Below, piece by piece: positions 1 through 41,912 of a stretch of 41,912 bases of DNA (the first letter of the stretch is position 1; every line of letters begins with the position of its first letter). The DNA is taken from the NCBI GenBank assembly GCA_034190545.1, contig JAXIOF010000025.1:1-41912 (forward strand), given 5' to 3'. The notes below the pieces were generated by a model, which worked only from the letters and a program-made list of their open reading frames with translations, had not been told where the DNA came from and did no database searches. This stretch comes from Candidatus Afararchaeum irisae (lineage in GTDB: Archaea; Halobacteriota; Halobacteria; Halobacteriales; Afararchaeaceae). Position numbers and translations under genes: made by a program.

Positions 1-66
1 TAAGACGTAGTCGTCGTCGCTGTCCTGCTTGTCTCTGAGCTCCTCTACGGTTATCTTGTCTGCCAT
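1..66 (-). CDS. Partial CDS, N-terminus of a probable rhodanese-domain protein
   Basis: The first 22 codons of a minus-strand gene lie at the left edge, starting with ATG at 66-64 and running off the window. The peptide has an acidic, haloarchaeal look and the pattern ITVEELRDK..DS.DDYVL, which is how many single-domain rhodaneses begin just before the VDVR strand. The domain call rests only on this short resemblance. The next gene is a divergent rhodanese gene, so two sulfurtransferase-type genes would be head to head with a shared 170-bp promoter region. The catalytic cysteine would lie outside the window. Confidence 0.55.
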   Translation of the reverse strand, partial: MADKITVEELRDKQDSDDDYVL

Positions 67-236
67 AGTCGTGTGTATCTACTACACGTTCGGGTTTATA
101 CGTTCTCTAAGCCCAAAATATGTTTAGTACTTCTGAGAAACGCTGAAGCTCCAACATTTATTGCCGCAACTACTTAGCACTTACTCTAGACATATGAACC
201 CCATAGAGTATTATAACTCAGCCCGTATATTTAGCC
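67..236. promoter_or_regulatory. Divergent promoter region between two rhodanese-type genes
   Basis: No gene is seen in these 170 bases. They are AT-rich compared with their surroundings. On the plus strand a TATA-like stretch lies near 209-216, about 25 bases before the ATG at 237, which suits a leaderless transcript. On the minus strand a TATA-like 'gtttatacg' complement lies near 92-101, about 30 bases before the ATG at 66. No clear operator palindrome is seen. Confidence 0.4.
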
Positions 237-1370
237 ATGTCCTCAGACTCAAGCCCTAACACCGGCTCCGAAGCCGACACTTCTCCGAGTATCGCGGAGA
301 GGCTCCGCGAACTCCCGCCTAGCTCGAAGTTCATATACAAGACACTTGAGAGATGCGGACGGATGACTCAGAAGAAGATATCCGAGGAGACACTTCTCTC
401 GACACGTACGACAAGGTACGGTCTCAAACGTCTCGAGGAGGAGGGCTTCGTCGATACGAGTCCCGCCGTCCACGACGCGAGACAGACGTGTTACGAGCTC
501 TCCGACGAGGCTCTCGGAAAGGAGTCGGAGTACGCAAACGACGTCCTCGTAGAGGCTGACTGGGTGAAGGATCGTCTCGAGGAGTTCGCCACAGACGATC
601 CGTCTATGCGTCTCGTTGAGGTCGACTCGAAGAGGGAGACCTACGATGACTGGCACATACCAGGTGCGACGAGGATGACGTGGGAGGAGGACATCGCGGG
701 ACAGAACTGCAGGGGTATCCCAGACAAGAAGTCGTACGAGGAGATAATGGGCGAGAAAGGCATCACCGAGGACTCGACTGTTGTTCTCTACGGCAACCAG
801 TGGAACTGGTTCGCTGCGTACGCCTACTGGATGATGACCTACTACGGACACGACGAAGTCTACCTCATGAACGGCGGCAAGAACTACTGGGACGAGGGAT
901 GTTACGACCAGACGTGTGACACCCCCGACTTCACTCAGCGCGACTACGACGCGGGACAGACCTTAGAACAGATACGCGCTTACAGAGACGACGTAAAGGC
1001 GGCTCTCAGACAGGACACCAAGATACTCGACGTCAGGAGTCCGTCGGAGTTCAGAGGTGAGGGCCTCGCGCCGCCGGGAGAGGTTCCTCAGGTCGAGGTC
1101 GGTGGACATATTCCGAGTGCCGAGGCTTTCCACTGATCGAAGACGATAGACGACGACGGTAGGTTCAAGAGCCGCGACGAACTCAAGTCGCTATTCGAGG
1201 ACCGCGGTATCACACCCGACAGGGACGTTATCGTCTACTGTAGCATAGGCGAGAGATCGTCGCTCGTCTGGTTCGTCCTCTCGGAGCTACTCGGCTACGG
1301 CATGGTCGCCAACTACGACGGCTCTTGGATGGAGTGGGGAAATCTAGTCGACGTGCCCGTCGAGAAATAG
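237..1370 (+). pseudogene. Winged-helix/tandem-rhodanese sulfurtransferase gene interrupted by an in-frame TGA
   Basis: The frame starting at 237 reads 299 codons, meets TGA at 1134-1136, then continues in the same frame for 77 more sense codons to TAG at 1368-1370. Residues about 25-90 form a winged-helix DNA-binding domain. Residues about 105-235 form an N-terminal rhodanese domain without a catalytic Cys. The second rhodanese domain starts near 245 (ILDVRSPSEF, GHIPSAEAFH). The TGA stands where the family has Trp of the 'IPW' motif. The active-site loop CSIGERSS and the typical [11 protein letters not shown] end all lie after the TGA, so the truncated product would be inactive. A TGG to TGA mutation, sequence error or readthrough would each explain it. 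The thiosulfate sulfurtransferase role is family knowledge; the DNA-binding domain in front is unusual. Confidence 0.85.
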
Positions 1371-1470
1371 TATAGTCAATTATTGCTTCTTTCATACTGA
1401 GAAATGTCCACACACCAAATCTTGGCTCTTAGGAAGTCGTTAAGCGTCTACGGATGCTACTACAAGAGTA

Positions 1471-1476
1471 GGAGGT
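1471..1476 (+). promoter_or_regulatory. Strong Shine-Dalgarno before cydA
   Basis: GGAGGT, preceded by TA, lies 8 bases before the cydA ATG at 1485 and matches the archaeal 16S 3' end. Most genes in this window have TATA boxes at leaderless distance instead. This site fixes the cydA start and implies a real 5' leader within 1371-1484. Confidence 0.75.
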
Positions 1477-1484
1477 AACCCATA

Positions 1485-2930
1485 ATGGACCCAGTATTCG
1501 CAAGCCGTCTTCAGTTCGCGCTGACGACGGTCGTACACATAATCTTCCCCGTGATGTCGATGGGACTCGGTCCGTTCCTCGTCTACTTCACGTGGAAGAG
1601 CATGAGATCCGACGACGGAGTCTATGAGCAACTCCGCGACTTCTGGACGAAGATATTCGCGGTGAGCTTCGTCGTCGGTACTGTAACAGGAATAGTCCTT
1701 GAGTTCGAGTTTGGAACCAACTTTGCTGCGTTCTCGAAGTCGGTCGGAGAGCTCTTCGGAGGACCTCTCGCGGTCGAGGGCATGATGGCATTCATGCTCG
1801 AAGCTACATTCCTCGGAATCTTCCTCTTCGGCAAGGAGAAGGTCTCCGAGAAGTTCCATTTCTTCTCGGGCGTGATGGTCGCCCTCGGCTCGTGGCTCTC
1901 CGCTCTCTGGATACTCGTCGCCAACTCGTGGATGCAGACACCGAGGGGATACGAGGTGGTTATGAAAAGCGGACAGCCCATAATCACACTCGTCGACCCG
2001 ATAGCTGCGTACGCCAACCCGAGGTTCCCGTGGTTGTACACACATATGCAGAGTGCCGCCGTCCTCTCGGTCGCCGTCTTCATGGCGGGTGTCGCCGCCT
2101 ACCACATCTGGACTAACCGAGACTCACGTTTCTGGAGGAAGACTCTCAAGATAGCTCTCCTAGTCATGGTTCTCGTCGCTCCGTTTCAGGTCATCCACGG
2201 AGACGCATACGGACGCCACGTAGTCGAGACACAGCCACAGAAGTTCGCGGCGATGGAGGCTGTCTGGGAGACCGAGTCGTACGTCCCCGAGTACCTCTTC
2301 GCTGTCCCCACGAGCCTCGACCAGCTTACCAATCCGCGCGCTAAGGAGCTATTCGGTATAGGAATACCCGGAGGAGCCTCGTGGCTAGCGAGCGGGGGAG
2401 ATCCGACCGCCGAGATACGTGGTCTCAACTCGTTCGAGACCGAGGCACCCCCCGTAGCTATAGTCTTCTGGGCGTTCAGGATCATGGTAGGGATAGGAAC
2501 GTGGTTCATACTCCTCGCGTTCTGGGGAGCCTACAGATGGTGGAAGGGCGAGCTCTTCGAGGACGACCTACTCCACAAGGCGATGGTAGCCTCGGCACCT
2601 CTCGGAATAATAGCGGTCGAGATGGGATGGATAGTCACAGAGGTCGGGAGACAGCCCTGGGTCATACAGGGAGTCATGAAGACACAGGACGCCGTCTCAC
2701 CCACGCTTACTTCAGGCGATGCAGTTCTAACGCTCACGGGCTTCGTCCTCGGATACGCAGCGATACTCGGCGTCTACTCGTACGTCGTCTACAGGATCAT
2801 ACGTGAGGGTCCTCCCGAGATCGACGAGTCGGACCAAGAGGGCAGGAGAGGAACAGACGCAGGCACCGACACCGACAAGGACACAGACAGAGACAGAGAC
2901 ACGCCCTACGGCGTCCCGAGTGACGACTAA
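1485..2930 (+). CDS. cydA: Cytochrome bd-type quinol oxidase subunit I
   Basis: Membrane quinol:O2 oxidoreductase subunit that binds the haems. The 481-residue protein is a full-length CydA with about nine membrane segments. Expected ligands are visible: His18 (haem b595 type), His187 and Met334 in FRIMVG (haem b558 ligands by comparison with E. coli His186/Met393), acidic Glu98/Glu106, and the TEVGRQPW signature at 385-392. The Q-loop is short, as in the non-E. coli subgroup. The C-terminal 35 residues are a very polar Asp/Thr/Arg-rich tail, probably cytoplasmic and a salt adaptation. It is followed 9 bases later by cydB, so the two form an operon. The start is supported by the Shine-Dalgarno at 1471-1476. 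Confidence 0.97.
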   Translation: MDPVFASRLQFALTTVVHIIFPVMSMGLGPFLVYFTWKSMRSDDGVYEQLRDFWTKIFAVSFVVGTVTGIVLEFEFGTNFAAFSKSVGELFGGPLAVEGMMAFMLEATFLGIFLFGKEKVSEKFHFFSGVMVALGSWLSALWILVANSWMQTPRGYEVVMKSGQPIITLVDPIAAYANPRFPWLYTHMQSAAVLSVAVFMAGVAAYHIWTNRDSRFWRKTLKIALLVMVLVAPFQVIHGDAYGRHVVETQPQKFAAMEAVWETESYVPEYLFAVPTSLDQLTNPRAKELFGIGIPGGASWLASGGDPTAEIRGLNSFETEAPPVAIVFWAFRIMVGIGTWFILLAFWGAYRWWKGELFEDDLLHKAMVASAPLGIIAVEMGWIVTEVGRQPWVIQGVMKTQDAVSPTLTSGDAVLTLTGFVLGYAAILGVYSYVVYRIIREGPPEIDESDQEGRRGTDAGTDTDKDTDRDRDTPYGVPSDD

Positions 2931-2939
2931 AAGACAACA

Positions 2940-3920
2940 ATGATACTCACACTAAGCACACACCACGTACTCGGACTCCCGCTCCAGGAGATCTGGTTCG
3001 GTCTGATCTTCTTCATACTCGGGATGTTCGTCTTCCTCGACGGCTTCGACTTCGGAGCGGGGATCATATTCGCCTTCGAGGATCACGAGGCACAGGAGAA
3101 GATACTCGCCGCAATAGGACCCTTCTGGGACGGAAACGAGGTCTGGCTCGTCGTCTTCGGAGGAGCCCTCTTCGCTGCTTTCCCCGGGGTCTACGCCAAC
3201 CTCTTCAGCCGGAACTACCTCCTTATGTTCGCCATTCTCGGCTCTCTCATAATACGAGGGCTCGCACCCGAGTTCTACGAACAGAGACACGACGAGACGT
3301 GGCAGAAGTGGTGGGGACGTGCCTTCATATTCGGAAGCACGGCGTCGCCCTTCTTCCTCGGAGCCTTCACCTCTAACTGGCTCCTCGGCGCGACGAGTAT
3401 AGTCAACCTCCCCGCAGTAGTCGTCGGAGCCGTCCTCGTCGCACTCACGGTTCTCGACGGCGCGGCTTTCCTCAGCGTCAAGACCGACATAGACGTCTCG
3501 AAGCACGGCGTCAGATCAGCGGTGGCGTACCTCGGTCTCCTAGTCGCGGGTCTCGGATACATATACGTCTTCTACCCCGGAATCAGGGAGTCGCTAGTCT
3601 CCCCCTTACCCCTTGGACTCGTCGGACTCAGTCTCGGTCTGACGGTCGTCTACGTCTACTCTATAAGCAGAAAGAGGAACTACGTCGCATTCGCGTCGGC
3701 GGCGGGACTCGCCTTCGGACTCGTCGCCTACGTCGCCGCGGTGATGTTCCCCCTCGTCGACCCGGCGACCGGACTCAGATACGACGAGGCTATAGTCTCG
3801 ACGCTTCCGCTCAACCTGATGACTATAGGCTCGGCTATACTCATGCCCCTCATCTTCGTCTACTTCGGAATACTCTATACCACGATGTGGGGTAAGATAG
3901 AGTCCGCCGAGGGATACTGA
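2940..3920 (+). CDS. cydB: Cytochrome bd-type quinol oxidase subunit II
   Basis: Second membrane subunit of the bd oxidase encoded by the gene just upstream. The 326-residue length is usual for CydB. The N-terminal segment with FVFLDGFDFGAG, followed by GPFWDGNEVWLV at about 60-71, is the family signature. Eight to nine hydrophobic segments span the protein. There is no assembly ABC transporter (CydCD) or small CydX-like ORF nearby that I can see. The gene probably depends on the cydA promoter. A bd oxidase gives high-affinity O2 respiration, but that physiological role here is inference. Confidence 0.97.
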   Translation: MILTLSTHHVLGLPLQEIWFGLIFFILGMFVFLDGFDFGAGIIFAFEDHEAQEKILAAIGPFWDGNEVWLVVFGGALFAAFPGVYANLFSRNYLLMFAILGSLIIRGLAPEFYEQRHDETWQKWWGRAFIFGSTASPFFLGAFTSNWLLGATSIVNLPAVVVGAVLVALTVLDGAAFLSVKTDIDVSKHGVRSAVAYLGLLVAGLGYIYVFYPGIRESLVSPLPLGLVGLSLGLTVVYVYSISRKRNYVAFASAAGLAFGLVAYVAAVMFPLVDPATGLRYDEAIVSTLPLNLMTIGSAILMPLIFVYFGILYTTMWGKIESAEGY

Positions 3921-3965
3921 AGGATAAAAGAAACAGACCTACGCGGCTCTTCTTCTTTCTGTGTA

Positions 3966-4247
3966 CTATATCTTCATGTCCTGAAGACGCTGAGTCATGT
4001 CGTCGATCTTGTCGTCGAGAGACTCTATGAACTCCTCAGTGTCCTCCGTGGTTATAGCGCCCTGTGACGACGGCTCTATGAGGTTCTCCTCCTCAAGGAC
4101 ACGGAGCGAATAACGTATCTTGTGGTGAGGATACCCCGTCTCGTCGCTCAGCTTTACTATCCCTATCGGAGCGTTCTCGCTGACCATCTTGAGGACGGTC
4201 AGGTGGCGTTCCAGCATATCGACTTCCTTCTCTAGACGGTCAATCAT
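3966..4247 (-). CDS. Small winged-helix regulator with coiled-coil ends
   Basis: A 93-residue protein. Residues 1-20 are a charged heptad-like helix (RLEKEVDMLERHL). Residues about 25-65 look like a winged helix (IGIVKLSDETGYPHHKIRYSLRVLEEENLIEPS), and the C-terminus is another amphipathic helix. This arrangement occurs in small haloarchaeal predicted transcription regulators that dimerise through their ends. The target is unknown. It is convergent with cydB, whose stop is 45 bases away, and there is no direct evidence that it controls cydAB. A TATA-like 'ttttaaagt' complement lies about 25-30 bases upstream of the start. Confidence 0.7.
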   Translation of the reverse strand: MIDRLEKEVDMLERHLTVLKMVSENAPIGIVKLSDETGYPHHKIRYSLRVLEEENLIEPSSQGAITTEDTEEFIESLDDKIDDMTQRLQDMKI

Positions 4248-4494
4248 ACTTGATCTGTCAGTTATACGGCTTTAACTTTTAAGATAGAGCTATACCGTAT
4301 CTCTTGTGTCTATCTATACCACGCGGCTTTGTGGTTAAAAAAGTTTGCCTGACGCCGGCAGAAACCGCTGGCTTAATCCTCCTAAGCGACGTAGCCGAGT
4401 TGACGGCGATGACGACGCGTTACCCCCACTGAGCCCAAGTGTGAATGAAAACCCAAACCGAGCCGTCTTGTGTTCTACTATCTCTACTTTCTCT
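4248..4494. other. 247-bp intergenic stretch with a possible structured RNA at 4354-4467
   Basis: No convincing gene is seen. After an AT-rich stretch with TATA-like sequence (near 4335-4343) come two pairing elements on the plus strand. GCCGGC (4354-4359) pairs with GCTGGC (4367-4372) over 7 bases. GACGGC (4402-4407) pairs exactly with GCCGTC (4462-4467). Just inside the second stem is ATGACGA (4409-4415, one mismatch to box C, RUGAUGA), then CTGA at 4429-4432, a TGAATGA element at 4442-4448, and CCGA at 4458-4461 (one mismatch to box D). This is the order of a box C/D guide RNA, but three of the four boxes are imperfect. I regard it as a candidate only. Confidence 0.25.
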
Positions 4495-5739
4495 TCACTC
4501 CTTGATGTACTCTTCCCTGAGGTAGTCGCCTATGACGTCGACGACATCGAGGCTCTCGACCTCGGCGTCGACTCCCAAGAGACCCGACAGACTCGGATTC
4601 GTTCTGCCCTCGTCTCCCGAGATAAGCTCCTTTATGTAGAGACCTCCCGCGCCGTGTACCTCGACTGTCGCGGTCGTCTCGTCTTCGGTCTCACCTTCGG
4701 CGTCGTAGACCTCGCGGCTCCGCACCTTGTCAGCGCGTCTATGTGAGACCCTGTCGGGTGTTCTCTGTTCTATCTCCCCCTCTATCTCAGTCAGGGCGTC
4801 GTCGAGTTCGTCGTCGGTGACCTCCTCGGAGAAGACGACCTTCGCGCGGTACCTCTTCGACGAGTCGAGGCTCTTGACCCTCTCGACGGTGTCGCGCGTC
4901 ACGAAATGGAGATCCTCGACCTCGACCTTACCCGTCTCGTTGACCTTCTGACGTATCTCGTCTAAGCCGGGGCGTCTCACTCGGGGCTCCTTGACCTCGG
5001 CTACGAAGGGTCTTCCCGAACCGAGCATCTTCGCGTCGACGTCTTCCCTCCCTGCTCCGTGGAAGACCATCTCATCGCCCTCGGTCGCCTCTATCACGTG
5101 GGGACGTATTATCTCCTCGACGCTCCCGTCGTACATATATCCCGTGCCGTCACATCTCTCACAGCCTCTTCCTCCACAGTCACGACAGGGCCATTCAGTC
5201 TGGGGAATTCCCCGTTCGAGCTTCCTGTACCTGCCGTAGATGAAGACCGGGTTTATCTGAACCTCGACCTCGTCCTCCTGGAGGCTGAGTATGCCGACGA
5301 CATCGGGACGTTCGAACTCGACGTCCTTTCCGACCTTCTCACCGACCCTCTTTCCGACCTCGCGGTTGTAGTCGTGTCTGAAGCTCTTGGCGTTGTCGTC
5401 GCCACAGATACTGTCGAGGAGGCTCTCGTTTTCTTCTACGAGCGGCGGCGTACGTGTGCCGACTAAGAAGCTGTCGAAGTCGTATCCCTCTAAGCTCTCG
5501 ACAACTCTCTCCGCCCAGTCGTCGAGACGTGTGAACGCGCCGTCACAGACCCAGCAGTCGTCGCTGGCTGAGTCCTCGAACTCGTCGTCGTCTTCGAGAG
5601 CGACGGCGGTTCTGACAGCCTTACCTCGCTCACGGTTCGACAGACCGTACGACAGAGTCGCAAACCTCCTCCCGAGACAGTAGTCACAGACGTCGCCCTC
5701 GTCGAGGACGCATCTGGCTTCTTCGAGTACGTCGTTCAT
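4495..5739 (-). CDS. pus10: tRNA pseudouridine synthase Pus10 (Psi54/Psi55)
   Basis: Archaeal Pus10 makes pseudouridine 55, and often 54, in the tRNA T loop. The 414-residue length is usual. The N-terminal accessory (THUMP-containing) part has two CxxC pairs, CDYC at 18-21 and CWVC at 62-65, that would bind zinc. The catalytic domain contains FHGAGREDVDAKMLGSGRPF at about 226-245, with the catalytic Asp in the REDVD stretch, and ends with GLYIKELISGDEGRTNPSLSGLLG, the KxxL-type segment of the family. The insert CRDCGGRGCERCDGTG at 185-200 is also typical. The start ATG at 5739 is the only sensible one. The gene stands alone, with divergent neighbours. Confidence 0.96.
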   Translation of the reverse strand: MNDVLEEARCVLDEGDVCDYCLGRRFATLSYGLSNRERGKAVRTAVALEDDDEFEDSASDDCWVCDGAFTRLDDWAERVVESLEGYDFDSFLVGTRTPPLVEENESLLDSICGDDNAKSFRHDYNREVGKRVGEKVGKDVEFERPDVVGILSLQEDEVEVQINPVFIYGRYRKLERGIPQTEWPCRDCGGRGCERCDGTGYMYDGSVEEIIRPHVIEATEGDEMVFHGAGREDVDAKMLGSGRPFVAEVKEPRVRRPGLDEIRQKVNETGKVEVEDLHFVTRDTVERVKSLDSSKRYRAKVVFSEEVTDDELDDALTEIEGEIEQRTPDRVSHRRADKVRSREVYDAEGETEDETTATVEVHGAGGLYIKELISGDEGRTNPSLSGLLGVDAEVESLDVVDVIGDYLREEYIKE

Positions 5740-5832
5740 GTTCCAAGTACGTCTCTTTGCCGTATGAGCGTAGTGGTACGTTCCGACTACCGAAAGAAAG
5801 GGATTAAGGAACTCGAAGACTGAGTCAGCCTA

Positions 5833-6123
5833 ATGGCAGCCAAAGCCCACGAAAAGAGAGAGGCACACATACGCGGCGTCAAGGTCACCGCACTCTCATC
5901 CGTCTTCGGCATTCTTGCCGCAGCCGTCTCTTGGTTCGTGACTACCTCGATGGGGCTCGGCGACATCTGGGGTCTCTACCTCCTCGTCGGAGCCGTAGGT
6001 GCCCAGAAACCCCTTCTGCCGTACCTCGGAAAGGAAGAGATGGACACAAAGGACTGGCTCTACGTAGGCTTCATGACATTCGACCTCTGGTTCATATCGT
6101 GGACGCTCCTTCTCACGGGCTGA
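5833..6123 (+). CDS. EMC6-like small membrane protein
   Basis: A 96-residue protein with three hydrophobic segments at about 20-38, 45-58 and 74-94. The C-terminal pattern TKDWLYVGFMTFDLWFISWTLLLTG matches what I recall of haloarchaeal proteins annotated as EMC6-like. These are distant relatives of a subunit of the eukaryotic ER membrane protein complex, which helps insert membrane proteins. The function in archaea is inferred only. The gene ends 2 bases before the convergent ecfT gene. The start at 5833 has a polar lead before the first segment. Confidence 0.7.
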   Translation: MAAKAHEKREAHIRGVKVTALSSVFGILAAAVSWFVTTSMGLGDIWGLYLLVGAVGAQKPLLPYLGKEEMDTKDWLYVGFMTFDLWFISWTLLLTG

Positions 6124-6124
6124 A

Positions 6125-6838
6125 CTAAAGATACTGGGACAACGACAACACGACACCCACGACCGACGCGGCTACGAGAGCCGTGTCGCCTCTTCTCCAG
6201 CCGAGGCTTCTCAGACTGGTTCTGTCCTCCGAGTAGGCGCGCGACGACATCGCAAGAGCGAGAGTGTCGGCTCTCTCAACCATACGTGTCACGAGAGGAA
6301 CCGAGAGCGACCTGACTCTCTCTGTCCATCCTCTCCGGTATCCGAGACGAGCCCTGTGTGCCTCCCTGACCTCACGTGTCTCGTCGAAGACTACGGGGAC
6401 GAAACGCGCCGCGACCTCAACCATCGCTCCCCAGTCGGTCTCGTTCACGAAAGGCACGTGTCTCAGGAAAGCCTCGACCGCGAGACGTGTCTCAGTCGGC
6501 GGCGTCGTGTACGAGACGATGTATGCGAGACCGAGAACCACCCCGAAACGCGCGCTCGCGACCCCGCCGTCTATGAGTCCAGACGTCGCGAATCCCGTCG
6601 TGTACCATCTCCCGAGGCTTCCGACAGCCATTATAGGAAGAGCTATCCAGATGTCTTTGAGAAGCTCGGAGGGTCTGAGACGTGCCAGAAGACCTCCCAT
6701 GACGACTCCGGCGACTCCGAGAACAAGACCCTCGACCGATGCCATGACACCGACCGAGACGAGGGTCAGACTCAAGAGCTTCGACCGAGCGTCGAGTCGG
6801 TGGAGAGGTGTCTCGTCGTCGGAGTATCTCGGCTTCAC
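6125..6838 (-). CDS. ecfT: ECF transporter transmembrane protein EcfT (BioN-like)
   Basis: Membrane coupling subunit of an energy-coupling-factor importer. The 237-residue protein starts with HRLDARSKLL, the CbiQ/EcfT N-terminal signature. It has about five to six hydrophobic segments and the coupling-helix motif near ERADTLALAMSSRAY, which replaces the usual Ala-Arg-Gly with Ser-Arg-Ala and corresponds to the motif that contacts the ATPases. Its ATG overlaps the TGA of the upstream ATPase gene (ATGA at 6835-6838). It is the last gene of bioY-ecfA-ecfT, so biotin uptake is the best guess for the whole system. Confidence 0.92.
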   Translation of the reverse strand: MKPRYSDDETPLHRLDARSKLLSLTLVSVGVMASVEGLVLGVAGVVMGGLLARLRPSELLKDIWIALPIMAVGSLGRWYTTGFATSGLIDGGVASARFGVVLGLAYIVSYTTPPTETRLAVEAFLRHVPFVNETDWGAMVEVAARFVPVVFDETREVREAHRARLGYRRGWTERVRSLSVPLVTRMVERADTLALAMSSRAYSEDRTSLRSLGWRRGDTALVAASVVGVVLSLSQYL

Positions 6839-7644
6839 ATTAGATCGAGAACCTCCTTCGGCTGTGCTCCTTCGACTTCCTCGGCGTCGACTCCCGCGCG
6901 TCTCAGAAGCCTCACTGCGTAGGGCTCGGGAACACCGTACTCCTCGACTCCCGAGAGAACTGTCTCTAAAGGATCGCCGTCCTCGACTACCTCGCCGTCT
7001 TCGACTACTACCATCCTGTCAGCTGCCCCCGACTCTAAGAACTCGTCCGTAGAGTGGGTCGCGACTAAGACTGTCATACCCTTCCGTTTGAGCGATTCGA
7101 GGGCTTCGAGGACGTCTTCGACACCCTCGGAGTCGAGACCCGCGAGAGGCTCGTCGAGGACGACGACACGTGGCTCCATGGCTAAGACGCCCGCGACGGC
7201 GACGCGTCTGACTTCGCCTCCCGAGAGTGTCCTCGGATACCTGTCAGAAAGATGGCGTATGCCGAGGTCTGAGAGGGCTTCGTCGACTCGTCTTCTTATC
7301 TCGTCGTCTCCGAGACCCAGATTCTCGGGACCGAAGGCGACCTCGTCTTCGACTGTCTCTCCGACTATCTGTGACCTCGCGTCCTGGAAGACCATACCGA
7401 CGGTCGTCCTTGCGTGGGTCTTGTTCTCGTGTGCGACCTTCCCGTCTATCCTGACCTCGCCCTCGTCGGGTTCGAGAAGTGCGTTGAGATGGCGCAGAAG
7501 CGTCGTCTTGCCGCTTCCGTTTCTTCCACAGACGAGGACGAACTCGCCCTCTTCGACCGAGAGACTCACACCACTCACGGCTGCGTCGCCGTCGTCTTCG
7601 TATCTGTGGACGAGACCGTCGATCTCTACTATGCTCATGCTCAT
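6835..7644 (-). CDS. ecfA: ECF transporter ATP-binding protein (BioM-like)
   Basis: ABC ATPase that powers the ECF importer with EcfT and BioY. I place the start at the ATG at 7644, giving 269 residues (MSMSIVEIDGL). That ATG overlaps the bioY TGA (ATGA, 7641-7644), and the longer open frame upstream lacks homology. Walker A GRNGSGKT is at 40-47, the Q-loop Gln is near 87, the signature LSGGE at 140-144, and Walker B VVLDEP at 161-166. Only one ATPase is encoded here, so it probably acts as a homodimer, as in dedicated group I ECF systems such as BioMNY. Confidence 0.95.
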   Translation of the reverse strand: MSMSIVEIDGLVHRYEDDGDAAVSGVSLSVEEGEFVLVCGRNGSGKTTLLRHLNALLEPDEGEVRIDGKVAHENKTHARTTVGMVFQDARSQIVGETVEDEVAFGPENLGLGDDEIRRRVDEALSDLGIRHLSDRYPRTLSGGEVRRVAVAGVLAMEPRVVVLDEPLAGLDSEGVEDVLEALESLKRKGMTVLVATHSTDEFLESGAADRMVVVEDGEVVEDGDPLETVLSGVEEYGVPEPYAVRLLRRAGVDAEEVEGAQPKEVLDLM

Positions 7645-8708
7645 GCCGACGACGATATGACGCCTGCCTCTCCCTTCGATCTCACCGTGTGGACACCGAG
7701 TCCGACGAGTCCGAGACCCATTATTCCGACGAGATAGACACCGTAGCCCACGCTCGCGCTCGCGGTAGCTCCTAACTCCCACGACGACACAGCCGAGTAA
7801 GACACCGCCGTGAGTAGAACGCTCGCAACCCCTACGGAGGCGTATACTACGGCTGTGTAGATCTCCTTTCTCTCCAGCCATCTCAGACCTGCGAAAGCAG
7901 TCGTGAGTACTACGACACCGAGAACCATCGCTGTGACTCCGTAGAGCTGTAACGACGGCACCCCTGTCACGACCGCCTCGGCTTCTTCACCCGTGAGTGT
8001 CACAGAGCCACCTGACGATATGCCTGTGACACTCGTCGAAAGACCCTCGGAGTTCTTGATATACGCCCATGGGATCACACCACTCATCACGAGACCTATC
8101 CCGAGAACAGTGCCGTAGAAAGATCTCTCCTCGTTTCCTCTGAGGTCAGGTCCACCCGACTCAGTCTCTATGCCGTACTTCCCAAGGCTCTCGGAGACGC
8201 CGACGACCGCACCGAGCTTTACCAAGTCGGGGACTATGAAGGGCAGGGAGCCCGCCGCTACCGCCGCGCCGAGACCCATGCCGTAGTAGTTCATTAGCTG
8301 TGCGACCCCCATTCCGTGGTTGACGGCGAGACCCACGATTCCTCCGGCGACCTTCAAGCCGAGCCTCTGGAAACCCGGACGTCCCTTACCCATCTCGCCC
8401 GCGTAGCCTATGATACCCGCGGCTATCGGGAACGAGAAGAGGTAGCCCGCCGTCGGACCCAGGAGATGTCCTATGCCCGCCGATCCTCCGGCGTAGACGG
8501 GAAATCCCACGATTCCTAAGAGGAGGTACAGCGATATCGAGATAAATCCCCATCTCGCTCCTAAGACGAGACCCGGGAGGAAGACGAAGAAAGCCTGGAG
8601 GGTCACGGGCACGGGTCCTATCGGAACCGCTAGAAGCGACCCGGCTCCCGCGAGTGCGGCGAAAAGACCCGCATAGACCATACGTCTGAGTTCGTCTTTC
8701 TGTTTCAT
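7641..8708 (-). CDS. bioY: BioY biotin-binding S component with a long membrane extension
   Basis: Residues 1 to about 190 match BioY, with VPIGPVPVTLQAFFVFLPGLVLG, GHLLGPTAGYLFSFP and FIVPDLVKLG. This protein binds biotin in the membrane for the ECF module encoded downstream. BioY proteins are usually about 190 residues, but this one has 355. The extra part, about 195-350, has a short polar linker and about four more hydrophobic segments with a Ser/Thr/Gly-rich loop after the first. I do not recognise that domain. Its frame is continuous with BioY and it ends in the ATGA overlap with ecfA, so it is not a separate gene. Biotin specificity is family knowledge. Confidence 0.9.
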   Translation of the reverse strand: MKQKDELRRMVYAGLFAALAGAGSLLAVPIGPVPVTLQAFFVFLPGLVLGARWGFISISLYLLLGIVGFPVYAGGSAGIGHLLGPTAGYLFSFPIAAGIIGYAGEMGKGRPGFQRLGLKVAGGIVGLAVNHGMGVAQLMNYYGMGLGAAVAAGSLPFIVPDLVKLGAVVGVSESLGKYGIETESGGPDLRGNEERSFYGTVLGIGLVMSGVIPWAYIKNSEGLSTSVTGISSGGSVTLTGEEAEAVVTGVPSLQLYGVTAMVLGVVVLTTAFAGLRWLERKEIYTAVVYASVGVASVLLTAVSYSAVSSWELGATASASVGYGVYLVGIMGLGLVGLGVHTVRSKGEAGVISSSA

Positions 8709-8810
8709 CTTGTGTGACAGTCTTCGTCAACCTCGAAAAGGGTTACTGTTCACGAGAGTCTCTGAGTCTCCGACGCAAGTTATATGCGCCTCGAAGGACT
8801 TTGTTCGTGT
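8709..8810. promoter_or_regulatory. Divergent promoter region for bioY and the small 8811 gene
   Basis: On the plus strand, TTATAT at 8780-8785 lies about 28 bases before the ATG at 8811, which fits a leaderless start. On the minus strand the region just upstream of 8708 should hold the biotin operon promoter. A TATA-like 'aaccctttt' complement lies near 8737-8745. No biotin-repressor palindrome is evident. Confidence 0.4.
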
Positions 8811-8960
8811 ATGTCTTTTGAGATAGAGGTCAGCGACGAACTCAAGGAAAGGATGGAGATTCACAAGGAGGACGGCGAGACATACGAGGAGTTCATAGAG
8901 GAACTCCTCAACATATACGAGTCACAGGGCAGCGGGTTCTACGAGGGCTACGAGGAATAG
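8811..8960 (+). CDS. 49-residue haloarchaeal protein, DUF7557-like
   Basis: A short, very acidic protein with the frame MSFEIEVSDELKERMEIHK and then a helix YEEFIEELLNIYESQG. The beta strand followed by two helices resembles the small ribbon-helix-helix/antitoxin-like family that is abundant in haloarchaea (DUF7557, from memory). DNA binding is plausible but not shown. A TATA box at 8780-8785 supports a leaderless start. It ends exactly where the convergent gene (stop at 8961) ends. No toxin partner is seen next to it. Confidence 0.8.
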   Translation: MSFEIEVSDELKERMEIHKEDGETYEEFIEELLNIYESQGSGFYEGYEE

Positions 8961-9635
8961 CTACTCCTGAGTTTCTTCGTCCTCGGCTTCTGAGCCGAAG
9001 GTATCGTTGAGAGCGTCCTCGACCTCCTCCGACTCGGGGTTTATCGAGAGTGTGTACTCTTCCTCGTCCTCTCCACCTACGATTCCCTTTATGCGTTTGG
9101 CTATAGGCGTCGGCACCGTCAGAGACGCGTTGAAGCTCTCGGCGTCGAGGTAGAGCGGACTCGTCTGTGTCGTGATGTTCTTGAAGACCCAGTCCTCAAC
9201 AGTCCTCATGACGCTCCTTCCGGCTCCTCCCGCCGCTTCGCCCGCCGACTTCGCCGACTTCGTCGCCTTCTCAGCCGCCTTACTAACGTCGCCCTCGGCT
9301 GTGTGTTTGCTCGTGTCGGAGAGATGCTCAGCCGCCTCGCCCGCCTTCTCGGAGGGCTTCTCGCCCTTCTCCGTCTTCGCCTTCTCCGCAGTCTTCTCCC
9401 TCATCTCACCCTCGCGCTCCTCGGTTCGTGGACGCCATCCCTCCCACTCTTCCACTACCTCGGGATCGATTCCGGCGTCCTTGAACGACCGGGTGATCTC
9501 TTTCGCGAACTCGACGACGTCGTCCCAGCTTCCTTTTTTCGAGTATCCGAAGACGTCTTCTTCTGCGTCTGTCCCCGTCTCCGTCTCCGCATCTGTCTCA
9601 GACCCTGCCGAGTCCTCGCTCTCTTGGTCTGACAT
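8961..9635 (-). CDS. Acidic haloarchaeal protein, DUF5828-like
   Basis: I place the start at the ATG at 9635 (MSDQESED). A GTG eight codons earlier is possible, but a TATA-like stretch near 9663-9670 favours the ATG. The 224-residue protein begins with a disordered acidic tail, then a conserved-looking FGYSKKGSWDDVVEFAKEITRSFKDAGIDPEVVEEWEGWRP block (split here by no gap), then a long low-complexity Lys/Ala/Glu helix at about 80-150. It ends with RTVEDWVFKNITTQTSPLYLD and an acidic C-terminus. From memory this is a haloarchaeal family of unknown function (DUF5828). I cannot give it a role. Confidence 0.7.
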   Translation of the reverse strand: MSDQESEDSAGSETDAETETGTDAEEDVFGYSKKGSWDDVVEFAKEITRSFKDAGIDPEVVEEWEGWRPRTEEREGEMREKTAEKAKTEKGEKPSEKAGEAAEHLSDTSKHTAEGDVSKAAEKATKSAKSAGEAAGGAGRSVMRTVEDWVFKNITTQTSPLYLDAESFNASLTVPTPIAKRIKGIVGGEDEEEYTLSINPESEEVEDALNDTFGSEAEDEETQE

Positions 9636-9709
9636 CTTCCCGAAGACTTGCCCGCGCACGTGTAAAAGCTTATCCCCCGTCTTATTGGGGCTCGGGTCGT
9701 ATCCCGTAC

Positions 9710-10453
9710 ATGGACACGGTCACAGCCAGACGTATCGACGGTCTCCCTCTCGTAGACGAGAGCCACGACCTCGGGAGTCTGATCGACGACAGTCTACGCG
9801 GCTGCCGAGACGACTTCGACCTTCTGTGTGTCGCGAGTACAGTCGTCTCTAAGTCCGAGGGACGCAGAAGAAGTCTCGAAAGCTACGACGTATCCGACCG
9901 CGCGCGTTCGGTATCCGAGAGCCTCGAAGACGCCGACCCGCGTTTCGTAGAGGCTGTCCTCGACGAGTCGGTGGAGCTTCTGATAGAAGATCCTTTCATG
10001 CTCGCTGTCACGAGTTTCGGACACGTCGCCCCCAACGCCGGAATAGACAGGTCGAACGTCGAGGGTGACGACACAGTCCTCCTTCTTCCCGAAGACCCCA
10101 GTGAGAGCGCGCGGCGTATCTCCGACGAAGTGGGTCTTCCGGTCGTGGTCACAGACACGTGCGGACGTCCATTCCGTGAGGGACAGACAGGCGTCGCAGT
10201 CGGATGGCACGGTCTCGAACCCATGCGCGAGTGGCGCGGCGAGACCGACCTAAACGGAAGAGAGCTTGAGGTCACCCGCGAGGCACTCGCCGACGAGATA
10301 GCCGGCTTCGCCAACCTTCTGATGGGGGAAGGCGGAGACGGTGTCCCTGCAGTCGCCCTCTCGGGACTCGACCTCGACGCGGATAAAGGATCGAATCTCT
10401 TCCGTCCCAAGGAGAACGACTTAGTCAGACGAGCCCTACTCGAAACAAAGTAA
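9710..10453 (+). CDS. cofE: Coenzyme F420-0:L-glutamate ligase
   Basis: Adds gamma-linked glutamate to F420-0 using GTP, a late step of coenzyme F420 synthesis in the cytosol. The 247-residue length is normal for archaeal CofE. Family motifs seen are VVSKSEGR at 45-52, GHVAPNAGIDRSN at 104-116 and VVVTDTCGRPFREGQTGVAVG at 145-165. The start lies 28-30 bases after a TATA-like stretch at 9675-9684. It is followed one base later by the ACT-domain gene, so the two are probably co-transcribed. No other F420 genes are in the window. Confidence 0.96.
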   Translation: MDTVTARRIDGLPLVDESHDLGSLIDDSLRGCRDDFDLLCVASTVVSKSEGRRRSLESYDVSDRARSVSESLEDADPRFVEAVLDESVELLIEDPFMLAVTSFGHVAPNAGIDRSNVEGDDTVLLLPEDPSESARRISDEVGLPVVVTDTCGRPFREGQTGVAVGWHGLEPMREWRGETDLNGRELEVTREALADEIAGFANLLMGEGGDGVPAVALSGLDLDADKGSNLFRPKENDLVRRALLETK

Positions 10454-10454
10454 C

Positions 10455-10958
10455 ATGTGGGAGAGCATAATCGAGAGGTTCGAGGGATCGCCGAGCCAGA
10501 AGAAGGTCATAAAGCTCCTTCTCGAAAGAGGATTCTCGGTCAACGACGAGGGACGTGTCGTCTCGGGAGGCATAGAGATACCTAACACACAGATAGCCCG
10601 TGAGATCGACGTAGACAGACGTGTAGTCGACTCGACGACCTCGACTATACTCGAAGACGAAGAGCTCAGAGACATCTTCCAGAACATCTCGTCGATACCG
10701 TCGCTCAAGGACGTCGCTCCCGTGCTCGGTCTCTCAGTCCTCACGATAAAGGTAAAAGACGCGTCGTCGACGGGTCTACTCGCCGAGATGGCTTCGGTGA
10801 TCTCCGAACACGATGTCTCTATACGTCAGGCTGTCAGCGACGACCCCTACTTCACCGACGAGCCCAAGTTCACAGTCATAACAAACGGCGAGGTTCCGGG
10901 AGATCTCGTCAACCAGCTCACGTCGCTCGACTTCGTCGAGAAGGTCGATCTCCGGTGA
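10455..10958 (+). CDS. ACT-domain regulator with N-terminal HTH-like domain
   Basis: A 167-residue protein. Residues 1-85 carry a helix-turn-helix-like block (SPSQKKVIKLLLERGFSV, then NTQIAREIDVDRRVVDSTTSTIL). Residues about 93-167 form an ACT domain (VLTIKVKDASSTGLLAEMASVISEHDVSIRQAVSDD). Such archaeal proteins are annotated as regulators of amino-acid metabolism that sense a ligand through ACT, but the ligand is not known. It starts one base after cofE ends, so the operon link to F420 synthesis is positional only. Confidence 0.85.
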   Translation: MWESIIERFEGSPSQKKVIKLLLERGFSVNDEGRVVSGGIEIPNTQIAREIDVDRRVVDSTTSTILEDEELRDIFQNISSIPSLKDVAPVLGLSVLTIKVKDASSTGLLAEMASVISEHDVSIRQAVSDDPYFTDEPKFTVITNGEVPGDLVNQLTSLDFVEKVDLR

Positions 10959-11000
10959 CCGAATGGTAAGCTAAATGATTTACGAGCGTCTATATAGAGT

Positions 11001-11282
11001 ATGACCGAGACCATTATCTGGCCTGCGTACATCGACTCCGACAAGTCGAGGTCGGAGGGCAGACGTATTCCCGAAGACACCGCAGTCTCTTCTCCGACTC
11101 TACAGGAGGTAGCTAACGCCGTGAGGCAGATAGGCTATGATCCCGTAGTCGAGACCGACAAGAAGTACCCGAGGTCGTGGTGGGAGGCAAAGGGACGTGT
11201 CCGTCTCGACGCCGACGACTCGAAACGTGACGTGCTCAGAGCCGTAGCCGCATACATAGATGCTATGAGGCAAGAGACATGA
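11001..11282 (+). CDS. srp19: Signal recognition particle 19 kDa protein
   Basis: Binds the tips of SRP RNA helices 6 and 8 and prepares the site for SRP54, so it works in co-translational membrane targeting. The 93-residue protein shows the family landmarks: the N-terminal IIWPAYIDSDKSRSEGRRIP and later the basic YPRSWWEAKGRVRL. A TATA-like 'tatatag' at 10991-10997 is rather close to the ATG, so the true TATA may be further upstream near 10972-10980. Its stop overlaps the ATG of the PHP gene (ATGA at 11279-11282). Confidence 0.96.
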   Translation: MTETIIWPAYIDSDKSRSEGRRIPEDTAVSSPTLQEVANAVRQIGYDPVVETDKKYPRSWWEAKGRVRLDADDSKRDVLRAVAAYIDAMRQET

Positions 11283-11923
11283 TCGACTTCCACTCACACA
11301 CCTTCTACAGCGACGGAGAGCTAGTCCCAGCCGAACAGGCGAGACGTGCCGAGGTACAGGGTGTCGAAGTAGTCGGAATTACTGATCACGCCGACGGTAG
11401 TAACGTCGAGGACGCCGTCGAACGTGTCTTAGACGCCAAGGAGACCGCCTCGATACGTCTCCTCGCGGGCGTCGAGGTCACACACGTCCCTCCCGAGAAC
11501 TTCGCCTCAGTCGTCGAGAGGGCGAGGGACGCCGGTGCTGACGTCGTGATAGCCCACGGAGAGACGACCGCCGAGCCGGTCACTCAGGGCACGAACCGTG
11601 CGGCGATAGAGGCGGGAGTCGACATACTCGGACATCCCGGACTCATAGACCGTGAGGACGTCAGACTCGCCGCCGACAACGGCGTCTACCTCGAACTCTC
11701 GTCGAGACGTGGACACTCGCTCGCGAACGGACATGTTGCGAGACTCGCCGAGGAGGAGGGCGCGAGCCTGATAGTCAACACCGACTCGCATTCCCCCTCC
11801 GACTTCATCACGCGCGAGAAGGCTATAGAGGTCGCGCAGTCGGCGGGTCTGAGCCGTGAGAGGGCGGTCGAGGTAGTAGACGGTAACTCGGAGGAGCTTC
11901 TCGACAGGATAGAGTCGCGATGA
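11279..11923 (+). CDS. PHP-domain metal-dependent phosphoesterase
   Basis: The 214-residue protein is a single PHP domain. Metal-binding motifs are visible: DFHSHTFYSDGE at 3-14, GITDHAD at about 39-45, a Glu in LLAGVEVTHV, His in VIAHGE and HPGLID, and NTDSHSPSDF near the end. PHP proteins hydrolyse phosphate esters, for example histidinol phosphate, but the substrate cannot be read from the sequence. It overlaps srp19 at its start and gar1 at its end by ATGA junctions, so the three genes are translated together. I recall PHP genes beside srp19/gar1 in haloarchaea, but the functional link is unknown. Confidence 0.9.
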   Translation: MIDFHSHTFYSDGELVPAEQARRAEVQGVEVVGITDHADGSNVEDAVERVLDAKETASIRLLAGVEVTHVPPENFASVVERARDAGADVVIAHGETTAEPVTQGTNRAAIEAGVDILGHPGLIDREDVRLAADNGVYLELSSRRGHSLANGHVARLAEEEGASLIVNTDSHSPSDFITREKAIEVAQSAGLSRERAVEVVDGNSEELLDRIESR

Positions 11924-12144
11924 AGAGACTCGGAAGCTGTCTCCACACGGTCGGATCGGTCGCAGTCGTCCGTTCCGAACTCGACTCGCGTCCACCACTC
12001 GACGTCGACGTAATCGACTCGTCTCTCGACCGCGTCGGAAAGACGGTCGATGTCTTCGGACCCGTTACGAAGCCGTATGTCTCAGTCACCGTAGACGAAT
12101 CGAGAGATATCGAGCCTGGATCTAAGTTATATATCCGCGACTAA
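11920..12144 (+). CDS. gar1: H/ACA RNP protein Gar1
   Basis: Subunit of the H/ACA guide complex that makes pseudouridines in rRNA. It binds Cbf5 and helps release the product. The 74-residue length fits archaeal Gar1. The beta-barrel signature GKTVDVFGPVTKPYVSV at about 40-56 is diagnostic. Its ATG overlaps the stop of the PHP gene. It is the last gene of srp19-PHP-gar1, a grouping of RNA-protein complexes for targeting and rRNA modification. Confidence 0.95.
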   Translation: MKRLGSCLHTVGSVAVVRSELDSRPPLDVDVIDSSLDRVGKTVDVFGPVTKPYVSVTVDESRDIEPGSKLYIRD

Positions 12145-12193
12145 TCTAACTTGGATACAGTAGATTTATTTATCTCTTTAGCCAAGTAGGTAT

Positions 12194-13198
12194 ATGGAGA
12201 CACGTAAGGTACAGGTCACAGGTGGATCGACCTACACGGTTTCTATTCCCAAGGACTGGGCACGTGAGAATGACGTCGAGGGAGGGAGTGAGGTCGGTAT
12301 GTTTCCGAGCGACTCGTCTCTCGTGATAGAGACACTCGACTCCGACTCCAAGGACAGCGAGGGAGTCATGGACATAACAGGCTTAGAGGGCGACCATCTC
12401 CTCCGTGCCGTCATCACTATGTACGTCTCGGGCTTCGACGTCATGAAGTTCGAGTCAGACAGGATTACGAGCACTCAGAGGAGAACCCTGAGACAGGCGA
12501 GTCAGCGGTTAGCGGGGCTCGAAGTCATAGAGGAGACGGGAAACGTCGTCGTCTTCCAGGATCTACTCGACTCGTCACAGCTGAGTATTCACAGGAGTGT
12601 ATCGCGTATGCGTCTCATAGCCGAGAGCATGTTCGAGGACTCCGTAAAGGCGGTAGTCGAGAACGACGACGCAATCTCCGATGACGTCGTCGAGAGGGAC
12701 GAGGACGTCGACAGGATGTTCGCGATGGTCTCACGTACCTTCAGGTCGTCGCTACACGACGCGCGTTCGGAGGAGGAGATGGGCGTGACGCGTGACACGT
12801 GTTTCGACTACTACACGACAGCGAGACAGCTTGAGAGAGTAGCCGACCACGCCGCGAAGATCGCTGAGATCTCGAGGGAGATCGACGACGAGATAGACGA
12901 AGAGATAGGAGAGGCACTCTACGAGGCGAGTCAGGACTCAGTCGAGATAGTCGACGACGCCGTGAGTGCTCTCATGGATCTCGACGACGACGCCGCGACC
13001 GAGAGGGCGAACGACGTACTCGACTCAGTCTCCGAGATAGAGGAGGAACACACCCGAGAGATAGACAAGAAGATACGTGACCTCGATCCCCAGACAGCAC
13101 AGGCTCTAGGACTCGTGATAGACAGCATAAACAGAGCCGCCGACTACGGCGCTAACATAGCCGAGACCGCCCTCGAATCAGCGGCTCCGAAGCCCTAG
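12194..13198 (+). CDS. PhoU-like regulator with AbrB-type N-terminal domain
   Basis: Residues 1-45 (METRKVQVTGGSTYTVSIPKDWARENDVEGGSEV) form an AbrB/SpoVT swapped-hairpin DNA-binding domain. Residues about 110-330 form PhoU repeats of helical bundles with metal-binding Glu/Asp clusters (REIDDEIDEEIGEALYEASQDSVEIVDDA). Haloarchaea have several such fusions, thought to control phosphate uptake and signalling. The 334-residue length is usual. A TATA-like 'tttatttat' near 12166-12174 lies about 25 bases before the ATG. No Pst transporter gene is nearby. Its stop overlaps the stop of the convergent DnaJ-type gene. Confidence 0.9.
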   Translation: METRKVQVTGGSTYTVSIPKDWARENDVEGGSEVGMFPSDSSLVIETLDSDSKDSEGVMDITGLEGDHLLRAVITMYVSGFDVMKFESDRITSTQRRTLRQASQRLAGLEVIEETGNVVVFQDLLDSSQLSIHRSVSRMRLIAESMFEDSVKAVVENDDAISDDVVERDEDVDRMFAMVSRTFRSSLHDARSEEEMGVTRDTCFDYYTTARQLERVADHAAKIAEISREIDDEIDEEIGEALYEASQDSVEIVDDAVSALMDLDDDAATERANDVLDSVSEIEEEHTREIDKKIRDLDPQTAQALGLVIDSINRAADYGANIAETALESAAPKP

Positions 13199-13608
13199 CC
13201 CTGGTTCTTGAGTGTCTCGTAGGCTTCTTGGACGCGTCTGAACTCCTCGTCTGCGTCGTCGGAGTCGTTGAGGTCGGGATGGACTTCCTTGACGAGATCC
13301 CTGTACGCCGACTCTATCTCGTCCTCCGAAGCGTCGGTCTCGACTCCTAAGACCTCATGGGGCTGACTCCTTCTTTCTCTTCCCTCCGCCGCGGAGAATC
13401 CTTCCGACCCTCCTCCGCCTACCCGGCGTCTTCTCGTCTTTGTCTTCTTCTCTGTCTTGACACCCACAGAGACAAAGACGACGCCCGCGAGGAAGAAGAT
13501 CACTGAGAGGAAGACCAGAACCGGATTGTACATGATCCCGAGAACCACGAGTGTGACTCCGAAAGCCGTAAACAGTACCCCCTGTACCTTGAAGAGACGT
13601 CTCCTCAT
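13195..13608 (-). CDS. Membrane-anchored DnaJ-domain protein
   Basis: A 137-residue protein. Two hydrophobic segments at about 8-26 and 29-48 form a membrane hairpin, followed by a basic stretch (KTEKKTKTRRRRVGGGG). Residues about 82-137 form a short J domain with PHEVLGVETDASEDEIESAYRDLVKEVHPDLNDS, including the HPD motif needed to stimulate Hsp70. It would recruit DnaK to the membrane, which is inference from the layout. Its ATG overlaps the stop of the upstream minus-strand gene (ATGA at 13605-13608). Confidence 0.88.
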   Translation of the reverse strand: MRRRLFKVQGVLFTAFGVTLVVLGIMYNPVLVFLSVIFFLAGVVFVSVGVKTEKKTKTRRRRVGGGGSEGFSAAEGRERRSQPHEVLGVETDASEDEIESAYRDLVKEVHPDLNDSDDADEEFRRVQEAYETLKNQG

Positions 13609-13931
13609 CCTTCGATCCCGCCGACATCGACCTTCACCGAGCCTATTCCCCCGTTGACTTCGACCTTCTCGAATCCCCCTTCTCCGTCGGAGTATCTCTC
13701 GGGCGTTGTGTCTTTCTGTGAGAGAAGAACAGCCTTGACCGACCCGTCGTCGACCGTGGGCTTCCAGACGATCACGGTGTCTTCCTCGACCACGAGATGG
13801 TACTCCGAAGCCGTCGTCCTCCTGTAGAGGACGCCGTCGAGCCTCTCCACGGCGTATATGACCTCAGCGAGACCCATATCGCCTGAGACCGCTCCGGCTG
13901 TCGTCTGTATCCCCTCGACTCTCGGACACAC
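13605..13931 (-). CDS. Uncharacterised acidic protein upstream of the DnaJ-type gene
   Basis: I do not recognise this family. From GTG at 13931 it has 108 residues. From ATG at 13877 it has 90 (MGLAEVIYAVERLDGVLYRRTT). A TATA-like stretch near 13950-13960 fits the GTG; similarity to typical haloarchaeal starts favours the ATG, so the start is open. The sequence predicts an alpha/beta fold with strands EYHLVVEEDTVIVWKP and VKAVLLSQ. There are no membrane segments. It overlaps the DnaJ-type gene by four bases and is probably co-translated with it. Confidence 0.7.
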   Translation of the reverse strand: MCPRVEGIQTTAGAVSGDMGLAEVIYAVERLDGVLYRRTTASEYHLVVEEDTVIVWKPTVDDGSVKAVLLSQKDTTPERYSDGEGGFEKVEVNGGIGSVKVDVGGIEG

Positions 13932-13967
13932 TGATACAAGAACCTAATGTGTTAGGAGTTATCAAGC

Positions 13968-14504
13968 TTACGCCGCTCCGACTCCGAGTAAAGCCCTGAA
14001 TACCTCCCGCGCCCCCTCGAATCCCGAGAAGGCTACTCCGAAGATGAGGAGTCCCGGAACCGACGCGACTCCGAGGGCTCTTGCCCGTCCTACTCCGTGT
14101 CCTTCTCTTATACCCGTGTACAGAAGATAGAATCCGTAGACCGCCGCGGGTAGCCTCACATACGGGAGCCAGCTTACTACTCCTGGGGCTGTGCTGTATG
14201 CCACCGCCCTCACGGTCGTGTCGACCCCCTCGTCTTTCTCAGTCGCTAGCCATACGAGACCGTATACGACGCCGCTCGCTATATGTAGAACTGCGGGAGA
14301 CAGTAGGAGCACAGCCACAGAGACTCCCGCGGCGTCGACGACTCCCTCGGGGACTGCCGTCGGAACCTCCGAGACGAGAGCCACGAGTACGACGAAGACG
14401 AGAGCGTCCCTCTGTCCCGCCCTCTCGTGGTTTACACGCGAGAAGAAGTCGGACGGACGCGTGAGGACGGCGTACCAGTCGACCGCCGCGCGTCTTATAT
14501 CCAT
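13968..14504 (-). CDS. Yip1-family membrane protein
   Basis: A 178-residue protein with a short N-terminal amphipathic part (LTRPSDFFSRVNHERAGQRDALVFVVLVALVSEVP) typical of haloarchaeal YIP1 proteins. About four to five hydrophobic segments follow. The pattern PTxFF..V...G...AL near the start is the family mark. Eukaryotic Yip1 proteins act in vesicle transport; the archaeal role is unknown. It lies 36 bases upstream of the 13931 gene and could share its transcript. Confidence 0.82.
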   Translation of the reverse strand: MDIRRAAVDWYAVLTRPSDFFSRVNHERAGQRDALVFVVLVALVSEVPTAVPEGVVDAAGVSVAVLLLSPAVLHIASGVVYGLVWLATEKDEGVDTTVRAVAYSTAPGVVSWLPYVRLPAAVYGFYLLYTGIREGHGVGRARALGVASVPGLLIFGVAFSGFEGAREVFRALLGVGAA

Positions 14505-14577
14505 GACCTCGCTTCGGCTGCCTTACGAATAACGTCTCCGAAACAGAGAGAAAGACACAAACGCCCGACACACGAAT

Positions 14578-15204
14578 ATGCGGCAGATGAGGATAATCTT
14601 CGACTACGGGGGAACCGTCGTAGACGAGGTCGACGAGACCGAGTACACGCGTATGCTCGACGTCAGCGAGGGACATCCGGTGCCCTACCCGGGATACATA
14701 GCCTACAAGGCGTTCTCGCTCGGTCTTCTCGACACCGTCGACGAGTACATAGCCGTCCTCTCACGTCTCACGGGAGTCCCGGAGGAGAGATGCCGTGAGT
14801 ACCTCGACGAGAGGGTAGACGCGCCTACGCTCGACCCTGAGGTGAAGACGACTCTACAACGTCTCTCCGACGAACACGAACTCGTCCTCTTCACGGATCA
14901 GGTCAAGCCGTGGATAGAAGATGCCCTCGACAGATTCGGTATATCGGGACTCTTCGACGACGTCGTAGTTTCGAGCGAGATAGCGAAGGAGAAGCCCCAT
15001 CCGAAGGGCTACGTCAGGGCGATAGACGGAGCCGACGACGCCGTGATGGTGAGCGACGAACTCAATGACGACCTCCTGATGGCTGACTACTTCGGAGCCA
15101 CGACAGTCTGGATACAGAACTCGTACGAGGAGGTCGTCGAGGAGCCCGACTACCGTATAGACGACGTGACTGAGGTCGAGGAGATAGTCGAGGGTCTCGA
15201 ATGA
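14578..15204 (+). CDS. HAD-superfamily hydrolase
   Basis: A 208-residue haloacid-dehalogenase-type phosphatase with a helical cap. Motif I is FDYGGTVVD: the nucleophile Asp9 is present, but the usual second Asp is Gly11, as in the YihX-like 'DLG' subgroup. Motif II Thr is in LVLFTDQVK, motif III Lys is in AKEKPHPKGY, and motif IV is MVSDELNDDL. The substrate is unknown. Its stop overlaps the start of the next gene (ATGA at 15201-15204), which links it to the threonine-synthase-like protein. Phosphohomoserine-type chemistry would be a tempting link, but that is speculation. Confidence 0.9.
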   Translation: MRQMRIIFDYGGTVVDEVDETEYTRMLDVSEGHPVPYPGYIAYKAFSLGLLDTVDEYIAVLSRLTGVPEERCREYLDERVDAPTLDPEVKTTLQRLSDEHELVLFTDQVKPWIEDALDRFGISGLFDDVVVSSEIAKEKPHPKGYVRAIDGADDAVMVSDELNDDLLMADYFGATTVWIQNSYEEVVEEPDYRIDDVTEVEEIVEGLE

Positions 15205-16274
15205 GGATCGTCTGTTACACGTGCAGGGACGAGAACTGTGACTGTGAACACGGTGTACTCGACCCCGTCTACGGAGAGATCCGAGACGAGAACGGCTTAG
15301 ACACCGACGTCGACTCCGACTCCATACGAATCGGTATCTGGGAGTACTCCGACCTTCCCTCCGTAGAGCCTGTCACGATGGGCGAGGGCGACACGCCCTT
15401 AGTCGCCTCCCCTAAGCTCGCAGACGGCTGCGGTGTCTCTCAGCTTTACGTCAAGGACGAGGGACATAACCCGACCGGAAGCGTGAGAGACAGGGCACTC
15501 TCGGTAGCAGTCTCCGTAGCCGCCTCTGAGGGAGCCGAGGGGGTCTCTCTTTTCTCCACCGGAAACGGAGGGGTATCCGCGGCGGCATACGCCGCACGGG
15601 GGGGACTCAAGTCGGAGGTCTATCTCCCGAGCCGTGCGAGACACGACGCCAAGTCTCTTATAAACGTCCACGGCGGCGATATGAATGTCGTCAGGGGACG
15701 TCGCCGAGACGCCCGCGAGAGCTTCGAGCCGTCGGAGTCTTCTGTCTCCGTAGCTCCCTTTGAGACGCCGTACAGACACGACGGACTCAAGACAGTTGGC
15801 TATGAGATACAGACACAGTTAGACGACGTCGACCACGTCGTCTGTCCCGTCGGAAACGGCGAGCTTTTCCTGGGCTTGGACAAGTCTCTCGACGAAGACA
15901 CGCGCATACACGCCGTACAGACGTCGGGATGCTCCCCCGTCGTCGACGCCTTCGGCTCTGAGTACCAACCCTGTGATAGTCCCGACACGGTCGTCGGAGA
16001 CCTCGAAGTCGCCGACACAGCCGCGGGAGACCTGATACCGCGTCTCGGAAGAGGCGAGGGTATCACAGTCGACGACTCGGACGCACTCGATCTGGGTCTC
16101 GAAGCCGCCTCCGACGGCGTCGAACTCTCCCCGTCGGGCGGAGTCGCAGCCGCGGGTGCTCTCAGACTCTCCGAGAACTTCGACGAGGACGACACTGTCG
16201 TCATCATAAATCCCGCCTCGGGGAGGGCATACGCCGACGTCCTCAGAAGCCAGATGATGTCACGCGGTGTTTGA
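15201..16274 (+). CDS. Threonine-synthase-like fold-type II protein lacking the PLP lysine
   Basis: The 357-residue protein has an N-terminal Cys-rich start (CYTCRDENCDCEHG), the GEGDTPLV motif at 61-68, LYVKDEGHNPTGSVRDRAL at 82-100, STGNGGVSAAAYAARGG at 119-135 and PVGNGE at 216-221. This is the layout of threonine synthase and its paralogues. In these enzymes the Lys of NPTGSFKDR forms the Schiff base with PLP; here the codon is AGA, Arg96. The phosphate-binding and Asn-loop regions remain. It may be a non-catalytic PLP-fold protein or use another chemistry. It should not be called thrC. It overlaps the HAD gene by four bases. Confidence 0.85.
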   Translation: MRIVCYTCRDENCDCEHGVLDPVYGEIRDENGLDTDVDSDSIRIGIWEYSDLPSVEPVTMGEGDTPLVASPKLADGCGVSQLYVKDEGHNPTGSVRDRALSVAVSVAASEGAEGVSLFSTGNGGVSAAAYAARGGLKSEVYLPSRARHDAKSLINVHGGDMNVVRGRRRDARESFEPSESSVSVAPFETPYRHDGLKTVGYEIQTQLDDVDHVVCPVGNGELFLGLDKSLDEDTRIHAVQTSGCSPVVDAFGSEYQPCDSPDTVVGDLEVADTAAGDLIPRLGRGEGITVDDSDALDLGLEAASDGVELSPSGGVAAAGALRLSENFDEDDTVVIINPASGRAYADVLRSQMMSRGV

Positions 16275-16353
16275 ATATGCCGTTTCAGCCAGAGGAACAC
16301 AACTGAACCGAATCAGAGAAAGATTAAAAACTGTCTGTCTCTAACTACCCTTA

Positions 16354-16593
16354 ATGACACAAGTCCTCGCGAGGAATCTCATCGACAAGAAAGTCATGGG
16401 TGACGACGGAACAGAGCTAGGAAGGCTCACGAGTATCACGTGTGACCTCGGAACCGGCAGACTCGGAGACCTAGTCCTCGAACCTACTAAGAAGGGGCGC
16501 GAGATATACGGATCGGGCTCCGAGGACGGGAGTATAAGAATACCTACAAGGCGTATAAACGCAGTCAAGGACGTCATCGTCGTCAACAGATAA
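16354..16593 (+). CDS. PRC-barrel domain protein
   Basis: The 79-residue protein is a single PRC barrel: LARNLIDKKVMGDDGTELGRLTSI, then LGDLVLEP, and a C-terminal RIPTRRINAVKDVIVV. Such barrels occur in RNA-processing (RimM) and photosynthetic proteins, and haloarchaea have several short stand-alone forms of unknown role. TATA-like 'attaaaaac' at 16323-16331 lies about 27 bases before the ATG. The Nob1 gene follows after 11 bases, so a link to ribosome maturation is suggested by position. Confidence 0.9.
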   Translation: MTQVLARNLIDKKVMGDDGTELGRLTSITCDLGTGRLGDLVLEPTKKGREIYGSGSEDGSIRIPTRRINAVKDVIVVNR

Positions 16594-16604
16594 GCGGTGG
16601 TTGT

Positions 16605-17072
16605 ATGTACGTTCTCGACTCGTGTGCCTTTATAGACGGATACTCGCCCGGAAACCACGAACAAGAGCCGACTGCTACCGTCCCGCGCGTGAGAGAGGAG
16701 CTTGAGGACTCGTCGCGGTTCAGGTTCGACGCGATGGAGGGAAGCGGAATGCGTATAGAGGTTCCCTCCGAGACGAGCCGTGAGAAGGTCAGACGTGCGG
16801 CGCGCGAGACGGGTGACCTAGACGAGCTTTCTGTCACCGACCTCCGTCTCATAGCCGTCGCCCTAGAGACCGACGGCACTCTCGTGACCGACGACTACGC
16901 TATGCAGAACGTCGCTGAGAGAATAGGAGTAGACGTCGACGTGATACGTGAGGACGGCATAGACGAGGAGAGGAACTGGAAGTTCCAGTGCCAGGGATGC
17001 GGAAGGGTCTACGACGACAAGAAGCCGTGTCCCGTCTGTGGAAGCGAGACGACACGTAAGAACCCGAGCTGA
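16605..17072 (+). CDS. nob1: rRNA maturation endonuclease Nob1
   Basis: Cleaves pre-16S rRNA at its 3' end. The 155-residue protein has a PIN domain at 1-115 with acidic active-site residues (Asp5 in VLDSCAFIDG, Glu in REEL, and the late TDLRLIAVALE and VTDDYAMQNVA). A zinc ribbon follows at about 128-148, with CQGCGRVYDDKKPCPVCG. Order and length fit archaeal Nob1. It is just downstream of the PRC-barrel gene and convergent with the salactin-type gene. Confidence 0.95.
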   Translation: MYVLDSCAFIDGYSPGNHEQEPTATVPRVREELEDSSRFRFDAMEGSGMRIEVPSETSREKVRRAARETGDLDELSVTDLRLIAVALETDGTLVTDDYAMQNVAERIGVDVDVIREDGIDEERNWKFQCQGCGRVYDDKKPCPVCGSETTRKNPS

Positions 17073-17103
17073 ATTATCTTTCCGACAAATTATCTTTCCG
17101 ACA
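17072..17103. repeat. Tandem duplication of 16 bp
   Basis: AATTATCTTTCCGACA occurs at 17072-17087 and again at 17088-17103, exactly and back to back. The first copy lies in the spacer after the nob1 stop. The second carries the stop codon and last codons of the convergent actin gene (minus strand, stop at 17092-17090). It looks like a recent slippage duplication. Confidence 0.9.
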
Positions 17104-18211
17104 GTCTCTCGGCAATCCGGTAGGCTCCCTGTGCAGCCGAGAGGTCGGGTCTGTCGGCGGCTATGACGTCGACGTCCCTCTGTATCTCGTCGCTGAGACG
17201 TTCCTCGAACTCATCGACTATTCCGGGTATACACGCCATGCCACCCGTGAGGACTATCGCCTCGTCGAGTGCGTTCTGGTAGACCTTCATGTGGTCGTTG
17301 GCTAGCTGTGGGAGGAAGTTGTTGGCGACCTCGTCTACTGCGTCGTCGAGGTACTCGTTTACGGCGTCCATCACGCTCCTCTCTATAGTGAACTCGTGTG
17401 AGCCGCCGCCGGGCTGCTGTATGACGTCGGTGAACGGCTCGAAGTCGTCGAAGTCGGCGTGTTCCTCCTTGTACTCGCGCGCAGTCGTGAGGTCTATATT
17501 GACCCTGCCCTGTGTCTCCTCCTCGACGAGGTTTGCGATACGTCTGTCCGCCTCATTTCCGGTTACTGCGCCCGTCGAGAGAGGGGATATCTGTTCGCCT
17601 CTCCTGTAGGCGTTCGCCTCTAAGTTGGTCGAGCCGAGGTTGACGGCTATAAACGTCTTCTCGACGGCGTCGAGACCCTCGCCGAACGCCGGGATAGCAC
17701 CGCAGAAAGACTCGGGATAGCTTCTCACCGTCTCGCCGCCTATCTTACTCTCCTCGACAATCTCTTCTAGCCTTTCGAGTCCCTCCTCGTTCTCTATGTT
17801 TGGAACCGCATACACGACGACTTCAGTCTCGGGAACCCCGTTTTCCTCGACGAGTTCGTTGAGGAACCTCTTCGCGAGATCGGCGCTCTCGTCATCCTCG
17901 GGGAGACCCGACCGTAACATGAACTCGACCCTGTCGGGGTACTCGTTCGCCGCCTCCTCGCCGTAGAGGAGTTTCTCTTCGCCTGTTATGACGTCCTCGT
18001 AAGTCGCCACACAAGTCAGAGCGCGTATTATCTCAAGACCTCCGTCGGGCTCTGGAACCGTTATGATAGTACGCGTACTCCCGAGCTTGACTCCTATCGG
18101 AGCCTGACTCTGGTGCTGGCGCATCGAGGTCTGATCTGACTCCGACCCCGATTCTGTCTGTGTCTCGTCCTCGACATCCTCTGCTTCGTCGTCGTCCTCG
18201 GCGTCGCTCAT
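17090..18211 (-). CDS. Salactin/volactin-family actin homologue
   Basis: The 373-residue protein is an actin-fold ATPase of the haloarchaeal type called salactin in Halobacterium. Residues 1-37 are an acidic disordered leader. Phosphate-1 loop IGVKLGSTRTII is at about 39-50, phosphate-2 region AVNLGSTNLEA near 190, and the adenosine motif VLTGGMACIPGIVDEF near 320. NIDLTTAREYKEEHADF and DVIQQPGGGSHEFTIERSVMDAV match the family closely as I recall it. Salactin forms dynamic filaments in cells. The start ATG overlaps the TGA of the FlaD/E-like gene upstream, so both proteins are made from one message. Confidence 0.88.
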   Translation of the reverse strand: MSDAEDDDEAEDVEDETQTESGSESDQTSMRQHQSQAPIGVKLGSTRTIITVPEPDGGLEIIRALTCVATYEDVITGEEKLLYGEEAANEYPDRVEFMLRSGLPEDDESADLAKRFLNELVEENGVPETEVVVYAVPNIENEEGLERLEEIVEESKIGGETVRSYPESFCGAIPAFGEGLDAVEKTFIAVNLGSTNLEANAYRRGEQISPLSTGAVTGNEADRRIANLVEEETQGRVNIDLTTAREYKEEHADFDDFEPFTDVIQQPGGGSHEFTIERSVMDAVNEYLDDAVDEVANNFLPQLANDHMKVYQNALDEAIVLTGGMACIPGIVDEFEERLSDEIQRDVDVIAADRPDLSAAQGAYRIAERLSER

Positions 18212-18732
18212 CTCTCACCCTCCTTGGCTTCGCCCTCGCCCGTGAAGACGTCGACGACATCGACGTTAGTACGTGACTCTAAGGGCTGTACAGAGTTGAG
18301 GAAAGCCTCTATGTCGTCGCCCGCGAGATGTGCTATGAACACGAGGCTCGTTATGTGTTCGTCGAAAGGAATCTTGGTCATGAAAGGGGTCTCTGTGATC
18401 TCCTCGACGAGCTTGACGGGCTTCTGGTTGACTCCCGTCGTCGAGGAGCCGTCCACCTCACGTAGCCTCTTCTCCATCGACGACTTGACCTCGTCGGATA
18501 TCCAGCCGAGGTCGAGGTAGAGGTCGAGAGCCTTGTAAGCGCGTCTGATACCCATCGACGAGACGAGGTAGTCAGCCCATTTGAGAGAGACGATCTCCTT
18601 CGCCTTCGAGTCGGGCATACCTTCGAGATACGCCTCGCCGTCCTCCTTCTGTGTCAGAAGAGCCTCGTCGAGGCTCGCCGCCTCCCGGAGTTCGTCGACG
18701 TCGTACTCACGGGGATTTATAGACATAACCAT
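18208..18732 (-). CDS. FlaD/FlaE-domain protein paired with the actin gene
   Basis: The 174-residue protein carries the archaellum FlaD/E domain. After an N-terminal REYDVDELREAA it has SLKWADYLVSSMGIRRAYKALDLYLDLGWISDEVKSSMEKRL and later PFDEHITSLVFIAHLAGDD, which are the family's two conserved blocks. Known FlaD/E proteins sit with FlaC at the archaellum motor and link it to chemotaxis. No other archaellum gene is near. TATA-like 'ctttaagta' (complement of 18758-18766) is at leaderless distance from ATG 18732. A short perfect inverted repeat, ACCGG/CCGGT, at 18733-18747 sits between the two. Confidence 0.82.
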   Translation of the reverse strand: MVMSINPREYDVDELREAASLDEALLTQKEDGEAYLEGMPDSKAKEIVSLKWADYLVSSMGIRRAYKALDLYLDLGWISDEVKSSMEKRLREVDGSSTTGVNQKPVKLVEEITETPFMTKIPFDEHITSLVFIAHLAGDDIEAFLNSVQPLESRTNVDVVDVFTGEGEAKEGER

Positions 18733-18777
18733 ACCGGCTTTTCCGGTGCTACCTACTTAAAGCTCAGGCTTCAGCAT

Positions 18778-20052
18778 TCAGCCTTCAAGCGACCCCTCGA
18801 CCTCGTCGAGTATACGTTTGGCGACCTCGGTCTTACTGCCCCTCTGAGTTTCGACCCCGTCGACACCTAAGATTCTCACCGAAGTCTCATCGTCACCCAT
18901 AACGCTCGCGTCGTTTGCGACGATGAGGTCGAGGCTTGCCCTCTCCATGACCTTCTCCGCCTCTCCCACGAGGTCGTCTTCGTCGAGTCCCGTCTCAGCC
19001 TTGAATCCGACTATGTAGGCGTCTGGGACCTCGTCCCTGACCTGGTCTATGAGCTTCGGAACTTTCTCCATGTCCAAGACGAGATCCTTTCCACTCGATA
19101 TCTTCGAGTCGGACGTGTCTACCGTGTAGTCGGAGATAGCGGCGGCGGAGACGAATATGTCACAGCCTTCCTCGACCTCCTCCAAAGCCGCGTCTATCAT
19201 CTCGTGCGCGCTCTCGACCTCTACGGAGTCGGCGTACCTGACCTCGTCGTCGTAGTTGTGTACGATACTGACGTCGGCTCCTCTGACATAAGCCTCCTCG
19301 GCGATAGCACGTCCCATCTTCCCCGACGAACGTGTCGTGAGTACACGCACGGGGTCGACTGCCTCTTCGGTTCTACCGCTCGTGACGACGACTCTCTTCC
19401 CTTCGAGGGGACCGTGCGAGAGGAACCTCTCACACTCCATAGCTATGTCCTCCTTGTCTGCGAGCTTAGCCTTGTCCTCCTCTATCTTCGGCGGTATCAC
19501 ACCGACGCCCCAGTCGTCGAGCTTGTCGAGGTTCTCTATGACGCCGGGATGGTCATACATCGGCTCGTGCATCGCGGGTGCTATCAGAACCGGGAGACCG
19601 CTTCCGAGTGCGGTCGTCGCGAAGGTCGTCACAGTCGTGTCGTCTATCCCGTTGGCGATCTTTCCGACGGTGTTCGCGGTCGCGGGTGCGACGAGGAAGA
19701 GGTCTGCCTTCGCGTCTGTGTCCCTGAAAGAGTCCTCAGATCTGTCTACCTCTGTCTCCGTGACAGCCTCTTCTCCTTCTGAGCCCGACCCCGCCCCGCG
19801 TATCGACTCGAAGTCGCTCTCTACGGTGCCACAGAGGTCGACGTGTTCGACCTCGCCCGTGATCTCGGTTATGACGGGGTTCCCCGACGCGAACTCAAGA
19901 GCCCACTCGTGGACTATCTTCTGAGCCGACTCGGTCATCACGGCGTGTACTTCGGCGCCGCGGCGTCTGAGTTCGTGTATTATCTTGACACATTCCACGG
20001 CGGCTATGCTTCCGGTGACTCCGAAAGCGACTGTCTTCCCGTCGAGAGTCAT
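18778..20052 (-). CDS. coaBC: Bifunctional phosphopantothenoylcysteine synthetase/decarboxylase
   Basis: Makes 4'-phosphopantetheine for coenzyme A in two steps. I use the ATG at 20052, 18 codons inside the longer frame, because MTLDGKTVAFGVTGSIAAVE is the usual beginning. The CoaC flavoprotein half covers about 1-185 with VTGSIAA and LIAPAMHEPMYDHPG. The CoaB half covers about 215-424 with VVVTSGRTEEAVDPVRVLTTRSSGKMG and the Lys-containing IVGFKAETG. A Ser/Glu/Asp-rich insertion at about 85-120 is a likely salt-adapted loop. PanB, an earlier step of the same pathway in archaea, lies at 37754. Confidence 0.94.
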   Translation of the reverse strand: MTLDGKTVAFGVTGSIAAVECVKIIHELRRRGAEVHAVMTESAQKIVHEWALEFASGNPVITEITGEVEHVDLCGTVESDFESIRGAGSGSEGEEAVTETEVDRSEDSFRDTDAKADLFLVAPATANTVGKIANGIDDTTVTTFATTALGSGLPVLIAPAMHEPMYDHPGVIENLDKLDDWGVGVIPPKIEEDKAKLADKEDIAMECERFLSHGPLEGKRVVVTSGRTEEAVDPVRVLTTRSSGKMGRAIAEEAYVRGADVSIVHNYDDEVRYADSVEVESAHEMIDAALEEVEEGCDIFVSAAAISDYTVDTSDSKISSGKDLVLDMEKVPKLIDQVRDEVPDAYIVGFKAETGLDEDDLVGEAEKVMERASLDLIVANDASVMGDDETSVRILGVDGVETQRGSKTEVAKRILDEVEGSLEG

Positions 20053-20119
20053 TAGACTGGATTTCTCGGTCGTCAACGTCAAGGTTACCCTTTTGACTCT
20101 CGGCACCGTATAGAGTATA

Positions 20120-20620
20120 ATGGATAAGGTCGAGTTCGAGACTACCGTCTATGCCCCTCGGAGCGACGTCTACGACTTCCTCGTCGAGTTCGAGAACTAC
20201 GGCAGGTACAGCGACAAGATAGACGACGTGACCGTCGTAGGTGAGAGTCCGCTGGAGTGGGAGATCTCGGTCTCGTGGTGGCTCCTGAGCTACACCGCGA
20301 GGTCGGCGGTCACCCAACGTGTCGAGAACGAGCGCATAGACTGGGAGATAACGAAGGACGTAGACGCTTGGGGGTCGTGGATTCTCGAAGACACCGACTC
20401 CGAAGACAGCCGTTACGATGACGCGACACGTGTCGTCCTCGAAGCCGAGTACGAGCCCGAACACGCCGACAGACTGTCGAGCCTCCCTACGTCGAAGCTC
20501 GTGTCGCTCGCGAAGCCCGTCGTGATAAAGGAAGGACGCCGTGTCCTGAGACGTGTCGTCGGCGACCTAGAGGGGAGACGCAGAAATGTAGACCTCGACG
20601 TCAGACACGTCGAGAGCTAA
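20120..20620 (+). CDS. SRPBCC (START/polyketide-cyclase fold) protein
   Basis: The 166-residue protein has the family start VEFETTVYAPRSDVYDFLVEFENYGRYS and the long C-terminal helix ADRLSSLPTSKLVSLAKPVVIKEGRRVLRRVVGDLE. The fold binds hydrophobic ligands in a deep cavity. No ligand can be named. The gene is divergent from coaBC and ends 32 bases before herA. Nothing unusual in its length. Confidence 0.85.
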   Translation: MDKVEFETTVYAPRSDVYDFLVEFENYGRYSDKIDDVTVVGESPLEWEISVSWWLLSYTARSAVTQRVENERIDWEITKDVDAWGSWILEDTDSEDSRYDDATRVVLEAEYEPEHADRLSSLPTSKLVSLAKPVVIKEGRRVLRRVVGDLEGRRRNVDLDVRHVES

Positions 20621-20652
20621 CTTATATACGCCGAGCGTCACTCTGGTCTCTT

Positions 20653-22263
20653 ATGAACACGGATGTCATCGGCTGGTCACTCGGACCCGGAAGAACTGAG
20701 GAGAGCTTCGACTTCCTGACTCCTCGGGCTGTCGGAGTCAAGGTGGGGGAGTTCGTTCATTACGACCACGAGGATGACAAGATACTCTGCCGGGTGACCC
20801 AGAGAGACCGGGTCGAGTCGTCGGATGAGACCATAGACGCCATGTCGAGCTACATACCCGACGACGACCTCGATGTCTTCAGGTCGAGCCACGGACACCG
20901 CGTGACTGCGAGGATACTCGGTAAGTACGACGAGAGCTTCGGAAGCTTCCAGAACCTCAGGAGTCCGCCCTCGATAGGACAGGACATCCATATGACATCC
21001 GACTCGTTCCTCTCTAGCGTGATATCCCCTGAGAAGGAGATGGGAACACTCCGCGTCGGAAGCCTCCTAAACCGACCCGGAGACGCGGTCGAGATAGACG
21101 TCGACATGGACGAGATTGCGACGAAACATCTCAGCGTCCTCGCGAGCACGGGAGCGGGTAAGAGCTACACGGTGGGGGTTCTCTTAGAGGAGATGTCGAA
21201 GCCACACAACAGAGCCTCGTCTGTCGTCTTCGACATACACGCCGAGTACTCGACACTTGCCGAAGACGAGAGGTACGGCGACTCATTCAACCACATAGAC
21301 GACCCCAAGATAAAGATATCTAGCTTAGGAGTCGAGGACTTCGACGTCGCCTTCCCCGAGGAGATGACCAGCCTCCAGCGCGAACGTCTCAGGGAGCTTC
21401 TCCGTACTCTCGACATAGGTGACCCTTCGAAGAGCGACCCGTGGAGGGACAGGGTCAGAACCAACTACTCCGTCGGCGACATGATAGAGAAGCTCAACCC
21501 CTCGGACGAGCTCGACGCCTCGGTTGCTTGGAGGCTTGAGTCACTCCTCGACTTCCACTCTCTCCGAACCGAGGAGGAGACTCCCATAGAGGATCTGTGT
21601 GAGCCCGGGAAATGTAACATAGTCGAGTTCCCGTCGGGGGCGGGGAAGCTAGAGAGAAACCTCATACTCTGGCATTTCACGAGACGTATATTAGAGGCGA
21701 GGAAGAGGTCGATGAGGAAGAAGAGACATTCGTCCGGAATAGACGAGGTAGACATAATCGACGTTCCGGTTACACTCTTCATAGAGGAAGCACACAACTT
21801 CGCGCCGTCGGACAGACAGCTCAAGACACGTGGACTTCTACAGGAGATAGCACGCGAGGGACGTAAGTTCGGAGTGGGTCTCTCTGTGATCTCACAGCGT
21901 CCGTCACGTCTCGACGAGGACGTTCTGTCGCAGTGTAACTCGTCGGTCGTAATGAAGGTCAGAAACGGTGTCGATCAGGACGCGATAGAGAGAACTGTCG
22001 AGTCAGCCGGAGAAGACCTCATACGTGACCTCCCGGGTCTCACGACGGGACAGGCGGTGCTCGCGGGAAGCTTCATCAACACGCCTGTCCTCGTAGGAAT
22101 AAGACAGAGGGAGACCGAGCACGGCGGTGTAACTCCCGACGTCGCCGAGGAGAGCGTCTCGGCTTACGAGTCACAGTCACAGACGCAGCCCCAGTCACGG
22201 AGTCAGACGGAGTCAGATCCTCGCGGCGGATCGTCACCCTCGTCGCGTTCTAAGGAGAGGTGA
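20653..22263 (+). CDS. herA: HerA-type ATPase/DNA translocase
   Basis: Hexameric FtsK/HerA ATPase. A HAS-barrel occupies about 1-130. Walker A ASTGAGKS is at 164-171, DIHAEY follows the second strand, and FIEEAHNF near 375-382 contains the catalytic Glu. SQRPSRLDEDVLSQCNS after it is typical of HerA. In archaea HerA works with the nuclease NurA and Mre11-Rad50 at DNA ends. None of these partners is in this window. The last 50 residues are a Ser/Gln/Arg-rich tail. Its stop overlaps the end of the convergent carbonic-anhydrase gene by 14 bases. Confidence 0.92.
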   Translation: MNTDVIGWSLGPGRTEESFDFLTPRAVGVKVGEFVHYDHEDDKILCRVTQRDRVESSDETIDAMSSYIPDDDLDVFRSSHGHRVTARILGKYDESFGSFQNLRSPPSIGQDIHMTSDSFLSSVISPEKEMGTLRVGSLLNRPGDAVEIDVDMDEIATKHLSVLASTGAGKSYTVGVLLEEMSKPHNRASSVVFDIHAEYSTLAEDERYGDSFNHIDDPKIKISSLGVEDFDVAFPEEMTSLQRERLRELLRTLDIGDPSKSDPWRDRVRTNYSVGDMIEKLNPSDELDASVAWRLESLLDFHSLRTEEETPIEDLCEPGKCNIVEFPSGAGKLERNLILWHFTRRILEARKRSMRKKRHSSGIDEVDIIDVPVTLFIEEAHNFAPSDRQLKTRGLLQEIAREGRKFGVGLSVISQRPSRLDEDVLSQCNSSVVMKVRNGVDQDAIERTVESAGEDLIRDLPGLTTGQAVLAGSFINTPVLVGIRQRETEHGGVTPDVAEESVSAYESQSQTQPQSRSQTESDPRGGSSPSSRSKER

Positions 22264-22937
22264 GACGGTCTATACTGTCTTCTATCTCGGGGTTCTCTTC
22301 TCTCAGTCTCCCGACGTCGTTCTCGCCGTTGACGTTTATGACGTGGAACCTGCCTCTCTCCTCGGAGTAGATGTCCTGGAAGTCATAGACTCCTCCCACG
22401 ACATCGACGCCGTCGGGTACGTCTTCGCTGTCTATCAGCCTCCCGACCTGACTGTCGACGTTTCTCTCGACTAGCCTGTTTACCGCCTCGTCGTCGGAGA
22501 CCGAGTCGGGAAGACTCTCGACGTACTCCTCGATGCCACGTTCGATCAGACCCACCGACTCTTCTATTCCGTCGGGCTCGTCCTCGTCTAATCCGTCAGT
22601 TATGGCTGTTGTACGCCGCAGTCACAGCACCACATCCCGTGTGTCCCATCACGACTGCGGTCTGAGTACCCGTGTGCACGAGGGGATACAGGACGTCACC
22701 CGAGATGACCTCACCTTTCGGTGTCTCCTGCACGACGCGGTTACCTATGTTTCCGCACGTGAAGATCTTACCCGGAGTCGAGTTGTTCCAAGCAGCGTCC
22801 TGTAAGACGCGCGAGTCGGAACAACAGACTGTGACGTAGTCGGGACTCTGGGACTCCTGTACCCCGTCGAAACGCCCCTCGAACTCCTCGACGTGGCTCT
22901 GGTTACCTCCGAGTAGCTCGGATATGTCTAGAGTCAA
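22250..22937 (-). pseudogene. Beta-carbonic anhydrase gene broken by a +1 frameshift
   Basis: The first 113 codons (22937 to 22599, stop TGA at 22598-22596) encode the catalytic half: CCSDSR at 38-43 (zinc Cys, Asp-Arg pair), GNIGNRV at 62-68, and GHTGCGAVTAAY at 98-109 (zinc His99, Cys102). The rest of the enzyme is in the next frame, ending at 22250: TAITDGLDEDEPDGIEESV, then GLIERGIEEYVESLPD, RLVERNVDSQVGRLIDS and GVYDFQDIYSEERGRFHVINVNGE. The frames switch within about 22 bases near 22600-22620, after the codon TAC for Tyr109, where one extra base is present. The enzyme interconverts CO2 and bicarbonate. True mutation, sequence error or programmed shift are all possible. Confidence 0.88.
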
Positions 22938-22972
22938 GGTGTCTTCTGTTTAGGTAGCCGTGTCTCCGCCCC

Positions 22973-23146
22973 TCAGACGTGCTTGGTTATGTAGCCCGCT
23001 ATCCTGTTACGGACGTCCTTCGACTCGACGTTCGTGAGTTCCTCTACCTTCTCCTTGTTCGTCTCGAAGTCGGCTGTGAACACCTCGGGATACCTGTCGA
23101 GGAGTTCTCTTCCGGTTTTCTTGATATAGGCTGGCTTTATCGGCAT
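22973..23146 (-). CDS. rps17e: Small-subunit ribosomal protein eS17 (S17e)
   Basis: A 57-residue protein, [20 protein letters not shown] at the N-terminus, then [33 protein letters not shown]. This is the complete archaeal eS17, with the conserved KPAYIKKTG start and the [14 protein letters not shown] end. The basic N-terminus differs from the acidic bulk. A TATA-like 'tttacaaag' complement near 23173-23182 lies about 27-30 bases before the ATG. It is followed downstream by the broken carbonic-anhydrase gene after 35 bases. Confidence 0.93.
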
Positions 23147-23235
23147 TCTTGTTACTCTATTCGTACTCGTCTTTGTAAACTATTCGGCTTTGGCTTCCGA
23201 CGGCTCGTCGCGTCTCAGACGTCGGGTGACGACAC

Positions 23236-24045
23236 CTATACAGACGCTCCCACGAAGCCGCGGAGAAGCTTAGCACCGAGAAGAGACGCCTCTCCGGAGC
23301 CGTGTGAGGGACACGCCTCGACGACGTCGAACCCCACGGCGTCAGACGCGACGTGCTCGACAACGTCTCTCACCTCTCGGGGTTCGAGACCGTAGGGCTC
23401 GGGTGTTCCGACTCCGGGCGCGTAACCCGGGTCGACAGCGTCGAGATCGACAGAGATGTAGGGTCTGTCGTAGCCTTCGAGAGCCTCCTCGACCGACTCG
23501 ACGCTGAATCCGTCCGCGGTAACTACTGTGACGTCATCGGCGTCGGCACGTCTGTACTCCTGTCTCGAACCTGCCCTCGCTCCGACCACGACGGCGTCTA
23601 TTCCCTCCTCCAACGTCCTCCGTGTCACACACGCGTGGCTGTAACGGCTCCCCTCGAACTCGTCCTTGAGGTCGAGATGCGCATCTATCGAGACGAAGAC
23701 GTCGGGCTGAGTAGCCCTCACTCCCGCGAGAGATACTGTGTGTTCGCCCCCGATAAGAACAGGAGTCTTTCCGTCGTTGACAAAGCCCTCGATGACGTCC
23801 GCCGAGAAGCCGACGACCTCCTCGGGCGAGTTCCAGACATCCAAGTCGCCGTAGTCGTGCACGCCGATCTCGTCCAGACCCACACCGTGTCTCGGGAGAT
23901 AGGGCTCGAATCCGTAAGACGCCTCACGTATCCTCCGGGGACCGAAAGCAGTCCCGCGTCTGAACGAGACCGTGGCTTCGAGTGGAACCCCCGCTATTAC
24001 GAACTCCGACTCGTCGTACTCGTCGTCGGCGTCGGCGAATGTCAT
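23236..24045 (-). CDS. speB: Agmatinase/ureohydrolase
   Basis: Manganese ureohydrolase that splits agmatine to putrescine and urea. The 269-residue protein has the metal motifs GGEHT (about 99-103), SIDAHLDLKDEF (about 119-130) and SVDLDAVDPGYAPGVGTPEP (about 197-216). FRRGTAFGPRRIREAS near the start is the family's N-terminal signature. It lies downstream of aIF5A on the same strand. In archaea this pair is common and sensible, because polyamines supply the (deoxy)hypusine modification of aIF5A. The agmatine preference rests on that context and on family annotation. Confidence 0.92.
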   Translation of the reverse strand: MTFADADDEYDESEFVIAGVPLEATVSFRRGTAFGPRRIREASYGFEPYLPRHGVGLDEIGVHDYGDLDVWNSPEEVVGFSADVIEGFVNDGKTPVLIGGEHTVSLAGVRATQPDVFVSIDAHLDLKDEFEGSRYSHACVTRRTLEEGIDAVVVGARAGSRQEYRRADADDVTVVTADGFSVESVEEALEGYDRPYISVDLDAVDPGYAPGVGTPEPYGLEPREVRDVVEHVASDAVGFDVVEACPSHGSGEASLLGAKLLRGFVGASV

Positions 24046-24078
24046 TTCTGAAAAACTCAGCTAACCGATGTCTCGTAG

Positions 24079-24462
24079 CTAGTTCTCGACTACACGTCTC
24101 TGACCCATCCCTTCGAGGAAGGTTATGGTATCACCGTCTTCGACTTCCATCTCCTCGGGAATCTTCATGTCTATCGTGTCGTACGAGTCGAGATCCATGA
24201 CCTGTACGATGTCCTCGCTTGTCCTCGAAACGACCTGTCCCTCCTTTCTCTCTATTATGGGTACACGGATCTTCGCGTCGACGGGCTGGACGAACTCCCT
24301 CTTCTGGTCGTCGAAGACGCCACGTCCCTGGACGCGCGCCTTCGCACTACCGTGCTTTCCGGGCTTAGACGTCGAGATGCTGTTTATGACACACGGCTCG
24401 TCGTCGATCATGACATAGCCGCCCTCCTGGAGATCTCTGACCTCTCTCTGTTCAGTTGTCAT
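24079..24462 (-). CDS. eif5a: Translation initiation factor 5A
   Basis: Helps ribosomes through difficult peptide bonds such as polyproline. The start is the ATG at 24462 (MTTEQREVRDL): a TATA-like 'ttttatagg' complement at 24483-24492 lies about 27 bases upstream, and the extra six codons of the longer frame are not needed. The 127-residue protein has an N-terminal SH3-like domain with the modified Lys in STSKPGKHGSAKAR at about 33-46, then an OB-fold C-terminal domain. speB follows after 33 bases. Confidence 0.96.
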   Translation of the reverse strand: MTTEQREVRDLQEGGYVMIDDEPCVINSISTSKPGKHGSAKARVQGRGVFDDQKREFVQPVDAKIRVPIIERKEGQVVSRTSEDIVQVMDLDSYDTIDMKIPEEMEVEDGDTITFLEGMGQRRVVEN

Positions 24463-24560
24463 ACTTGTTACTCCTCTCAAAAACCTATAAAACTGTTCAA
24501 ACGTCTCGCCTTCGTACCCGTAAGCCTTTTTTCGCGTCCGTGAGTCGTCTTAAACATAAC
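24463..24560. promoter_or_regulatory. Divergent promoter between aIF5A and diadenylate cyclase
   Basis: Minus strand: TATA-like stretch at 24483-24492 for eif5a. Plus strand: a pyrimidine-rich 'gcctttttt' at 24525-24533 lies about 27-30 bases before the ATG at 24561. No other element is seen. Confidence 0.45.
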
Positions 24561-25340
24561 ATGGATCTCGATGAGTTCGTCGGAGACCTGGTCTCGGACA
24601 TCTCTGCTGTCTTAGTCTTCACGCCCGCGAAGATAGACGTCGAACAGGAGACAGACGTCGACGTCGTGAAGGTGGGCGACGACGGAGACGTCGAGCTTCC
24701 ACTCGACTTCGACAGGCTCGAAGACAGACTGAGGTTCGGGATAGGAGGCTGTCTCGAGGAGGGACACGTCGATGAGGGCGACTACGTCGTCTGTGTCGAC
24801 GGAGTCTTCGGAACCACTGATACGGTCACACGCGTCGAGGCTACTGAGTCGATGCAGACGGGTCTCTACGGTCTCTTCATGAACTCGAAGCCCGACCCGA
24901 GCGTCATAAGAGACGTCATAGATCTCGCAGTAGAGCTCGGAAAGAAGGGTCAGAAGGGAGAGCCAGTGGGCGCGCTCTTCGTGATAGGCGACGCGGGTAA
25001 GGTTATGTCAAAGTCACGTCCTCTGTCGTACAACCCGTTCGAGAAGTCACACGTACACGTCGGCGATCCCATAGTCGACGTGATGCTCAAGGAGTTCTCA
25101 CGTCTCGACGGTGCCTTCGTGATCTCCGACTCGGGTAAGATCGTGAGTGCCTACCGTTACCTCGAAGCCGACGCCGAGGGGATAGATATACCGAAGGGTC
25201 TCGGGACACGCCACATGGCGGCGGCTTCCGTAACACGTGACACCAACGCCATCTCGGTTGTCCTCAGCGAGAGCGACAGGTTAGTAAGAGTCTTCAAGGG
25301 AGGCGACCTGGTTCTCGAATTAGACCCTGAGGAGTACTGA
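24561..25340 (+). CDS. dacZ: Diadenylate cyclase DacZ (c-di-AMP synthase)
   Basis: Makes the second messenger c-di-AMP from two ATP. The start is the ATG at 24561 (MDLDEFVGDLVSDISAV), since the 35 upstream codons are basic and lie over the promoter. The 259-residue protein has an archaeal N-terminal domain (1-125) and a DisA_N-type cyclase domain. DGA is at 183-185 and GTRHM at 215-219, where bacterial enzymes read GTRHR. In Haloferax, DacZ levels affect growth and osmotic balance (established for the family). The MscS channel gene starts four bases after its stop, so the operon couples the nucleotide to a membrane channel. Confidence 0.93.
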   Translation: MDLDEFVGDLVSDISAVLVFTPAKIDVEQETDVDVVKVGDDGDVELPLDFDRLEDRLRFGIGGCLEEGHVDEGDYVVCVDGVFGTTDTVTRVEATESMQTGLYGLFMNSKPDPSVIRDVIDLAVELGKKGQKGEPVGALFVIGDAGKVMSKSRPLSYNPFEKSHVHVGDPIVDVMLKEFSRLDGAFVISDSGKIVSAYRYLEADAEGIDIPKGLGTRHMAAASVTRDTNAISVVLSESDRLVRVFKGGDLVLELDPEEY

Positions 25341-25344
25341 TACG

Positions 25345-26142
25345 ATGTCACCCGCACCTATCCAGATAGTCTCCGACGAGATGCTCAGACTCCTCGAGAT
25401 CAGAGCCGTCGACGCCGCCGTAGTCGTAGTTATAAGCTTGATTCTCGGATACACCGTCGAACGTCTCCTTCTACGTATCGGATGTAGGTTCGGAGTCGAC
25501 GACTTCGCAGAGGGAACCTCGTTCGAGAGAAGCATGCAGTCGTTAGGGATGGGAACCGTTGAGGTCATAGCTAGGTCGGTCGCGTGGTTCATCTACTTAG
25601 GAGGCGTCGTAACAGCGATAGAGATACTACAGCTTCAGGGTCTTCTCACCGACGTCCTCCTCCCCATCTCGGTTCTGATACCACGTCTCTTCGTCGCTGT
25701 TCTGATACTCGTCGTCGGCGCGGTAGTCGGCGACAAGGCGGAGACACTCGTCACAGAGAAGCTAGAAGACGTCAAGCTTCCCGAGGTCTCCTTCATACCG
25801 TCGTACGTCAAGTACACCGTCTTCTTCGTCGCGTCTCTTATGGCTCTGAGTCAGATAGGCGTCTCGACGACTGCACTCTACATACTCCTCGCGTCTTACC
25901 TCTTCGGCGTGATACTCTTCGTCGCTGTCGCGACCCGTTCACTTCTCAGGTCGGCGGCGAGCGGTATCTACCTCCTACTCACACAGCCCTACCAGATAGG
26001 TGACACAGTACACGTCGGCGAGGTCGAGGGCGTCGTACAGGAGATAGACACATTCACGACACGTATAGACGACGGAGGAAACGAGTACGTGATCCCCAAC
26101 TACAAGGTCTTCGAGGAAGGAGTAGCGCGCGAGGTGGACTGA
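25345..26142 (+). CDS. MscS-family mechanosensitive channel
   Basis: The 265-residue protein has about four to five membrane segments: 20-36, 72-92, 108-128, 156-175 and the pore-lining ALYILLASYLFGVILFVAVATRS. The MscS beta domain follows, with QPYQIGDTVHVGEVEGVVQEIDTFTTRIDDGGNEYVIPNYKVFEEGV. It is shorter than many family members because the C-terminal cytoplasmic domain is trimmed. It would release solutes on osmotic down-shock. Its position after dacZ suggests control by, or a role in, c-di-AMP osmoregulation; no c-di-AMP-binding domain is recognised in it. Confidence 0.92.
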   Translation: MSPAPIQIVSDEMLRLLEIRAVDAAVVVVISLILGYTVERLLLRIGCRFGVDDFAEGTSFERSMQSLGMGTVEVIARSVAWFIYLGGVVTAIEILQLQGLLTDVLLPISVLIPRLFVAVLILVVGAVVGDKAETLVTEKLEDVKLPEVSFIPSYVKYTVFFVASLMALSQIGVSTTALYILLASYLFGVILFVAVATRSLLRSAASGIYLLLTQPYQIGDTVHVGEVEGVVQEIDTFTTRIDDGGNEYVIPNYKVFEEGVAREVD

Positions 26143-26146
26143 CGGA

Positions 26147-26545
26147 ATGAGGCTCGACGACGCCATAGACTGCGCCGACTGTGGAGTCGAGAGAAGTCTC
26201 CGTGACTGGATCCACGACGACGGAGTCTGTGACAGCTGTGGCTGTCGCCACGTCTTCTCACGTATTCACGCCGCTCTGAGGTCAGCTACCGACGGAGAAC
26301 TCGAAGGCTGGAGCCTCGAAGAAGTCGTCGAGGAGTTCGGACTCTCCGACGACGAAGCCGTCAGCCTACTCGTCGCACTCGGTGTCTCCCACTCCGCCGC
26401 CGTAGACATCGAGAGGACATATCTCGGTGACTGGCCCAGGTCGGAGTGGAGACGTCTCATAGGAAGGACGCGTGAGAGCGAGAGGGAGGACAGACGTGAG
26501 ACGCGCGAGAAGCTGGAGGAGTACGGAATCGAGACCGAGCTCTGA
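26147..26545 (+). CDS. Zinc-ribbon protein with helical C-terminus, unknown function
   Basis: The 132-residue protein starts with IDCADCGVERSLRDWIHDDGVCDSCGCRHVF, a CxxC...CxxC zinc ribbon. Residues about 48-85 could be a small helix-turn-helix (WSLEEVVEEFGLSDDEAVSLLVALGVS). The C-terminal 30 residues are a highly charged helix. I do not know the family. It starts four bases after the channel gene, so it belongs to the dacZ operon by spacing and may be its regulator or an adaptor. Confidence 0.75.
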   Translation: MRLDDAIDCADCGVERSLRDWIHDDGVCDSCGCRHVFSRIHAALRSATDGELEGWSLEEVVEEFGLSDDEAVSLLVALGVSHSAAVDIERTYLGDWPRSEWRRLIGRTRESEREDRRETREKLEEYGIETEL

Positions 26546-26563
26546 CCCAACACTTATGACCGT

Positions 26564-26579
26564 ATGAACATATATTCAT
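26564..26579. promoter_or_regulatory. Palindromic operator candidate in the ars promoter
   Basis: ATGAACATATATTCAT has inverted arms ATGAA and TTCAT around an AT core that is also TATA-like. It ends three bases before the arsR ATG at 26583. ArsR/SmtB repressors bind imperfect palindromes of this kind, so auto-repression is likely. The overlap with the TATA element would block TFB/TBP. If this core is the TATA box, the transcript would start inside arsR; the true TATA may be 'cttatgac' at 26553-26560. Confidence 0.6.
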
Positions 26580-26582
26580 TCG

Positions 26583-26984
26583 ATGGAGTCAGAGCCCCAA
26601 CACGAACGTCTGAGCCGTTATATCGAGTCGTGTCGTGACGACGTCTGTGACGCCGATGTCGGAGAGAGACTCGAAGAGCTTGAGAGACTCTCTGAGTCTG
26701 CCGAGGACAGAACCGATCCCGACGACCTAAATGCACTCTCGACACTCGGAAACCCGACGCGTCACCGTATACTCCGTCTCCTAGACGAGTCGGACGGCGA
26801 CCTCTGTGTCTGTGAGATTGAGCCCGTAGTCGACGTGAGTCAGAGCGGTGTGAGCCACGCACTCTCGGATCTCACAGACGCGGGTCTCGTCGAGAGAAGA
26901 CGTGAGGGAAGATGGCGTTTCTACACAGCCACCCGGCTTGGGGAGTCGCTTCTCGGAGCCCTTGACAGTGAGGCTGAGAGATGA
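26583..26984 (+). CDS. arsR: ArsR-family metalloregulator
   Basis: The 133-residue protein has a winged helix at about 50-125: LSTLGNPTRHRILRLLDESDGDLCVCEIEPVVDVSQSGVSHALSDLTDAGLVERRREGRWRFY. The sensor CxC in DLCVCE is the arsenic(III)-binding motif of ArsR, and an extra Cys pair at 17 and 22 could add ligands. It represses the operon in the absence of arsenite (family knowledge). Its TGA overlaps the ATG of the efflux gene (ATGA at 26981-26984). Confidence 0.94.
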   Translation: MESEPQHERLSRYIESCRDDVCDADVGERLEELERLSESAEDRTDPDDLNALSTLGNPTRHRILRLLDESDGDLCVCEIEPVVDVSQSGVSHALSDLTDAGLVERRREGRWRFYTATRLGESLLGALDSEAER

Positions 26985-28030
26985 GCGACAGCCTAAACAT
27001 ACTCGACCGTTACCTGACCCTCTGGATAGGTCTCGCTATGGTAGCCGGGGTCGGAATAGGACGTCTCTTCCCGGGGGTCGCCGACCTCCTAAACGCCGTG
27101 ACGTGGCACGGCACGAGCCTTCCGATAGCCATCGGTCTCTTCGTGATGATCTATCCCATAATGGCGGAGATAGAGTACGGACGAGTACCTCTCGTGACGC
27201 GTAAGTCGAGACGTGAGATAGGTCTGACACTCACGTTCAACTGGCTGATAGCTCCTTTCGTCATGTACGGTCTCGCCACCTACTTCCTCTCGGGATATCC
27301 CGACTTCGCCACGGGTCTCATAATAGTCGGAATAGCACCGTGTATAGCGATGGTTCTCGTCTGGAACGACCTAGCCTCTGGAAACCAGGAGATGTGTGCG
27401 GTCTGTGTGGGTGTCAACAGCCTTCTCCAGATACTTCTGTTCGTGCCCTATGCCTTCCTCTTCCTCAGGTTTCTCCACGACACCGCCGTCGACGTAACCG
27501 TCTCACTCATAGCCCAGACGGTGTTCGTCTTTCTCGGACTTCCGCTCACCCTCGGATACCTCACACAGAAAGTCGCTTTCCGAAGGATCGGCAGACGTGC
27601 CTACTACGAGAAGGTGGTTCCACGTATCAGCCCCCTCGGTCTCCTCGGGCTTCTCTTCACGGTAGTAGTCATGTTCGCACTCAAGGGCGAGTACATAGTC
27701 AGACATCCGGGTGAGATAGGTCTGATAGCTCTACCCCTCCTGATATTCTTCGTCGGAATCTGGGGCATCGCATACCTCGTGAGTGCCGCACTCGACTTCG
27801 ACTACACCGAGAGTGTGAGTGTCGCCTTCACGGCGTCTTCGAACAACTTCGAGCTAGCGATAGCGGTTGCGGTCGCAGTATTCGGAATAGGATCGAACGT
27901 CGCCCTCGCGACGGTCGTAGGACCCCTGATCGAGGTTCCCGTGATGCTGGGTCTCGTCCGTGTCGCTCTCGCGACGAAAGACCGTCTCTTCGACGACGAC
28001 GAAACCGGGGTGATCAGCGTTGTCGGATAA
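26981..28030 (+). CDS. acr3: Arsenite efflux permease, ACR3 type
   Basis: The 349-residue membrane protein has ten hydrophobic segments. ACR3 signatures are FNWLIAPFVMYGL near 86-98, GIAPCIAMVLVWNDLA near 117-132 with the essential Cys of TM4, and SSNNFELAIAVAVAVFG near 286-302. It expels As(III) using the proton gradient. It is translationally joined to arsR before it and overlaps arsC by 11 bases after it. Confidence 0.95.
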   Translation: MSDSLNILDRYLTLWIGLAMVAGVGIGRLFPGVADLLNAVTWHGTSLPIAIGLFVMIYPIMAEIEYGRVPLVTRKSRREIGLTLTFNWLIAPFVMYGLATYFLSGYPDFATGLIIVGIAPCIAMVLVWNDLASGNQEMCAVCVGVNSLLQILLFVPYAFLFLRFLHDTAVDVTVSLIAQTVFVFLGLPLTLGYLTQKVAFRRIGRRAYYEKVVPRISPLGLLGLLFTVVVMFALKGEYIVRHPGEIGLIALPLLIFFVGIWGIAYLVSAALDFDYTESVSVAFTASSNNFELAIAVAVAVFGIGSNVALATVVGPLIEVPVMLGLVRVALATKDRLFDDDETGVISVVG

Positions 28031-28445
28031 GACTACTGTGGCTTTCGTCTGTGTTCAGAACGCGGGACGTTCACAGATCGCAACCGAGTTCGCCCGGAGG
28101 GAGACAGAGAAGCGAGGTCTCACCTCCGAGATCGAGGTGATCACGGGAGGTACTCAGCCCGCCGACGAGGTACACGAGGTCGTCGCCGAGGCTATGTCCG
28201 AGACGGGCTATCTCATAGACCGCGAGCCACGTGAGATACGGTTCGACGAACTCGATGACGCCGACTACGTCGTTACGATGGGATGTTCCGCCTCCGACGT
28301 CTGTCCCTCGACCGCGACTGCTGAAAGCCGTGACTGGGATCTCGACGATCCCGACTCGAAGCCTCTCGAAGAGGTCAGAGAGATACGTGACGAGATACGG
28401 AGACGTGTTGAGTCTCTGATGGACGAGATAGAGTCGGAGTCCTAA
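28020..28445 (+). CDS. arsC: Arsenate reductase, low-molecular-weight phosphatase type
   Basis: Reduces As(V) to As(III) for export by Acr3. The 141-residue protein has the P-loop CVQNAGRS at 11-18 (CX5R), the acidic DPDSK loop near 110, and MGCSASDVCP with two further Cys for the thiol relay. The best start is the TTG at 28020 (MSDKTTVAFVCVQ), inside the end of acr3; a GTG at 28038 would remove residues of the first strand. TTG starts and 11-base overlaps indicate tight coupling. Confidence 0.92.
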   Translation: MSDKTTVAFVCVQNAGRSQIATEFARRETEKRGLTSEIEVITGGTQPADEVHEVVAEAMSETGYLIDREPREIRFDELDDADYVVTMGCSASDVCPSTATAESRDWDLDDPDSKPLEEVREIRDEIRRRVESLMDEIESES

Positions 28446-28481
28446 AGCAAGCCCTTTTTAGGTTAGTTCCGAAGTTCGGGT

Positions 28482-29828
28482 ATGCGACTCGACCAGGTCA
28501 CTGACGAGGTTCTCGAAGACGTAGTCCCCGACGACGACGAGCGTGACCGTCTCCAAGACGTCTTCGAGAACGTGAGACGTAGGGCACGAGAGGCTATCGA
28601 CGAGAGGGGGATCGACGCCGATGTCGAACTCGTCGGAAGTGCTGCGCGTGACACTTGGATCTCGGGTGACAGGGACATAGATGTCTTCCTTCTTCTCCCC
28701 GACGACCTCCCCAGAGACGATCTAGAAGAGACGGGTCTCGACGTCGGTAAGCAGGTCTTCCCCGACGGTGTCGTCGAGTACGCCGAACATCCCTACGTCA
28801 AGGGACACGAGAAGGGCTACGACGTCGATCTCGTGCCGTGTTACGACGTCGAGTCGGCAACTGAAGCGAAGACCGCTGTCGACAGGACGCCCTTCCACAA
28901 CCGGTATGTCTCCGAGAGACTCGAAGACACAGACGATGCCCGTCTCCTCAAGTCGTTCACGAAGGGGATCGGTGTCTACGGGAGCGAGCTACGTACGAGG
29001 GGCTTCAGCGGATACCTGTGTGAGCTTCTCGTTCTCCATTACGGCGGATTCGAGGAAGCTATAGAGGCGGCTTCCGACTGGAGCCCACAGGTCACCATCG
29101 ACATAGAGGATCACGGTACGAAGGAGTTCGACGATCCTCTCGTCATCGTAGACCCCACAGACCCCGAGAGAAACGTCGCCGCCGTCCTGAGCCTCGACAA
29201 CTTCGCGCGTTTCGTACACGCGTGCCGGCGTCTCTCCGCCGAGCCCCGGAAGTCTCTCTTCTTCGAGTCGAACCCCGGGACGGTCAGCCGCGAGGATCTC
29301 GAAGAGTACCTCGAAGACAGACAGACCACAGTCGTCTGTGTGACCTTCGAGTCTCCCGACGTCGTCGAGGATCAGCTCTATCCCCAGCTCAGAAAGACCG
29401 AGTCTTCTCTAGTCGACGAGGTCGAGAGACGTGGCTTCGGGGTTCTGAGATCCGACGTAGCTGCCGACGACCGCGGGCTGATACTCTTAGAGCTCAACAT
29501 AGCTGAACAGTCGAGGGTCGAGAGACATCTCGGTCCGCCCGTCCACGTCCGTCAACACGCCGAGAGCTTCAGGTCGAAGTACGCCGATGCCGACGTAGTC
29601 GGACCCTACATAGACGACGGCAGGTACGTCGTAGAGAGGCAACGTGACCATCCTACAGTCGCCTCATTCGTCGAGAGCGACGACTTCTTAGAGATAGGAA
29701 TGGGTAAACACGTCGAGGAGAAGATCCATGAGGGCTATGATGTCTATGTCGACGACGACTGTACCCGTCTCATCGAGGAGTTCGGCTCCGTCTTTGCGAC
29801 ACATATCTCCCCCGAAGTAGTCGAGTAG
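28482..29828 (+). CDS. cca: CCA-adding enzyme, class I archaeal
   Basis: Adds CCA to tRNA 3' ends without a template. The 448-residue length is usual. The nucleotidyltransferase signature GSAARDTWISGDRDIDVFL is at about 52-70, with catalytic Asp pair DxD and a third carboxylate in YDVDLVPCY. VDRTPFHNRYV and LRLLKSF-like DARLLKSFTKGIGVYGSELRTRGFSGYLCELLV complete the catalytic core. A TATA-like 'cctttttagg' at 28452-28461 lies about 27 bases upstream of the ATG. It stands alone, next to the ars operon. Confidence 0.96.
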   Translation: MRLDQVTDEVLEDVVPDDDERDRLQDVFENVRRRAREAIDERGIDADVELVGSAARDTWISGDRDIDVFLLLPDDLPRDDLEETGLDVGKQVFPDGVVEYAEHPYVKGHEKGYDVDLVPCYDVESATEAKTAVDRTPFHNRYVSERLEDTDDARLLKSFTKGIGVYGSELRTRGFSGYLCELLVLHYGGFEEAIEAASDWSPQVTIDIEDHGTKEFDDPLVIVDPTDPERNVAAVLSLDNFARFVHACRRLSAEPRKSLFFESNPGTVSREDLEEYLEDRQTTVVCVTFESPDVVEDQLYPQLRKTESSLVDEVERRGFGVLRSDVAADDRGLILLELNIAEQSRVERHLGPPVHVRQHAESFRSKYADADVVGPYIDDGRYVVERQRDHPTVASFVESDDFLEIGMGKHVEEKIHEGYDVYVDDDCTRLIEEFGSVFATHISPEVVE

Positions 29829-29877
29829 TACTACACAGGTAGTATATTTCATGGACTGACAACCGTTAAGTAGCGTC

Positions 29878-30381
29878 ATGGAAGAGTATTGTGTAGTTAT
29901 GTCAGAGGCAGACGATACCAAGTCGATGGGAATTATAGCTACGAAGGGAACCCTAGATATGGCTTACCCACCTCTCATACTCGCCTCTACTGCCGCGGCT
30001 TTCGGCTGGAATGTCCATGTCTTCTTCACCTTCTGGGGTCTCGACATACTTCACAAGGACAAGATGAAGAACCTCAAGGTGTCTCCCGTGGGCAACCCCA
30101 ACCTTCCCGCGCCGATGCCCAACATCGTCGGGATGCTCCCGGGTATGACATCGATGACGACCAAGATGATGAAGAAGGAGATGGACGAGGAGAACGTCGC
30201 CGAGATAGATGAACTCGTCGAGATGTGTAACGACGCCGGTGTTGACATGCTCGCGTGTCAGATGACAGCCGACCTCTTCGACTACGACGACGACGACTTC
30301 GTTGAGGGAACTGAGGCGGGAGTCGGCGCGGCGACGGCTCTTGAGATGATGGCGGACTGCGACATACAGCTCCTGGTATAG
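29878..30381 (+). CDS. DsrE/DsrF-like sulfur-relay family protein
   Basis: The 167-residue protein matches the DsrE/F/H-like family in haloarchaea: IIATKGTLDMAYPPLILASTAAAFGWNVHVFFTFWGLDILHKDKMKNLKVSPVGNPN, then DMLACQMTADLFDYDDDDFVEGTEAGVGAATALEMMADCDIQLLV. Cys in ACQMT is the likely sulfur-carrying residue. The family moves persulfide sulfur or acts with TusA-like proteins. TATA-like 'agtatattt' at 29841-29849 supports the ATG at 29878, although the ATG at 29899 is possible. It is separate from the rhodanese genes at 1-1370. Confidence 0.87.
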   Translation: MEEYCVVMSEADDTKSMGIIATKGTLDMAYPPLILASTAAAFGWNVHVFFTFWGLDILHKDKMKNLKVSPVGNPNLPAPMPNIVGMLPGMTSMTTKMMKKEMDEENVAEIDELVEMCNDAGVDMLACQMTADLFDYDDDDFVEGTEAGVGAATALEMMADCDIQLLV

Positions 30382-30414
30382 GAGTCTAGACCTCCGTAGT
30401 GAGAAATCCTTTAT

Positions 30415-30451
30415 CCGTGTAGAGAGTTTATCTACTACATGATCTACACGG
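30415..30451. promoter_or_regulatory. Inverted repeat flanking the TATA box of the 30461 operon
   Basis: CCGTGTAGA (30415-30423) and TCTACACGG (30443-30451) are exact inverted copies with 19 bases between them. The spacer contains TTTATCT (30428-30434), a TATA box at leaderless distance from the ATG at 30461. A dimeric repressor or activator could bind here. The repeat could also form an RNA stem if transcription starts upstream. Confidence 0.55.
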
Positions 30452-30460
30452 AGGCGGAGT

Positions 30461-32056
30461 ATGAGAGATAGACGAGCCGCTTTTCTGGCTATTCTGATAA
30501 CAGTAGCCGCTGTAGCTTCCGTTGGAACAGCCACGGCGGCGGACTCTGTGATAGGAAGCCCCGAGATAGACCTAACGGCGTCGGATCACAGATTTCTGCC
30601 GGGAGAGGAGAGACAGCTACGGATCGACGTACTCAACGACGGCAACATAGAACAGGGAGGACCCGCTCAGCACGAACAGCGTGTCAAGACTGCGAGGGGG
30701 ATGACTATGGAGGTGAGGAGCGGAAATGCTCCCATAGAGGTCAAGACGGGGAAGATCGCAGTCGGTACTGTTCCTGCGGGGACAAAGGGACCTTACTCGG
30801 TTACTGTAACTGTTCCTGAGAACGCGACACCCGGAACTTACCGTCTTCCCGTCGACATCGAGTACAGGTATACGCGTTCGGTCGAGTACGGCGACGTAAT
30901 TTCGCCTGACTACAACGACTTCTCTCGTGAGGAGACGAAGTACGTCGAGATCCGTGTCATAGACAGGGCGAGGTTCGAGGTCGTAGAGTCGTCTTCGGAC
31001 GTTCTCGTCGGAGACACTGGTACGATGACTCTCGATATAAAAAACGTCGGTACGCAGCCTGCTCGCAACGCCGAGGTCTCAGTGACGTCGAATGACGCGA
31101 AGCTCAGCTTCTCGGGATCGTCGACCGCGAGCAGCGAGGTCGGATTCTGGGAGGCTGGGGAGACTAAGACGGTCAAGTACAGGGTCGGCGTCAACGAGGA
31201 CGCGATACCCCGACGCTACTCCGTCACCACGAGGGTCAGCTTCGACGACACAGACGGAATATCCCGTGTTTCCGACGACCTCTCTGCGGGTCTGCTTCCG
31301 TCTCCCGAACAGGAGTTCGAGGTCGTTAACCACGAGAGTGACCTACGTGTCGGAGAGGAGGGAAGAGTCTCGGGCGAGGTTGTCTACTCCGTCAACAGTA
31401 CAGTCTCGAACGCCGTCGTGACTCTCCAGAGTTCGAGTCCCAACATCAACCCGACGGAGACCGAGTACGCAGTCGGAGACCTCGGAGCGGGCGAGTCGAA
31501 GAGCTTCAATTTCACTGTCGAGGTCAATGACGAGGCTGAGGCGGGAAGTCGTCAGCTGTCGTACGTCGTTCGTTACAGGAACCAGAACGGTGATATCAGA
31601 CGGAGTGACCCAGTAGACGTCCGTGTCGATGTCGGGGAGGAGCGCGATGAGTTCTTAGTCGAGCCTATAAATGCGACCGTAGAGGCGGGCGGGACCTCTT
31701 CGGTCGAGATGAGGGTCACGAACAACCAAGACGAGACAGTAACCGACATCAACGCTAAGATCTTCACGAACGACCCGCTTTCGAGCGGCGACGATGAGGC
31801 TTTCATCTCGTCACTCAAACCCGGCGAGTCGTCTAATATCACCTTCGGACTGAGTGCGGGCGGAGGAGCACTTCCGAAGACATATCCTATCTCAATCGAC
31901 TTCAGCTACGATGAGACGGGCGATCAGAAACTCTCAGACACCTATAGCATCCCTGTCGACGTGACTCAGCCCGACGAGTCTGGTGGTCTTCCGCTCGTCC
32001 CCATAGCAGTAGTCGTGGTAGTCGTATTAGGAGCCCTCTGGTGGTGGAGGAGGTAG
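30461..32056 (+). CDS. Secreted CARDB-type (NEW3/S-layer-like) protein with C-terminal anchor
   Basis: The 531-residue protein has a signal peptide (1-27, hydrophobic ILITVAAVASVGTATA, then AADS). Three to four immunoglobulin-like repeats follow: FLPGEERQLRIDVLNDGNI at 44-62, LVGDTGTMTLDIKNVGTQPARNAEV, LRVGEEGRVSGEVVYSVNSTVSNAVV and VEAGGTSSVEMRVTNNQDETVTDINAKI. The C-terminus has a membrane anchor and WWWRR. CARDB-like domains bind or scaffold outside the cell. It is followed three bases later by the permease gene with a GTG start, so the pair forms an envelope system. The substrate is unknown. Confidence 0.85.
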   Translation: MRDRRAAFLAILITVAAVASVGTATAADSVIGSPEIDLTASDHRFLPGEERQLRIDVLNDGNIEQGGPAQHEQRVKTARGMTMEVRSGNAPIEVKTGKIAVGTVPAGTKGPYSVTVTVPENATPGTYRLPVDIEYRYTRSVEYGDVISPDYNDFSREETKYVEIRVIDRARFEVVESSSDVLVGDTGTMTLDIKNVGTQPARNAEVSVTSNDAKLSFSGSSTASSEVGFWEAGETKTVKYRVGVNEDAIPRRYSVTTRVSFDDTDGISRVSDDLSAGLLPSPEQEFEVVNHESDLRVGEEGRVSGEVVYSVNSTVSNAVVTLQSSSPNINPTETEYAVGDLGAGESKSFNFTVEVNDEAEAGSRQLSYVVRYRNQNGDIRRSDPVDVRVDVGEERDEFLVEPINATVEAGGTSSVEMRVTNNQDETVTDINAKIFTNDPLSSGDDEAFISSLKPGESSNITFGLSAGGGALPKTYPISIDFSYDETGDQKLSDTYSIPVDVTQPDESGGLPLVPIAVVVVVVLGALWWWRR

Positions 32057-32059
32057 AAC

Positions 32060-34567
32060 GTGTCCCGGGGTAGATTCGACTTCGGGATTGATTACCAGCG
32101 TGTCATTGACCTCATCGACGACCTGATAGTCAATAGGACGAAGTACGTCTTAGCCGCCTTCTTAGTCGTTACAGCTGTCTTCAGCCTCGGGCTCGGAGCT
32201 ACAAGTACTGAGACCGGAACCGACCAGTTCACTCAGGATATGCCTGCACAGGAGGCACTTGACCAGGTCGAGGAGAAGTTCGAGTACTCGTTTGAGGGCG
32301 ACGACGGAAGCACTCAGCTAATACAGTCGGGAGAAAATGTCGTCTCTAAGCAAGGGATTCTGAGAATGCTGAGAGCACAGAAGAGAATGTCGGAGAGGGA
32401 GTCCCTGAGGGTCGAGTCGGCGAACTCCGCCGCGAGGGTAGTCGCGACGACGCTCGATCCCTCGGCTTCGACACTCGAAGAGCAGATAGATGCGGTCGAG
32501 TCGGCGACACCATCTGAGGTTAGGTCGGCTGTGAGAGACTCGGCTGACAACATACGTTTCACGTCTCTTCTCTCGAAGGACTTCAACTCCGAGTCGGCGT
32601 CCGCCTCGGCGGCACTCGGTATAGTCACTCATAGGATACCCTCCGATGTCTCCGGCGGCAGTGGGGGTGGTGGAGGAGGCGGAAGTTCGCCGATGACCGA
32701 CATACAGCTCAGGTCACAGGACGTCGTCAACTCAGTCGGGGGTAACATACGTGTCTTCGGAAGCGGAATCATAAACGACGAGTTCGCGAACGTCATCACC
32801 GACTCGCTTATCATAGTCGTCCCTGCGGCGTCGGTTCTGATACTCGTCTTCCTCGTCGTCGCCTACCGCGATCCATTCGACCTCTTCCTTGGAATTGTCT
32901 CTCTCGGGATGGCTATAGTCTGGACATTCGGCTACATGGGACTCGCCGGAATTCCGTTCTCACAGATGCTGATAGCCGTGCCGCCTCTTCTCCTCGCAGT
33001 CGGAATCGACTTCGGCATACACGCGGTCAACAGGTACAGGGAAGAGAGGGTAGCCGGAAACGGAGTCGACGAATCGATGAGGACTGCGACCGACCAGCTT
33101 CTCGTCGCTTTCTTCATAGTTGCGGGCACTACAGTTCTCGGCTTCTGGTCGAACACTACAAGCGCGCTGGGTCCTATACGTGACTTCGGACGTGTCGCAG
33201 CCGTCGGTATCATATTCACGACACTCATATTTGGTATCTTCCTTCCAGCGGCGAAGCTCTACATCGACAGGTTCAGAGAACGGCGTTCTCTCCCAGAGTT
33301 CGGGTCACAGCCTCTCGGTTCCGAGGACTCAGTTCTCGGAAAGATATTACCCATAGGCGCGCGCGTCTCACGTCCGTCTCCCGAACTCTTCCTCGCTCTG
33401 ATACTCGTCCTCACCGCGGGAACCGCCTACTACGGCACGGGTGTTGACACCTCGTTCTCGCGTGACGACTTCCTGCCACCCGAGGATGTCTCGCCCCTTG
33501 TGAGGAATCTACCTGAGCCCTTCGCTCCAAGCGAGTACACAGTCACAGAGACCACCAACTACTTAGAGGAGAAGTTCAAGTCGAACGATAACGCTCAGGT
33601 CACAGTCTATGTCGAGGGACATCTTGAAGACGACTCTGCGCTCGAGAACGTCGTGAGGGCGAGCCAGAATCCGCCGGAAACCTTCTTGAGCCAGGATCGC
33701 CGGGCTAGAGGCGAGAGCATCGTGACCGTCATACGTCAGTACGCGCGCGAGTCGGAGAGCTTCGGGAGGCTCGTCGCGAGGAACGATCAGAACTCGAACG
33801 GAGTCCCCGACGACAACTTGGACGAGATATACGACGCCTTACTCACGTCGCCGTACCGTGACCGCGCCCTCGACTACATCACAGAAGACAGAAGATCGAT
33901 GCGTGTCGTCTACTCCGTCGAGGGAGACGCCTCCGACGCCGAGGTCACCGAGGACGCAAGATCTGTCGCCGATAACTACAGGTTCGACGCCACAGCCACA
34001 GGACAGACCGTAGTTTTCGAGGCTGTCTCTGATGTCATATTCGAGTCGGCTCTCCGAAGTCTCGCGCTCGCGCTCGGTGCTACTGCTGTCTTCCTCGTGA
34101 TCGTCTACTCCGTGATAGAGGGAAGACCGTCACTCGGAATCGCTAACCTCGTCCCTGTCGTCGTGACCCTCGCGCTCATCGCGGCGTCGATGCGTTACCT
34201 CGGTGTCTCGTTCAACGCGATGACTGCGACTATACTCTCAATTACGATCGGCTTAGGAGTCGACTACTCGGTTCATACGACACACAGGTTCGTCGACGAG
34301 TACGACGAGAGCCACGACACCTACGCCGCTCTCTTCAGAACACTCAGAGGGACGGGCGGTGCTCTCACGGGAAGTATGCTCACGACGACAACGGGAATCG
34401 GTGTCCTCGTACTCGCTATAACACCGATACTCGGACAGTTCGGTCTGATGACGGGTCTGAGCGTCTTCTACTCGTACCTCACTTCGGTGATCGTCCTACC
34501 GCCGACACTCGTCCTCTGGACGCGTTACGAGAGCTTTGCTCTCGTTGGCTCATCAGACGAAGTCTGA
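32060..34567 (+). CDS. MMPL/RND-superfamily permease
   Basis: The 835-residue protein has the two-half RND layout: TM1 at about 30-48, a periplasm-like domain to about 240, TM cluster 245-400 (sterol-sensing-like), a second outer domain 430-640, and a second TM cluster 660-825. A Gly/Ser linker GGSGGGGGGGSS sits near residue 198. The signature LLLAVGIDFGIHAVNRYREER and the later ITIGLGVDYSVHTTHRF are the proton-relay Asp helices of the MMPL family. It starts with GTG at 32060. The cargo is unknown; lipids or hopanoids are typical for MMPL. The last 14 codons and stop lie inside the hairpin array at 34523-34908. Confidence 0.9.
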   Translation: MSRGRFDFGIDYQRVIDLIDDLIVNRTKYVLAAFLVVTAVFSLGLGATSTETGTDQFTQDMPAQEALDQVEEKFEYSFEGDDGSTQLIQSGENVVSKQGILRMLRAQKRMSERESLRVESANSAARVVATTLDPSASTLEEQIDAVESATPSEVRSAVRDSADNIRFTSLLSKDFNSESASASAALGIVTHRIPSDVSGGSGGGGGGGSSPMTDIQLRSQDVVNSVGGNIRVFGSGIINDEFANVITDSLIIVVPAASVLILVFLVVAYRDPFDLFLGIVSLGMAIVWTFGYMGLAGIPFSQMLIAVPPLLLAVGIDFGIHAVNRYREERVAGNGVDESMRTATDQLLVAFFIVAGTTVLGFWSNTTSALGPIRDFGRVAAVGIIFTTLIFGIFLPAAKLYIDRFRERRSLPEFGSQPLGSEDSVLGKILPIGARVSRPSPELFLALILVLTAGTAYYGTGVDTSFSRDDFLPPEDVSPLVRNLPEPFAPSEYTVTETTNYLEEKFKSNDNAQVTVYVEGHLEDDSALENVVRASQNPPETFLSQDRRARGESIVTVIRQYARESESFGRLVARNDQNSNGVPDDNLDEIYDALLTSPYRDRALDYITEDRRSMRVVYSVEGDASDAEVTEDARSVADNYRFDATATGQTVVFEAVSDVIFESALRSLALALGATAVFLVIVYSVIEGRPSLGIANLVPVVVTLALIAASMRYLGVSFNAMTATILSITIGLGVDYSVHTTHRFVDEYDESHDTYAALFRTLRGTGGALTGSMLTTTTGIGVLVLAITPILGQFGLMTGLSVFYSYLTSVIVLPPTLVLWTRYESFALVGSSDEV

Positions 34568-34908
34568 TGAACGTCTGTAAATCTTTGATTTACAGGGCAT
34601 GACGAGACGCTTCGCGTCTCGTTGCAACCGAAAACGCGTAGCGTTTTCGCGGGTATGCCAATCTTTGATTGGCTACAACACAAATCAGAGATTTGTGGAA
34701 ACTCGTGAATCTTAGATTCACGAACTTCCCCAGAACGCCTTGCGTTCTGGTGTGCGAACGAATCGCTCTGCGATTCGTCAACGTTACGAGAGCTTTGCTC
34801 TCGTTGGCTCGGAAATCGAAGATTTCCGAACGTCCCGAGAACTCTTTGAGTTCTCGTGTGCACGTCAATCTTTGATTGACGAACGTCTGTAAATCTTTGA
34901 TTTACAGG
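34523..34908. repeat. Array of 15 short triloop hairpins with period about 26 bp
   Basis: Fifteen perfect inverted repeats follow one another. Loop centres are at 34536, 34560, 34585, 34612, 34639, 34665, 34688, 34713, 34740, 34768, 34795, 34819, 34846, 34872 and 34897 (intervals 23-28, mean 25.8). Each stem is 7-9 bp, each loop is exactly 3 nt (TTT seven times; also GAA, TTC, GTA, AGA, TTA, CTT, TCT), and the pair closing the loop is always C-G. Spacers are 4-7 nt. The 5' arms differ: ACGAGAGC, TCATCAGAC, CTGTAAATC, ACGAGACGC, CGAAAACGC, GCCAATC, CACAAATC, TCGTGAATC, CCAGAACGC, ACGAATCGC, ACGAGAGC, TCGGAAATC, CGAGAACTC, CGTCAATC, CTGTAAATC. About 258 of 381 bases are paired. Two pairs of units are copies. 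The array fills the gap between convergent genes and ends 2 bases before the rqcH stop. Confidence 0.95.
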
Positions 34909-34910
34909 CT

Positions 34911-36974
34911 CTAGTCCTTCAGACGCGACCCACCCGTCGGGAGGAACTTCTGTATCTCGTCGGGGCTCGCCATCTTCCTGACTAGCTTCTCGTCCCTGCC
35001 GTCGGCTTCCTCTCTGAACCTCCTGTAGATCTTCTTTGCGGTGTCGTTCTGTGAGTACATACCCGGCTCTAACTCGACGTAGTACTTCGATCTGTCCTCT
35101 ATCGCCTCGGGCGGACCTCCTATCACACCCGCCTTCTCGTCGAGACGTAGACCCACGCCGACGCTCAAGGGAACCGTGTAGTACTCTCGGTCTCCCCTCA
35201 CGACGACGCTACCCTTCTCTATGTACTCGCCGCTCTCGGGCGTCTTCGATAGCTGGTCGGGGGTCGCGGAGTAGACGTCCGCGGTTCCGTGTCCCGCGTC
35301 CCAGACAGACGAGTACGACGCCGCGAAGATCGCCGCCTGTCTCTTGCTCGACTCGGGGAAATCGACGTCCTTCTTCGGCTCGTTTGGTTCGGTAGCCTTC
35401 AGGATGGTTATGGGAGCGCCGTGTGCTTGAGTGTGGAAGAAGAGGTCGTTCGACTCGGTGTACTTCTTGTATATCTCCTCGTTCTGGTCGGCGTTTCTGC
35501 CGCCTATCACGAGGAATCCGTCGGAGGTTCTGAACCACCGGAACCTGTCGTACCACATCTCGCCTCGGGGCTTCACGACGGTCTTGTCCTCTTCTTCGTC
35601 TTCCTCAGTCTCCTCTTCCTCCTTCCTCTTCTTTAGGTTCTCAAGCTCCTGTCTGCTGTTTTCGAGAGCCTCTATCGCACCTTCTCTTTTCTCCCTCAGG
35701 TTCTTCGCTTCGTCGTAGAGACGGCTCGCGTTCTCCTCTATCCCCTCGCCTACGTCGATCTCGACAGTTCCCTCCCCGAGGTCTATCTCTACCACTCCGT
35801 CACCTCCTCTCACCGACTCGACTATCTCGGCTGACTCTATACCCTTCTGGCTCGCCTCTTCGAGAGTCTCCTCTATTTCATCCCACGTCTGTCCCGACGA
35901 CCTTGCCTCCCTGACGTTCGACAGAAGCTCGTCGACTACGTCGTACTTCGCGTATAGCCTCTCGGCTTTCTGTTTTAGCTCCTCCTCCTCCTCTTCGAAC
36001 TCCTCGACGGCTTCCTCCTGCTGACGTATTATGTGTCCGTACTTCTGTATCTCCTCTTCGAGCGCCGACTCCGCCTCCTCGCTTTCCTCCTCTTCCTTCT
36101 CCTTCGCCTCGTCGAAGTAGGCGTCGAGGGCGTCGTTGAAGCTCTCGTAGCTTTCCTTGTCGTTGCCGTCGTACTTCTCCAGGCTGAAAGGAACGACGTC
36201 GACGGGATCTCCGTCTCCGTCGTAGACTATCTGGGGGTCGAGGTTCTCGACTCCTACGCTGTCGGTGTCGCCGTCTCTGAGAGGTGAGAAGATCTCCTCC
36301 ATCGCCTCGAAGAGTGCCTCGTAGTCGTCCTCGTCGGCGTCGGAGATCGGTTTCTCCTTCTCGACCTCCGCGCGCGCACAGATCTCCTCAGCGTAGAGAC
36401 CTCCGAAGTTGAGCTGTGACGCGAGCGTCCTCACGAAGTCGGTGTCGGAGTCCTCCATCGTCTCGACGAAGCCGTCGTACGTGAGTTCGAGAGGGTTGAG
36501 ACGTGACTGCGGGAAGACGTACTCCTCTCCCGGTGCGACAGTCCTAGTCTTGAGACGTACTGTCTCGGTCGATCTCAGGACTGTTCCGTCCGACTCGGTG
36601 AATACGAAGTTGCCGTCGCCGAATAGCTCCGCGACCATCGAGTACTCGTCTTCTCGCTCGCCTCTTATCTCGACTATCCTGTCGAAGTCGTACTGTTCGA
36701 CCGACGCGATCTCGCCCCCTGAGAGACGTTTCCTCATCAGCATCGCGAGGTCAGGAGGTCTCTGGGGTGCTTCCTCGGGGCTCTGTGTGAGATGTATTCT
36801 CTTCCAGTCGCCCGTCTCCACGATGAGGTCGAGACGCCCCCTGTCGTAGTCACGTATCTTAACCCGAACCTTTCCGTCTTCGTACTGGTAGAACTTGTCG
36901 AACTTCGCGCCTTCGAGTTCCGAGAGCTCGCTCACGGCTGCGGCTATATCGACACTCGTCATCTCCTTCTTCAT
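34911..36974 (-). CDS. rqcH: Ribosome rescue factor RqcH (NEMF/Rqc2, NFACT family)
   Basis: Binds split 60S-like (50S) subunits with stalled peptidyl-tRNA and adds tails. The 687-residue protein has NFACT-N at about 1-200 with the EQYDFDRIVEI segment (the conserved Asp-Arg pair), a helix-hairpin-helix region, and long coiled coils at about 290-345 and 420-460. The NFACT-R (DUF814) domain lies at about 475-600, with GEMWYDRFRWFRTSDGFLVIGGRNADQNEEIYKKY and DLFFHTQAHGAPITILK. The start ATG at 36974 fits the family. Its stop is two bases from the last hairpin of the array, so its 3' end also faces that element. Confidence 0.95.
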   Translation of the reverse strand: MKKEMTSVDIAAAVSELSELEGAKFDKFYQYEDGKVRVKIRDYDRGRLDLIVETGDWKRIHLTQSPEEAPQRPPDLAMLMRKRLSGGEIASVEQYDFDRIVEIRGEREDEYSMVAELFGDGNFVFTESDGTVLRSTETVRLKTRTVAPGEEYVFPQSRLNPLELTYDGFVETMEDSDTDFVRTLASQLNFGGLYAEEICARAEVEKEKPISDADEDDYEALFEAMEEIFSPLRDGDTDSVGVENLDPQIVYDGDGDPVDVVPFSLEKYDGNDKESYESFNDALDAYFDEAKEKEEEESEEAESALEEEIQKYGHIIRQQEEAVEEFEEEEEELKQKAERLYAKYDVVDELLSNVREARSSGQTWDEIEETLEEASQKGIESAEIVESVRGGDGVVEIDLGEGTVEIDVGEGIEENASRLYDEAKNLREKREGAIEALENSRQELENLKKRKEEEETEEDEEEDKTVVKPRGEMWYDRFRWFRTSDGFLVIGGRNADQNEEIYKKYTESNDLFFHTQAHGAPITILKATEPNEPKKDVDFPESSKRQAAIFAASYSSVWDAGHGTADVYSATPDQLSKTPESGEYIEKGSVVVRGDREYYTVPLSVGVGLRLDEKAGVIGGPPEAIEDRSKYYVELEPGMYSQNDTAKKIYRRFREEADGRDEKLVRKMASPDEIQKFLPTGGSRLKD

Positions 36975-37007
36975 GGCACACCTCCGTATCCGTATTCGTA
37001 TCCGTCT

Positions 37008-37703
37008 TTATCCATTCTGCCTCTTCTCGACATCGACCCCATCTTCCTTTCCTATGTGTACCTCGTCGGCGATCCCTTCGAAGACGCCGTGTTCGACGAC
37101 ACCCGGAACCTCGGATATACGCGATCCGAGTCTCGAAGCCTCGAACTCGCCGAAGTCGACGTCGAGCACGAGGTTTCCGTTGTCGGTGACCACGGGACCG
37201 TCTTTTCTCTCCGCCTCGCGTAACTCGGGGTCACCTCCCATATCCGAGAGACGTGACTCTACGACCTCGGCTGCGTCTCCGACGACTTCGACGGGAACCG
37301 GGTAGTCGAGAGCCTCGGAGTACTTCGACTCGTCGGCGACTATGACGACTCTGTCGGACGCCGACGCGACTATCTTCTCCCTCAGATGTGCGGCACCTCC
37401 GCCCTTGACTAAGCTGAGATCGTCGTCGAACTGGTCGGCTCCGTCTATGTCTATGTCGGGAGTCTCGACATCGAGTGACGTCAGGGGTATCCCCTCCTCG
37501 ACAGCGATCTGGCGCGACTGGTACGAAGTCGGAATCCCCCTTATTTCGAGACCCTCTTCTCTGATCCGCTCGCCGAGACGTCTTACCGTGTAGGCGGTCG
37601 TACTTCCCGTCCCGAGACCCACTACGTCGCCGTCGGACACGAGATCCGCTGCCGACTCACCCGCGTTTCTCTTCTCCCTCTCTGATCCCGATGTGGATTT
37701 CAT
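37008..37703 (-). CDS. rpiA: Ribose-5-phosphate isomerase A
   Basis: Interconverts ribose 5-phosphate and ribulose 5-phosphate. The start used is ATG 37703 (MKSTSGSEREKRNAGESAADLV), giving 231 residues; the ATG at 37724 adds seven codons and is less typical. Motifs: GLGTGSTTAYTVRRL near 29-43, DIDGADQFDDDLSLVKGGGAAHLREKI near 83-109 with catalytic Asp/Glu and Lys. It ends 33 bases before rqcH starts on the same strand and may share its transcript. Confidence 0.95.
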   Translation of the reverse strand: MKSTSGSEREKRNAGESAADLVSDGDVVGLGTGSTTAYTVRRLGERIREEGLEIRGIPTSYQSRQIAVEEGIPLTSLDVETPDIDIDGADQFDDDLSLVKGGGAAHLREKIVASASDRVVIVADESKYSEALDYPVPVEVVGDAAEVVESRLSDMGGDPELREAERKDGPVVTDNGNLVLDVDFGEFEASRLGSRISEVPGVVEHGVFEGIADEVHIGKEDGVDVEKRQNG

Positions 37704-37753
37704 TTCTTGTCTGAGATGTGGCATCTCGCGCCTTCAATCTTCGTCTTCTACGT

Positions 37754-38566
37754 CTACGTCCCGTCTCCGAAGACGTGCTCCTCGGCGGGGAACTCTCCCT
37801 TCTTGACGTCTTCGGCGTACTCCCTCGCCGCCTCCTCTACTGTCGACCTGACGTCTGCGTACTCCTTCACGAACGACGGTGAGTCCTCTGAGAGACCTAT
37901 GAGGTCGTCGATTACGAGAACCTGTCCGTCGACATGTCTCCCCGCGCCTATGCCTATAGTCGGGACGTCTATCGCGTCAGTCACCGCACCCGCGACTCCC
38001 TCGGGCACCCCCTCGACAACGAGACAGAAGACGCCCGCGTTTTCGAGTTCGCGCGCCTTCTCGACTAGGAGGTCGGCAGTCTCTGAGTCACGTCCCTGTA
38101 TCCTGTGTCCCCCCATCTGGTTGATCCGTTGGGGAGTGAGACCTATATGTCCCATCACAGGAATCCCTATCTCGACGAGACGCTGGGTTACCTCGACGGA
38201 TATCTCTCCCGTAGGTGGTGTCTCGATCTTGACGGCGTTGGCGTCCGCCTCCTTGAGGAGCCTCCCGGCGTTCTCGACCGACTTCTCGACGGAGGCTCCA
38301 ACTGAAACGAAGGGCATGTCAGCCACTACCATCGACTCCTCCGAACCGCGTGAGACTGCGCCCGTGTGGGAGACCATCTCGTCGATAGTCACGGGGAGAG
38401 TCGTGTCGTAGCCGAGACGCGTGTTGCCTACCGAGTCGCCGACGAGAAGAATGTCTACCTCGCCGTCGAGTATCTCCGCCGTAGGCGCGTCGTACGCCGT
38501 CAGCATCGTGATCCTCTCTCGGTTTTGCTTCATCTCACGGAGGTCTTTCACCGAAGTACGTGTCAT
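37754..38566 (-). CDS. panB: 3-methyl-2-oxobutanoate hydroxymethyltransferase
   Basis: Makes ketopantoate from 2-oxoisovalerate and methylene-tetrahydrofolate (or an archaeal folate analogue), a step toward coenzyme A. The start is ATG 38566 (MTRTSVKDLREMKQ): a TATA-like 'ggtttatct' complement at 38590-38598 lies 27 bases upstream. The 270-residue protein has LTAYDAPTAEILD, LVGDSVGNTRLGYDTTLPVT with metal Asp, and MGHIGLTPQ and GIGAGRHVDGQVLV. It ends 51 bases upstream of rpiA on the same strand. Confidence 0.95.
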   Translation of the reverse strand: MTRTSVKDLREMKQNRERITMLTAYDAPTAEILDGEVDILLVGDSVGNTRLGYDTTLPVTIDEMVSHTGAVSRGSEESMVVADMPFVSVGASVEKSVENAGRLLKEADANAVKIETPPTGEISVEVTQRLVEIGIPVMGHIGLTPQRINQMGGHRIQGRDSETADLLVEKARELENAGVFCLVVEGVPEGVAGAVTDAIDVPTIGIGAGRHVDGQVLVIDDLIGLSEDSPSFVKEYADVRSTVEEAAREYAEDVKKGEFPAEEHVFGDGT

Positions 38567-38673
38567 TACCGTATCTGTCACACCGAGCACAGATAAACCA
38601 TACCGTAGACCCGTGAAGTGCGGATCTGACACCACCACACAAATACTTATCCTATGAGTGTGTAGGCGTGAGT

Positions 38674-39663
38674 ATGGGTGGGGTAAGTCTTCCCAGGGGG
38701 GAGAGTCTGTACGGCAGTCTCAGAACTGACTTCGTCGATGTCGACGGTCTCGTTGAGGACTTGGAGAGAACGCGTCTGACGGGATACGTGTCGGTCGAGG
38801 ACGACAGAGACGAAGATGTCACGGGGGTATTCGTGTTCTCCGACGGTGATCCCGTCGGCGGCGTCTACCACGGTGTCGAGGTGGAGTCAGAAGACGTCGA
38901 GGGGAGTCTCGGAAGTCTCGTCGACGACGGCTACAGCCTGCGTGCTGTCTCTGTCCCTGACCGTCTCGCAGAGGCGGTTTCGGCGTCTGTCACCGGGGAC
39001 ACGGTTCACGAGTCTCTCCACACCGACTACGTCGACCCGAGAGGCTTCTTCGACGACCTCGAAGACGAAGGATTCACAGGCTCTGTCGTCCTCTCGTCGG
39101 AGACCGACAGTCTGTACGGCTGTGTGCATCTCAGAGACGGCGAGCCTTTCTACTCGGCGGTTCAGTCTCCGGACGAAATCCGTGAGGGCATGGGAACTGT
39201 AGTCGAAGTCATGGATGACGACTCGAATGAAGTCCTGGTCGACGTCTACGAGTACGACCATCCCGGCGACACCGACGGGACAGTGAGTCAGAGCCGTACT
39301 CACGACGACGGCTACGTCTACGGACGGAGCATAGCCGCTGTACGTGACAGTCTCTCCGACGTCTCGGGCGATATTCCGTTTATGACCGCGCTTGAGGAGG
39401 CGGTTCGGGAGAAAGACGTCGACGGCGTAGACATCGACGGGTCGAGAGTCGTAGTCGACCCCGAAGCCGACCCGGCGCGTGTCTCGGGGGTTCTCGACGA
39501 GGCTCTCGAATCCACTGAGGCAGTCCTGCGTGTCACACAGCAGAACCTCGAAGAAGGCGAGGTGAGGAGACGCGCAGTCGAGGCTCTGCGTGAGGAGACT
39601 GACGCGAGGTCGAACAGTGCCGCCGACGACATACTCGAATCAGTAGCACAGACCGAAGGATAG
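38674..39663 (+). CDS. Haloarchaeal protein with two copies of a DUF4388-like domain
   Basis: I do not recognise the family. The ATG at 38674 is preferred to GTG 38668 because TATA-like 'acttatc' at 38645-38651 lies 27 bases upstream. The 329-residue protein contains a repeat. SLRTDFVDVDGLVEDLERTRLTGYVSV...GVFVFSDGDPVGGVY near 15-65 matches SLHTDYVDPRGFFDDLEDEGFTGSVVL...YGCVHLRDGEPFYSAVQ near 114-165. This pattern of a helix, then strands carrying 'xxGDPV', resembles DUF4388/PATAN sensory domains. A C-terminal region (about 230-329) is acidic and helical. No DNA-binding domain or membrane segment is seen. It is divergent from panB and 26 bases before the MobB-MoaE gene. Confidence 0.8.
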   Translation: MGGVSLPRGESLYGSLRTDFVDVDGLVEDLERTRLTGYVSVEDDRDEDVTGVFVFSDGDPVGGVYHGVEVESEDVEGSLGSLVDDGYSLRAVSVPDRLAEAVSASVTGDTVHESLHTDYVDPRGFFDDLEDEGFTGSVVLSSETDSLYGCVHLRDGEPFYSAVQSPDEIREGMGTVVEVMDDDSNEVLVDVYEYDHPGDTDGTVSQSRTHDDGYVYGRSIAAVRDSLSDVSGDIPFMTALEEAVREKDVDGVDIDGSRVVVDPEADPARVSGVLDEALESTEAVLRVTQQNLEEGEVRRRAVEALREETDARSNSAADDILESVAQTEG

Positions 39664-39689
39664 AATAGGAAACGCGAGAAGTTACGGAT

Positions 39690-40553
39690 ATGAAAGTTCT
39701 CGGGGTAGTGGGGCAGTCTGACTCGGGTAAGACGTCTCTCATCGAACGTCTCGTGGGCGAGGTCGACGCAACTGTAGCCACGGTAAAGTCGATACACCAC
39801 GACATCGACGTGGACGAAGAGGGGAAGGACACATACAGACACTCCGACGCGGGAGCCGAGACTGTCGTCGGTGTCACGCCGTCGAAGAGCTTCGAGATCA
39901 CTCAGGCGCGTGACTCCGACCAAGACGACGTCTCGAAGTCGGATCGTCTCTCCGAACACCTCGACCGACTCGCCGACGGCGGCTACGACTACGTCCTTGT
40001 CGAGGGATTCAAGCACAGCCGTCTTCCGAAGGTGGTTCTCGGAGATCTGAGCCACGATGACCTCGGCGGCGACGCCGTTCTGAGTGCCGACAAGGGCTCC
40101 GACGTCGATGTCACCGAGCTACTCGACGTGGTCGACGACTTGGAGGAGTATGAGACAGTAGGATCGCTCGTCCGACGCGCCAAGTCACATCCCGACTCGC
40201 CAAAGGCGGGGGCTGTGGCGACGTTCACGGGACGCGTGCGTGTCGAGAACCACGAAGACGCCGAGACTACACATCTCAGGTTCGAGAAGTACGAGGGGGT
40301 CGCCGACGAGAGACTCGACTCTATACGTTCCGAACTCAAACAGAGAGACGGAGTCTACGAGGTACTCATGTACCACAAGACAGGCGTCGTTGAGGGCGAG
40401 GAGGACATAGTCCACGTCGTCGTCCTCGCCGGACACCGTCAAGAGGCATTCGAGACAGTAGAGGACGGCATAAACCGTCTCAAGGACGAGGTTCCTATAT
40501 TCAAGAAGGAGGTCACCGAGTCAGGCGACTACTGGGTACACAGCCGTCCGTAG
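39690..40553 (+). CDS. MobB-MoaE fusion for molybdenum cofactor synthesis
   Basis: The 287-residue protein joins two Moco enzymes. Residues 1-155 are MobB, a GTP-binding adaptor for guanylylation, with the P-loop GQSDSGKTSL at 8-17 and VKSIHHDIDVD and YVLVEGFKHSRLPKVVL. Residues about 160-287 are MoaE, the large subunit of molybdopterin synthase, with AGAVATFTGRVR, LRFEKYEGVADERLDSI, VYEVLMYHKTGVVEGEEDIVHVVVLAGHRQEAFE and the end PIFKKEVTESGDYWV. Haloarchaea commonly have this fusion. No MoaD or MoaA is in the window. Confidence 0.93.
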   Translation: MKVLGVVGQSDSGKTSLIERLVGEVDATVATVKSIHHDIDVDEEGKDTYRHSDAGAETVVGVTPSKSFEITQARDSDQDDVSKSDRLSEHLDRLADGGYDYVLVEGFKHSRLPKVVLGDLSHDDLGGDAVLSADKGSDVDVTELLDVVDDLEEYETVGSLVRRAKSHPDSPKAGAVATFTGRVRVENHEDAETTHLRFEKYEGVADERLDSIRSELKQRDGVYEVLMYHKTGVVEGEEDIVHVVVLAGHRQEAFETVEDGINRLKDEVPIFKKEVTESGDYWVHSRP

Positions 40554-40566
40554 TGTAGTATAGCAG

Positions 40567-41739
40567 TTAGTACGACTCTTCGAGTATCTCGACGAGGTCG
40601 TCGTGGTCGAGCTCGACGGGGTTCGTCTCTATCGCCATCTCCATGTACTCCTCGGAGTTGTCGGCGAGATCCTCTATCTCGTCCTCCTCTACTCCGAGGT
40701 CTTCGAGTGTCACGTCGAGTCCTATGTCCTCCTTTAGCTCCTCAAACGCGTCGACGACGTAGGTAGCGTCGAGGACGGGGTCTGCTATCTCGACTCCTAA
40801 GAGCTCCGCAATCTTTGAGTACTTCCTCTTCGTCTCCTTGTCTCCGTTCTCGACGTTGAATCTCGCGACCTCGGATGTCACAGCCGCGAGAGCGTCTCCG
40901 TGTGCGACCTCGGGATGGAGAGCACTCACGGAATGTGCGAGCGCGTGGGTCACTATGACCATGCTCGTCGTCTCACAGATTCCCGCGAGCGTGTCGGCGA
41001 CAGCCATCTCCTCCCTCGCCTCGGGGTCGTCATCGACAGCGTCCCTGAGGTAGTCCCCGACCTTCTCTATACCCTTCTCGGCGAAGACGTCCGACATCGC
41101 GGTCGCACTCTCTGCGACGTACGCCTCGTTGAGGTGACACAGCGCGTCGAAGCCCGTTCTCGCGGTGAGCTTAGGTGGCATCTCGCCGGGTATGTCGGGG
41201 TCGACGACAGCGGCTTTGGGGACGAGTGGATCGCCACCGAAGCCGGGCTTGGCGTCCTCTTCCTCGTTCGAGATCACAGCCCACGGGTCGATGTGGCTCC
41301 CGGTTCCGCTCGTCGTTGGGACTGCGACTATCGGTAACGCTTCCTCGATCTCTTCCTCTCCTGTGCAGTATCCCCAGATCGATTCGTCGGGAGAGTCGAG
41401 AGACGCGAGTCCGAGTGCCATCGTCTTTGCTGTGTCCATCACACTACCGCCGCCCATAGCCACGACGACGTCGACGCCGTTGTCCCAGAGCTCTCTGATG
41501 CCGTTCTCGACGTTTTCAACCGTGGGATTGGGCTGGACGTTGTTATACACGAGGTACTCGACGTCTGCCTCGTCTAAGCTATCCTCGACGTCGTCCAAGA
41601 AGCCCGCCTCCTGCATCGCGTTTCTCGTCGTGACGACGGCGGCTGTGTCTCCGTACTCGCTCGTAATCTCTCCTATCTCGTTCCTTCTCCCGCGTCCGAA
41701 ACGCAGGCTAGTGTCGGGATGGTCGTAGTCGAAGTTCAT
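40567..41739 (-). CDS. Iron-containing alcohol dehydrogenase
   Basis: The start is ATG 41739 (MNFDYDHPDTSLRFGRGRRNEIGEI), 16 codons inside the longer frame, because this is the family start and the extra codons lie over promoter sequence. The 390-residue protein has a Rossmann domain with VVAMGGGSVMDTAKTMAL near 94-111 and the metal-binding half with GFDALCHLNEAYV, HALAHSVSALHPEVAHGDALA near 264-284, including the His ligands of group III (Fe) dehydrogenases. The usual GSEVT loop is GTGSHI here. The substrate (an alcohol or aldehyde) cannot be named. It is convergent with the MobB-MoaE gene. Confidence 0.92.
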   Translation of the reverse strand: MNFDYDHPDTSLRFGRGRRNEIGEITSEYGDTAAVVTTRNAMQEAGFLDDVEDSLDEADVEYLVYNNVQPNPTVENVENGIRELWDNGVDVVVAMGGGSVMDTAKTMALGLASLDSPDESIWGYCTGEEEIEEALPIVAVPTTSGTGSHIDPWAVISNEEEDAKPGFGGDPLVPKAAVVDPDIPGEMPPKLTARTGFDALCHLNEAYVAESATAMSDVFAEKGIEKVGDYLRDAVDDDPEAREEMAVADTLAGICETTSMVIVTHALAHSVSALHPEVAHGDALAAVTSEVARFNVENGDKETKRKYSKIAELLGVEIADPVLDATYVVDAFEELKEDIGLDVTLEDLGVEEDEIEDLADNSEEYMEMAIETNPVELDHDDLVEILEESY

Positions 41740-41912
41740 ACATACGAAGATGGTGCTCGGCGGGGTTAACATTTCAGGTTTTGTCAACGGTAGGAGGTTT
41801 GACTTATATACCCAAACAGACCATAGATTTATGTGTTATCTGGGTCTGAATTATAAGGTCGGTACTTCCCAACTGAGTTAGCTCAGGGTCTTTGTTGAAG
41901 CCGGCTTGGATA
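41740..41912. other. Right-edge intergenic stretch with promoter-like and palindromic elements
   Basis: No gene is seen. TATA-like sequences are at 41806-41813 (either strand) and 41851-41856. CTGAG (41873-41877) and CTCAG (41882-41886) form a 5-bp stem over TTAG. AAGCCGGCTT at 41898-41907 is a perfect 10-bp palindrome. These could open an RNA gene or a leader that continues past the window. I cannot identify it. Confidence 0.35.

Follow-up and report, generated by a model that had tools for sequence, protein, structure and literature searches.

A hairpin array between convergent genes

We analysed 41,912 nt of Candidatus Afararchaeum irisae, a haloarchaeon represented by a fragmented MAG (assembly GCA_034190545.1; 1.9 Mb, 117 contigs), covering positions 1–41,912 of contig JAXIOF010000025.1 (the window). 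Where a gene for an MMPL/RND-family membrane protein converges on an NFACT/Rqc2-type gene, a tandem array of inverted repeats occupies the space between them. All fifteen perfect triloop hairpins proposed in the initial annotation are present at 34527–34907, with 7–9-bp stems, 3-nt loops, C–G closing pairs, spacers of 4–7 nt and loops 25.8 bp apart on average, as described. The array is far beyond chance: 40 first-order shuffles of the whole window gave a mean of 5.5 triloop stems of at least 7 bp per 41.9 kb and at most two hairpins within any 386 bp. Folded as single-stranded DNA, the array stretch has z = −14. A sequence-based tandem-repeat search was negative; inside the array, 34523–34551 is identical to 34782–34810, and 34565–34596 matches 34877–34908 at 97%. 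The features are as follows, scored where indicated with a covariance model of two adjacent hairpins built from an alignment of perfect hairpins.

32060–34567, + strand: MMPL/RND-family membrane protein gene (Pfam)
34523–34908, no strand: tandem array of 15 triloop hairpins, very probably mobile double-hairpin units plus a mosaic module
34523–34571, no strand: double-hairpin unit, TT-ACGAGAGC ttt GCTCTCGT-TGGC-TCATCAGAC gaa GTCTGATGA-ACG; hairpins 34527–34545 and 34550–34570; model match 34525–34571, E 6e-10
34572–34729, no strand: mosaic module of six hairpins, 34575–34595, 34602–34622, 34629–34649, 34657–34673, 34679–34697 and 34703–34723
34730–34784, no strand: double-hairpin unit, CCAGAACGC ctt GCGTTCTGG-TGTGCGA-ACGAATCGC tct GCGATTCGT; hairpins 34730–34750 and 34758–34778, a pair also present at locus L003
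34782–34832, no strand: double-hairpin unit, TT-ACGAGAGC ttt GCTCTCGT-TGGC-TCGGAAATC gaa GATTTCCGA-ACG; hairpins 34786–34804 and 34809–34829; model match 34784–34830, E 4e-12
34833–34883, no strand: double-hairpin unit, CGAGAACTC ttt GAGTTCTCG-TGTGCA-CGTCAATC ttt GATTGACG; hairpins 34836–34856 and 34863–34881; model match, E 3e-7
34884–34908, no strand: last hairpin, CTGTAAATC ttt GATTTACAG, at 34887–34907
34911–36974, − strand: NFACT/Rqc2-type gene (Pfam)

The array reaches into one gene and abuts the other. The final ~12 codons of the MMPL gene (YESFALVGSSDEV, window 34530–34567) are array sequence, and homology to most relatives ends at residue 256–260 of the 268-residue query, which is the array start. 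The stop codon of the NFACT gene lies 3 bp from the array. Its nearest named matches, in Halorutilus salinus and two MAGs (58–59% identity), have other neighbours and no arrays, and a search for an empty counterpart of the window array found none because gene order is not conserved. The array probably accumulated here since insertions between convergent genes are tolerated, and a secondary effect on both flanking transcripts is possible.

The repeating unit is a hairpin doublet

Spacers alternate between an internal type (TGGC/GCCA, TGTGCG/CGCACA or CGGGC) and a junction type containing ACG/CGT, and the repeating unit is therefore a pair of hairpins. This double hairpin, 47–57 bp long, is also the unit that moves. 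It is built from two perfect triloop hairpins with 7–10-bp stems and a C-NNN-G apex, separated by a short internal spacer and bounded by short, partly inverted and often CG-containing termini (TCGT...ACGA or CGTT...AACG). Motifs at the hairpin foot include ACGTT, ACGTCC, TCGTT, TGGTT, TCAAG and others, with CGTC in part of the units only. Cluster sizes across the genome follow the doublet, with 53 even against 8 odd among 61 clusters; 29 clusters have two hairpins, 12 have four and 8 have six. Doublets frequently occur singly, and many of these single doublets lie in a larger palindrome's loop. The last hairpin of the window array, a copy of 34575–34595, is apparently half a unit.

Units are dispersed throughout the genome

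The same genome holds at least 61 clusters with 246 hairpins, a lower bound counted over the sequence stretches examined, and the window array is the largest of them. The core AATCTTTGATT occurs 25 times, compared with zero for a reversed control, and the covariance model gives 146 strand-wise matches. Within 297 kb sampled, 3-nt-loop stems of 8 bp number 56 against 8.4 expected and those of 9 bp number 65 against 1.4 expected; no excess of this order is seen for loops of 4–8 nt. Copies of unit sequences turn up at unlinked places, blocks of 154–158 bp are 93–96% identical between loci, and arrays have blocks in common in both orientations. The mosaic module of the window recurs reversed at two loci (L014, 96%; L011, 93%) and partly at a third (L016), the 34833–34883 unit belongs to a stretch of 90% identity over 112 bp with L002, and the 34782–34832 unit is among the commonest unit types of the genome, with ~50-bp matches at several further positions. 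A one-off mutational event, which the initial annotation had entertained, is excluded by these clusters together with matches in related genomes. Its exclusion of CRISPR holds, as hairpins mostly differ and spacers are short and recurrent; a phased protein-binding scaffold, also suggested, finds no support given the variable spacing, neighbouring hairpins across the genome lying mostly 22–30 bp apart without strict phase.

Clusters are strongly associated with transposon genes: 21 of the 61 (34%) lie within 500 bp of a TnpA or TnpB domain, compared with 2.3% expected, and several tnpB genes have identical unit pairs 3′ of them at constant distances. Other clusters sit between tandem, divergent and convergent genes. 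Eighteen of the 61 are no more than 1 kb from a contig end (~12% expected), where arrays probably break the assembly. Separately, the genome encodes 34 TnpB domains and 3 TnpA domains, one of the latter with a stop.

These positions bear on whether the array is a functional RNA or DNA structure at convergent 3′ ends, acting as a terminator, RNA stabiliser or transcription-collision barrier. Its place between two convergent stop codons and its very stable folding would suit such a role, and bacterial REPs often have side effects of this kind (PMC3733652). However, other clusters lie between tandem or divergent genes, inside tnpA and tnpB and in IS ends, and convergent pairs account for just 3 of 42 classified intergenic clusters compared with 71 of 443 gene pairs overall. 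A promoter and terminator scan was negative, with no GC-rich hairpin followed by a T run, as the initial annotation had anticipated in finding no known terminator type; no Rfam family matches the array at gathering score, and G–U pairs are almost absent. A 3′ RNA common to both transcripts is accordingly not supported, and we consider the wider functional explanation hardly credible.

Units occupy precise filled and empty sites

Comparison of homologous loci reveals that insertion of the units is precise, duplicating nothing or 2–4 bp at most, and that they prefer CG-containing junctions as well as the subterminal palindromes and the genes of IS200/IS605-type elements. A PATE left-end palindrome is empty at L002 and filled with 49 bp at L001. 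The right-end palindrome of an IS605 element, CCTCGGGGTCAAG^CCCCGAGG, has no insert in nine IS copies on plasmids (L090–L094, L096, L106, L107 and L112); many other copies, including those of Natronomonas pharaonis PL131 and Haloferax mediterranei pHME505, carry a double hairpin of 52, 54, 56 or 57 bp at exactly this position. Duplication is 0 bp at this palindrome and at tnpA site B; other filled sites have 2–4 shared bases that are ambiguous as target duplication. One pattern for the right end found no match in the viral contigs searched. The IS605 element is common to A. irisae and plasmids of Halobaculum, Halorubrum, Halobacterium salinarum, Haloferax larsenii, Natronorubrum and Natrinema. 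In a tree of the adjoining tnpA region, the filled A. irisae copy (L008) falls within a clade (100/100 support) that also contains empty copies from Halobaculum and Halorubrum, a position that suggests at least two gains at the right end or repeated exact losses. Some of the contrasts between filled and empty sites could be precise deletions rather than insertions.

Transposon genes themselves bear zero, one or two units in tandem; most insertions keep the frame, and the genes are often still open (tnpB at L041, L042, L045 and L030; tnpA at L004, L008, L093, L094 and L096). In tnpB, L030 and L045 have none, L042 has one unit of 57 bp and L041 has two (114 bp), namely the L042 unit plus a second, all in frame; a 47-bp insert in the tnpB of L036 is out of frame and splits the reading frame. 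Site A of tnpA carries two units in A. irisae, one in Natronorubrum daqingense and none in the others, and at site B a single in-frame 54-bp unit occurs in Haloferax larsenii and Natrinema versiforme, with none in most others. At L093 an in-frame TAG stands at the insert end and no tnpA is annotated. A small DUF2080 'transposase-associated' gene adjoins tnpA in L090–L092, L094, L096 and L107, and stands between tnpA and tnpB where tnpB is annotated.

The initial annotation had listed a hairpin-forming mobile repeat among its options, and the filled and empty sites bear this out. As the unit is a 47–57-bp doublet with such sites, the window array is very likely a set of non-autonomous mobile double hairpins that accumulated in tandem between convergent genes. 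The hairpins might instead be remains of IS605/TnpB elements, intrinsic end hairpins fused after loss of the transposase genes into a PATE conglomerate. The enrichment beside tnpA and tnpB, the fixed spacing 3′ of several tnpB genes and a homologous unit upstream of tnpB in two genera fit that origin, and PATEs that have palindromes near their termini are known from haloarchaea (PMC3119063). Yet the same right-end palindrome stands complete by itself and free of units in named haloarchaea, units also lie within tnpA and tnpB frames and at transposase-free sites, and one genome (G426) has arrays with neither TnpA nor TnpB detected. We regard an origin as IS605 remains as improbable.

Stems change in pairs with almost no intermediates

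Compensatory change in the stems, noted in the initial annotation, is real and strong, and extends to homologous sites. An alignment of 22 doublets has 97% of cells paired and 101 double changes. Among 75 model matches we counted 1141 Watson–Crick cells compared with 7 G–T and 6 C–A, a count that only partly relaxes the bias towards Watson–Crick pairs of a hairpin finder that demanded perfect pairing and a model trained on perfect hairpins. At one homologous right-end insertion point, six pairs are changed on both sides among eight elements, with 14 double changes and 0 one-sided changes, and a homologous left-end unit upstream of tnpB differs between A. irisae and another genus in its outer stem pairs with pairing intact. 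Paired changes with almost no G–T intermediates point to a constraint at the DNA level. An RNA selected on one strand would tolerate G–U, and the near absence of G–U thus fits a folded DNA strand.

The closing pair is C–G in 246 of 254 hairpins in the clusters, and on one strand the loop mostly ends in A (GAA, AGA, AAA, GGA or GTA), resembling the stable DNA triloops of the C-GNA-G kind. Homologous units have GGA and TCC at one loop position. General flipping of loop orientation was retained only in part, as the stems are palindromic and the raw count mixes array orientations.

Perfect Watson–Crick pairing with few intermediates, and loops in both orientations on the same stems, would also follow if fold-back template switching at stalled forks made and perfected inverted repeats with no unit moving; such a process could keep stems perfect. 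It sits poorly with discrete insert sizes (47–57 bp and multiples) that have fixed end motifs and fall at the same point in different species, with the recurrence of unit sequences at unlinked places, with the 93–96% identical blocks shared between loci and with a clear excess confined to loop-3 stems, and we consider it highly improbable.

Related units occur across the order

A structure-model search found matches in 210 of 295 genomes of the order, the figure referring to covariance-model matches at E 0.01 and comprising weaker two-hairpin matches. Typical forms include TCGTT[hairpin]TGATCA[hairpin]GACGA. Elsewhere in the phylum, a small number of genomes from other orders give model matches too. 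One of these, G426, has arrays with as many as 11 triloop hairpins (L069, L080–L083), the longest outside the order among the genomes examined, with junction motifs ACATGT or AAGTCTT/GGGACA. Counts of AATCNNNGATT are high in two further haloarchaeal genomes, G010 (105) and G030 (123); G030 has few model matches despite this number, and its repeats are possibly another family.

Likeness to REPINs and small mobile repeats

Accounts of REP-like hairpin doublets in archaea were absent from the literature searched. The units behave like bacterial REPINs and resemble the 'small mobile repeats' (SMRs) of Haloquadratum. The replicative unit of REPINs is a doublet, which is dispersed and forms clusters when copies insert within or beside older ones (PMC3116915), and REP hairpins also occur inside genes (PMC3733652). 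The archaeal units are likewise short palindromes with many dispersed copies, the doublet being the mobile unit, as seen in 47–57-bp two-hairpin insertions and mostly even cluster sizes. GTAG-family REPs resemble them further in that loops of 2–3 nt and stems of 5–13 bp occur. The archaeal units differ in that they have no GTAG tag at the hairpin foot and CGTC in only part of the copies, their stems vary far more between units, their length is ~50 bp compared with 71–110 bp, and their preferred targets are IS605 elements. RAYT genes are flanked by repeats; A. irisae has three Y1 genes, with units beside them, and some unit-bearing genomes have no Y1 gene. Only TnpA subclass 1.1 has been reported in archaea (PMC6006769). 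The separation from REP/BIME drawn in the initial annotation has to be amended: the units behave as REPIN doublets do, albeit without the GTAG tag or a demonstrated RAYT gene.

SMR-A of Haloquadratum walsbyi is non-coding, with inverted ends and no target duplication, and lies inside near-terminal palindromes of PATE/IS605-type elements, its mobilisation being called enigmatic (PMC3119063). The A. irisae-type units share insertion in such palindromes and, at the right-end palindrome and tnpA site B, the absence of target-site duplication. They differ in length (47–57 bp each compared with ~110 bp), in their make-up of paired triloop hairpins whose stems vary freely, and in forming long arrays; within A. 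irisae they are also far more diverse than SMR-A copies (HqIRS42/43/55), which are commonly more than 95% identical within a type. Palindromes of PATE and IS200/IS605 elements occur in the same genomes and loci and have units within them, but also occur without units, which are guests. Other families share single traits. Rickettsia palindromic elements (RPEs) are inserted in frame in genes and measure ~150 bp, and CGTC-tagged REPs have no dedicated transposase but have 4–5-nt loops and a fixed tag (PMC3733652, PMC10969869). The units insert in tnpA and tnpB much as RPEs do in genes. Double-hairpin elements of fungal mitochondria are mobile pairs of adjacent hairpins that keep structure while sequence varies, in an organelle; we know of no link between them and the archaeal units.

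A candidate mobiliser

Each inserted unit brings the same junction motif at its own edge, beside which the next can insert, so that arrays grow one unit per step, as the 0, 1 and 2 states in tnpB and tnpA show. Perfect pairing survives the drift of the stem sequences, probably because recognition or copying of the element takes place on a folded single strand of DNA. Since insertion is precise, leaves no duplication and depends on hairpins, a Y1 HUH enzyme that transposes single strands is suggested; IS605 insertion of the single-stranded DNA type is precise and without duplication, and RAYTs are thought to act in trans on REPINs. By this analogy the likeliest mobiliser would be an IS200/IS605-type Y1 HUH transposase (TnpA) acting in trans on single-stranded DNA, to which we give somewhat less than an even chance. 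TnpA presence is moderately associated with model matches (odds ratio 2.3, p 0.002, not corrected for relatedness), and 65 of 209 model-positive genomes have no TnpA hit. Nine model matches occur in G103 (99% complete), which gave no TnpA hit; in G426 (84% complete) neither PF01797 nor PF07282 was matched. Whereas a single IS605 TnpA has one fixed tetranucleotide as its target, the units do not.

Rather unlikely, in our judgement, is a broader reading in which the units would form a Halobacteriota-wide class of archaeal mobile elements that are defined by structure, namely a pair of C-NNN-G triloop hairpins whose stems are free to vary, and whose heredity lies in folded shape more than in sequence. 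An enzyme other than IS605 TnpA would move them, because none is detected in G426. They would use lineage-specific junctions (AACGTT, ACATGT and AAGTCTT) and would preferentially invade, and possibly tame, IS605/TnpB elements.

REP-like hairpin doublets, known from bacteria, are common in haloarchaea including cultured species, and exact filled and empty sites and stepwise 0–1–2 growth inside transposase genes are documented here. How transposase-free repeats move, enigmatic for the Haloquadratum SMRs, becomes directly testable in the genetically tractable Haloferax and Halobacterium, and the near absence of G–T intermediates in freely drifting stems offers a clean case of constraint on DNA folding.
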